From Apostichopus japonicus (Eukaryota > Echinodermata > Holothuroidea > Aspidochirotida > Stichopodidae), in the NCBI RefSeq assembly GCF_037975245.1, contig NC_092562.1, positions 19,684,054 to 19,748,053 on the forward strand: DNA of 64,000 nucleotides, in the 5' to 3' direction. The notes below the pieces were generated by a model that was given only the letters and a program-made list of their open reading frames with translations, ran no database searches and was not told where the DNA came from. Shown in pieces: positions 1 through 64,000 of this stretch. The position numbers and the translations under genes are program-made. Positions within the stretch are counted from its first letter, which is position 1, and every line of letters begins with the position of its first letter.

Positions 1-387
1 CACAATTTTGATACATGCACCATTTCTGGTTCACTTACCATACCCATAGCCACTGCAATGCAACTTTTTACTTTTCATTATTTAACTTTGTCTACCTGGA
101 ATACACTTTATCGAGTCATTTGTTTATTACTCCAAGAGCTGATTAAAAATACAATCATTTCTTTTCTCTTTCCAATTGGTGCAATTAACTAGTAATTAGC
201 CTTACCAGTTAATGACAAAGAAACATTCACACAAAGATTTATAAGCAAAGTTTAGGCTTTGGTTCATATGCTATGTAACATATTAACAATATGCTTTGGA
301 GCTTATGAACTTGCAGTAGGGAAACAAAACCGTGGCAACACAACTTAATACTTTGAAATTCTATTAAGAATGCAAATGATAACTTAC

Positions 388-3300
388 AGAGTCTTAAGCC
401 GATCTAATTCGTGACATTCCCCTTCTCGAACCTGAGGTCCTTCTCCTTTAACAAGCAAGCTCTGAGGATCACTGATGTTGAGGAGTTTAAACTCATCTGT
501 CTGGCTGTAACCAGCTAGGTCAGCAATGCCCTACGAACGGTAAAAGAAGAGACACATCAAAGTGAATGTAAGACTTTCATGTAGTTACTGGTTGATACTT
601 TTGTGGTCACCGAAGATAATTTGTGAAGCCTTGTCATCAGTTTGTCACACCAAAAAATAAAAAAATAAAACAATAGTTGCTATCAGTGAATACTAACTAA
701 AATAATAAATAAACTAATAAAGAAAGAAATAAAATAAACAAACTAAAATAATACTTACTAATCAAAAAAAAAACTAACTAAGATAAGTGACACTTCAATA
801 ACAGGTGCCATCAATAAAAGATATCCCCGATGCCATATCAAGCAATTGTTGCTATGGTAAGGGGTTGTGATAAACACAGATTATCTCAAGCAGAAAAACT
901 TGATACTTAACAACATGACTATGCTATTAATTTCAGCCTCCCCACACCACAGAATTTCATATTTTAAGGACATCTGTTTATGTTAATTAAGCATCTCTCC
1001 AGTGCCAAAATAAAATCCTTTTTACTCCTTATACAACAACTTTCCACCTCAAGCATTTGATCCTATAACAACAGGTGTTACTAATAAAGCAACAACCCTA
1101 ACTCAAAAGAGTTGATTAATTCTTAAATACCAGGAAATTATTTAAAAGCAAACCTCCTCACCTCAAAGAATTGCTTCTTGGTGAATGCCTTGAGTTCATG
1201 AGTGAACTTGTCCTCAGCTGTATGATACTGTCTTAGGTTCACTTGTGACAGGAATGGAACACTGGTAAGACTGTCGGTCTGGCTACCGGTGTACAAGGAT
1301 ATCAGCCCAGAGGAGGATGAACTGAGATCATCCAGGGAAGAATTCAGCTATCATACAGGAAGAAGAATACTCTTGTTATTATCAACTCATTTTATCATGC
1401 TGGGTGGGCCTTTACAACACTTGTATTATTAGACACGACTGGGCATAATGAAATGGTGGATCACAAGCGATCTCTTGTAATATCACTGAAACTGCTGATA
1501 GCCCACAATCTAACTAACACACCTACATGATTACTAACAGTGCTACTTAATATGTGGAACAAACCACTTAGTCCAAGAACAATAAAGGAAAAGTTGCCAC
1601 CACAAATTTCAATGTTAAGCTCGTTGCTCACTGATCGCGACCCGACTCAACACGATCACTGTGGAAATCTGGGATAGTCGGGCAGTGTGCCTCTCCTTGA
1701 GACTACTGCTGATCAAGATTTTGCGAGTTTGAGTTGAGTTGGATTCAGTCTGGACAATTGAACAACTTGGAACAAGTAGCTCTTTTCCGCCTGGCCAGCA
1801 GTTCATGACTAAAACAGAGCAGTTTTAGCATCAAACACAGTGAAATGCTTTTGCATGTAACCGAAAGAAGCATTTCAAGCATTCATATGAAACGGTAGTT
1901 TTTGTGTGCTCAATCGGTCGTTCAATGTCATGGTGTCAGTTTTAAGAGCATATGGGCCTTTATGACTATAGAAAACTGAGGCACAACTGTCAAGTTGAGT
2001 TGTGTTCAGTTTGGAGTAGTGTACAGTGAGCTTCCTGGTTTGTCATTACATTTGAAAAGCTTTAAATTGTATGTCCAACCAGAGAATACAACCAGATTGT
2101 AGCAACTTCAACTCAAAATGGAGATTTGAGGGAATGTGTCCTCCTGATTGATGCTCCCCCAATTTCCATTATAGGGGTGTCAAGCTGGAAGATGGAAAGT
2201 CCTATTTCCTCCTCTTTAATTTAATTTTCATGAACAGAAAATGCAATAATCAACATATGGCTAGGAAAACTCTTTATCCATTGTGGAAATCTTTATGCCC
2301 CTTCATTCATATGAGAGAACAGGGGACACTTTCTGTGAAAGTGGGCCCTGGTTCACAGGCCTTTGTTGTATAGAACTTTCATCCAGGAAAAAGGTTGTAT
2401 GTATGTAAGGTTGTATGATTAAATTTCACGTTTTATTATAATTTATTATTTACTTTTTGATGGTTAAAATTTCTTTGAAAAGGAAAATTGCATGTTACAA
2501 AATGCTTCATGGAATACTTTCTCAGATCAAGGATCTCAGGAGGCTGTTTGACAAGTCCTTCAGACTGGCCCACCTTGTCTCCTCTCTATTCTTCAAGGTG
2601 ACAGAGATTTGCCCCTCTAACAATGGAACCCCCCCTCTGTGAATTTGCAATATAAAATATGTGCCTGGAAATCCTACTGTACAGCCAAGTATGTTTTAAT
2701 GAACTTACCAGCGCAGTAGTAGTCTGCAGCTGTTCTTTCAATTGTTTGTTCTGTCGTTTGAGACCGGCCTCTGAGGAACCAAGGTTTGATGCCTTGTGAG
2801 TGAGAGCTGTTTGATGTACACTACAGAAAAAACAACACTTAGTTGGTTATTGAGTATGAGAAAAAATCACAGCTGTGAATATCAGAACAAGATTGATTTT
2901 GTCAACTGGACAGATGTCAGTCCGTGGCTGGGGTAAAACTCTTGTTCAGTAGAGGTACGTCAGGAGTACAACTAAAATGTGTAAAAGTATGTTGGCCTGA
3001 CGTTTCGATCTGAGCAGGATCTTCTTCAAAGGCTAAATGACAAGTGTTTGATGTACACTACCAAACTACATACAACTACATAGAAAGGGCTTCTTTTGGT
3101 TTCTTTGCCATTTTTTTTCACGGTTTTGCCAAACATGAGTATTATTCAATATAAGATGACAATTGATCGATACTCAGGCAGTTTATTGTACTCTTTCACC
3201 ATCAGCATGTGATTTACTAAATTCCATTTAAATTTAAAAACATTTTGTTGAATAAAGGTACTTGTTTCATATTAGAGTTAAACATTTGCAAAACTAACTC

Positions 3301-6019
3301 AAAGTGTTCAATGTACGGTACTTAAACGTAAATATATCAGGCCAAATATTTACATCAAGTTCATAAATATTGCACTGCCTATAAATACCCCTAAATAGGT
3401 ACAATGATATATTTGATATCACCCCCAATGTTGGTGTTCTATTTTTCAACCTACACATCTCTCCTACAGTGTGCATATTTGTCATTGTTATTTCGCTAAT
3501 TTTTGGGAGAAACCAACTTTGCCGTTCAGACAGCCAAAATGTAATGCAGAGTTGTCTGAGGGGCAACCAGAAAAACACCCTTAAAAATTTGCCCTTTATA
3601 TATATTACATATATATAAGGGAATGCAGGAAATCCTATGTCTAATGTTACCAATCATATTGATAACACTCTTAGCCTAAAGATATCATTATTAAAGAAAG
3701 AATATGGCAGATGCTGTCAGTAGCAATATTTAGCACCTAGACTGTCAATCTTAATTTTAAGATGAGGGTATGTACACGAACAGTAGTAAACCAAACTTTG
3801 TACCCTGTAAATTTGTTTTCTTACTGACCTGTCATAGCCTACAGCCTAGCCTGCCTAGGACTGTAGAGGTCACAGAGAGGCTGACAAAAGTAGTCCTACA
3901 AATTCATATTAATCTTATATTGTTAAAGTAAATGCTTTTGCACCATGCACAGATATTATGATAATATCTACACAGTAGTAGTAGTAGTAGTGAGGTAACT
4001 TCATATATCATGCAAGTATGTTCTTTAAAATAGGTTGCTCTATTGATACTTGTATGTACCCTTTCATATTAGAAATAGAACAAGTGTACTATGCCACACC
4101 GCCAATGCATTTCTGGAATGATTTTTGTGTGATTTATAGCTTAAGGCATTGAAAAGGTGATGTAAATATACATACAGAAAAATAGAATTTGACCATCTTA
4201 AATGGTAAGAAAGTACAATCAAATAGGTTCATAAAATCTATTCGGTCCAAGGTATTACTATTGACCATACCTCAGTTTATTTCGGTGGTGTATGAGCAGT
4301 GGTTTACGTTTCTCAAGAGCTTTCAGTTGGTCCTGCAACATATCAATCTCAGCTCTGCAAATGTAGCATAAAAAGGTGGAAAAACTCTTTGTAGTAATGT
4401 TTCCATTGATAGTAGCCTGCACAATGAGGTTGTTAACAGATTTTGCATTCAAACAAGGTACAGTACACAGTAAATGCATTTGGCACATATTGTTTCAGTT
4501 ACAGGGGAACTGGGATGTGTAAATGTTTAACTCAGACCTTACCACTTTTAAATTTCAAAATCTAGGAATCTCTTGCAAATCCCGATAAATCGGTTCTCCT
4601 ACAACTGAATGGGTTAAAATAGTTCTGCTCAAGATAAAAAATCAAAAGGCCATTTGGTTATCTTGTAAAAAGCATCTTCTTTTCAGGGATGCTACTTCCA
4701 CCATGGGCTCTGTAAATTTCCTGTCCTATACAGTGTGTTCTACAGTATAGCTCCTCCTCTACATTCCCTATTCGAATATTTCCAAGAACTAAGCCATTTT
4801 AGAATCAAGGTCAACTACTCATGTCTGATTAGATTTTGCACACATAACTTTTGTTTTGTTTCATTAATTATTCAAATGCTTAACGTAGAGTCACATGTCA
4901 TGTCAGGAGATGGGGGGGGGGGGGGGGAACCAAAGGGTAGCCCTAGTGCAAACCTGTTGGGTATAAAACTTACTCTATTTCTTCTGCTGTAAGTTCCTCA
5001 TCTTGAGTGAGCGATGTAACTTCTAAAGCAGCCTCCAGCTGTTCTCCAGAGAGAATCTCTGATTCTGATGATGACTGCAGGAGATTATACCTGATGATTT
5101 CAAATCAGACACATATGTATACAAATTACTGTATCTTGTAAGGAAACTTTCAAATAAAGATATCCTTAACTACTACTACAACTACATAAACCCATGCTTT
5201 AGTAAAATATCTGAACATAAACACAATGCTGTTTTGTATTCACACAAGTAGTGAAGCATTAAAATATATTTCTTGACAGAAAGAAGAATGTATGGTTTCA
5301 TTTCACACTAAATTCTGATTACACTGTGCCTCAGTACAACATCTGAACAACAACACACTGCTATTTTGTATTCACCAAAGATGTGGATTTTCACTTTCAG
5401 AACAAGGAAATATATTTCTTGACAGAAAGAAAATATATCATTGCATTTCACACTAAATTCTGATTACTCTGTGCCTCAGTACAACAACTGAACAACAACA
5501 CATTGCTATTTGTATTTACAAAAGTTGAGACTTTTCACTTTAAGCAAAAAAATATTTCTTGACAGAAAGAAAATACAGTATATATCATTGCATTTCACAC
5601 TCCATTCTGATTACTCTGTTGAACAACAACAACAGTGGGCACTAGTTTGTTTTCTTTATATTGTGAAAGTTCATTATTATTAACATGAAAAGCATACTTG
5701 TTACCAGCATGCAAACTATAGTTTTGTTTGTTCACATAAAGTTCTAATTTTGGTCAATAAAATTGGTTTATATTTCCTTATTTGTTTTTAACTTTATTAA
5801 TAGTAAACAGTATTGTGCAAGTTCATCTTTTATAACTTACTGCTTTATCTCTTGCGATGTGAGCACGTTGCTGGAGGAGACATTGTGACAAAACCAATCC
5901 AGGAAAGGAAGAGCTTCTTCATTGTCAAAGAGCCAGTCAAAGCCCTCTGATTGTAACTTCCTCGTGGAAGGATAATGGAGCTTCTTGAGGGATTCCACAA
6001 ACTGAGTACCAGAGCTCAT
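388..6019 (-). CDS. HAUS3: HAUS augmin-like complex subunit 3, 5' part of gene (N-terminal 273 residues; rest lies left of the window)
   Basis: HAUS3 is a coiled-coil subunit of augmin, which recruits gamma-tubulin ring complexes to spindle microtubules for branching nucleation. Coding exons on the minus strand are 6019-5841, 5090-4974, 4354-4271, 2820-2709, 1347-1162 and 530-388. All junctions are GT-AG and the phases join without a stop. The start ATG at 6019-6017 opens with residues MSSGTQFVESLKKLHYP, and FDWLF and FLDWFC follow, as in vertebrate HAUS3. Later exons keep family-like segments: NLLQSS (exon 2), LKALEKRKPLLIHHRNKL (exon 3), the stretch ending FTKKQFFE (exon 5) and FKLLNISDP (exon 6). 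Residues from about 90 to 165 are charged and heptad-like. The vertebrate protein is about 600 residues, so a little under half is present. The last exon seen ends in phase 2, so coding continues off the edge. A 3' acceptor at 6038-6040 leaves 18 untranslated bases before the ATG and implies an upstream non-coding exon, which I did not find. Intron 3 carries a short insertion beside exon 4 (see 2825-3044). Confidence 0.93.
2825..3044 (-). mobile_element. SINE-like insertion with 17-bp target duplication at a HAUS3 splice acceptor
   Basis: About 220 bp lies between two exact copies of TGTTTGATGTACACTAC (2808-2824 and 3045-3061), a typical length for a retroposition target duplication. The right part, about 2977-3044, is a dispersed repeat that recurs at 21740-22010 and 56317-56527. 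Its shared core, read on the minus strand, is AAGAAGATCCTGCT followed by GATCGAAACGTCAGG. The left copy of the duplication contains the real 3' splice site and the first 13 bases of HAUS3 exon 4. No protein is encoded. Confidence 0.7.
5265..5640. repeat. Tandem repeat, about 2.7 units of 140-146 bp, in HAUS3 intron 1
   Basis: The phrase TTTCTTGACAGAAAGAA recurs at about 5269, 5415 and 5555, each time followed by a shared stretch with CATTTCACACTAAATTCTG and a run of ACAACA. The copies differ by point changes and small gaps. There is no coding potential. Confidence 0.75.
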
Positions 6020-6040
6020 GTTGTCAGAACTTCAGATCTG

Positions 6041-7244
6041 CAGGGAAACAGACAATCATACTGTAAAAACCCACAGTATGAATGAGATGTTGCCTATAAC
6101 AGGCACCTGATACAGTCATTCTTTCTTGCCAAGGGCTATTCTCAATCTTGCCAATGAATTCTGTAGGAAATAGGCCAACTTTATGTGTCAGAACATGGAC
6201 GTAGTAGTCTTAATTTTTTGTTTTAGGAATCAGATTATTATGTTTTTTCGATGTATTTATGATTGTTTTATTGTCTGTTTTACTGAGATGGAGTGAATGC
6301 CAATTCCTTTCATGGTCAATAAAGATTCTTATATGTTATATCTTATATAAGGGAGTAGTACATTGGAGCTCAACAATTTGCAATGTACTTAAATGTTTCA
6401 CATGAAAAGTTAACTACAAGACTACAAATCTGCATCCATTTTGATTTTACATGTATGGGTGGACCTTATCCATGTGACCAAATAGACAATACTGTAGGGT
6501 GTACAGTTCATTATAATTATAAGTAATCTAATGGAAGTTGTACATGCCGTACATAATGTCAATATAAAGTTTCACCACAACTTTGAGCAACTGTGATAAC
6601 CCTGAAAGGGCTTGTTAAACTGAAGCATTGTGTTTCACACAGCTACTGTACGTCATGAGTGTCATCACCCAATTTTAAGTTCAATTTGTTGTAAATTTAT
6701 TTGAATTACAGAGATTGAATTTGATGTGTTGATGTTGATGAAACAACAGATTGGAAATGGCTAGACAAATTCACACACTAGCCAAGGTTGACTATTTCAC
6801 ACAAAACATACATGTCCAAGATAACACTTGGTTCCTATCTACAAAATTAACATTATTTACATTTTTTATCAATTGGAGACATAATTTATAAATGAGGTTG
6901 GCATTGAAGTGGTTTAATAGAGATCACTGTGATCACAGAAGAATCCAGGCATCATCTAAAATCTAACATTAAAGTTTAAATAATCTGAAATTTTGAATTG
7001 TTTCTGTCAGAACTTGATGGAAGTCTTAGGCCAGTATGTTATATCAATATTACTGTAATATGATATTTCATGTACAGTATGACCTCAATGGCAAATATCT
7101 TTCCTCATAATTCTCTGAAATTTTGGCAGAAATAAATGGTCTGAAAGCTCTTTAAGAATATGATGGTATATGGTAACTTTGGGATGTTTTTGGGTGATGT
7201 CCTCATTCCATCTGATAAGACAGGCTTCACATGACACATTGATC
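6041..7244. other. Intergenic, no gene seen
   Basis: AT-rich sequence upstream of HAUS3 on the minus strand. It should contain the HAUS3 promoter and a 5' non-coding exon, but no TATA box, CpG cluster or donor stands out. No ORF resembles a known protein. Confidence 0.5.
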
Positions 7245-8817
7245 AAAACATTTTTGGGATATCTTGGGATATCTCGCTTCCAGACAAGTGGGTGTTGGAG
7301 ACAATTTCACAAGTGTACCAAATAGAATTCACCTCCAGTCCGCCTACCGGGAATGGAGGAAGACTGACCCCAGCACCTGCGGACCCTGTCCAAAGAGCTG
7401 CTCTAGAGGGGGAAATTTCAGCCTTGCTGGCAAAACGGGCAATTGTAGAGGTATCGGGAGAGGCAGGGCCTCGGTCCTCTTTCTTTCTAACAAGAAAACG
7501 GGACGGATCTTAGCATCCCATCCTAAACCTAAAACCCCTGAACAAAAACTTCATAGATCCAAAACATTTCCGCATGGAAATGCTAAATTTAATTCTACCC
7601 CTACTCAGGAAGGGAATGTGGGCCGCGAGCGTGGACCTCCAAGACACCTACTTGCACATACCTATGCACCGACACCATCAATGGTACTTAGGCTTCCAAT
7701 ACGCCGGAAGGGAATTCACATTCAGAGCGCACCCATTCGGCCTGTCAACGGCTCCAAGAGTGTTCACAAGAGCGACAGGAACTGTCATCTCCCACCTCAG
7801 ATAAAGAGGAGTGACACTATACGCGTACCTCGACGATTGGCTCATAGTAGGAGAGTTGAAGTCAGACGCATCAAACAACGTACACAAGACGGTACGAACC
7901 CTCCAGGAACTGGGTTGGATAGTCAACGAAACAAAGTCACAACTGACCCCGACACAGAAGATCCAGTTCCTGGGGGCAGTACTAGATTTTACGACAGGGA
8001 TAACCAGTCCCTCAGAACAGAGGATCGAGGCAGTCAGAACGACCACAGCCCAAATCCTATCACGACAAGAGTCATCGACAGGGATGTGGCTCCGAGCCCT
8101 GGGACTGATGGCCAGCATGGTCGGCGTGGTGTGACTATGCAGACTACATATGCGCCTGCTGCAACTACATCTGCTAAAGACTACCGATCTGAAGAACTTA
8201 GACAAGACAGCACCGATCCCCCGGTTGGAAGAAATCGTATCACACCTACAGTGGTGGCACGACACAGAGAACTGGGATTGTGGGGTCCCCTTCATCGTGA
8301 ATCTGCCAATGATATCGGTCACGACGGACGTCTCACTGACAGGGTGGGGAGCCCACTGGAACAACCAAACAGCCTGGGGGACGTGGTCTCCAGTAGAGAA
8401 AACATGGCATATCAACATACTAGACATGTTTGCTGTCAAACAGGCTCAGGAGTCCTTCCACAAGAACGTGCAGAACACAGCGACCAGCGTTTTCACGGAC
8501 AACACCACTGTGGTAGGGTACATAAACCGACAAGGGGCACTCACTCCGAGAGACTATGTCGGTTGGCATGTGAGGTCCAAATGATAGCCAAGGACCCTGG
8601 CATGACGCTAGGAGCATCCAATATCGTGGGCAAACTGAAGGTGATGGCCGATGCTCTGTCCAGAGGACAGATGGACCCCAACGAGTGGGCACTATCCCAA
8701 GAAACATGCAACAGGATCTTCGAAGGTCTCGGCAGACCAAAGGTGGACCTGCTTGCGACTGCGGAGAACGCCAAAATTCAGATCTTCTGCTCCAGGTGGT
8801 TCCACCCCCAGGGCTAA
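7245..8817 (+). pseudogene. DIRS-like retrotransposon fragment: reverse transcriptase and RNase H, decayed
   Basis: One reading frame (7289-8584) gives DIRS-type RT/RNase H broken by in-frame stops at 7511, 7802, 8132 and 8582. Visible motifs are WVLETISQVYQIEFTSSPP at the start of RT, YAYLDDWLIVG (the catalytic YxDD box) at about 7820-7855, then the RNase H segments TTDVSLTGWGAHW, DMFAVKQAQ and FTDNTTVVGYINRQG. After about 8585 homology continues in another frame with VMADALSRGQ and VDLLATAENAK, a segment typical of DIRS elements. A frameshift therefore lies near 8580. No tyrosine recombinase or split repeats follow, because other element debris begins at about 8820. The assignment to DIRS rather than Ngaro or PAT rests on RT/RH style alone. 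Confidence 0.85.
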
Positions 8818-8825
8818 CTGCATCG

Positions 8826-8917
8826 ATGCCATGTCAACTCTTAATGGACACCCCATCTATCCTACCAGACACACCCCATCTACTGTATCCTACCAGACAC
8901 ACCCCATCTGCTGTCCC
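8826..8917. repeat. Short tandem repeat at the junction of two retroelements
   Basis: Two or more imperfect copies of a unit containing CCTACCAGACACACCCCATC lie between the DIRS-like fragment and the next retroelement. Confidence 0.6.
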
Positions 8918-8959
8918 AAAGACGGGGGACCCTCAACTACCCAGACATCAAGGGTCTAC

Positions 8960-11700
8960 AATTAGTTGCCTGGGAGTTGTCAGGACTTCCCTCCCACAGA
9001 AGGGTTTTTCGGGGGCGGCTGCCTCAGTGGCAGCCGACAAGTTTCTAGCATTTAGGGACGGTTATGTGGTCTCTCAAATCCAAGGGTCTGAGTCAGACTG
9101 TGAAGCTATTTGGGCTACAGTCCCCTTTCCTAGGCAGTGGCCTCTTTATATATGCTCATTCTACAGGTCACCAGGGTCTGGCCCAGAACCATTTCAGAAA
9201 TTAGGTGAGGTCATTAAGAAGGTCAATGCTAGAGTGGACAAACATGTTGTCATTGCTGGGGACATAAATTGTGGCCATATAGATTGGATTAGTACCAGTC
9301 ACAGAGAATGTTACTGAACCAGGTGCGCACAAAAAACTGCTTGACCTCCTTTATGATAATTTACTGATTAATACCCAATTCTCCCCCACTAGGGAAGAAA
9401 AGATACTTGATTTACATTTGACAACCAGGCCCTCCTTAGTGAAGTCACAATTAGTGATCCCTGGTATAAGTGACCAACGCATAGTAGTCAATCAGGCTTA
9501 AGTATAATCCATCAGCTCCTAGGAAAATTTATTCTTACAATCAGGAATCTCATTAAAGAGAAAACCGTTCGTTTTGCTGAACAGTATGCCCAAACAGTAA
9601 CGAGTGACCAGCGCTCTGTTAATGAAAATTGGATAGAACTCAAGAAACATCTGCTTGATAAGCATATCCCCTCAAAACTTATGTCAACACGTTTCAATCT
9701 TCCTTGGATGTCTCCCCGCCTGTGTTAACTGACTAGGCATAAGCATCGACTTTACAACCTGGCTAGGAGAACTACTGAAATTGGGGAAAGGGCTGAAAAT
9801 TGGTTGAAATATAAGGACTTTAAAAAATTTACCCAACAAGCAATTAAGAAAGCTCATCATGATAACCTTGAACCTACCATGACTGATGCTTTTAAATATT
9901 AATAATAATAATAATAACTGAGACTTATATAGCGCCAAATCAGTAAACAGAAGTCACTGCTCAAAGCGCTTTACAAAGAAAGTAAATTAATTGAAAAAAA
10001 AGGTGAAAAAATGGGTTAAAGAAGGTGATAACCGCCCCTTCTGGAATTATATTAACAGCAAAGAAAGGATGCGTGTGGAGTAGCACCTCTCAAGGTTTCT
10101 TGGACTCATTACGATTCTAGCAGGGATAAAATTTGAGCAGACAGTTTAGCTCTGTGTATACCATTGATAGCATGGACAACATCCCCTATATGCACGGGGA
10201 ATCATACCCTGATATTCAAACATTACTTGTCACTGAACCTGGTGTCCAAAAATTGCTGTTAAATATTGTTGAGTCTAAGGCTTCCGGGCCAGACAATATT
10301 CCTAACCGTCTATTGAGAGAGCTAGATATTGAACTTGCTCCAATTCTTGCTTCATTGTTTAACCAGTCATTGTCTGATGGTGCTGTACCATCTGATCTAA
10401 TGCTAATATGGCCCCAATTTTTAAGAAGGATGATAAACATCTTGCATCCAATTACCGTCTAGTCTCTCTAACGTGTGTCTGTTTGAAGTAGTTAGATCAT
10501 ATACTGTAGTGGTGAAACACATTATGGATCATTTGGACAATCAGGCCATTTTAACACACCTACAACATGGTTTTAGAAGAAGTCATTCATGTACTACTCA
10601 GCTTCTCATGAATATTTCAGATTTAGATCACTATAACGATAAGAATACCCAGGTTGATATTAAATTATTAATATTCTTGATTTTTCTAAGGCATTTGATG
10701 CAAATTGCTGGGGAATTCGGGTAGATCTCTCCTGTTGGATCAATAGTTTCTTGTCACACAGGACCGAAAGTGTGGTTATTGATGGAATATCATCAACATC
10801 CGATCCTGTTCTCTCAGGTGTGCCACAAGGCATATGTCTTGTCCCAGTTCTGTTCTTATGCTATATAACGACATTACTTATCACATTAAATCGCAACTTC
10901 GTTTATTTGCAGATGCTTTGCTGTTTAGGCCTATTCACTCATTTGATGATCATCTCATCCTCCAGAAAGATCTGAGGCTCCTGAATCCTGGGCTACGCTT
11001 TGGGACATGAAATTCAATCCCTCTAAATGCTTCATGATGTCTATAAAGCGTAGCGGGGCAAAATCTGTCTTTATGTACTCCACATACAATCAAATATTGG
11101 AGTGCGTCACTGCGCAAAATTATCTTGGTATCCTATGTAGTGACAATTTATCTTTCTCTACACATATTGATAAGATATGCTCTAGGACTGGTCAGCAGAA
11201 CCCTAGGCTTCCTGAATAGGAATTTGCGCTCTTGCCCACCAGTATTACGTGAATTGGCCTATATATCTATGTGCCGCTCTACTCTTGAATATGCAGCTCA
11301 GATTTGGGCTTCTTATAAGGTCTCAGTCTCTCAGACCAAGATAAAATAGAAAAATTTCAAAGGAAGGCAGCACGTGTTGTAACTTGTGATGTCCGTAGGC
11401 AATCCAGCGTCACTGAGATCCTGAAGACTTTGATATGGGAACCCCTCATAGAAAGAAGGAAAAGGCCAGACTCATACTTTTTTATCAAATTATTAATGGC
11501 CTAGTTGCAGTCCCAATCGAGACTAATCCCTTCTTGAAACCAGGGAGACGTGGCTGCTACTGTATATCCAAATTCTATAATCATCTTGCCTTTCAGTATA
11601 TATAGTTTCTAACCTAGGACTATATAGGGTTCGCATTAGTCGTGAGATTGCACGATTCCTGCTATTTGATCACTTGCGTAGCTTTCGGGTAATAAATTAG
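8960..11700 (+). pseudogene. Jockey/CR1-like non-LTR retrotransposon, decayed endonuclease-RT copy
   Basis: An AP-endonuclease-type region comes first: SFYRSPGSGPEPFQKLGEV and VIAGDINCGHIDW at about 9150-9290, then LLDLLYDNLL and VIPGISDQRIVVNQA. RT follows from about 10210: SGPDNIPNRLLREL, SNYRPVSL in another frame at about 10448, LQHGFRRSHSCTTQLL, ILDFSKAFDA-like codons near 10670, SGVPQG at about 10815, and LFADA near 10905. The C-terminal part reads TLGFLNRNLRSCPP, RSTLEYAAQIWASYK, then LILFYQIINGLVAVPIE near 11475. Many stops and frameshifts make it non-functional. A short element interrupts it at about 9898-10010. The clade is judged from motif style only. Confidence 0.85.
9898..10005 (+). 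mobile_element. Short interspersed insertion (TAA microsatellite plus AGCGC motif) inside the non-LTR element
   Basis: The endonuclease-RT linker is interrupted after the codons for MTDAFKY by a TAA run, then CTTATATAGCGCCAAATC and CTCAAAGCGCTTTACA, and an A-rich end. Homology resumes at about 10013 with KWVKEGDNRPFWNYI. The AGCGC/GCGCT pair can fold. I see no clear target duplication, so the edges are approximate and the family is unknown. Confidence 0.55.
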
Positions 11701-11869
11701 GAACCGGGTAGTATTGAGTGGGTACCCGGATACTCCCTGCAAACACTACTATCCAACTAGGCCAACTGTATGTTAGGCTAAGTCAGTATCCATAAAATGT
11801 TAAAAGTCCAAATAATCATCAAACAGCATGGAAGTGTTGTGATTGCATCATACAGTATGTTAGCAAACT

Positions 11870-12240
11870 TGTGGATGAAGCTAAAGTGGTACACAAATTA
11901 GATTTAGACGGGACAAGGATATTGCAACATGATTTGTCTTACATTTGACAATACTGGAACAATGCCATCAGGCAGGATCTAAATACTTTTAGTGATATCA
12001 TGCATGGAAACATCAATATTGACCCAAAGAAGTACTTTTTGCCCAGAAAAGCACCAGAGGACACAAGCTGAAAATCAATTTAGATCAGCGCAAGCACACT
12101 TGGAGTTAGAAGTCCGAAAGTAATCTTTCTTCAGCAGGACATTATGGAATAGATTACCAGAAGTAGTGATAGCAAAGACACTGATTGGTTTCAAGAATAG
12201 AATTGATGCCAGCAGGATTTTTAAGAGCAATTGAAGCTTC
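11870..12240 (+). pseudogene. 3' remnant of a second non-LTR (jockey/CR1-like) RT
   Basis: Broken frames read FDIMHGNINIDPKKYF-like codons, RGHKLKINLDQRKHT at about 12060-12105, and FFSRTLWNRLPEVVIAKT at about 12130-12180 followed by FKNRIDA. These match the extreme C terminus of CR1/jockey-type RTs. Such an end would normally appear once per element. Because the upstream copy seems to finish near 11690, this is probably a separate fragment. Confidence 0.7.
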
Positions 12241-12249
12241 CTATCCCGG

Positions 12250-14213
12250 GCCTATGTCAGTATGTGCCATGCCCAACTAGGCCTACCCCTCAATGCAGAA
12301 CTTCCAAAAGTTCCAGAAGCATGTGGCATCCACCCCTCTAGGTATCCTCTAGAGGAGTATTGTTCTAGGCCTATGTAAATTTGTAGTCTCATATTCATTT
12401 TCCAGCGAAACAAAATGAAGCCCATTGCGCATGAGGTTGACTCCACTTGTCTATAATAGAATTTTAACCTAGCCAAGCTGACACTTAGTCAAATTAAACC
12501 AGTGTGGTAGGCTAGGCTTAATGTTGGGAGCACGTTTGCAATCTAGGCTTAGGCTAGCTCTCAGTAAAATCCTAACGTTACTTCGAAAGCATACGAGGTC
12601 AATATTTGGCCATAATGCACACCGTTTAAAGATAATTGTCTTCATACTACCTGCGTATTTTGAATACCAATTTGATACTTACGAACATAATTTTACCAAC
12701 TAGATCCACGACTGAGTGCTAACTATATTTTCCATTCAAACTTAGCGCTACAATGGTAATGGTAATGTTTTTCTGTTAACAGTTGATACGCATGGAACGC
12801 GAAAGTATCATTCAGCGATAGCCGTGTATCGGCTTTCCATTGTATTGGCCTAAAATTGGGAAGGAAATTTCCAGAGGTAGAAAGCCAAAACTTTCATATA
12901 GGAAGTTAGGAAACCACTGTGGCAGGTATTTTCACACAAGTATTTGCTAAAGTAAATAATCACAATGTGATAATTATGAATAAATCCCCTAAACAAGCTT
13001 TGTCTTTACGACGAGTATTTATAGGATAACGAGGCAAGCTTATAATTGTCACACTCACCGGTCCGGGACCGCTAGTGAGTGTACCTCAGCATCTGATTTA
13101 CCCGGACCGATCTTGAACCAAGGTGCGTTAAATCGAACAGGAAATATTCTATGCAACTACTACGAACAGACATTCTTTCTTTCTTTTTTTTCAGGAGAAA
13201 AAAATCTTCTCCACCTTCAAGAGAGGAATTGTCCGTGCTTCTCAAACTAAAATTCCTTGGCTACGGACCTGGAGACAAGCGAACTGAATTTGTTTACAAG
13301 GAAACCAAATTTCCTACCATACCAGTCCTGTTTCAAGGCTGCAGTAGCGGACAACATGCGTAATTGATCTTTGTTGCAGTTTTGTGAGCACATAGTGGAC
13401 CCATGAGCAGCACTGTGCGGCGCATAACCGTTTAACAAGAAACTACATGAAATTTTGGTGGGGGATTGTATATATACGTCCTACTCTGCGATTCAATGTT
13501 TTCTACATAGCGCGAATTCCTTTTCGTCATGAGAGTTCGAAAATAAGGCCTGCATAGCTCGGCTCCTCTTCCACGAAGGGAAGGGGGTGGCCGGGTGGGC
13601 AGTCGACTTTCTAAAAAGAACACAGATAAAATTTCCTATTTACCCGATTGGATCATTATATTTACCTATTTGGGGTATTTTACAGCAAAAACGTGTTCTT
13701 TGGCAAAATACCTGACAACTTTGAATGTGTAAAACTCGCTTACTAAAGTTGATTTAAATAAATCAAAATAAGTAAGCAATTTAAAGTGTCGTTCTCAAAA
13801 TAATTTAAGAACGACAAACAACTTGTTTGCTGTACAAGGCCCCTTATTAATAAATAGAACAATCCAAATGGGAACTAACAGATTGGATAAAACACACAAT
13901 TTCTGACATTTTGGGGAGGGAGGTGAGAGATAGGCGGGAGGAGGAGAAGACAAGATAAATATTTGGGGCACAAACCTTTTCCTCCCTCACCCAAGTCCCA
14001 TCCCCCCATCCCATGGTTACGCTTCCCATGGTTGCCAAGCATCTCCAAGAGATATTACCGAGAACTGTAAAAAAGACAGTTGCACATGTAAGCAGCTACG
14101 TGGTCAACGATGACTATTGGAACATGTGAGCTTTCGCTTAGCCAGACACATGTAAAAAAAATAACAATTTTACTTGTCGTTCCTGTTGAGCATATCAGAA
14201 GACGGAGATCGAG
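12250..14213. other. Intergenic, upstream of OGFOD1; no gene seen
   Basis: Nothing coding is supported. The sequence includes a short hairpin (GTCGTTCT at 13788-13795 against AGAACGAC at 13808-13815) and a pair of inverted CGGTCCGG/CCGGACCG boxes near 13060-13110. The OGFOD1 promoter and 5' UTR must lie in the right part. No TATA box is obvious. Confidence 0.45.
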
Positions 14214-17200
14214 ATGTCGTCAAAACGAGAGAATTATGATAGCCCTTCAAAGGTAGATGAAAATCCTAAGAAAAAGAAATCGAAGTCAGCAAATGGCAAA
14301 AAGCTATCAAGTATGTCGCTGGAATTGAATACACATTATGGAATGACCATTAAGGACCAGTTACGCGACGCTTTGATCAACAAGAAATGTTATGGCCTTG
14401 TCACCGACAGTACTAGTAACGACAGTGGTAGGCCAGTTGCTGAAGCAAACATTCACACCCAATCCGAAAACATAGGTAGGAATACACCTTTCAATTATGT
14501 ATCCTGAAATCAAGTGTTTGGATGGAGTGTAGCCTAGGTCTGCAGGATACTATAAGATTGCCTTCGGTGTCCTAACACTACAACTGAAAGTGGTACACTG
14601 GCAATATTTCTAAATTCTAGTTAAAGTTAAGTGTAGGATGGTGACTTCGAAGTTCGCCCACTTAAGACTTAAAACACCCCAAAACTAAATCTTCTGGTAT
14701 AAATCATTTGAAAATATACTTGATATGGTGGGAGAATTTTGTTATAGTACGATACACGGCCAAACTTTCTTTCCTGCAAACTGTTTTCACGTTGTTTTCC
14801 AAGAAGATTCTTCGTGATTGTGGAACTGGTATTTCTTGCTAGAGTATTGCGAATTTCGGCCACGCAACCTACAGTGTGGCGCTGGTAAAAATTGGTGGCG
14901 CTGTTGCTCTTTCAGTAATTATAACAGACTTCATAGATCTTCGTCATTTTATTGACAAATATGTAAGTAATTTCTTGCACACGGGTCATTTTGGAGAGAA
15001 AATAACTGTAGCTTCGTACTTTTTGGTGAAATTTGGCTCTTCCTGTAGGTTTTCATGGTGAAAATCGTGTATTTCTTAGGGTGCCCGAACTTCGCAGTAT
15101 GGCGAACTTCGCAATACTGACTATACTACTACCAGGCAGTAGGGTATGGACCCCATGGCATACATAAATAGAAACTGATAAGGCCTAAATAGGTTACACA
15201 GTGGCCTATTGTTAAGGTATCACGTAAGTTCAGTATGGGTGATACTAGTATAGTCAGTATTGCGAAGTTCGCCATACTGCGAAGTTCGGGCACCCTAAGA
15301 AATACACGATTTTCACCATGCAAACCTACAGGAAGAGCCAAATTTCACCAAAAAGTACGAAGCTACAGTTATTTTCTCTCCAAAATGACCCGTGTGCAAG
15401 AAATTACTTACATATTTGTCAATAAAATGACGAAGATCTATGAAGTCTGTTATAATTACTGAAAGAGCAACAGCGCCACCAATTTTTACCAGCGCCACAC
15501 TGTGGGTTGCGTGTCCGAACTTCGCAATACTCTAGCAAGAAATACCAGTTCCACAATCACGAAGAATCTTCTTGGAAAACAACGTGAAAACAGTTTGCAG
15601 GAAAGAAAGTTTGGCCGTGTATCGTACTATAACAAAATTCTCCCACCATATCAAGTATATTTTCAAATGATTTATACCAGAAGATTTAGTTTTGGGGTGT
15701 TTTAAGTCTTAAGTGGCCGAACTTCGAAGTCACCATCCTACTACTAGTTTACAACTTAGGCAGCATCAAGGATAAAAATGCCTGTGACCATGTGTCATAA
15801 CTCATACAAAAATATAAATTTGATCTAGTTCATCATATACCTAAGAATACCAAAGATTTTAGAGTAATCATACTTATCTTAGTGTTTAAGGATTCACTTC
15901 CACACCTCTACATCAGTGTGCTCTGGGATTAGCGTTGGTGTCCTGTATGCATTTTGGTTCACACTTCAATAAACACACATATTGTATAGGCCTAAGCTGT
16001 TCTACTCCAGATGCAATAGTACCAGGGAATAATGTAGTGCTCATATTTTGTGTAGCAGTTTCGAAGGCTCTGAAGTTTGTTCTCTCATAAAATGCTATGA
16101 TTTCTTTTTACAAAATGTGCCATATAGTTGTACACTTGTATAGCAATTTGCTGCATTGCAAGGCAAACTGAATGTTGATGAAAGGAGATGTTTTATTTCT
16201 GTAGCATGTTCATTGGAATGTGCTCCTTGGAAGTTCCTGATTTTCAAACAATCATAGAATTAAATGTTTCTCACTTTGTACTTAGATGCAGCAGCTGTTC
16301 ACACAGATCCTTTTACTTGCTGTGTTTTGCCAAATTTTATTCAAGATGAAAGATTCTTGGAGGGACTGAAAGATGAACTTCTAGCATTAGATTTCCATGA
16401 TAAATCAAATGATCTCTATAAGTTCCAACAGGTGAGGCAGCTTGTAGGCATGTTTTCATAAGGAATGGAGTTGTATAACGTGACAGCTTTCCACAGATGA
16501 ATCTGGAGAGCCTCTGCCCCATGATCCCCCAAGGTAGCCTTTCACCACCTAAAACATTTACCTGTCTGGTAGCTGTAAAGGATCATTAACGAATGACAGC
16601 AAAAATATCCAATCTTTCATATAAAGTGAATTTCAAGCAGAGGTTGGGGAAGGATACAAGGGGACACAAGGGCTGTGGGGAGGAAGAGACTAGCTAGTGA
16701 CTAAAGTGAGTGAAATGTGTTCTAACAACTTCTGTATTGATCACCCCCTTATTTCTTGAAATTTCAGGGAGTACATGTTTATAATGTGGAAATTTATCCT
16801 AACCAGTGATATTCAAAATGTTTTTAAACAACTTTCCCCTTCCAGTCTGGTGCTTTACAAAACACATCTAGCCATCATATCAGTGGATTAAGGTAAGAAC
16901 TGTAACTTTTAAAATCATTTTCAAAGGGATAGGATTTACAATATAATTTGTAACACAGAGGTATAAATGAAGTGCAGCACATTGACTCAACTCCCAGCTT
17001 CAAAGCTTCTTCCATCATCAAGATCAGAAATATTTTACAGTAGTGTATCTACCCTTCATTTGTGTCAAGTGTTTTGCACAATAATCTGTTACATCATGCA
17101 TTTACTATATAACTGCACATTAAATTTGGAATAGAATTAAAATATTTGACAAGATGATCGTTGATGTTTGAAAGTATCATTTAATTGGGTTCATAAAACT

Positions 17201-20200
17201 ATAACAGTGATTTCAGTTGCTGGTGTCCTAATTTTGTATCTGTGAAATCATGGCATACATCCATGGTGAAATGTCTTTTTCAAAGTAAAATAACTTTCAA
17301 ACTTGTGGAGCAAGCTGTCAACCAATGAACCAATGTGGTTTTATTTTAACTTGTACTTGGAACTTGCTCTGTATTGTTTCTGTGTAAAATCTGAGACTTG
17401 ATTTCAAATCTTTAAAAGAAAACATGGATTACTCTACAGAGGAGACAGGGAACATTGGAGGAATTCATATGTATTTAATGAAGTTTATTTTATTTGTTAG
17501 GCCAATCCCCATTTCATGTCAAGTCTTTGAACTGATGAATTCTACCAGTTATTTTGAGGCCTGTGTACAGTACCCTACTGCAGTTTGTTATGACACACAA
17601 AATACTTTCTCTTTACTATAAACAAATCAGTTGTGTGCCACTCGTCTCTACTATATGGGATTGCATGCATTTGACATATGAAAGTTTGTGTGGACATTGG
17701 TTGGACATTCTCAAGTTCAGTCCCAGTGTATGTAATTTCTAATCAACTGCTTTAAAATGTCTTTCTTGGTACAGGAAATTTCTCTACGAAGATTTCCGTG
17801 GCTGGCTGAGGGATGTTACAGGCATTGAATTCAATGACACTGTTGATATGACATGCTCAAAGTACAATTACACAGGTATAAAAAAATGACTGTATATTGT
17901 TTTTTAAATTTATTATTTTTATGATTTCTTAAATATGAATTGGAAAGTTAATTCATAATTATGCAACCTACACAACATGAAACAGGCTAAAGATCATTCT
18001 TGTCATTAAAAAGCATTGGGTTAAGTATACCTGACAACCTCTTGTTCCTTTGAGTTTTGAATGCTACTTTTAGTGCTTTGAACCAATAATGCTAGCAAAT
18101 AGTTGTTTTCATGAGGAGATAATTTAAGTACTTTAGACCATTTTGCTTGAGTTTTATATGTATGTTGTGTTTTTGTTCCCCCTTTATAATTCTTAATTCA
18201 GACATCTTACTTTGTCATGATGATGAACTGGAAGGACGCAGGGTAGCGTTCATTCTCTACTTAGTTCCACCATGGACCAGAGAGGATGGTGGTCTCCTGG
18301 ATCTGTTTAAAACAGATGGTTAGTTCTTATTTCCTTTTTTTGCCGTGTGATTGTCTGGAATCAATATATGTAGATATAAACCTTGAGTTTTATTCATGTC
18401 ATATTAAATCAGGGCAGCACTGGTCTACAACCTTAGACCTCTCTTTTCTTAGATCCCTGTTCCATTAGACTTCATCAATTTTGTTGAAAACATCAAATAG
18501 ATAGAAAATATCTTAACAGTGTCATAGGGATTCTAAAAACAGCTATACTAGAAAGACTTTAGATAGATATAAGAAAGACTCCCTGTTGTCAATTTATCAT
18601 TTAGTCATTATCTAAGGCAATTCAATGGTAAAAGTGATCATGAATTGAATTCAATAAATGACTGACTGACTGACTGTGAACTTTTTCTGAAGTGTTAATG
18701 GCAGACTAGTTGGCATTTCTCCCTTTCAGTGTTATGAATGTATATATACTGTAGCTAGCATCTGTATCAACAAAAGTTTTAATGTTCCAGGATTGATTGT
18801 AAATTTTGTTTTCTTTCTGTTTGTCTAAAGCTAGTATCATTTTGATAGATTTACAGTCTTATATCTACAGTACGTATGAAAGTTAAAAATGGACCAAGTT
18901 TGTATTTTATTACTTGTAGGAACTAAAAAGTATTTGATTCCAGGAAAACTTTGCCTCAGTTGATGATATTTTGAAGTTGGTGCATTCAAAACAGTTGAAA
19001 GAAGAGAGAACCATTCAATTACCAGATCAGTGTGTCAGATTATTTGTGGTCTGAACAAGTCTACAGAATTGCAAGGAAGAAAGAAGCCCTGTATTAGCTT
19101 TCATGTTGCACCTTTAGAGCTTGTCACAGAAAACCACTTGGGTCACTGCCCTCATTGGTGAGCATGTTGATTAGTAGTTTATTATCGTATTTACAGCATT
19201 GCCGACTTTTTCTTCCTTCCAGAACATTTTCGACCAACAAGGGTTTCCAAATCGTTATTGCCAAAGTGGAATACGTTTGTCTTCTTTGAGGTCACACCAA
19301 AGTCTTTTCATCAGGTGACAATATAGCTCATAGGTGCTTTTCAATGGGGGTCTCCAGCATTTCAAAAGAGGGGGGTGCTGTCGTATCGGGCCTACTGTGC
19401 AAAGATGCCTGATGCACGTACATACTGATGTGCTGTGTGATTGATTAGGTCATGGTTAAGCTTCTGCAGTTTTTACCGAACAAAAAACGTATGGCGCTTT
19501 AAACAGTTAGCTTGACTGGAAACTTTGAAATTGTTTCAAAAGATCTCTTCTCCAATTGAAATTAGTGATCAACTCATGGTACCATTATGATCTGCATCCA
19601 TAGACTGCTGCTTGTCAAGTTTGGCAGATCTAGATAGGACGGACATGACAGCGCCCTCTGGTGATTTGGGGGCTTGGCTGGGGAGCCCCAATGTATTTCC
19701 TCTACCTTTTTAAGAACGTTTGGAATACGCGTTCCTGCTGAGACTCATATTCCTTTAAATCAACATTGACTAATCATTAATCCAATGTATATTTCTGTAG
19801 TAACTCATGTCGAGCGTTTACATATAAACAATAAGTAAAGAACATACGAGATGATAGTTGTGTCTAATCTATTCCAGGGTTAAGTCACAAGTAGAGGTAA
19901 TGTATTTACAGGGCAGTTTATAAAATGGGGTCAGCGTTACTGACCTAGACTCTGCCGAACAGTCGTTTGGTCAGTAGAACTAATACTAATTTACTAAAAT
20001 ATCTGATTAACAATCTACATTGGCATAGTGAAGAACCATTTACACCAAATTATTCAATCATCTGTAATACAAAATGGATGCTAGTACATGTTTAACCTTC
20101 TTTTAGCACAAACGTTTTGGTGCTGTAGGTATAACTTTGCACTTATCAAATTTCATAATCAAGAGGAATACCAATAATCAGAAGATTTTGACAAATGTGT

Positions 20201-23200
20201 TTTGGTAGTGTGCAGTCTTAAGACAATCATATCATTATTCTGTTGACAGCAGGCCAGGTATCTCATCTTAGCAAGGCTGTCTGTGAAGAAGATCAATGAA
20301 TGACATGTCATGCTCTCCAACAGTTATCAGCATATTGCCTACACAAACCCCTTTTCAACAACATCTCTGTCTTTGACATATCTTTCATCTTGAAGGTGTC
20401 AAGATTCAGTCAATATGTAATTGTCTTTTTTAATCATTCTGTGCAGGTATCAGAAATACTGAATCAAGACAAGCTTCGTCTTTCGGTCAGTGGATGGTTT
20501 CATGGATCCAGTGTTCCCAGGCCAGAAACATATATAGAACCTGCTGGTACTCTGAGTGGACACTTGCAGTTACAAGTTAGTAGTTTTAGTATCCAAGTGT
20601 CTAGAAACAAATGTTTTTATGCATTTTTTGCCTACCTTTTGTCAAACTTTCTGTCTCTTTTTGACAAATTCTCAGAGAATCTTGAAACAATGTGAGTCCC
20701 ATTAATGCTCATGGGACTGCTCATTAAAGGAATAATTTCGAGCTTTGTCGGTCATCTGTCTGTTATGATGTCTTATGTATGTTTATGTGTATTCTCAGTG
20801 TTTCTCTCTTGTCGTATTGTAAGTACTCTTTCTGTCCACTCATTTCACTCTACTGCTATCGGGCTCATGATTCTTGTGGATACCTCTGCAAATTGACAAT
20901 GTTTTTCTTGCTCACTTCATTTTTCAGGAAGGTTTGTTTGTAAAATGGATGAACCCTTGTTACATTGATCCCGACAGCCATTCACAGATTTCAAGCACAT
21001 TCAATGAAGAATCTCAAATCCAGCTGCCGACATTTTTTAACGTGAGTAAATTGGTCACCTTGCAGAGTATATTTATATGATAACTTGAGGTTCTTAACTC
21101 TGTTTTGCTTTTATAGGAAAAAGATTTTCTTTGATGCGATGATACAGAATTTTAGATTAAAGCCCCAAAAAAGCATTCTATCTCGACAGTCTGAAGAATG
21201 TTTTTTTATTGTACTGTTCTGTAGGTAATAATCATACAGTCATTACAAGGTACTTTTTGCAAAAACTTTGGCCTTTTCAACAGGTGAAACCAAACACAGT
21301 GAAATAATGATGTAAACCAGCACTGTTCATTCTGTTGACAGAAAATAGTCATTTGGTGTGTTCTCATCGGTTGTCAAGGGGGTCTTTAAGACTATCAAAA
21401 ACCAGGTTGTATGAGTTGGGTCGTGTACAGTCAGGCAGTGTGCTCTTGGCACAACATTTTGTCGGCCTAATAGCTATTCCATCACCGATTAGCAGTTCAC
21501 TAACGAGTAGTCTGTTTATAATATTCTTAAATTGCGCGCAAGAACACATAACTGTTATTTCTTTAACTTTGGTATTTTCATCATTTGGATATTTCAAACT
21601 GGTTCATTTCCTTTCCACTCCTCAGGAGGATGTATCAGAGGACCTCGCCAAAGCTCTACGAAGTCCAGAAGTTAGATGGACCCGAAGAGGACCTCCAGAT
21701 AGGAGGTAAGAGACCCAGAATGCTGACACATAATATAAGAATGTGTAAAAGTTAGTTGGCCTTACGTTTCGATCCTAGCAGGATCTTTCTTCAGAGGCTA
21801 AATGACAAGTAAAAGTAACAGAAGGGACAAAAACATGCACAGAATACAGACAGGTTAATGAGCATGGTGAACACAAAGAGATAGATGTAAGGGGATTAGT
21901 AGACAAGGGATGGAGAGAAGAAAGAAAGAAAGAAACCAACCAAGAAGAGGAGAGGTAGGAGATAAACAGTGGAGGGACAAAGAGATGATTAAGGGAAGGG
22001 GGTAGGGAATACATAATATAAGTTTATATAATATTTTATATATATATATGATAAAATGAACCTGAGATGGAAAATGATATTATTGTGCATCATGTATTAT
22101 TATCCATTAGATTTACAATTATTTTATATTTACTCTATTTTATGATTCTTGGAGACTAAATATGCTATAGCACTAAAATCATTCAGAACTATCTCTGAAA
22201 TTTATTTCTCATTTTAGTATCGTAAAAGAGTATTAGGAGTAGAGATGAAAGTTAGTTTAGTGAAATGATTGAAGAATGTTAGAACAGCATGAAAAGAAAC
22301 TGTTACAGTGCAAAAGATATGTAGCAATGCCTTTAACTTTCCTTTACCTTTTCAATTTGTCAGATCCTATGAAGTTGCAAGAACAGATAGTTACCCATTG
22401 ATCTTAAAGGAGTGTTTGGATGTCGTGCAGTCAGAACTCATGTTTCTTCTCTTGTCACGACTGACTGGATTAAAGCTTCATGAGGATGTAGAGGACAGTA
22501 GCTCAGACGAAGAAGACACAGAGGAGGCTAGACTAGATCAGAATGGTAAATATGAGAAGAACTCTTTTGCAATGGTAAAGGCAGCTCATATACACCTTCA
22601 ATGACACCTTTATATGACTGTGTTAGTTTTCATTTGTGTATAAATAATATAATTTAATTACGTAAGTATGAACTCATTGAGTTTTATTCTTTTATGTATC
22701 ATTCCTTTTTCCTGCATGAGAGAAGCCACTTCTTTTCTGGTTTAAAGAAAAAATGTTCAGACTGCGGTACATTGTGCTTTATACACAGATTCAATGGTTA
22801 AGTCTTTCCAATTGGTTAATAAGAACCCAGCCACATCTTAGCATCCCTCCTCTGGGGCACACATTGCTACACAATTTACATTGTGTTGTAAAACAAGTCT
22901 ATTAACATTTTTACAGGTGGTAAGATAAGAACATGCCTTTTGAACAATAACTCAAGTAACAGCAATTCATAGGAGTTGATTATAAATTAGGTTAATTTGC
23001 AGGTCAAAAATTTTCCACTGTAGGGAACTTTGTTAGACTGTTTGAATAGATTTCATCTGATGCTATCACTTCTCTCGACAGGCAGAAAACCCGAGGGGGG
23101 TAATCCAAGGTGCCGTGTGGAGGTGAGGCGATGGAGTCACGGTAGTTACACCCTAATCCATGACACGGACACAGTTGGGTCAGAATTTTCACTTGATTGC

Positions 23201-24852
23201 AATCTCTTCCTGGGATGTGGAGGTAAGTGTCAGCCTAGCTTCTCATCCTTTTCTACAGACACTTTTGTAGCATTTTCTTTAGTTTTCAATCTTTTCCGGT
23301 GCTGCATAGGTCAATGTTAGGATGGATAATTAACTACTGGTCCCATTTATACAGGCACTCGTGGAATAAGTCGCTTAGATCTCTCCGATTTCAAAGAGAG
23401 CCCGGGGTTAAAGTGTTCCTGGCATTTTCCCCCCAATTTCAAATACCTGTCCCTGAATCCTTACGAGTGTCCTCAGAACTATCCCAGAATGAGTTAAAAG
23501 AGTCTAAATAAATTGAAACTTTAACTAATTAAGTTTGGAAACAAGTAAGATGCGATTGTTAACAATATTATGTACAATGACATGCATTCACACTTACTTA
23601 AAAGGTAGACTGCAGATTACTAAATAATTGCAGTTTGTTAGTCATGTTCAAACCACCTTTCTGGCATATTTCTGATGAAAATTGTCATTTTTACTGAACA
23701 AAGTACTTGTTTCTGAAGGTGGTAACACTGTCTTCTGCATTGACCATCATCTCTTAAAACCTAGCACCAATAAAAAATTTTAAAAAAACCTCAACCTTTC
23801 ATCCCTCCCTTTAAAAGTTAAGTGTAGATAGTAGCCCCTAATGTCAAAAAGATTGATCAACTTCAATATAATGATCAGGTGACTATCAAGTATTTTGATT
23901 AATTTTGTTCCTCCTTTTGCTTTTAACCTATATTAATGTACAAGCAATTGTAAATTAATGAGATAAAAACCATCAGTGGGGTGCTCTGTACATTTTGTGT
24001 CTTCCCAAAGACATCATTGTAACATTTCTTAGGGATATAATTTTTATTTTCAGAATGGAACAGCGAGTGTGGAGGATTTACCTCATACATTGCTAAAGGG
24101 GAAGACGAAGAGGTATGAATATTCATGCTTTGTTGTGCATCCGTTAAGATCATATGTACCGCCCCCAAATATGGTAGAAAGAACAAAACTGATTATTTAC
24201 ACTCAAACTGTAAAACATCATGTCATCTGACCAGGCTAGTTATTCAGAGGCAGGGGCCCTATGGAGTGGTGGGTCTGGGCCCCCTCTCCTGATTTTTGTT
24301 TATAATTAGTTGCATAGTTTTTACTCAAAATGCTGTGTTTTGCTCGCCTCATGCGTGGGCGTTCCTTACCTTTTACCATTGTTAGGCTTACAGACCACTA
24401 TTTTGGCAATTTCGGTGTCTTCTGGTATATGTCTTCAGGAAATCCTGGATCTGTCACTGCTATTACTGTCTAACTTAAGTATCATCTACATCTGGGATTA
24501 ATTAATAGTGATAGAGCTTCTGGGAAAATTGTTTTGGAATTAGCTGAAATGAAACTTTCAAAGATTATTTACTATACAACTTCAAGTAAGCATATTTGCT
24601 ATTTATTTTACTCCCACCCCCCCCACTTTTCTTTGTTTGTATTTCAGTGCACATTTGTAGTGAAATGGTATTTTTTCCCTCTGTTCTTCACAGCTTTTGA
24701 GTGTGGAACCTCAAAATAACACGTTGGCATTAGTCTACAAAGATACGGATACCCTATCCTTCACCAAACATCTCAATCATAGATTCACCAAGCTGTCCAC
24801 GGATGGTGAAGAAAATGCTTTCTTTACTATCAGTTTAGTGTTTTACGAGTGA
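14214..24852 (+). CDS. OGFOD1: OGFOD1, 2-oxoglutarate and Fe(II)-dependent prolyl 3-hydroxylase of ribosomal protein uS12, complete (542 codons)
   Basis: OGFOD1 hydroxylates a proline of ribosomal protein uS12 (RPS23) and affects translation and stress-granule behaviour. Exons: 14214-14475, 16286-16431, 16846-16892, 17775-17875, 18202-18318, 19223-19314, 20447-20575, 20928-21041, 21626-21705, 22364-22545, 23082-23222, 24054-24112, 24694-24852. All borders are GT-AG, phases match, and the total is 1629 nt including the stop. The human protein is also about 542 residues. Residues 1-88 are basic and poorly conserved (KKKKSK, a likely nuclear signal). The catalytic dioxygenase domain has the iron ligands H191 and D193 ([12 protein letters not shown]) and H254 (PKSFHQ), and the 2OG-binding R266 ([10 protein letters not shown]). 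The spacings of 63 and 12 residues equal those of the human enzyme as I recall it. A second, degenerate double-stranded beta-helix domain follows, with an acidic linker in exon 10 ([11 protein letters not shown]) and conserved [14 protein letters not shown] and TLALVYKD near the end. Intron 1 carries a large palindromic element. Confidence 0.97.
14636..15738. mobile_element. Palindromic TIR element (493-bp arms, 117-bp spacer) in OGFOD1 intron 1
   Basis: Bases 14636-15128 and 15246-15738 are reverse complements with about five mismatches by eye. The ends read GGATGGTGACTTCGAAGTTC and are flanked on both sides by TA (14634-14635, 15739-15740), consistent with a TA target duplication as in Tc1/mariner-type MITEs. 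The arms carry repeats of GCGAACTTCGC-type palindromes near the centre. The twin 61- to 67-residue ORFs in the arms are mirror images of each other and not genes. No transposase is present. Confidence 0.88.
21740..22010 (-). mobile_element. SINE-like dispersed repeat in OGFOD1 intron 9, 12-bp target duplication
   Basis: The element is flanked by ACATAATATAAG at 21728-21739 and 22011-22022. Its first 180 bases match the inverted copy at 56317-56527 closely and the end of the copy at 2825-3044. The far half is purine-rich (GAAAGAAAGAAA). The target duplication length points to retroposition. No RT or tRNA boxes are evident, so the mobilising machinery is unknown. Confidence 0.75.
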
Positions 24853-27747
24853 CATTAGTACTTTATTGAATGGGTGCAGTGGAGTGGGGGGGGGGTAGGA
24901 GAGGGAGGAGGTTGACTTGGAAGATTCACAATTAACTGGAAACATTTGTGAGGATGAATTTGATGACAAGAACTGGTGAGTGAACTTTGCATTGTAGACT
25001 GTGATGAATTATAGAGATTAAACCATCATGGTTTTGATTATAGATTACTAAAATGGGTATCACCCACACTTACAAAATCTGTCACTTTGACTTTATGTTA
25101 TCATTAGTACCCATTGATGGGGTGGGGAACAGAGGCAGGGGAGGGGGAATTTGGAACAGAAAACATGCTCCTGCAATGAATATGACAACAGGTGTTTGTT
25201 AGTTAACTTGGTGATTTGTGGCTAAACTGGGTATCTTAGTTTTGAAAATTAATTGAGGAAGAAGGTCTCAACCTCACCAGAAAGTTCTGATTTCATATTG
25301 CATTTTGTTTCTACTAATGTGTCTCAAAATGAGGTTGAATAATGTATTTTACAGATTTAATTTTCACCATGATAATACTTACTGCTGTAAGCATAAAATA
25401 TAACAAGGGTAAAAAGAAAAGAAAAGTGTGTCTGATATCTGAATTTCTCTGATTTGTATCTTCAAATTGATAACCATTGGAATCACATTTCCCCATTAAT
25501 ATTGCTAACAGTGGCTATGAATAAAACAGTATTTGGGCCCTTATGTAGGAAAGTCCCCAACACAGATTTCTTCATGTGAATTTTATCTGTATATTCTGAC
25601 ACGCCAGTTTGCAACAAAGCTTTGCCTTTACTCAGAGATACTGAAATAGGGTCTACTTTACTTTAGTATACATTGTATCCGTAACATTAATGTAAACCTT
25701 TGTGAAAGCATACATCAAGTCTTTCCCCTTCTCAGCCAGCATTGCCTTTTTTTTTGCCCTTCCACAATTGGCATATCATATATTGGTTAAGGGGGGAGGG
25801 GGTGGGGCGTACTAGGAAAAGCCTTAATGACAAGAAACATGGTCTATATAAGATGACTGGTTTGTTGAGTCAATATGTGACTGAGGTTCAGAAGCTGGTC
25901 ATCTGTCCTGTGAATATGGATTCTTTATAGTATCCCCCCCTCTCCCCCATCTTCCAGAGTTGAGTGTGCATACTCTGGTCAATGTAGTAAAATCATCTCT
26001 AAAGACTGGGAAACTCACAGTATTATTACTAGCGCTCTCTTCTTAATCATGAAATACCAGAGAAAATTTTGGCTTTAGCAATATTCTCCAGGCATACAAA
26101 ATGGATTGTTTTACACTGGGGTAGGGGTTGAACTCATGTCTTCAATCATAACATTATCAAAGTTGTCGAGACAATCCTCTGTTTCTAGAGGTGGTCCGGG
26201 ATTTCATTACCAGTGTCCATGGAACTATCCCTGAACTTTGTAGGAAGGCATTGACTAATTTATTATTGTTACATGTTTGGCCTTCCTTGCTTTTAACATA
26301 ATCTGTGATGGTTTAAAGGGTGTGATGACTCGCACAAAAAGAAACATCTAATGCCCGTAATCTGACCTAGTTTCGTATGAGGTGTAACAGAAGTGTTAGA
26401 CACCACCATCGATCCCAGAAAATACACACACAACTTGCTACCGTCGGTAATTAGACACTAGTGTACAGTCAGTACGTACAGCTGCGGTCAATACACACAG
26501 CACAGTGTATAAACGATACAGCGATGGACATATCAGGTCCAGCTAAAGACAACAAGGTATCATATTTCATTAATGTCTGCATTTTGTAGCGACACAAACA
26601 AAACATCACTTGCAAGCAGCAGAAAGTTCACTTCAGATGGCCGCGCATGCGGATTGGGGAGAGTCTTCAATGCCTTTAAGCTCATTTATACTCACAGATC
26701 AAGCAATATAACCCAGATCTGGGCCCGTCTTTCACATTCAATAATTTCTCACTGATAAATAATAAGACATGTAGTTACCCTCCAGTTCTCTTGGCCTGAA
26801 TTTTTATTTTAGAGAAAATACTCATTTCTGGTGGGATTACAGACAAGGGCATTTGACATGTGCCCTTACAAAAAAAGCATCACCAAGCATATTAATCATC
26901 TCCTTAATGAACATTCATGCAAGGGCTTACCAGTAACATCACCCAATAAGATGCTGTGCTCATGCACTAGAAACTGTTCACATGGCAACAGCAGAACTAA
27001 AAGTGCTTAATGCTACACACACAAAATATGAACTGAAAGAATGACTGAATGTTAATGTGGAAAACATTCCATTTGTTCATTGCTTACTAGTTTATTCAAA
27101 ATTTAGAGATCATAATTCAAACATCTTTATGAAAATAGTGCATATATCCATCACAGAGTTTTATCAAAATTACAGCCTACATGATAACTGCTACAGAAGA
27201 AATTAAATGCTGTGAGAAAAACAATTTACAGTACTATATATGTGTCAAAATGAGTAGAAACAATTGATCAGGAAGAGAACAAAACTTAAATTATAGACAA
27301 CAAGCCCCAAACAGCTCCAAAACCAAAAAGTAAAACTTGTCTTTCTGTAGAAACTTAGACAAACTATTTGCAAAGATACCAAAAATGACCGCAGATGAGC
27401 AGCCTTTTTGTGCAACCTCTGAGAAAAACTAAAAAAATATAATATTTTATAGCAAAGTATCACTCCTCTTGGACATACTTGGATGACTTCACAGATCAGT
27501 ACATATGGGTACAGTTAGATATAGATATCCGGACTATTGAACTGGCACACTTAGTGATTGCAATGAGTGACATATCCATCACTGGAAGGAAATTACAGCG
27601 CAAAGAAATGAACACTAGTAGCTAGTTGCATACATGATGAATCATGAATAAAAAAAATCTGCATTTGATACAATATGTAAATACAATCCATTAAGAATAC
27701 ACAATGCAAAATGACAAAGGTTCTGTTTTTCAATCAAGGGCAACACA
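24853..27747. other. Intergenic between OGFOD1 and SCP2; no gene confirmed
   Basis: The left part is the OGFOD1 3' UTR. AATAAA-like signals are scattered, so I cannot place the polyadenylation site. A CpG-containing patch at 26640-26660 holds GCGCATGCGG next to ATTGG. An ATG at 26524 opens 33 coding bases (MDISGPAKDNK) before GTATCA. These could mark a promoter and first exon of a further gene, but no continuing exon was found. Confidence 0.4.
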
Positions 27748-27755
27748 TTTAAAAC

Positions 27756-28161
27756 CAAGGGCGTAGGAACCGGGGGGGGGGGGGGTGGGGGGGGCGGGGG
27801 GAGGGGGGGCGGGGGGGGGGGGGTGCCAGCCCCCCAGTGAAAAATATGGGGGGGGCGGAAGTATCGTTCCGCCCCCCGCTCCGCAAGTCAGAAAACCCCT
27901 TTTTCATTTCCAAATGAGAAAAAAAATCTCATTTGAAGCACCAAATTGCATCTAAGGCCAGGTGAAAATGCAAAATTCTTTACAAAATGGAGTGGGTGTT
28001 GAAGTGTGCTATATTGCACCAAATTGCATCTGAGGCCACCTAGAAATGCAAAAAAATTCCAAAGGGGAGGGGGACACCCCCTCCCCTTAAACCCCTCCCC
28101 CAGGCCGGCCATCAGTCTTCAGCCCCCCCCCCCCACTCAAAAGTATCTTCCTACGCCACTG
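27756..28161. mobile_element. hAT-like MITE with G/C homopolymers, 8-bp target duplication
   Basis: The termini are CAAGGGCGTAGGAA and the complement of CAGTGGCGTAGGAA, flanked by TTTAAAAC at 27748-27755 and 28162-28169. Just inside the left end is a run of about 60 bases that is nearly all G. A C run lies near the right end. An internal pair of TTGCATCT(A/G)AGGCCA boxes is repeated about 70 bp apart. CA...TG ends plus an 8-bp duplication fit hAT. No transposase is encoded. Confidence 0.88.
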
Positions 28162-28169
28162 TTTAAAAC

Positions 28170-29742
28170 TCCCTACACTTCCCCTCCTGAAAAAAGAAAG
28201 AAGGACATGCTAAACCAAGTGAAAATTTTTCAGCTATTTTTCAGCATCAACACTACAGTAGCTGCTACTGACAGGATATTCTTGAGGGTTTGGAATGTCA
28301 GCAGGCTCACCAGATACAAGCACCTTTTCCTATTAGCTCTTTATTTCTTACTTTAAAGCCATCCCTGAATATCTGGGAACAATTTTTAAGTCCAAAAACT
28401 GCCAGAAAAGTACTTGTTAAACGAATTAATAATTTGTAACATGTTAAACTTGACAGCAATAAAAGGAAAGATGATTTGCATTGATAGAGTATTGTATTGG
28501 TAAATTTAATACTCATCTTATACCCAAGCCTGTCTTTACTAAAGTAATAGTGTTTGTTGTGCAATTCTGTCATGTTTAGGAAACCGATAAGAACAAATGT
28601 ATTGTGTTATCAGCAATAAAGTGCTGTAATAGATATTTAACACACCCCGATAAAGTAAAATACCAAGACCGTGTAGTTCTGGAACATTCATCTTTGCTAC
28701 CGATGGCATTTTTAATTTGCATAAGATTTCAGAGCAAGTGCCAAGGCATCACTCATGTGACAAACTTGAACATGACCAGTATCTTATGTGACAGTGATGA
28801 AGACACCAAATGGATACATATCTACACACAAAGTGTGAAAGTGAGAAATATTAACACATGCGGCCAAAGAGCAAAACTTATTCTGGAAAGTTTGTATGTC
28901 GAGCACTTTTAATAACATGATTTTAGGCAAAAACTACAAGATCAACGTTCCATACTTACAGAATCCTACAGCCTTTACTTTTATTAATTCTTCTTGTGTG
29001 TGTGTGTTGCACTAGCCACCCTATTGTAATGTGCATTGTACACATATATGCCTTAACCAGTGCTGTGAAAAGTTGCAAACAAGTGCAGTAAATATTTTCC
29101 AGCTTCCTATTGACTGTACATTGAAATCATATAACGTGCAAGGTTTCCCACAAGCTTTGAAACATGGTTCATAAATAGCAGACCATGTCATCTTGTTGTA
29201 TAATCAGCTCAAGTGGTGGATGTGTCCTCCAGTTTGATATCATGTCAGTGGCCGCTCTAGTTGGAAACATGGTTCATGAATAGCAGCCCATGTCATCTTG
29301 TTGTATCATCAGCTCAAGTGGTGGATGTGTCGTCCATTGTCCTGTTACCTCTTGCAGTAAAAGGTTCGAGACACTCGAGACACTCGGCTCAAGACACTCG
29401 AGACATCCAGGTAATGATCCAGTGTCCAGTATCACATCATAAATGCTATGCAATAATGGGCAAATTGCTATATAAGTGCAAAGATGCCTAGCAGTTTTTG
29501 TACACAGGATTCATAGCAATTTATGATAGACAAAGTTCAGCGCCTTGAAACTGCTTCACAAAATTTACATTCTAAATTTTAATTCCCTGACAACAACTGT
29601 GCTAGTGAATCTACGGAGTCATCGAGTTGTGCAAGTGTATGCCTTATCACCATGTGCTTGTTGGGAAAGAAGTAAACCCAGAAAAGTCAAAAGATGATGA
29701 ATTGTCCAGCTACCATTTCTTTCGTTCCCAGACGTCCCTCGG
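28170..29742. other. Probable SCP2 3' UTR/downstream region
   Basis: It lies directly downstream of the SCP2 stop codon on the minus strand. No coding exon is supported. It includes the tandem duplication at 29156-29335. Confidence 0.4.
29156..29335. repeat. Tandem duplication of about 105-bp unit
   Basis: GAAACATGGTTCATAAATAG and then CATGTCATCTTGTTGTAT, continuing to AGCTCAAGTGGTGGATGTGT, occurs at 29158-29228 and again, with a few changes, at 29262-29330. Confidence 0.8.
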
Positions 29743-32691
29743 CTAAAGCTTTGCTTTGGGATGTTTCGGGATGATTTGAGGTAACTTCATTGCTACTCCC
29801 ATGTTGCCTTTGACTTTCAACTTTCCTCCGAAATAAGCCTGCAATGATTAAAGAAAGTACACTGTCGCACAAACTAATATCACAACAAATATGATTTTAT
29901 GAGAACTTAATATTAAGAACACGTCTTACATTTCTAAACAAAATTTAGCACCAAGGCCTACAACCAGGAGACTGAGTCAAATATTCTTCACCCCTCACAC
30001 AAACAAAGCAGGCATTGTGTTTTGCTATTGTTATGTGTGTTTACAGTGTAAGAACAATGGATTGTATTAACATGATCTCAGTCATAGCTTTTGATTGATG
30101 TATACTTTGCCATTCCTTGTAATTATGAAAGTAAAAATGATGAGGCAAAAACAAATGTTTATTCAAATAATTGGATGAAATGTATCTAACAGGTCACATT
30201 TTCAATCTCCCCCCACCCCCACCCCCATACTTCTTACCTTCTAACTTTGGGAGGCCCCCTAGATCAGGAATTCTGGGCCCATCTGGCCTAATGATAACTC
30301 CTGATTTGCATGTTCACACCCTCAACTGACCATATTAGACAGTCCTGTAAGCTGGTAAACTGATTATAATTGAACCTAACCACAGTATACTACTACTGAC
30401 AAAGAGTTTAACAGAATATACATCCTGCTCAGTAGTTACCAGTTAACCGACAGTAAAACTAACATTTTTCGATGCTTCATTTACAAGTACAAAACTCCTT
30501 CCAAACAAACTATTGAAAAATACACAAGGTTTGCCATTTACTTACCGCTTGGGCTTGCAGCTTGCCAGTTATGATAGCAACCAAGTCTACGTCCTTAACT
30601 GTAAAGTTACAGTCTGCCTTCACTGCAATTGAATTAAAGTAGATATATATCATCAGGACTTCTACTAGTTGTTCCACTTGTCTCTACTAATTCTCATCTA
30701 TACTTCGCTCTGCCCACCAGACATAGAGCACTCTGCGCCAAGATAGACGCCAACCAACCAAACATAAATTTATATATACATGCATATAAATATATGTATT
30801 GTATGTATATGCATATGTATATGTATATACATATATGTATATGTATATATCTCTGTTTCTTTCTCTCTTTTACTAGCTCTTCTATTCCTATCCTTTTTCT
30901 TTCGTGTTCTTTTTCATCTTGTTTGCTCTTGGTATTTTTGTTTTCAATGCGTACGGTAGAATATTTGCATGTTAAGATGCATGACTTATCTCGCTAGGGG
31001 GCTTAGACAAAACAAGAAAAGAAGAAAATATTTTGCGTTCCTCCTCACCCATACCAAATATTTTACATTCTCAAGGAGAAGCATAGTTACACATTGTGAT
31101 GAGAGTAGGTGGGAAAATGAATGGGGTGGTCAAATCTTTTTTGACCATGGTACGTACCTCTTCAAGTCGAGGTGTTTGCAATCTTTAAATCTTACAAATA
31201 CAAATCTTACTGTTCGTATTACTCGTACATTTCGGCTAAACAATGGGAGACTTCTTATTTCTGGATGCCACTCTTCATTGAAAGCTTTTTATGCTTGAGT
31301 GTCTCTACGGTCCTAACGTTGACGAACCCCACTGTTTAATCGTTCAGACTCGTTCTGTCAAATAGTCTACATAAATTTACTAGCGATTCCATCATCGTGG
31401 GGGAGGGGAGATTTTAATTTGGTTTTTAACTCAGATATTGATAAGCAGGGAGGTAATCCCCGTAAAAACTTTAAGGTGAAGAATATGTGCTTAGAGTTAA
31501 TGACTACCTTTAATTTAGTAGATATTTGGAGAGAAAGAAATCCATGTCAGAAAGATTTCACATGGAGTTCAAATGTTTACCGAACTATCCACTGCATCTT
31601 AGATCTTTTCCTTAATTCAAAGTGTTTAGCTCAATCTGTGCCCAGGAGTGTTTTTTATTCTACTGGTATGCAGTCTGATCATTCGATGGTTATTAAACCT
31701 TTTTATTAAATCAGAAACGAGGTCCAGGATTCTGGAAGTTCAATAATTCCCTCTTGTCAGATTTAGTGTATAGAGACATGATTAATAACCTTATTGTGAC
31801 AGAAGTAGACTCTCTGCATAACAGTGATGCTTCACATATGTGGGAATTGATTTTAGTATAAAATCCGTATTGCAACCATTAACTATACAGTAAGAGTAAG
31901 GCAGACCGCTCGTAGGAAAAATGAATTTCAGTTAGTCAAGGAAATTTCTAGGTTAGAAAGTCTCTGGCTCAAGTGAAGTCTTTAACAATCTCCAGGAGGC
32001 AAAAATCAACTTGAATCACATAGGCCTATATGATTATAAACTGCAGGATATCATTATTAGGTGGAAGATAAGGTGGGTTGAGGAGGGAGAATGTAATATA
32101 AAGTATTTTTTGGGGATCTGAACAAGCAAAATTAGTCAAGGAATACAATAAGGAAACTGAAAGGTAGAGATGGAGGGGATATAACTTATACCAAAGCAAT
32201 TCTCAACGAATTAAATCATTTTTATAAAAATCTTTATACGAGTGAAAATATGCCAAATGTGAGATATTTCTTTTCAAAGGTTCTTGGTGACAAGTTTCTT
32301 GGGGAGACAGATGCAAATTCCTGCGTTGGTAGGTTTTCAGTCGAGGAGTGTCGCACTGCTCTACTTACATTTTGTAATGGGAAAAACCCTGCAAGCGATG
32401 GTCTGTTTTCGCCGAAGTGTACAATAATTTTGGTCAGTAATTGGTAATTTGGTAACAGACTCTCTTAATTATTGCCTTTGATCACATTGGTATGTCCTCT
32501 GTCTACAAGACTCATAACATTACTCCCCAAGCCAGGCAAGGATTGTGTGGACTTATTGAAAGTGGTTATATGATGGTTTAAATACAATTCAAATGAATAC
32601 AACCATCCATGCGCAGCAAGAGATAGAAAAAAAATGTATATATCTATATATAGATATGGATGTGTATGTGTTTTTATATAGATGCATGTGA

Positions 32692-32759
<68 letters not shown>

Positions 32760-35700
32760 ATATATAGAAACTTTACCAGCATGAAATTGTTTTTTCTTTT
32801 CTCTTTCATTGGACTATGACATGTCAAGGCTGAAACTCAAGACTGAAGTCTACCTGTCAACAACTATTTACGACAGAACTTCAGTCTCGATGTCATATTC
32901 TAACAATGAAATACTGAGAAGAATTTTGTTGCTGGTATTGTGTCAACAGCCTGAAAATAATCACATTTGAATATTCATTTTGCAACAACAAATTATAAAT
33001 ATCGACTTTAAAGTTTATCCATGATAATACTCAACAAACAGAGCCTAGAGCAATTAACGAAAAGAAAAAAAACACCAGATAACTTCCATTTCACGAATGT
33101 TTTCGTCCTTTTGGGACTCATCAGGAGAAGGTAGGAATCGGACCCCAGACCTTTGTGTCACAGACTGAAGTCCGTACCACCCTACCACAGTAATTCTACT
33201 GGTGTGTGAATGCCTACAAACTGGTTTTTCATAACTGTCAATGAGGACGTATTACCCAACTTTTATGACTGTACAGAGTGCACCCCTGGTGCTTTGAATC
33301 TGACAATTTACACAGAATTGCCACATTTTATAGGCAAGCCAAGTCGTAAATATGAAATGAATGTGTAGCAAGTGGTATGACAGATAAAAAGTAATAAATA
33401 AAGATCAAGACACCAGAAAAATTTCACTTCACAACCGGCTTCATTCTTTTGCTATTGATTTACCATACATCTGTCATACCACTTGCGACACATAATATTT
33501 CTTATTTAAGGATTGGCTTGCCTAGATATGTTTATAACAACTGTGCTTATTCATCAATAATTTAACTAGCTGTATTTGAAGGTTACCATAAATCAGCTAA
33601 AACAAAATGGTAAATATTCAACTGAAAATTAAGCATGGCACCTTTTCTGCAGGTCCCTGCAGGTATTGAATGTGTGTATAGCACTGGCTTTACCTCTGGT
33701 ACTAAATATTTATGATGCTGGTCTGTGGTACAGTTAACACAGTTAAACAAGTCTTTCATTGCAACCATACCAAATATATGCAAAGATGAAACTTATATGC
33801 GTGTAAGGAAGGATGTGTAAGTACAAACTGAGTGCTGGTCGATGTTTTCTTCATCATACTGGCTATAAATATATCGGGTCACTACTTCTTCAAATTTCTA
33901 GAATCCTATCCTACCGATGGACATTAAGTGATGGTGAGAAGTGTATCAATTTCTGATTGGCACTAGGCCTGTAAGACTGAGGGTAGTTACTAGTGCTGAT
34001 AGTCGTAATAATGATTAATCGAACAGTAGTCGCGATAACAACTTTGGAAGTTTGATTAATCGCGCTCAAAACCCAAGTTGCGATTGCTCGACTACAAGCT
34101 AGCACTACACATAATCTGCTTTTGAAAAATAGCCTAACCTATCAAAAACAACACTCAAGCAGTTTGTATCGCAAATTTAAAGGTTCTCACAATGCTACAC
34201 TACACCCCAAATGTTATTTATCAGTGGATTCATGCTGGATTTTTGCTTGTCAGTAATGCACGCTTGTTCTGCAGTGCCACATTCAGTCCTAGCAATGTTT
34301 GATCATTGCGCATAATCGCAAATTCGTAAGTTATTAATCTTTTGCGATTGCCAAAGTATTTGTCATTTCTTCAAACATGTTTAAAATTACTTCATTTACT
34401 GATCTGATTCACATTTTTCGGCTGATCGAGTGTGTCGATTGCGGTGTAGTTTATTTTCAATGTGCAAAATATGTGCCTGCTTTCGCGCTAGGCCAGAGCC
34501 TAGCCTTGAATGTTGAACGTCCTTCTACAGGAAACTCTTGCATACTAAACATCACACTGCTACCGGGTGTTACATCTTTTCACTGTTTGCACGTTTGCTT
34601 TTATTAGTTGAAGTAGTTGTAGTAGCCTCGTAGATTCATTCAAAAGTTTTTAATTTACTATGAAGGATTTTAAGAAAGTTGGAGATTGAAAGTTGTTCAC
34701 AGTTTTTGTTAGGTAGATGTTTTCACATGGTTTAGACACCACACATTAAGACACAAGAACAAATAAAGGCATTGCACCAAAGGAGAGAGATCCGTTTTGA
34801 CTGTATTTCTGTAATGTAAAAATGACAGCACTTGATGACGTCATAACTGTCACCTAGTAATCGCAGTAATCGGGAGAAGAGCTATGCGATTACTCAAAGT
34901 CTACAAAAGAAAGAGTCGACTATTAGCACTAGTAGTTACAGACAGCTAGGTTGCCTACATGTCGTAACATAAATTATGCAGTCAGTGAAAGAAAAGAATT
35001 TTTATGAAATGATGATATGAATATGGATTCACAGGCTAATGCAACAGCAGGTGCTTTTGATGTGAACAAAGACAAAACCTGCTTAGTCCTGAAAGTGAGG
35101 TTATGCATTTCATCTACAATTTTACAAAATTGATGATCTAAAACACTCGGAGAGTTTCTTTAAAAAACTGAAGGTTTGTGAATATTTAATTGATGAATTT
35201 GATTCCACTTTTCAACGATATATTACCCAGATTCTTTTCATAGTTTTTATTCATTCTTCAGTTACACGTAGGCGAGCAAATTTCAAGGTTTTTCCAGCAT
35301 GAACTTTAATGTTTGAAATCAACATGTGACTAACCAAATTAGCCAATGAACAACTTTGTTATATGATTTATAGTATGGAATATCAATATACAGTAGCATA
35401 TCATAACATATATCAAAATTTACTTTAAAAGCTGCTTTAAAAGAAGAAAAAAAAATGAGTTTAGTCAATGAAGTATTTTACCAAACATTTACCTTTTTTG
35501 TGATGATGCAATGTTCTAACAAAACAAAGCAAAGATTGGTCAACGACAGTCGACAGATAAATTTTCAGCGCAATAAGAAAATAAAAGAAATGACTTCTGC
35601 CTGCCACAAATCCTAAAAGAAAAAATTCAACCATTCTCTCCTTTTTAATCTAGATAATCCTTTTTTTAATCTAGATCATCCTTTTTTTAATCTAGATAAT

Positions 35701-38046
35701 CCCTTACCTTTGCTGCCTTTCTGGACAGAACCGTTTCCATTTTTGACATCGACTACCCATCTCTCCGTCCTTCCTTCAGGTCCATGTGTCACATTAAATG
35801 CATAGATTGCTTTTACCTTAGCAACATATTTTGCTCCTTCCTGCAAATAACCAAAGAAAAGAAATAGAATTCTTATAAATGCAGACAACAGAAATTGGTT
35901 TCAATAATTCAATGTTATCATATTACAGTAAAACCTGAATCTGAATTTAATGCTTAAAATATGCCTTGGATGCATTTCACATCTCAAGATTGTACTTTTG
36001 TCAAGGAGGACAGGCTCCTAGATCCACCCTTACATGGAAGTCGGTTTTCAAACACCTCAGGCTCACACCCCCATCCTTTTATTTGCACCCTGCTACAGAT
36101 GGATAGCCAGTAATTAAACTTAAATTTGGAAATTGTATTTTCTAATAGGTTGACTACCAGTTGAAATAGTAACAGCTCTCCACTATTCAAGAGCACAAGT
36201 ACCATGAACCTGGATGCACTTTACAATTTAGCCGCAATATATTTGTATTGTATTCTGTCAATTAAATAGGAGCAAACCTCAATAAGGTTTACCTCAAATA
36301 ATAACCTCAAATAAACCTCAGATAAGTCATTTAATAAGGCGAAATGACCATATATGACCACTTTCGGGTCTTTACTAGCATATTTAGGGCTAAGTGCTGA
36401 TGACCTATATTTGACAGAGCTCCCTAACTTTGACTTGCTTTTATGGATTTTTACCTGCTTTAATTGGTCTTCTATCAACTTGAAGTGAGGTTCACATTGA
36501 AATGACTCAGACGATGTTGGAACCGATTCGATGTGTAGCCTTAAAAGGAAGAGAAGTACATGTTACAACTTTAGAATATTCTGAAATAATTGGAAGCGCT
36601 TAGAACATAAATTACATAAACAAACTTAAACCAGTATGCAAATAAATTGAAAACAGTTGTAATTTTCAAAGCAATTATGCACTCAAATTGTTGAGCTGCA
36701 TTTAGCTATGAGTTTGCATAATTTGGTGGTCACCAATACCAATCTTTACAGGAGGGATTTTAAGCTATTTGAACTGATAATCTGCTACTTTAGTCAACTA
36801 AAATTGCACTAGAATAATGTAATAACTGTAGGAATCAACATTGAAGTTGAGTTAAAAAAAATCATCATAAGAATAATAATTAATACAGAACAGATTAAAT
36901 ATGCATAACAACTTTTTTTTCAATTGAACAAAAAAGTTTAGATTTAACGGTTTGTATATCTCAACCAAACAAGTAGATACCCATTCACACAGATCACTAG
37001 ATTGCATGTAAGCATTTTGTGTGGTCCTGTTAGAATGGATAGCACAACAACACTGTATGTATGTCCAGGGATGTGCCCAGGATGAATTTCCTGAGTGCCG
37101 GTTATACTGATTTTTGAAGGTGCTCAGATGCCAAATGCTGGCACTTGTGTAGCTTTTTAAGCACATACACAAGTATTAGTTTTGCTAACAATTTACATTT
37201 TTCAATTTTTTTTAGTGAAATATATTACGTACCTGGTAAAAATTATTAGTTTGTTTCAAAGAGATTTTACAAGGGACCGATTGAGGGCCGTAAGTAATGT
37301 TTCTCGCATGCGTAACTGATGCATTATTAGTCTGTATGATTTTGGCATAGGCTAGGCCCAATTTATGTTGAATATATTGTTAGGAATGTCAGGATTTTAG
37401 AAGAAAATAGTGCTAGGCGGGATTCCCGATTTTTAAGACAGTGCTGGGCGGTAATTTTTAGTGCTGGGCGGGGCTGCCCAGTGCCGGGCAGCGTGGGCAC
37501 ATCCCTGTATGTCTATACATAGAAAGTCTCAGAGGCAGTGTAAGAGGGGGTGGAGGGAGGCAGGGGCACAAATTGGAGGGACAGTGGAACATATGACTTG
37601 AGTTGATGGGGTAAACAACAATATTACCTCAGAACTCACAACAAATTGGCTGATCTTTGCATTCTCTATGATCTCAAATTCCAGTATTTTAAAAAAATTT
37701 ACCAAACCAGCACTTTTTTCAAAGAAACAGAACATAAGAACACTTTTTATAATTAAAAAAATGGAAAAATGGTGTTTGTAATCATAAAAAAAAAAAATGA
37801 TGCATTTTCAATTTATGAGAAGGGTGGCACCTTGAGGTCTTTAACAAAACTGGAGTCACGTTACCCCAGGTCCACTGCCCCTGGTTAGTCTTACATTGCG
37901 TTTTGAACGTCTTGGAAAATCTGCCGAGATATGTATCATTACACAAGATGCACAGCTACCACTACTTACTGTTGCCTCTGGTGGCTGCTAAAGCCCTTGG
38001 TGATTCTTACGAGATCGGTCACAGTTTTCGAACGTTGGTCGGCCAT
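29743..38046 (-). CDS. SCP2: Stand-alone sterol carrier protein 2 (SCP2 domain, peroxisomal), complete, 155 codons
   Basis: SCP2 is a small soluble lipid-transfer protein of peroxisomes that binds sterols, phospholipids and acyl-CoAs. Exons on the minus strand are 38046-37970, 36539-36455, 35840-35708, 30622-30546 and 29838-29743. GT-AG borders and phases agree throughout. Residues 1-26 (MADQRSKTVTDLVRITKGFS and SHQRQ) are followed by LHIESVPTSSESF, matching the IEAVPTSS segment at the start of mammalian pre-SCP2. The SCP2 fold then runs from about residue 43 to the end, with FKLIEDQLKQEGAKYVAKVK, YAFNVTHGP, WVVDVKNGNGSV, VKDVDLVAIITGKLQAQ and YFGGKLKVKGNMGVAMKL. The C terminus HPKAKL is a PTS1 peroxisomal signal. 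No thiolase exons of an SCPx form were found upstream in the window. The start lies in AAGATGGCC, a good context. Intron 4 (about 4.9 kb) is full of mobile elements. Confidence 0.92.
30770..30852. repeat. TA/TG-rich microsatellite
   Basis: Alternating purine-pyrimidine sequence (TATATG, TGTATA and ATATAT units) in SCP2 intron 4. It also produces a spurious tyrosine-methionine-isoleucine ORF. Confidence 0.85.
31000..32470 (+). pseudogene. L1-like non-LTR retrotransposon fragment (endonuclease to start of RT), decayed
   Basis: An open stretch at 31407-31706 reads GGDFNLVFNSDIDKQGGNPR, CLELMTTFNLVDIWRERNP, FTWSS and GMQSDHSMV. These are the late endonuclease motifs of L1/Tx1-type elements. Further right, broken frames read IRWVEEGECNIKYFLG-like codons (about 32065-32115), then GKTLQAMV and a VIGNLVTDSLNY segment at about 32430-32470, matching the RT entry region (normally GKSPGxDGLP...FW). 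The element lies inside SCP2 intron 4 and opposite to it. It stops before the RT catalytic motif. Confidence 0.75.
32630..32770. repeat. (CA)n/(TA)n microsatellite
   Basis: An imperfect TATA stretch, then ACACACACAC and about 25 TA dinucleotides at 32707-32750. Confidence 0.9.
33063..33187 (-). mobile_element. Short SINE-like element: tRNA-like head plus hammerhead-like core
   Basis: Read on the minus strand, TGGTAGGGTGGT (33187-33176) resembles an A box and GGTCCGATTCC (33144-33134) a B box. Next come CTGATGAG (33124-33117) with a stem GTCC-CAAAA-GGAC and CGAAAA (33104-33099), the classic hammerhead core layout, and a T-rich end. The strand III arm does not close: after GAAA the bases ACGAA/TTCGT prefer another hairpin. 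The element is probably a decayed copy or an inactive form. Confidence 0.5.
33991..34931. mobile_element. hAT-like non-autonomous element in SCP2 intron 4, 8-bp target duplication
   Basis: The ends are TAGTGCTGATAGTCG and, inverted, TAGTGCTAATAGTCG. GTAGTTAC flanks both sides (33983-33990, 34932-34939). Subterminal ATTAATCGCG and TGCGATTACTC repeats occur near each end. No transposase ORF is present. Confidence 0.85.
37066..37507. mobile_element. hAT-like MITE in SCP2 intron 1
   Basis: There are perfect 14-bp inverted ends, CAGGGATGTGCCCA and TGGGCACATCCCTG. The direct repeat TGTATGTC occurs at 37058-37065 and 37506-37513 and overlaps the terminal TG, so the target duplication is 6 or 8 bp. 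Near the right end GTGCTGGGCGG recurs three times. Non-coding. Confidence 0.88.
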
Positions 38047-39296
38047 CTTGGATTCTTCCTGATGATTGTTTTAACAATCTGCAACCTGTAAGGGAGAAAA
38101 GTATGTCATTTCTGAAGATTCTGAGTCTTCAAGTAATTCCAGGAAATTATGAAAGAAGGTCCAAACATTTGCAAGTTGGAAAGGTGAAATGGCTGTATTA
38201 CTTACACGTCAAATTGGCTGGCTTTCCAATTTTAAGTTAAAAAGATCATTTTGAGAAGAAAAAAATTGTTAGCACACTGCTTTATATCTACTGCAAAAAG
38301 CCTTTGTAGGTAATCATGTGAATGTCTCATCCGACGGGGCTGGCCTGGCAGGGCGGGATCGGGTTGGGGAGGCCGATGGGGGAGACAGTTAGGGATCGTA
38401 TAAGTGCCACGATGTTTCTGTCACGAGAAATAATCCGAATGAAATAAAAAAATTCTATTGCATCACAGATTTTGTTCGCTTTCCTAAAGTGTTCCTCTCT
38501 GTGCCACATATTCCCTTTCTTAGAGCAAAACTGAAACCAATTCTCACAAGGTCAATAATCAAGAATGGGGTTTGGTAACATGAGATACCCATCTTTGTAG
38601 GCTGGGGTGTAGTAATGGAGAATATGTACAATATAAGTACCAGATTATCTCTTGTTTCGGGTTGGGCTGTTTGGTCGTGACAGATTATATTGACTCCATT
38701 TTACTTGATTTTTGATTTTTGTAATATTAACGTTTTCTTGCAAGTGAAAAGTGATAAGTCTATAACAGGTTTCAGTGTGTCAATACATTATATAAGAACG
38801 TTTTTGTGTGAACTAATTAAGTGAGAAAACGCCCTTGAAGGTTACATCCCAATCCCAACATATTTTGATAGAACTTCTGTTAATGCATACTATGTTTAGT
38901 TTATTTAAAAAGCACAACTTTTTAATAAACAACCGTTTAATGCTATTAGTAAAAAAAGTGTCACAGTCATGCAGCCCAGCATTAGCCCGCCAACTGTGCC
39001 GCCAATGGTCCACTAGTGAACTGATAGACAAAACTGCGTCAGCCCCCCAGCAGCGACCACCTTCAGCCGGCAGTCGGGCTGGATCCAGCCCACCATCGGC
39101 CCACCTACGGCTTGCTATCTGGGTACTGATGGGCAGTTAAGTGTCAATAAAGAAAAGAACTTCAAACGTGAAACCCAGCCACCTATACAGAACTGTATCA
39201 GTATATGTGTATGCCTAGGTCAAAGCTAAGTTTTACTTTCGCAGGCCATGTTCGAACTTAGGCTCTGTACTACCACTATGGCACTAGTACTATGGT
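38047..39296. other. Intergenic upstream of SCP2; no gene seen
   Basis: It should hold the SCP2 promoter next to 38046. A GC-rich patch at 38330-38400 and a repeat-like patch at 38965-39140 are non-coding as far as I can tell. Confidence 0.4.
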
Positions 39297-39875
39297 GGGC
39301 TCATAATTGACACACTTAAGGATTTGATTCATGCTGTCTATCAACGAAAAATTGAAATCACACAATTGTATGCATTTCTCATATGTGTGGTTCCTCAGGA
39401 ATGCAATGATCTCAAAATAATTATTGTTCTGTGCGGACTCAATGTACAATTGACCGGAATTTGACCACCAAATGTCTGTCATGTCAAGTTCTTTCATACC
39501 CCTAAATTGACACATTCATTGATAAGCTAACTGTAGTGTCTGCCTAAGTATACATCCGTTGACTTTGGATGCTGTTTGCTACTATGCCCTGAGCCTCTAA
39601 GCTCAGACAGGTCAGATCCCAGAGAGTAGTGGTGTCATATTGAGGTAATTTGGTTACTTTAAGGGAGATTTCCAAATGCCAAAAAATGTGCCTCACTGGG
39701 GGAGGGTGTTAAAAGCTCTAAAAAAAAAACTCTTTGATAAGCATATACCTGAAATGGATTAAACTCATCAAATATGTAACTCTGCTTGGCTGCAAAAAGT
39801 TTATGCTGACTGCTGTTTCGTTGCTTTTACAATTTGAAGGGGCGTCAAGTGCGAAGGTGTGTCAATTATGAGCTC
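39297..39875. mobile_element. Probable TIR element (about 580 bp)
   Basis: GCTCATAATTGACACAC at 39299-39315 is inverted at 39857-39873. Outside the arms I see no clean target duplication, so the true edges are uncertain. The interior is AT-rich and non-coding. Confidence 0.55.
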
Positions 39876-41468
39876 CTATACTAACTTTAGTACTAATCAT
39901 AGAGCAGAATATATGAACTTTCTGCTATATGGTACTAATCGATCGAACAATACCCTAGGCCTAGGCTAGGCATAACTTAGTTCGAGGTATTCATTTGCTA
40001 GTATCTCACTTACGGTAGTTAAAATCTTTCGCTGAGAAGGTGCTACACAAATTATGTGTCTTGACGTTGCAATACAAGAAGAAGTAAATGTATTGGTTTA
40101 TTTCGGAATAACAGTACTTCACATATGCAAACTAACCTAGTCACATGTTTTCATTTCGCCGTCCAGAAGTTACGCAATATCGGCAACTGGCCATATTCTA
40201 ATGCAGAAATACGCTAGCATTTCGGTATTTGACGAAAGCGTAAACGGTAAACGTGCTGAGATGGAAATTTGCAGTTTATTCCATCAGAGGTTGCAGCTTT
40301 GAACTTCTCCACGTTAAATATGGAACGCCAAAAGGACTACAGGTGGCATTGCTACGCTAAACAGGTGGTGCTACTACCCTAAACAGGCGATGCTACTACC
40401 CTTAGCAGGTGTTACTATCATAAACAGGGGTCGATCTATTTGTAACTACGACCCATTTCCAAAGAAAACCGCAGTGTTTGGTAATGCCATTACAAATCTG
40501 CTGGTTATTCTTTTGCGGAAACGTACACCTGTCATTCAGTCGCATTAAAGAGATAAAATGTTTCAAACAAAGGTTAATTATCAGCCGCTTTACATATTTG
40601 AGAAAAATTTAAAGGATACAATTTTCTGGAAGGAAGTCAAAATTATATCACGAGATACAAAAGACAAGGCTCTTTCAACCATTCTGCCATTACAATGTTA
40701 AGTAAAACTAGATGCAATACTATTCATGCCAAATTTTACCTGCCCAAGTTAGAGAACATCAACGTACTTGTATGCTATGTGAAAATCCTTTTTACTGATT
40801 GCGTGCTGCATTCAAAATTTACTGCTGAAAGTTATATCGACCGGGAAGTTGCTAATTGTTGCTAATTGCCGACCATTCCGGGACAGGCTAACAGAATAAC
40901 ATGTATAGAATTTGTGTTAGGTATTTCTATAATTATTTTTGTGTGTTCGCTCATCATGAGAATACGTAACTCTGCAAGAGTGATAGATGTAAGATGTTAA
41001 ATACCTTTATTTTCCGTGTATAGTTTAGAAAAGTAAGAAGATATAAAATACGGCGGAGTGTTGCACCCCAGAAGTCGATCCAAAATGGTGAAGCTGGCTC
41101 TCTCCCCCCCCCCCCCCCCCAAATCCTAATTTTGCCAGTTAAGGGTGATATCACAAGTACATCTAGTTTCGCCATCTGCTTGTGTTCACGGAATATGGGA
41201 TCGAAAGCATCCTGAAATGAAGTTCATATTATTCGAACAGCACGATGAGAGGAGTTGGAACTGAGGTAGAAGTAATGGGGTTAAGTACCCCTTAATAAAT
41301 TGGTAAAATACAAGCCTTAACAAAGAATGAAGGAAATTCATTCCCAAATTTTCGCAATTTCAGAGTAATCCCCTTTTCTGCAATTATTTTTGTGCTTCAA
41401 ATGGCTATGCAAGACAAGCACTGTCCGAAAATGCTATACCCCTTTCACGCAATTATAGGCTGGATCAC

Positions 41469-41632
41469 AGCATCATTATGATCCCCTTCTAGGGGAACCA
41501 TCATAACCACCTGACAATGATCACACAGTCTCAATGCAAGGGGACTGGGGTTGAGAGCGGATCAGTCGTTCGGTTGTTTGGTTTTCGTTGCCAGGTTCTT
41601 TCCTGGGTGACGTTTTTTTTTTGTTTTTTTAA
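41469..41632 (+). mobile_element. SINE-like repeat, body copy A
   Basis: It contains CCCCTTCTAGGGGAACCAT, then TGATCACACAGTC, ATCAGTCGTTCGGTTGTTTG and a terminal hairpin CCAGGTTCTTTCCTGG followed by GTGACG and a T-rich tail. The same order occurs at 41740-41858 and 50072-50222, and partly at 41636-41730. Confidence 0.75.
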
Positions 41633-41635
41633 AGT

Positions 41636-41730
41636 ATCACACAGTCAGTCTTGATGTAAGATGACTGGGATCAGTCGGTTCGCAGTTTGGCTTTTATTGG
41701 CCAGGTTTTTTCCTGGATGGCTTCTCTTAC
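41636..41730 (+). mobile_element. SINE-like repeat, body copy B (5'-truncated)
   Basis: ATCACACAGTCAGTC, GATCAGTCGGTTCG and the hairpin CCAGGTTTTTTCCTGG follow the order of copy A, but the first 50 bases of the body are missing. Confidence 0.7.
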
Positions 41731-41739
41731 AAAAATAAC

Positions 41740-41858
41740 ATTATGTTCCCCTTCTAGGGGGACCGCGATACACACTTGACGTCGATAACCACACAGTCAC
41801 AGTCGATAATAAGTTGTTTGGTGCCCAGGTTCTTTACTGGGTGACTTTTCTTAAAAAT
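41740..41858 (+). mobile_element. SINE-like repeat, body copy C
   Basis: CCCCTTCTAGGGGGACCGCG, ACACTTGACG, CCACACAGTCACAGTC, then the hairpin CCCAGGTTCTTTACTGGG with TGACTTTTCTTAAAAA. It is followed at once by the U2-like segment at 41867. Confidence 0.75.
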
Positions 41859-41866
41859 CGAAAGCT

Positions 41867-41904
41867 ATCGCTTTTTTGGCCTTCTGGCTAAGATCATAAG
41901 TAGA
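41867..41904 (+). ncRNA. U2 snRNA 5'-end-like segment (pseudogene or SINE head)
   Basis: ATCGCTTTTTTGGCCTTCTG continues to GCTAAGATCATAAGTAGA. This matches the first 35-40 bases of U2 snRNA (ATCGCTTCTCGGCCTTTTGG then CTAAGATCAAGTGTAGTA) with a few changes. Homology stops after that. It directly follows the tail of body copy C, so it may be the head of a further, truncated unit. Confidence 0.75.
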
Positions 41905-42475
41905 CTGTTGTGCACCTTAGCACCCTGTGGACAGGTGGCCCCCTGTATGCTTCAGTGCACACAACTTTAGTACACACGAACCTTGAGTATACATGCGCAC
42001 TTTAGTACCCTAGCTGTGTACCCCACAATACAGTATACACCACAGGACACTACACCACAGTACACAGTAGCTTTGATCAATTGCGCGATACAGGAAGGTA
42101 CACAATACAAACAAATTTGTAGCAGGAACGATGAGTTTAGGTGAAAGCTGTTATGACTTCAAAATTAAAGTAAACAACCTCACCCAAACTAACCTAAAAA
42201 TTTAATAAGATGTAAAAACTTTTTTGTTTACTACTGAGTGAAGATGTTTGTTTACAAGTGACTAAAAGTTCCGGCTCGGATAGCAAACAATCTACATGGT
42301 CATGATACGGCAAACTGATGGTGCCATTAAAGGGCAACTTGTCAGCTATCCGGTGATTGGTAGCATTTAGCTAGTGATAACTTCTATCTAGACTTAGAGA
42401 CCACATTACTTTTGTAATTTAGTGTGTAGGTCAATGGGGCTTTTAATGTGCGTATGCTACCTTAGTAGTAGCACC

Positions 42476-43109
42476 CAGGGGCGTATCGAAGGGGTTTTTG
42501 TTGGGGGGTGTGGAGAATTTGATTTGCCGACGGATCTGGAAGTGGTGACTGAAATGGGGGAGGGGTCTAAGGAGAGGGGGTGTCCCCCTCCCCTTTGGAA
42601 AATTTATAGTTTGAAACGTCCTTAGATGCAATCTGGTGCATATTTTAAGTCAAATTTGATTTGCCGACGGATCTGGAAGTGGTGACTGAAATGGGGGAGG
42701 GGTCTAAGGGGAGGGGTGTCCCCCTCCCCTTTGGAAAATTTATAGTTTTGAAACTTCCTTAGATGCAATTTGGTGCATATTTTAAGTCAAATTTGATTTG
42801 CCGACGGATCTGGAAGTGGTGACTGAAATGGGGGAGGGGTCTAAGGGGAGGGGGTGTCCCCCTCCCCTTTGGAAAATTTATAGTTTGAAACGTCCTTAGA
42901 TGCAATCTGGTGCATATTTTAAGTCAAATTTGGCACAGAAGAAGCTCCCGTTCTCCTTTCTCTATTCAGCTTTCCTTCTTTCTTCCCCTTCCGCTCTCTT
43001 CACCTTTTCTCCTTTTGCCGACAGACCCAAAATTTGCCGACAGCGACCAAATTATTGGGGGGTGTGACACCCCCCCCCCCCCCCACACCCCCCGCTCGCT
43101 ACGCCCCTG
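42476..43109. mobile_element. hAT-like MITE with internal 137-bp triplication, nested in the 3-kb element
   Basis: The ends are CAGGGGCGTA and TACGCCCCTG, flanked by GTAGCACC at 42468-42475 and 43110-43117. GATTTGCCGACGGATCTGG begins at 42521, 42658 and 42795, so a 137-bp unit is repeated three times, each with a GGGGAGGGGTCTAAGG and a CCCCCTCCCCTTTGG arm. A run of about 18 C ends the element. Non-coding. Confidence 0.9.
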
Positions 43110-43867
43110 GTAGCACCTTCCGTTTAGGGTAGTAGCGCCACTAATTTACAGTAGCATCGCCGCCTGTAGTAGTAGCATCGCCTATTAAGAGTAGTAGCGC
43201 CACCGTTTTAGAGCAGTAGCGTCACTTAGGAGTCGTAGCACCTCCTGTCTAGAGTAGTAGCACCACCTGTTAAGAGTAGTAGCACCTCCTGTTTAGAGTA
43301 GTAGCGCCACCTGTAGTCCTTTTGACGTTCCATAGATAATGACATGCAATACAAGTTTATTCAATCTCTGTGCACCTCACTCGTGTGATGTATGTAGAGT
43401 ACAAACATGCTTACAAAGTTCATATGACAACAACGTTGACAAAAAGAATTAAAAGGGGGAAAATATATATATATAATAAAAAAAAATGTATACATGGAAA
43501 ATGGTAGCGCCAGGCCCCAGAGGTATAAGAAGAAAAAGAAATGTGGACGGAAATGCGAAATGGAAAAGAATAAATAGCTTCAAATGCATACGGGATGAAA
43601 AATAAAATAGAAAGAAGAAAGAAATAAAAAACTAATTTACAATGCCTTTGGCAAGAAACTACTGAAATTTGTAGTAAATTTCTCTGCAAAGCTTAACAAG
43701 GTTGGAAATGGTTGTTCTGTTACTTGATTGAAGCAATTGCTCCATATTTAATGTGTTCGGTCTATTCCGCAGAAATATGACTTCATATAATCAAATAAGC
43801 TCAACCTATAGCGTATAAAAGCGATACGGAAACTTCGTATGGACTTTAATATAATAAAAACACTTTG

Positions 43868-44545
43868 TATTTATTTCAGCCATGTTTATGGACAATGAGG
43901 ATTATTTTCGAGGTTAAAACTCTGCTCCACCTTTGTGTAGCAGCTCAGTAAGCGATTGATTGTAGAACTTTTATAGTTTCGATTTTCGATCGAAGTTAAG
44001 AATCACATATCGATAACTTATGACCCTAATATACCTGTTTATTTATTTTCGATTATCGTAAGTACCCTATGTATTAATTTCAGCCACATTTATGGACAAT
44101 TAGGTTGTTTCTCGGGGTTAAACTCAACTCCACCTCAGGGAAGCTCACTAACGCGATTGATTATGAATTTTTTAAATTCGATTTTTGACCAAATTTAATA
44201 TTTGACCAAACATATCGATAACTTATAGACCTGTTTAGTTATTGCAGATTATGTTAAGTACCCTATGTATTAATTTCAGCCACATTTATGGACCATTAGG
44301 GTGTTTCTCGGGGTAATAAAACTCAGCTCCACCTCAGCCGGGGTAGCTCACTAACGCGATTGATTGTTCATTTTTTTTTAAATTGGATTTTTGACCCAAT
44401 TTCAGACTTTTTTAAAAACATAGCGATAACTTATGACTCTAATAGACCTGTTTATTTAGTGTAGATTATGTTAAGAACCCTATGTATTAATGCCAGCCAC
44501 ATTTATAGACAATTAGGGTGTTTCTCGGAGTGGAGTCATTAATTA
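43868..44545. repeat. Tandem repeat, just over three units of about 200 bp
   Basis: The phrase TTTCAGCCACATTTATGG or its variants recurs at about 43875, 44078, 44274 and 44491. Each unit also holds a CTCCACCT box, the phrase CTCACTAACGCGATTGATT and CATATCGATAACTTAT. Confidence 0.8.
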
Positions 44546-45130
44546 AATTAAATATCAGACATTTATCAAATTATAGTAAGTTAGGGTATATAGCAGAAGT
44601 TTGATGCCTTTTGCAGGGTGGTGCTGAAGGCCAGCCTACCTGCATTAAACCACATGAGCCAATTGAACATTGTTGATATATTGATTTAATTAAATCTCCG
44701 ACATTTAATGAAATTAGAGTAAGTTAGGATATAGCATAGGTTTGATGCCCTTTGCAGGGTGGTGGGTGAAGCGCAGCCTGGTTGTATAGAGATTGTGATT
44801 GTGGTCATCGGTCAGGTGTGTATTAGAGTTGAGCTACAAGGGGGATATAATGGTACATATGATCTTAGGTAGAATCCCGAGAAGCGTTGCTGCCATGCCA
44901 TCGGCAGTTTAACTCGCAAGAGGCTTATAAAAGAAAACACTGCCGTGTAGGAAATTGTTTGAGCTATTGTTAAGTTCAGTTGGCACAGTTGTCGGAAATT
45001 TTGCTATTGGCGTTAAGGCAGCTTAACTCGCAAGCAGCTTATAAAAGAAAACGTGCCGTGTGGAAAATTGTTTGAGGTATCGTTAAGTTCAGTTAGCACA
45101 GTTGTCGGAATGATGTTGCAGGGTAGCTCA
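44545..45130. repeat. Two further duplications (about 145 bp and about 118 bp units)
   Basis: GTTTGATGCC then TTTGCAGGGTGGTG occurs at about 44609 and 44740. AACTCGCAAG then GCTTATAAAAGAAAAC occurs at about 44911 and 45027, each followed by TTAAGTTCAGTT and GCACAGTTGTCGGAA. Confidence 0.75.
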
Positions 45131-46803
45131 CTAACGCGATTGATTGAAATTTCACAATCAACAGTCTGAGACGATACTGATTATTTAAAAGTTGCAGATA
45201 CTGTATCAAGTGAAAACACCTGCGCTACATTCACGTCACTGCTTGTAATGTTTTTTTTTTTGGGGGGGGGGGGGGGGTTGTGTATAAATGTTTCTTATTT
45301 TACTTTGAAAGCTGAAAATTTTCAGTCCGAGTCAGATAATCAGCTCACCCATGCACCCAAAGTTAAGTATTGCAACAGAAAGTTGTACTTTTGGGAAAGT
45401 GCCTGCGGTAGTTTTGCCCCCCCCCCCCCCTTCCTGTTACTTTACCCCGCTTTAAATATGTAATAACGTACAGCCAAGCAACAGTTTTAAAGATTTAAAG
45501 CAACAGTTTTAATGTATAATGACCGACCACAACAAGATTAAATTAACATAACCAGATCCTTCTACCTTTAGGTATGTGAAAATATTGCAACTGTATAGCC
45601 TGCTATGAATACACCGTGTCCCTTTAACCAGGACCATGTGTTCATGTGCCAATTTTAAAACATTTAAACATGCAGCGTTACATTCTTTACACTGATTTGT
45701 CAGAACGGTTTTCTTTTTTCCCCTTCTCTTTTCCCCTCCATATGTCTTCACGATCATTCAACATGGTAAACATTAAAATTGTACATTGCAAAAACAACCA
45801 GAAGGCAAAAATGCATTGTGGTTACGATGATGTAACATGAGCAGTTTCCTTCATGAATCTGACGTAATGTACAGTGAGGGTGCACATGTTTACAAGGTTT
45901 TTATGATTTGACCTCTGATGACCCCAACTGACCTTTGCACTCCACCAACACAATATGCTTCTTTAACACAATGTGGTATCCTACACACCAAATACGAGGT
46001 CGGTATTGTTTTTGAAAACCTCGTAAACACGATATCCAATTGAGAGCAAACAAGTTGACTTTATGTCACTTATATCAAATTTTGTAGGTTACAATAATCC
46101 TTTAAAAATGACCCAAAAAATATTTTTCCAGAAGCAACACTTGATTAAACTGAGGTAAGATCAAAACGTAAACTAAACTAGACAAAAATTTGTTTTGGAC
46201 TGGATTTTATTTACTTTTTTCAAGCATTTTGTGACAACATGCTTGAAAAAAAGAAAAAAAAAAACCTAAATAAAATCCATTAGCACGGATGGGTTGCTAA
46301 TAGCACGTGTTCTTTTGTTACGAACTAACAGACTAACTAACATGGTGATTTCATGAGCTGATTCCGACAGTTAAAAATATATTTCCACACAGCCCGTCTG
46401 TATTCTATTAACTACTGTGTGAAAATGGGCTGTAATTTTTACCAGGCTCCCCAGTGCACTGGCCCAACGGGCATTGCTCAAATGCCCGTGTGGGCCAGTC
46501 CGCCACTGACTTTATGCATGGGCTCGTGTTTAATTGCCACATTTCTTAGAGTTGGAATATTTTTTCCGAAGAAGGTATTATTATAATTATAATTATTATT
46601 AGGTATTTATTGCCTGGCCGGCGCCGTGTTTGTTATTCAGACAATCAAAATTGCTAGACTGGTGGTGGTGGTAGAGCACAGACATGGCATAATCAAGACT
46701 AGCAGTAACACGACCTCTATGTCATAGGAAACACTGTAACGCTTGTATACATTACTCCCCGTATATAGTAGGATAGGTCTACGCTACATTATAGGGGTTA
46801 ACG

Positions 46804-46840
46804 CAGGTTCTTTCCTGGGTGAACTGTATTAAAAAGTAAC
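46804..46840 (+). mobile_element. 3' end remnant of the U2-headed SINE family
   Basis: GCAGGTTCTTTCCTGGGTGA with AAAAAG shortly after equals the terminal hairpin of the copies near 41600 and 50200. Nothing of the upstream body is preserved. Confidence 0.5.
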
Positions 46841-46884
46841 ATTATAGTAGTTCTTGTTTTGATCCCTGCGACCGTCTGTGCGAG

Positions 46885-47494
46885 CAGGGGCGTCGCCAGA
46901 CATTTCAATCTGGGGGAGGGGGCACAGGGAGGGCACAGCACTTAATTCGGGGGTTACAATGTTTATTTGTAAATGCCGTCCTGGGGAGGAGTCTATAGGG
47001 AGGGGGTATATCCCCCTTTGAGAAATATTTAATTTAGGGTCCTTATATGCAATCTGGTGCTATATTTTGCAACTTGAAGTAACTTTATGTTCAAGAATGT
47101 TCGGGCTTAGTCTGTCCGATATTAATGTTTTTAATTGAGGCGGATAAAAAAGTTATACACAAATTTGGAAATTAACCCTTTTGCCTTGATAATATTTTTA
47201 AATAAGAGTGTTGAAAATGTAAATTCATGCAGGTTAGTATATAGTGAAGGTTTAACACTAGCGGTTCACGCCGGGGTCTCTGTGACCGTGTTAGTGAGAA
47301 AACAACCGGTTATAGTGATGGTCGGCGGGAAGAAGTTCTACTGAAGAACATACGTTTCGTCCTTTGTAAAAAAGTTTTTAATTTAATAATTTTTTTAACA
47401 CTACAAATCGCATCTGGGGCACCTGGGGTTGGGGGGGGTCACGATTTGGGGGGAAGCGCACGTGCCCCCAGGCCACCCCTTGGCGACGCCACTG
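46885..47494. mobile_element. hAT-like MITE, 8-bp target duplication
   Basis: The left end CAGGGGCGTCGCCAGA and the right end, complement CAGTGGCGTCGCCAAG, are inverted. TGTGCGAG flanks both sides (46877-46884, 47495-47502). GC-rich tracts lie near both ends. No transposase. Confidence 0.88.
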
Positions 47495-47502
47495 TGTGCG
47501 AG

Positions 47503-48744
47503 GTATGTGTGTACATCTATGCTATTTCAATGACGTGCACGTAAAGTATAACTGGAAGGAAGGTTAGATTGCGACATTTCTAAATCTGTTGTGAATATAA
47601 TTTCGTTTTTTAAAATGTCAGGGACTTCTTGTTAATGCTTGGGACATTTTCGGGCCACCTGTTCGTCGGAGAAGAACATTGGAATCGGGGACTGTTCCCG
47701 AAAATCGGAGCCGTCTGCATGGTCACCTTATGTTATGTGCACTTTATGCAGGTGAACTTTTGCCCAAAGTTTTACATCTCTCGCTTTCCATCCACTTGCC
47801 CCTCTCCCCGTGTCCCCCCCCCCCTTCCCACAAGCTGGAAATGATGGTACCGCAACTTGCTTATAGGTATATGCTTTGTAAAAATAAAACTGAACGTTAC
47901 TTCAAAGATTCCGTACATTAATCATATTAATGAACTTAGAAAAAACGTTTGAGCTTACTCTTATATATTCAGTCTGCCGATACAAAAGACCACAGCTGTT
48001 ACCACTGCGGAGAAGTATGTGTGTGTAAGTATAAATAATTCATTTTTATTTTATTTTATTTATTTGAACTTTCGCACAGAAGAATGTAACTCGGTAAGCC
48101 GAGATTAATCTTCCCGAGGCCCTCTGTTGCAAACTGTATGAAACATAAAATGGTGGAAAGCACGACAGTAAACGAGCAGTATATTATATCCATCCATCCA
48201 GCTGAAATTATTGGATATGCTGTGATGATAAAAAGACTGATATTTATGCAAATAAACTTTCATAAAAATTTTTATTTACCATTACATAAACAACTAATGA
48301 AAATTGCGAAGCTAAAAAATGTAATCAATTGATCAAGTTAAGGAGTACCGATACCAATTATAATTAGTTATCAAGAGTTACAAATTGGTTATAAAGTTAC
48401 ATAAGGCAATAAATTTCCACAAAAAAACGAGGGTGTAGAATTTAGTATAGGCTGGTAGTAGAATTATAGAAGTTTAAGTAAAAGTATATGTTTGACCATT
48501 TTCCACTTTGTAGCATACTACGGAGACAATATACTGCTAACCTCACTACAATGCATTAAATTAACAAAGGCTGCTTCGGTCTGCGCAATGTCCTATGATC
48601 AAGTGATACGTTATTTGTGTCTCGGTGAACAGAAGTACCCATGCATGATGTCAAACTTACCCGCAACTTTTGACAGCACCGACTGCTACATGCATGACTG
48701 ATATGTAGTTTCATGGATGTGTTTATTACATTTCTCTTAATTAT
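47503..48744. other. Intergenic; nothing recognised
   Basis: AT-rich, with a CCCCCCCCCC run at 47814. Short ORFs have no family features. Confidence 0.4.
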
Positions 48745-49970
48745 ACCGTTCATTCCATCCTGGTAGAACCTTCTCATTTTGATACCGCTCTTTCCATATT
48801 AGTAACGTCACTCTTTCCATGTTGGTTACACCATCCGTTTCATATAATTGGCTATAGCACTCTTTCTATGGTTATACCACTAATTCAGTGTCAGTTATAC
48901 CATCCTTTCTATATACTACGGTACCACTCCATGTTGGTTATATCACACTTTTTTTCCATGTTGGTCACACGGCACCCTTTCCATTATGGTTACACCACCC
49001 TTTCCTTTTTGGTTATACTACTCTTTCCACGTTGACTATAACACTTTCCATGTTGGTTATACCAACTATTTGCATGTTATTTATACCATTATGTGCATGT
49101 TGGTTATACTACCCTTTCCATTTTGGTTACACCACCCTTTCCTTTTTGGTTATACCACGCACTCCACGATGGTTATAACATCCTTTCGATTTTGTTTATA
49201 CCAACTATTTCCATGTTAGTTATACTATTCTGTGTATGTTGGTTATACCACCCTTTCCATTATGGTTACACCACCCTTTCCTTTTTGGTTTATACTACTC
49301 TTTCCACGTTGACTATAACACTTTCCATGTTGGTTATACCAACTATTTGCATGTTATTTATACCATTATGTGCATGTTGGTTATACTACCCTTTCCATTT
49401 TGGTTATACCACCCTTTCATATTTGGTTATACCACGCACTCAACGATGGTTATAACACTTTCCATGTTGTTTATACCAACTATTTGCATTTTATTTATAC
49501 CATTCTGTGTATGTTGGTTATACCACCCTTTCCATTATGGTTACACCACCCTTTCCTTTTTGGTTTATACTACTCTTTCCACGTTGACTATAGCACTTTC
49601 CATGTTGGTTATATTTACTATTTGCATGTTATTTATACCATTCTGTGTATGTTGGTTATACTACCCTTTTCATTATGGTTACACCACCCTTTCCTTTTTG
49701 GTTTTACTACTCTTTCCACGTTGACTATAACACTTTCCATGTTGTTTATACCAACTATTTACATTTTATTTATACCATTCTGTGCATGTTGGTTACACCA
49801 CAATTTCCTTTTTGGTTATACCACGCATTCCACGATGGTTATAACACTTTCCATGTTGGTTATATACCAACTATTCATGTTGGTTATACTATTCTGTGTA
49901 TATTGGTTATACCACTCTTTCCATGTCGATTATACCACTCTTTCCATTACTTAAATCCCTTATTCCATTT
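48745..49970. repeat. Minisatellite, about 22-24 bp unit, over 50 copies, with higher-order structure
   Basis: The unit varies around TTGGTTATACCACCCTTTCCA. Blocks of about ten units recur (for example from GTTGACTATAACACTTTCCA at 49033, 49309, 49583 and 49721), giving a higher-order period. All three forward frames remain open over long stretches because the unit lacks forward stops. The resulting Tyr/Phe/His/Ile-rich ORFs are shadows. Confidence 0.9.
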
Positions 49971-50045
49971 TCAAACCATTCTTCAAAAAGAGAAGCGTCC
50001 TCGTTTTATCAACAATACTCTATCAGCACGCTTCGGCACTCCAGT

Positions 50046-50222
50046 ATAAGATCATGTGTAGTATGTGTTCTTTTCGAGGGGAATGGTGATGCACACCTGA
50101 CGATGATCACACAGTCACAGTCTCGATGCATGGGGACTGGGGACTGGAGAGCGAATCAGTCGTTCGGTAGTTTGGTTTTCGTGCCCAGGTTCTTTCCTGG
50201 GCGACTTTTACTTAAAAAAAAG
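50046..50222 (+). mobile_element. SINE-like repeat copy D with U2 snRNA-like head
   Basis: TAAGATCATGTGTAGTATGT followed by GTTCTT matches U2 snRNA (bases about 20-45, including the branch-point-pairing GTAGTA) with two changes. The non-U2 body then begins: GAGGGGAATGGTGATGCAC, ATGATCACACAGTCACAG, ATCAGTCGTTCGGTAGTTTG, the hairpin CCCAGGTTCTTTCCTGGG, and an A-rich tail. This is the copy that joins head and body. Confidence 0.8.
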
Positions 50223-50752
50223 TACTCAGCTGTGCAGTATATAGCCTCATCGTGTTACTATAGCCCATTTGCACTTAGGAAACAGATCTCGTGGTTTCTC
50301 TTTTCATGTCGGTGTAGCAGCTTCTCTAATGCCACTTCTCTGATCCAAGAGGTTTGTGTTGCCTTTATGATAAGTCAGATCATACTTCATCAATTATCTA
50401 ACGTTGAGAAAATTGTCTTGAAACACTGAATAACGGATCATGGCGCTTTTCAAATATCGGGCGTATTTTATTTGTTGTAGCTGTTAACTGAAACCACTGT
50501 TGATTTTAACCGTTACCAACAAGCAAGAATAATAGCAGGCATATATTCGATCTTTATTTGCAACAAATTCCTCCGACATAGTCGATGAAAATAAATAATA
50601 AAAAATAATAAACGTTTATAGATATATAAAATGTTAAGAAGGTTGCAGAGATTAGTCAATGTAGATACCTAGGTCTCTTTCAACAAAGACCTCCTGTAAC
50701 TCCTCACCATTAAGAGTGTAGGTATACTTTTGGTTATTACTACCATGGAGCT

Positions 50753-51109
50753 CAGTGGCGGATCTAGGGGTATTGGTCAAGGGGGGCGAGAATGGTCTGT
50801 AGGGGCGCTTTCGACACTATCTAAGCGGAGCGCCACCACAGGTTGGCGCGGAGCGGGAGTAACGATACTCCCTAGATCGCCGGAAATGACCCTTCCTGGC
50901 CTTGCTAATTTGCAGATAAACGAAGAATAAATAGGTGTCATCGCCAACAAAATGTGACAAATGTCAATAGGTAGATGAGAGCGCAATAAAAAAGTCAATA
51001 ATCGCGAATAAGTAAAAAGTGGTTAAAAGCTGAAAAGGGCGCCAGCAGCCCATTTGAGTCCGTCAAGGGGTGCATCCGCCCCCCTGACTGTATGGACGCT
51101 CCGCCACTG
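50753..51109. mobile_element. hAT-like MITE, 8-bp target duplication
   Basis: CAGTGGCGGATC at the left and CTCCGCCACTG at the right, flanked by ATGGAGCT (50745-50752, 51110-51117). The inner segment ACTATCTAAGCGGAGCGCCA through GGAAATGACCCTTCCTGG is shared with the element at 60231-60539. Confidence 0.88.
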
Positions 51110-51117
51110 ATGGAGCT

Positions 51118-53992
51118 ATCTGTTTATAGCTCCATGCTACTACCAAAATGCATCACCTTGCATTTATCTATAATGTATATGAACCATTTTAATGGCTAAA
51201 AATCAGCTCAAATACGCTTTTATGAAGATGCATAACAGCTGCAGCCTTGATCTTGAAAAAGACGAAAAGGCCCGTCTTTTGGACTTATAACATTGTTGAC
51301 ATTGTTACCTAGGCGTTAAGAGGGAAGATATCAGAGTAGAAATTAGAACTGAAAATAAGTACCCTTTGCATGCACAGGTATACCAGGACAAACTATACAG
51401 GACTTTGAAACCTTCTTACAGCTCGTGATAATCAAATACATAGTAGCCTATAGTGGCTTCTTTACATTCTCAAGTAATTGCTGAGGGTCTTCAGTACGAC
51501 AAATCCGATACTGAATTGAACTGACTCAACTAGAGAAATTGTTGCCGATCGAATAAGTGGGTTATTTACAAGGCTGTTTGATAGGTAGAATTTTTATCTT
51601 TGGTTGTCTTCATAAGACATGGTATTCACATAGCCTACTTAGAATGATTCAAGTAGTTCAACGTGTCTGTCGGTAAAATTCTCTGCTTTTTATAAGCTTA
51701 TCTTAGCCGAATAAGACTCGTCATTAAGTATATGGACTAAAATCGTCTAAGCGTTGGGGTTAAATACCGAAATCTTTAAAATCCACAACAAGTTAAAAGA
51801 ACGCGATTATTTCATGAACAGAAGTCAGAAACTGATGTATTTACAGACGTCCGATATTGTTGAAACATATTTGGTATGATAATGTACTACTCAACCTAAA
51901 ACGTGGACAGTGAACGCGTCAGTGAAGGTCAAAGGTCAAATATCGCCAACTTTTTGCGGGTGAAATCTACGGTATAGGAACATTGTTTATATGTTTCCCT
52001 CTGCTGTTTGTATCGTGTTGTTCTCTGGCATTGCGCAAAATTCGCTGACGTTTCCGACAATTTTTTAACCCTAATATTAGATTGGCATAACCATCGCGGA
52101 CGTATTATCAACTGTATAAGCCCGATTAGAAAACGTAGACACTGTTTTTTTCCCATGATACTATTAAACACGCGTAAAAACTAACATTAAAAATAAACCT
52201 ATGAAATATCTCCTTTTGCCCTCATTCTTGGACATGAATCAAGCTGTGGATATCGAATGTGATCGGGAATTTTCCAAAACTAATGGGTTCCTCAGTATTA
52301 TTGGCCTGGCAGATGTGCAAAAAATGGTCCTGACTGGTGCAAAGGTTTCAACAAGCATTTTACTGCCAAACCTCATAGAATTTGGTCTTACTGAGGCACT
52401 TAAATGTCTCACTGAAGACAAGTCCCCAGTGTCTGGAAATAACATGGAAGAACCTGCAGGATAACACGTTTGGAAATTTGTAGCCGACTAAAGTTGAGGG
52501 CAATACTTAAATTAAAGATCGTTAATGCAAATAGCTGCTTGAAAGTACCTTAACAGAATCATTAATGTGTGTTTTTTTTTTAATGGGGGCATACAGTTTT
52601 GTGCATCGGGAAAACATGCATGCGTTACAAATAAACATCTGCTTCCGGTCATTCAAGTTTTCATATACTTTCTTCATAATACATCAGTCGACTTCTCGGA
52701 GAAACCTAACAAGAAGCCATGCATGTAGGACGACACTTTATTATATTATATTTAATATTTTGTATAATACATATAATATCCAAGTGGAAAATGCCCTTAG
52801 TTGGCTGAGACATTAACTGCATATGGCATTGGGTAGTGACACCGCTTATACCTCAACCTGGTGGACATTGCTGCTGTGCCATGATGATTTGGAGGGTAGG
52901 CCTATAGACTATCATGCATCGTCATGCTAGACTTTCCGATAAATCTACAGAGCAGCTGTGATACCGACAACATATTTCATATCTACACATGTGAGTTGAC
53001 GTCCAACCAGCATATGTCATCAGATTCTAACCGATGTGGCGAGCACCAAGGCTATCGACGACTTCTGTATGAGCAATATACATATACTTTTTTTATTAAA
53101 GACATATAGTTATATGCGTATGTAATTATATCATATATACATAACATAATTAGAGTAATTTTAAAATGGACCTACTGCATGGAGTCACCGTGTTTGCATG
53201 TTTGCAATTACGATCGCAGTTTGTTATTTTCGCTCAGGGTGTGCGAAGGGGGGGGGGAGGGGGCAAGAGCCACGCCCTCAACTCCCATCCTCGGTCGGGT
53301 GGGGGGGGGGTAGTGCAGTAGGGGGATTTTTTTAAATTCAGCCAGGAAAGAACGAGATAATTGCTATGGGTGTATATCCCTCTTTTTAACCCGACACAGA
53401 AAATTCAAGAGTATTTATTTGCAAAACCTTGTTTTTAGAGTTATTAATAAACCTAATATATAGTCTAAATATTCGCAGAATGCACCATTTGAAGTCTAAA
53501 CTTTTGATAACGTTTTCGGATGGGACGGTCCACAGACCCCCCCCCCCACCCTCCACACACACACATCCACCCACATAAGAGTTGACTTTAACGACCCCAG
53601 TGCCACACACTTCCTGTATAAACATTTCACTCGCCTCTGGTTCATTCTCCTACGTAAATCAGTGTGGGGATTGAGCATTTGACCTCCACCACACCCACCC
53701 CTCACTAACTCACTTTTGAAGTCCTGTGCACGCCACTGTGTATTTTCAAACGACCTGCGAAAACCTAATCGACCCACAATTTGGACTAATCGAGCATGTC
53801 TTTTGATCAGTGAGTATAGCGACCTATTTACCCTGTACATTGCTCAATCTCACTAGTGAGATATATGGTTCTCTCTTCCTTTTTTTGTTCCAACCACTGA
53901 TATTTTTCTGTTGCCAACGTAGAGAATTAATTTGGAACCCATTCCCAATACGGCCTATCCCACATTGACTGGTTCAACTGACAAATTGTAAA
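51118..53992. other. Intergenic, no confirmed gene
   Basis: Holds one unrecognised 87-residue ORF (52201-52464, plus). There are G-rich runs at 53248-53312 and C runs at 53539. A repeat-like stretch ending in GTGCACGCCACTG at 53726-53738 looks like one end of another MITE. Confidence 0.4.
52201..52464 (+). CDS. Unrecognised ORF, 87 residues (possible exon or repeat remnant)
   Basis: The ORF opens at ATG 52201 (MKYLLLPSFLDMNQAVDIEC) and ends at TAA 52462. It is balanced in composition, with no signal peptide or clear membrane segment, and I do not recognise a family. No splice partner or upstream promoter is evident. It could be an exon, a transposon remnant or chance. Confidence 0.2.
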   Translation: MKYLLLPSFLDMNQAVDIECDREFSKTNGFLSIIGLADVQKMVLTGAKVSTSILLPNLIEFGLTEALKCLTEDKSPVSGNNMEEPAG

Positions 53993-54124
53993 ATGGCTGA
54001 CAATGAAAGGTTAGTATAAACGACAGTGAACGGTACATCATGGTTACATATGTGTGCGAAGAACACCCTAAACCATGTTTTTTCAACAATTTGGGAATTT
54101 ATTCTAATCTTTGCTACAGATTTA

Positions 54125-54368
54125 ATGATGGAGGACTCGACTTGGGGGTCAATTACGGCAACGGCTGTCTTATCCTTTACGATGTTTTTGAGAGTTTTCT
54201 GCAGTCCTAAAATCCAAGGCATACTCTATAACAGCGTGGTCTCTACATTCCGATTAAGTAGTACATCCGCCGGTTTCATGTTTTCCCTCATGAATGCTAC
54301 ATCCTTTATGTTAGGTCAGTATTAATAGAACATACTAACTCAGGCCAAACACTGGATAGTATGTATGG

Positions 54369-54399
<31 letters not shown>

Positions 54400-54637
54400 A
54401 AGAGTAAGGCAAAATATGTCACCAAAAACAGAACTAGTATTGTTCGATAAAGGTGACAAACGCCTACAGTGGAATTACGACCTTCCTTACCGGTTTCGAA
54501 CCTCTGGACATACAATCAGCGTCCATAGCCTAGTGGTTAGGGTGTCCGCGTACAGAGCGGAAGGCCCGTGGTTCGAATCCCGGTGGAGGCTGAAAGTTTT
54601 TTCACTGTTCTTGATTTTCCAATTGATTACGATTTTC

Positions 54638-54672
<35 letters not shown>

Positions 54673-57600
54673 AATAAATAGTAGTGGTCCATACTGATAA
54701 TATGAAAGATAAACTAGCGAATATTTTTAACAACGACATACTGCTATATTTCGGAGTGGTCACCACTCCATCGTCAGGCAAAAACACAAGATCAATTAAA
54801 TACAAGGGCTAATATACATCCAAGGACGCCAATAGTGATAAGCATGAGTGATTTTTAAACTAGGAAGAAACTTAGAAACTTTTAAACTTAGAACAACCAG
54901 CAAATTTTTTAGTGAATATTTTTAACTTAGGAATGAATAGAACAACCAGCAATAAAAAGTAAATAGGGATTAGAATAGCTCCAACCCGTAGCTCGCTACA
55001 TTTCTATAATAGGTCAGCATTTAAGTCTTTTTTTAGGAGACTCTTTAATCTTCCTCCTGAACCACTGGGGTTCATTACCAATAGTGGCACAATGGTCAAC
55101 AAAAGTAGGCAGATGATGTTTATGCGCAGTACAATGAAGGTTAATAGCGCCTTTCTGACCACCAAAGGAGCTCATCAGATGTTCGTCTATTAGTTTCTCC
55201 GACATAAAAGGAATCACAGTCTGGACAGTTAATCCTATAAATAACATTGTTGGCATAATCTAACTTATAAGCATCCTTAAAATTGAACAGAGCAGAGATT
55301 TTCTTTTGCAGAAAAATTATTTTAATATGTATATTGTCAATATACATATCTTTGACTTTTTTGTTTTGGCAAAGCTTTAACCCAGTTTGGGTGGATGCAT
55401 TCATATACCTATTGTTGTGTATACTATATTTGTACATTTCTTAGAGTGATTTAAACACAGTAGGTCGCTATGGGGTTATACTTTACTCGCGATTGCATCT
55501 GTTCCACCTGACGTATATATACCAAAGATATACACTACTGTGATAACAGTCACATTTTCGCATTAGTCTATAAATCCGCTGCAAAACATCAGTGGGCGGG
55601 GGGGGGGCAAGGTGGAGGTTGGGAGTTTGCAACATTATTTTGTTTCATGTGGGCTAATAATAATTAGTATACGACATTTTCTGAATGTTTTGTTGCATTC
55701 TTTGCAGCTATATTAGTGAAGGAGGGATTGGAGGTTCTGGCAAGTGATCTGTAGTGGGACTTCCGCTAGACTTGGTGATCCCCTTCCCCCCCCCCCCCCG
55801 GCCCTATACTCCCTCCTCTTTTGATTGATATAAACGAATCTTTGCATGATAGTGCAAGTTAATCACGATTTCTGAACCCATTTTGGTCATTTGAATTATT
55901 TCAATTAGCAGCGGATAATTATTTGTCCTTAGCGTATATTTCCTTTATCATCAGCAATAGACTGGCTATGGACTTATCATCTGTTTGGACTATGATAAAA
56001 TATGTTCATAAACACGTTAGTTCTATGTTTTAAGCAATTCAAAGAAACAAGATCTACGATAATCCAAAGTTCTGATCTTCTTCTCTTTCCTGACATTCCC
56101 TCAGCACCTGTCGGCAATTTGTTGATGCGCTATTTTCCGTTCCGGTTGAACATGTCTATTGGAATTATAATTAGCGGGGTGTTTCTAAGCTTAGTGAGTT
56201 TCGCCAATTCTTCCATTGTATTGGCCATATGTTTCACTGGGGTAGGTAAGTATATGTATAAATATATATGAAAATAAAATAACACTGCTAGCAAACTGCT
56301 TATCCACTAAAGAGCCTGTCTAAGAGAATGTGTAAAAGAAAGATAAGTATAGACAAGGGGTGGATCCCTTGTCTACTAATCCCCTTACATCTATCTCTTT
56401 GTGTTCACCATGCTCATTATAACCTGTCTGTATTCTGTGCATGTTTTTGTCCTATATGTTACTGTTACTTGTCATTTAGCCTCTGAAGAAGATCCTGCTA
56501 GGATCAAAACGTCAGACTTTTACACATATATCTTTCTTCTTCTTCTCTGTCAGGGATCGGGCTGTCTGTTCAGATACCTAATATTGTCATCTACTTATCC
56601 GCCGTATGTGGGAAATCTTATCCTTTCTACATGTCCGTTTTATCGTCGTCAACTTCGATTGGTATTTTCTTGCTTCCACCGGTCGTCCAATTCCTATTGG
56701 CATCTTACGGGGTCTTTGGTAGCTATCTTCTCATGGGAGCGTTGATGTTGAACGGAATACCGGCGATAGGCTTACTGAGGTCAAAGGTAGACTTGGTACC
56801 TACGAAAGACACCCTTGATTCGAATTCCAACGGATTGCTGAAATCGTTAAAATCGTTCATCTCACCAACGGATAGTTTCACAATCAACATTGCCTTAGCA
56901 ACGACCGTCTTCCTTCATCAATTTTCATACTTCGCTTTCAACTTGTACATCATTCCATTCGCCGAGGCACAACCACAATTCCATACTACCAAATTCATTT
57001 CTCTCATTGCGTCCGTATCTGGTGCTGGTGGAATCATTGGTAAACTGATGGCGATTGTGGTGTTTTATTTCCTGTCGAAAACACCAACTCATGTGTTGAT
57101 CCTTTATACCATATCGTGTCTGGTTACTACTATAACTTTATCTTTGTACACGTTTTTAAAGTCTTTCACCGTCTGGCTATTACTGACATTTATGACTGGA
57201 ATGATGATACATCTACAGGTGTCCATGATTAATGGTATCGTCAGCTTTGTAGTAACACCAGAAGCATTTCCTTATGCAATCGGCTCTCAGTGTTTTCTCT
57301 ACGGAGCAGGCGAAATTACATCTGGAATACTTTCAGGTATGTAAAGTTATGTATAATTATGCATACCCCTCACACTGACAGGTGTCCGGGCCGGGGCGGG
57401 CGGGGGTGAAGGGGTCGTGTGCCTCTTTTCGTGCTGTAGAATTGCGAATATTTGTTTTCAATGGAAGGTATCCATTTTTGTAACGTAAAAGTGCAATTTC
57501 GGTATTTGAAAACTGGAATTCCAATACTGAAATTCGTGGTGTAGAATGTCCCACTGCCATTCGAAGTTGTTCCCCCCCCCCTTCCTCCTTTGCGTCTAAG

Positions 57601-59587
57601 CTTAGTCACTGTTAACCTTTAAGACGCAACAGATTGAAATTTTCAATCAAAGGGTCGATTGAATATGCGAATGGCGAATGTTTCTGATGAAGCTCAGTAA
57701 ACCTTAGAAAGTCAATTGGTTGCTTTATATCGTGGATAATTCTTCACTACTAATATGCTATCATCGATATTATTATTAAATGATAGTTCGCACTGCTTAA
57801 GCCTTAAGGGCGTAGGGAAAGCCATTTTAACATTTAATCGGGAATTTTAGATATCTTAAATTGTTTCTTATTTTAGATATCTAATATTCTATTTCATATA
57901 TCTAAACTTAAATTCGAGATATCTTAAATTGAATTCGAGATATCTGAAATTTTATTTCAGATATCTTCAATTGAATTCGAGATATCTGAAATATATTTCG
58001 AGATATCTGAAATTCTAATTTAGATATCTGAAATTGAATTCGAGATATCTGAACTGAATTATATATATCTGCAATTGAATTCCAGATATCTGAAATGCAT
58101 ATGCAGAAATTCCCGATTAAGTGTTAAAATGGCACGTATGGGAAGCCAGTTTAACATTTAATCAGGAATTTTCAGATATCTGAAATTGAATTCGAGATAT
58201 CTGTAATTGAATTCGAGATATCTGAAATTCTATTTCAGATATCTGAAATTGAATTTGAGATATCTGAAATTCTATTTCAGATATCTGAAATAGAATTGCA
58301 GATATCTTGAATTCAATTTCAGATATCTCGAATTTAATTTCGGATATCTCGAATTCGATTTCAGATATCTCGAATTCAATTTCAGATATCTGAAATTCTC
58401 TGGTATTTCGAGATATCTGAAATTGATTTTAAGATATCTGCAATTATTTGTAGATATCTTAAATAAATTGGAGATATCTGTAATTTAATTTGAGATATCT
58501 GAAAGTATTTCGAGATATCTGAAATTCCTTATTAAATGTTAAAACGGCTTTCCATAAGGGCGAGTCAAAGATTAGACTGAAATTGTGCTTTTCAATGCAG
58601 AGTTGCAGCCACGTATTCTTTAGGTGGGAGGGGGGGGGGGGGGGTGGGATACCCAGAATAAAATCAGTGGGTTCTTTTTAGCCAATCGTGCAAGCAAAGG
58701 TTAACATGTGGGTTGAGGTATAGTAATAGGATGCTTTAGTAAGCAGAATTTTAATTTTGGTATGTCATAGTGCAAGAAAACTAAAAATGTCAGTGTGGAT
58801 AATACCTCGATATCAAGTTCTGTTGTAAAGATATTCAGCTGGAAAATATTTTTTAACTTTTGAAAGCTCCTTTAAGGCTAAATTGATTGATTACGGCAAC
58901 CGAGGTTAATCCATATACGTTGAGTCGTATTCATTTTACATATCTTGATACAATAAGAGAAAAATTCAATTATTTCAATTAAGTTTTGCGTGATAATGTA
59001 AATTGCGGCCTTTCCGTCACTTTTACGCTTTCTGTGGTCCTTAATGATTTACGCGAGGCGATGGAAGAGGGTTCAATATGAAGGGGGGGGGGGGGGTAAA
59101 GGGGTTAAAGGATGGGGTTGCACTGGCTTTGAAGGGAAGAGGGAAATGTGATTTTGAATTAAAGGGGAAAGAAAAATCTTCCGTCAAAATGGACCCACAA
59201 TTTCCAGTATTTTGTATAGGTTTGAACAGAACGGTATACGGTTCTTTTGATTTAAAAAAAATACATGAAATGACATGAAATTTCGTTTATATTATCATCA
59301 CTTGTCGTTACAACCATTTCCGGGATGTTTGTTGTTGTTTTGTTTTTTGTCTTCTCATAACCATATATTCCATTTCCATGTATTCAACAGGTGGTATCTA
59401 CGAGGCATGCAACTGTTACGAGGCTCTATTTTACGTGTTAGCTGGTTGTAGTGCTCTGAAAGCAATAGTAATGTTAGTTATAACCATTGCTGCCAACATG
59501 GGGGGAGAAGATAAGAAGTTACACCCCAAAATAGACAAACCAGCAGAACCTAACCAGATGCGGGTGAAATCATTCAACCAAAGATGA
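54125..59587 (+). CDS. SLC16/monocarboxylate-transporter-like MFS protein, complete or nearly so (436 codons)
   Basis: A 12-helix major facilitator of the SLC16 type, expected in the plasma membrane; the substrate cannot be read from sequence. Exons: 54125-54314, 56105-56245, 56554-57336, 59391-59587; GT-AG borders and phases agree, stop TGA at 59585. Exon 1 gives helix 1 (WGSITATAVLSFTMFLRVF, then SPKIQGILYN and helix 2 up to FMLG). Exon 2 holds the MCT-like link (APVGNLLMRYFPFRLNMSIG). Exon 3 carries helices 4-11 with the central loop at about residues 165-195 (SKVDLVPTKDTLDSNSNG) and SVSGAGGIIGKL. Exon 4 encodes GGIYEACNCYEALFYVLAG and a basic cytoplasmic tail. The length suits a short SLC16 member. 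The N-terminal signature DGGWGW is not intact: an upstream mini-exon (ATG 53993-54009) would splice at 54120 into FNDGG, but in a different frame from helix 1. The start is therefore uncertain (ATG 54125 or 54128 as annotated). Confidence 0.82.
54373..54395. repeat. (TA)n microsatellite
   Basis: About eleven TA units in transporter intron 1. A second run of similar length lies at 54641-54668, on the other side of the tRNA-like segment. Confidence 0.9.
54519..54590 (+). tRNA. tRNA-like sequence (probable SINE head or tRNA pseudogene)
   Basis: The acceptor arms GCGTCCA and TGGAGGC pair at 6 of 7 positions. The D arm GCC..GGT, a perfect anticodon stem TCCGC/GCGGA around the loop GTACAGA (anticodon ACA) and a TTCGAAT T-loop are present. 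TAGCCTAGTGG and GGTTCGAATCC fit the A and B boxes of pol III. The T stem has two mismatches, and ACA is an unusual anticodon. It sits between two TA microsatellites inside an intron, so it is more likely a SINE head than a working tRNA. Confidence 0.6.
54724..54784 (-). ncRNA. Hammerhead ribozyme-like motif at the Penelope-like fragment
   Basis: Read on the minus strand: CTGACGA (54777-54771), a stem GGAGTGG-TGA-CCACTCC (54769-54753), GAAA (54752-54749), a stem III ATATA-GCAG-TATGT, and the cleavage triplet GTC ending at 54735. Stem I is C-G, G-U, then TTTTT (54784-54780) with AAAAA (54728-54724) after an internal loop. All core residues of a type I hammerhead are present. One extra U lies between the core and stem II. 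Penelope-like elements are known to carry such ribozymes in their terminal repeats, and the endonuclease fragment lies just upstream on the same strand. Confidence 0.7.
55014..55450 (-). pseudogene. Penelope-like element fragment: GIY-YIG endonuclease, frameshifted
   Basis: Frame one (from 55437) has LKLCQNKKVKDMYI, DYANNVIYRINCPDC, DSFYVGETNRR, which is the CxxC-containing linker and the GIY-YIG core (IYRI...FYVG). After about 55195 the homology continues in another frame: LIDEHLMSSFGGQKGAINLH, TAHKHHLPTFVDHC, ending KC at 55017. RT is absent, so this is a 5'-truncated copy in intron 1 of the transporter, opposite to it. Confidence 0.8.
56317..56527 (+). mobile_element. SINE-like dispersed repeat, third copy, in transporter intron 2
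   Basis: It is the reverse complement of the first 190 bases of the 21740-22010 element: ACAAGGGATCC-like left part, CCTTACATCTATCTCTTTGT, TGTATTCTGTGCATGTTTTT, TTTAGCCTCTGAAGAAGATC and CTTTTACACAT at the end. No clear target duplication is seen. It ends 26 bases before the exon-3 acceptor. Confidence 0.75.
57813..58554. mobile_element. TIR element made of ATATCT palindromic satellite units, 8-bp target duplication
   Basis: The left end TAGGGAAAGCCATTTTAACA and the right end (complement TGGAAAGCCGTTTTAACA) are flanked by TAAGGGCG at 57805-57812 and 58555-58562. The inside is about 30 units of 18-22 bp: GAGATATCTGAAATTGAATT and its mirror, each centred on the palindrome AGATATCT and often also GAATTC. 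At 58108-58160 an internal pair of inverted ends (CCCGATTAAGTGTTAAAATG then GGAAGCCAGTTTAACATTTA) shows that two such elements are joined. Non-coding. Confidence 0.85.
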
Positions 59588-60222
59588 CAAATATTTAATA
59601 ACCCGATGTTTCGCGACGGTTCGTCTGTATATCATCAGTGTTGTGATTATTCTATGGTAGGAGAGCAATGCCTTAAAAATGCTTGGGATTGTAAAAGCAG
59701 GCAGTCAGCGGCCTTAGTGAATCCTTTTGCTTTATATACGTTTGTATACTGTATATGGAAATCACGTTATTGAAAGAACAATTGAGGTAGCATACGCCCA
59801 TTAAAAGCCCCATTGACTTACAAACTAAATCACAAAGTAATGTGGTCTCTTTGTCTAGATGGAAGTTCTCACTAGTTTAGACGCTATACCCATTACTGGA
59901 TCGCTGACAAGTTGGCCATCAATGACTTTATCAGATTTTTGCTATCAGAGCCTGAATTTTTTTTTAAAGAGGATTAAAATTGCCTCCATTGACCAACTTT
60001 TTGCACCACATGTACTTCCATTCATGTTCTTCAACATGCAAGCCATAATGTTTTTTGATTGATAACATATCAAAAACGGTATATCTCCTATTGCTTTTTG
60101 GCACTTTTCATGAAGGAGAACATTCGGGTGGCTTGATGTAGACACTAAAAGAAGTATTGACTCTGAGGAAAATGTGTCCTGAAGTCAAGTATCATAACAT
60201 CATACCAGATAGCTTGATCATT
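59588..60222. other. Downstream region of the transporter gene; no further gene
   Basis: Probable 3' UTR and flanking sequence, without a recognised gene. Confidence 0.4.
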
Positions 60223-60230
60223 GCAAAGGT

Positions 60231-60539
60231 CAGGCGCGTAGCCAGGAATTTGCCGAGGAAGGGGCGAACCTGTAGGCAAATTACCAGAGCCGTAGATTGG
60301 GCATTGGAAACTATCTAAGCGTAGCGCCACCATGAGTTGGCGCGAAGCGTACAATAAAATTTTGGCTGAAAAAGCCTCCCCAGATTGCTGGAAATGACAC
60401 TTCCCAGGCCTTGTAAGTTGCATGTAAGCTTGAAATTACTAGCGATATCATAAAATCATACCCCAAAAAATATGCTCAAGGGGGGGGGGGGGCGGTCGCC
60501 CCTTCGCCCCACCCATTGGCTTGCGCCTGGCAAAGGTAT
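60231..60539. mobile_element. hAT-like MITE, 8-bp target duplication
   Basis: CAGGCGCGTAGCCAGG at the left and TTGGCTTGCGCCTG at the right, flanked by GCAAAGGT (60223-60230, 60540-60547). The inner part ACTATCTAAGCGTAGCGCCA to GGAAATGACACTTCCCAGG is shared with the 50753-51109 element. A 13-G run lies near the right end. Confidence 0.88.
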
Positions 60540-61164
60540 GACCTTCTGACAGTCATTTGGAGAAATGGAAAACCCTTTCAGCCACTTGAAAGAGGAAAGG
60601 TCAAGTCCTGACACAAAAGACATTCATCAAAAGTTGAAAGTTAAAAGCTCACACGTTTTCCAGACTTGACCTCTGTTGACTTCAAATGACCATCAATTAG
60701 CATATTATTTGGGCAAATATTTGGACAATATCTGTCTCTGAATTTAGTTACTGAAATAACCAGCACTAATAAGGGCAACTCGCACTGGATAAGGTCGAGT
60801 GTTCTGTGTCAAAATAAATCCCAGAGGTCTTTAACATTTAGAAATCAGAGCGGTTTTAAGATAGTGTGCAGTAATTTCTGACTAACATTATAAACAAATA
60901 ACATCTTAAAATAGCATCTTAAACCTGTTCCAATTAAGTATGGTGAGAGCATGGATGTATGCAAAGATAGTGAGAGCCTCAATGAATTATTACCATGACA
61001 TGATGTAAACTTTCATTAATTACTAATTTAGGTTCTTAAAAATACAAATCATTCTCAATTTCATATAAATTATATCAATTAAGGTCTGACCAATTATGTA
61101 CTTTTCTGCACACCATGTCCTTGCACAAAATGTCATGCTGAAACCAAAAGCTTATATTACTGAC

Positions 61165-61564
61165 CATAGGCGTAGGAGGCGGGGGTGGCTGTCCGGGGGA
61201 GGGCTGCAGCCCCCCAACAATTTTTTTTTATATTCGGGCAATATGCTGTGAATTTTTCGGGCACCTACTGAAAGTAAAATAATTTGCAATGTGTTTTTCA
61301 ATGGTTAAACTTATGCTATTATTATCATTATTATTGTAACCACTTCCCCAATAATTATAACCAATATGGAAGGGTAATAACACGGGAAATGATTGTATGT
61401 TATTGGCATGTGATGTAATAACCGATGCATGCCTATATAGATGCACATTAACATGTTGAACCCGCGCGGAGCGCGCGAAAAATTTTGGTTATACTTTTCG
61501 GGCAAGTCGTTACAGCCCCCCCCCCCCCCCCCCCCCCCAATCAAATTAGGCTCCTACGCCTATG
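61165..61564. mobile_element. hAT-like MITE with G/C homopolymers, 8-bp target duplication
   Basis: Perfect inverted ends CATAGGCGTAGGAG and CTCCTACGCCTATG, flanked by TTACTGAC at 61157-61164 and 61565-61572. A CCCGCGCGGAGCGCGCG palindromic patch lies at 61460, and a run of about 23 C at 61516-61538. The termini resemble those of 27756-28161. Confidence 0.9.
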
Positions 61565-61572
61565 TTACTGAC

Positions 61573-64000
61573 CACATCCCCACCTAAGAAAAAATGTTAC
61601 TAGGGATTGAATTCTGTTAGCTTTAAACAACCATTGACTTTCGATCTTTCATTGGGGTCCATGGAGACTACTCCCCCCCAATCCCCCACCTTAATCCCCC
61701 CACCCACTGTGCAATCATCATGTGTACAACTCGGTCAACAAGCCTGGCCTTACGTCCGGTCTCGGTATGTGGGAAAGGTGGCGCCGATTGACATACTTTC
61801 TAGAAACATTGCTCTTAAATGCTTTCTTGTTTGTACCCAGCAAGAAAGTGCGACTTTTAACTGTACTTAAAATGATTCCACGTGTGCCTGGGGATAAAAG
61901 TTCGAACACGTAATAATCTTTTGTATAACGTAAATCCATTTTCAGAGTAGCTGCAACTTTTTTTAAAGGAGGCAAAGAAACATTATTCGAATCTAAATTG
62001 GTTTTCTTTTGTAATTTATTCATTCTGTCTTTTTACATCAATTGAAACGGCCTACCACAAGTGTGCATGACACGTAATTGCATTTGCACGGGGTCCAATC
62101 AACATCAATGTCTTCTCATTAAAAATGATTAGACATTGATATCAAGTTTTAACGCAGCTAGGCGAGGAGGAAGAAGAAACTCGGGAAATACCAATTCACA
62201 GTCTTTCATTTCATCAATAAGCGAGCCCCTGCCGCTACCTGCCCCCCCCCTCCCCCAAACATACCTATACTATGATGAATGTAAACGTTGTTTTCTTAAA
62301 GGTTACTTACACACAGTGTAAAGATAAGATGGTAACTTTGTCAAACTTTGGTGCTACCTTTTTCACCCTGCTAAAGAATCCTCTTGATTCCTCTTGATTC
62401 CCATATTGATATCTATCAGGGGCAGATCTAGAATTTAAAACAGGATGGGATGTGGCCCTGTGGGGCCGTTGAAGCTCACTCCCATGAACTGTAAGGCCTG
62501 AAATTATTCATTCTGGAACATGATTAGCTCTTTAAGTAGGTCTACATGAAAGGTTGTGCATATTATCAATTGTAAAGTTTTTTTTTTCTAAAAGTGGAAG
62601 TTGGGGTGGGGGGTGGGAGGTTTGTACACTCTTGTATCCCCCTGCATTTGGGCTTGCCTACATTGAGTTCATCAAAAGTAAATTAATTATTTTGTCTCGT
62701 CACTCTGGAGTACAGCTAGCTGATTTTATCAATAATTTCCAATAGTATTATGAGCAACCAATGACTGTTTTGTCAGCACATATCATTAAAAATAAGTTAT
62801 ACTTAAATATTGTCACTACAAATTTAAATAAGTTATACCATAAAATTGAGCATTTAGAAGGGGGAAGGGGGGATAATCTCTTAGAACATTAATCCCCTAT
62901 GCCTATGTTACAATGAAAGAAGATATAAGTGATCACTGCAAATGAAAATAAAACTTACGATTCATAACAGCAGATGTGTAAATAAGATCTACTATAAAAC
63001 AGCACCTGACTGTAATGAAAAGCTACTTGTGTATAGAAGCTAATATCGCGTGTCTACTACTTCAGGATAATTAAATGCCGGAGATTGTGTTACCATTTGA
63101 CCTTCTTCTATCAATCAAGACAAATATTGCTGGTAATCCTTCGCCATGATACTGAATGTCTTATTCGGAGAAACTCACGCTTTACCCCTTCAAATTGAAA
63201 CCTGATAAAACTTACCGGCATGTAATAAATTTATTGTGCAAAGTAAAAAGGACCAGTGAGGGGTCTACGCTGATAGTCAAACTCCCCCCCCCCCACCCCC
63301 CTAACAGAAGTTACTCTGAAGGATCAGTACTCGAATATGTCACAGGTCATATTTAAAGGTTGAGTACCCCATGTGGATGGTTAAAATCAGACAGACAACC
63401 ATGTATGTGTCAATGAAAGAAGAATGTGTAAAACCAGCACACAAGTGGCACAGGGTTTTTGTAATTTATGAGATATCTAATTCTTACAATAGAAATTTTA
63501 GACCTTGGAAATGAGCACCGTACACCCAAACTCAAGACTTATTTTTTGTATCTTTTCCACATAAACAGCTTGATATAACATGTTTGCATTCAACCCTAAA
63601 TGATCAGTTCCATCAGCTTGACATAAATTACAGTGATGTAGTTTAACCCTATTTTAACTATCTTTACAACACAAACCTTTGGACATTTTGACTGCGGAGA
63701 TCTGACTGTGATAATACACCAATGTGTTTTAATTATATTTTATGATCGTTAGTGACTAATACTTAATTTGGAAGTCGGAGTAAGCATGTATGAGGATATA
63801 AGAAGCCGTAATACTACTAGAGATGTTTGATCATTTCAGGCAGGTATTTTATTTTGACATACTGTAGGGGTGCAAGCAATATTCCAGACTAAATAAACAA
63901 GAATTTCTGTATTTATCGTTATTTTTCCGTATAAAAGTACTGGAAATTCGGACTGGATCTGGTATCTCTTTGAATTTCAGCATAGCGTTATTCAAGTTAA
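61573..64000. other. Intergenic to window end; no gene seen
   Basis: AT-rich sequence with C runs (62241, 63284) and no coding exon I can support. CAGGGGCAGATC at 62418 resembles a MITE end, but no partner was found. Confidence 0.4.

Follow-up and report, generated by a model that had tools for sequence, protein, structure and literature searches.

An internal Pol III promoter is what one expects of short interspersed elements (SINEs), but U2 snRNA genes are driven by external promoters; the transcription of a SINE headed by an snRNA therefore remains an open question. In crocodilians, the SINEU elements (Kojima 2015) reportedly possess a U1- or U2-derived head, recurrent head addition and a Tx1-group LINE as the probable partner. 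A comparable problem is posed by the window, i.e., the 64,000-nucleotide stretch of the Apostichopus japonicus (sea cucumber) genome analysed here, which holds a short repeat running from a U2 segment straight into a recurring body. What this repeat is, how it acquired its head and how it might be copied are considered below.

Copies of the element in the window

The copy which the initial annotation had recognised by its U2 segment (copy D, forward strand, 50047-50224) comprises U2 nt 22-50 (50047-50075), the body, a 3′ hairpin at 50184-50201 and a tail ending in GTA. The U2 match is genuine (28/29 to host U2, E 4e-8) and the element is present; however, the segment is 29 nt and not 26 nt long, and the borders proposed (50046-50222) had to be moved. 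Copy D is a 5′-truncated member of a dispersed, ~190-bp SINE-like family. The headless repeats of its body, also on the forward strand, are true (albeit diverged) members as well: copy A (41479-41636, AAAGTA tail at 41631-41636, 83.7% over element nt 41-187), copy B (41637-41739, adjoining the tail of A, 70.5% over element nt 82-192 with the match beginning at 41636) and copy C (41740-41860, with an internal gap between the pieces 41744-41804 and 41817-41857). The first element position present is near nt 41 in A and in C and near nt 82 in B; all three are therefore 5′-truncated, and it is such truncation that leaves family copies without a head. The 3′ hairpin (CCCAGGTTCTTTCCTGGG), previously described as constant, is exact in copy D and one letter off in A and C, but more diverged in B.

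The second U2 5′ end noticed behind copy C was also upheld (41867-41903, forward strand, U2 nt 1-36, 84%, E 7e-5). On its 3′ side follows a match to a 55-bp satellite-type repeat and not the element body, and it is probably the head of a further copy whose body has been replaced by the satellite-type repeat. Two additional copies were found: an old one on the reverse strand (copy E, 44782-44886, 70%), which retains the head and the 5′ body (element nt 3-107) and thus spans the head-body junction, and a 3′ end only (copy F, forward strand, about 46795-46838), flanked by ACATTATAG at 46786-46794 and 46839-46847 as a target duplication.

Structure and dispersal of the family

The genome comprises 671.6 Mb in 35 contigs. 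On contig C35, cox1 can be read with translation table 9, and the frames behind it were identified by eye as nad4L, cox2 and atp8 (ARAGORN detected no tRNA); such a code and gene order point to an echinoderm. The genome was searched with copy D as the query; 41 matches were listed, the best 40 of 2693 candidates were scored, and 20 regions were fetched and aligned. The full element of ~190 bp, as seen in these regions, starts at U2 nt 1 (ATCGCTTCTCGGCCTTTTGGCTAAGATCATGTGTAGTATCTGTTC, U2 nt 1-45), leaves U2 at nt 45-50 and closes with the hairpin and AAAAAGTA (end, CTTTTTCTTAAAAAGTA). Since the query itself carries the head, two further samples were drawn, one by the 3′ hairpin alone and one by the head alone. 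A 32-letter 3′ pattern occurs 1719 times in the genome (898+821) and a 50-letter pattern across the head-body junction 761 times (384+377), while the reversed patterns gave 0 matches; U2 nt 6-40 with up to 2 mismatches yielded 1008 matches, U2 genes included (control 0). A chance origin of the family is excluded by these genome counts with zero control matches.

The body sample consisted of 80 regions from ~100 listed 3′-hairpin places, all on contigs C1-C3, and merging of identical 3′ flanks reduced 94 copies to 81 distinct ones. Their 5′ starts lie at element nt 1-6 (41 copies), 7-38 (23), 39-60 (3) or further in (14). The U2 head is reached by 64 of the 81; 60 of these have the standard junction, and the remaining 4 have small deletions beside it. 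From the opposite side, 20 exact matches to U2 nt 6-40 were fetched (16 of the 20 loci passed the 3′ filter of the 5′-end analysis), and all 20, at 19 distinct sites, run into the element body, although L157, L161 and L167 lose its 3′ end. The U2 upstream region is absent before the printed copies that start at U2 nt 1-6.

Target duplications (score at least 8) flank 59 of 130 copies, as against 0.5% of shuffled flank pairs. This figure takes in 9 copies of the L061 pile, which are not independent repeats, and 3 TA-repeat sites; outside the clusters L061-L064, the count is 48 of 111. The analysis of the 130 copies supersedes an earlier 36 of 76 obtained under another rule. With L061 and the three TA-repeat loci left out, the commonest duplication length among dispersed copies is 15 bp (11/42), where lengths may include 1-3 letters common to the tail. 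Target preference was analysed for 69 of the 130 sites, namely those with a GTA-ending tail, not in L061-L064, and with near-identical 3′ flanks merged. Positions +1 to +3, counted from the tail, favour T/C, C and T (chi2 20.5, 38.6 and 11.1). The match to U2 TCTGTTC averages 2.61 at the target, a value reached by 0 of 5000 resamples, and 1.81 nearby. Of 42 GTA-tailed duplicated sites, at least 32 have an A before the target, the last A of the tail being common to the target there. Dispersed sites hence keep a weak U2-like preference, A/YCT, comparable to A/TCT in U2 (a slash marks the insertion point).

The element thus has several traits of a SINE: it is short, dispersed, non-coding and high in copy number, with target duplications, 5′ truncation and a head from a small-RNA gene; two copies match the Rfam U2 model (59.2 and 46.3 bits, cut-off 46). 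The common head and junction, the target duplications and the genome-wide copies bear out the suggestion in the initial annotation of a U2-headed SINE-like family in this species. When 88 copies were compared, three pairs from separate places proved 100% identical over 174-188 bp; identity to the nearest neighbour had a median of 97.2% and was below 80% for two copies. Such values point to an old family with recent activity.

Host U2 genes and their resident LINEs

U2 genes were scored as the best 46 of 40968 candidates; contig C15 holds 4 of the 46 and contig C16 the other 42, many of which are spaced at 645 bp. The first 50 nt of these genes are identical to the head of the fullest element copies, which settles the comparison with the host's true U2 genes. 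Position 30 is T in the host, in place of the A of human U2. Some of the array genes are interrupted, both by LINEs and by the element. In L081, U2 1-50 is followed by a LINE with a CCHC ORF1 and an ORF2 (Exo_endo_phos, RVT_1), and then by GAAAAGTA/TCTGTTC, i.e., U2 from nt 39. The array LINEs share the 3′ junction of the element, have GAAAGTA or GAAAAGTA ends (family F2, GAAAGTA/TCTG; family F3, GAAAAGTA/TCTG) and contain open frames. The accessible part of one report gives U2 nt 39 as the common 3′ site of Keno (APE-type) and Utopia (restriction-like) elements (PMC4640811). Because of their APE domain, the array LINEs are classed as Keno-like.

The LINE which mobilises the element can at present only be inferred. 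The part common to the element and the array LINEs F1 and F3 is the terminal AAAAGTA only; the element hairpin was not found in any of the LINEs, the last letters alone being common to those of the array. F1 as the sole partner is doubtful, since its 3′ UTR occurs strictly in U2 (7 of 7 genome occurrences in the array) while the element is mostly dispersed. Two other candidates were set aside. The 3′ tail of family F5 has weak similarity to the element (best p 0.0155 in 8 uncorrected tests) and 11 F5 3′ flanks had no U2-like target by eye. Family F4 has poly(A) tails and tRNA genes near 3 of 7 copies. Descent of the element itself from the array LINEs by deletion was rejected in the absence of similarity outside U2 in L081, L083, L090 and L091, other LINE families not being excluded.

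Element copies inside U2 genes

The element tail joined directly to U2 nt 39 was found at 20 genome places (control 0). Seven of these are in the C16 U2 array, 11 are an element tail followed by another element copy, one (L173, contig C20) has the element lying within a diverged U2 copy and one (L184) is unrelated. The array copies stand within U2 genes at nt 38/39, the site also used by the resident Keno-like LINEs, in the order upstream region, U2 1-45, body, AAAAAGTA and U2 from nt 39 to the end. Five interrupted array genes retain both the 97 bp upstream and U2 from nt 39 to the end at 100%; the copies standing behind the same 97 bp (100%) are three in L172, a single one in L171 and the dimer of L170, which accounts for two of the seven places. 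The U2 part before the body ends at nt 40 in L170; in L171 it runs to nt 42 and is followed by a single change, in two copies it reaches nt 45 and in a truncated copy nt 53. In two cases, insertion into U2 has duplicated the 15 bp of nt 39-53; in L169, U2 39-53 lies on both sides of an element 3′ fragment that follows a Keno-like 3′ end.

The truncated copy (L172_666) consists of a 5′-truncated body behind U2 1-53 within a U2 gene: a headless body has here gained U2 1-53 by insertion alone. Its junction was found nowhere else in the genome, and it has no dispersed offspring.

The array copies are closely related to dispersed ones. The best dispersed matches of the three full single array copies are at 98.95-100%, and L172_1449 is matched by a dispersed copy in L061 at 191/191 positions. 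The array copies could nevertheless be recipients only, a point that speaks against replication through U2 genes together with the lack of dispersed offspring for the array-specific junction searched.

Among the places with one element behind another, a duplication around the whole tandem was seen by eye in 4 of 9 printed cases (L175, L179, L180 and L181). L178 was considered as a daughter of the L170 dimer and rejected, its junction being a different one; the locus is read instead as an older copy in whose head, at nt 38/39, a truncated copy is nested. No source copy was detected at the C15-type U2 upstream region, all 4 of 4 matches preceding intact U2 genes.

Origin of the head and proposed life cycle

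As array copies stand within U2 genes and a truncated body has gained U2 1-53 there, the head is most likely the 5′ end of the host U2 gene itself, co-transcribed from the U2 promoter, and not itself an internal Pol III promoter, although transcription has not been observed. We consider it probable, with real room for doubt, that the element is SINE-like and recently active, uses U2 genes for its replication and owes its mobility, in trans, to a LINE whose properties are Keno-like (U2-site). The U2 promoter would produce a U2(1-45)-body-U2(39-end) RNA (no RNA data are available), on which a Keno-like LINE protein may start reverse transcription at AAAAAGUA/UCU. New copies would then terminate in AAAAAGTA, with U2 1-45 taken along as a passenger head. 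Dispersal would lead to sites that match only roughly, where the UCU behind the element perhaps pairs with the target. Lacking a promoter, dispersed copies would mostly be dead ends, and insertion into U2 genes would renew the source by supplying head and promoter together.

The strongest competing explanation, possible though unlikely, is an origin of the SINEU type, in which reverse transcriptase jumped, perhaps more than once, from the element RNA to mature U2 snRNA and so added the head, the array copies being only secondary insertions due to the site preference of the LINE. One study describes such jumps, to U12 snRNA and to tRNA, for the R2 enzyme (PMC3414825). Further support comes from extra partial heads in L016 and L173 and from six main junction types (a-f), which are combined with different body types, while 16 of 82 copies with a readable junction belong to no main type; on these grounds, template switching or recombination also acts on the element. 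However, the U2 part ends at nt 45-53, within the stretch duplicated on insertion at U2 nt 39; with mature U2 as the donor, U2 pieces of greater or more varied length would often be expected; and the truncated array copy has its U2 1-53 without any jump.

Far less plausible is a conventional SINE whose head or body contains an internal Pol III promoter, the array copies then being incidental. U2 nt 18-28 does resemble an A box at 6 of 7 positions, but the A- and B-box matches in the element are no better than those of shuffles (0.80 and 0.995 of which are as good), and three T runs within the copied unit (TTTT at element nt 15 and nt 150, TTTTT at nt 180) would stop Pol III. That the family is not mobile at all, being a structural RNA or a spreading satellite, can practically be dismissed: its fold is more stable than 200 shuffles (z -4.1) and some copies are in tandem, but it has defined ends, 5′ truncation, unrelated flanks and target duplications, the last already contradicting such a nature.

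Co-transcription from U2 genes can be extended to a broader proposal, about which we are evenly divided: a promoterless SINE would cycle through the array of snRNA genes, its insertion into the LINE site of U2 providing promoter, start site and head at once, downstream U2 letters helping priming at A/TCT-like sites, and dispersed copies being the fall-out.

Relation to known elements and significance

Like SINEU, the element is a SINE with an snRNA-derived head at a constant junction; unlike it, the element belongs to an echinoderm, and copies of it occupy a LINE target site within U2 genes whose upstream region is preserved. SINEU (Kojima 2015, doi 10.1093/gbe/evv100) is cited in the accessible portions of PMC8010984 and PMC7245038. 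With the R2 SIDEs of Drosophila, which the available text of PMC3414825 describes as short non-autonomous elements in a multicopy RNA gene that are co-transcribed and use the machinery of a site-specific LINE, it shares residence at a LINE target site in such a gene. According to the same text, R2 SIDEs have LINE-derived ends and remove the host leader by a 5′ ribozyme. The present element, in contrast, keeps the host leader (even when dispersed), no ribozyme was found in two copies (Rfam, E up to 5) and its body is unlike the array LINEs. It uses the same 3′ site as Keno and Utopia (U2 nt 39), but differs from these autonomous LINEs in lacking an ORF of its own and in being mostly dispersed; a weakened U2-like preference outside U2 is stated for crocodilian Utopia in the accessible part of PMC4640811. 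Among the papers listed by the literature search, none concerned a SINE residing in U2 genes or an echinoderm SINE with a U2 head, an earlier description in the SINEU paper or Repbase not being excluded. What is new is the presence of element copies inside U2 genes of a tandem array at nt 38/39.

The U2 genes of A. japonicus are thus interrupted by both LINEs and this element, which links a high-copy dispersed element to the niche of site-specific LINEs in U2 genes. Copies in U2 genes with an intact upstream region offer a concrete, testable answer to the transcription of an snRNA-headed SINE, namely that the head is a co-transcribed host leader. If the broader proposal is true, leader capture by site-specific insertion would explain in general how snRNA-headed SINEs arise, and the SINEU of crocodilians would be one such case.

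Clustered copies of the element and a tandem array near copy D

A head-to-tail pile of nine copies of the U2-headed SINE-like element, the majority of them 5'-truncated, occupies a TATCCTAT target in the fetched region L061 (G000:C2:21947400-21949200). On another contig, at G000:C5:11042398-11066021, eight exact matches to the head-body junction lie on a single strand at a spacing of approximately 3-4 kb, and the element in this series is perhaps embedded in a tandem unit of larger size. Within the window, a tandem array with periods of 23, 137 and 275 bp (48928-49949) is situated immediately upstream of the 5'-truncated copy D (50047-50224, +).

Other features of the window and the genome

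The window also harbours a tRNA-like gene at 54519-54591 (+; Rfam tRNA, 50 bits) and a match to the type I hammerhead at 33089-33130 (-), the score of which (28.6 bits) falls under the gathering score of 34. An open frame at 56502-57341 (+) matches the Major Facilitator Superfamily at E 1.4e-12. For a long open frame of 524 aa at 7243-8814 (+), no Pfam match was found at E 0.001. Elsewhere in the genome, pieces of cox1 are present on a second contig (G000:C29:14745-31219) besides the mitochondrial contig C35.

LINEs beside U2 and tRNA genes

In locus L083 (reverse strand, 744-774), a LINE of the tandem U2 array joins U2 at nt 31, thereby placing U2's own ATG (nt 29-31) in frame with the ORF1 of the LINE. 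For the poly(A)-tailed LINE family F4, tRNA genes (Ser, Gly and Leu) were observed near the copies at three of the seven loci scanned (L084, L085 and L087), and this family is perhaps tRNA-targeting.
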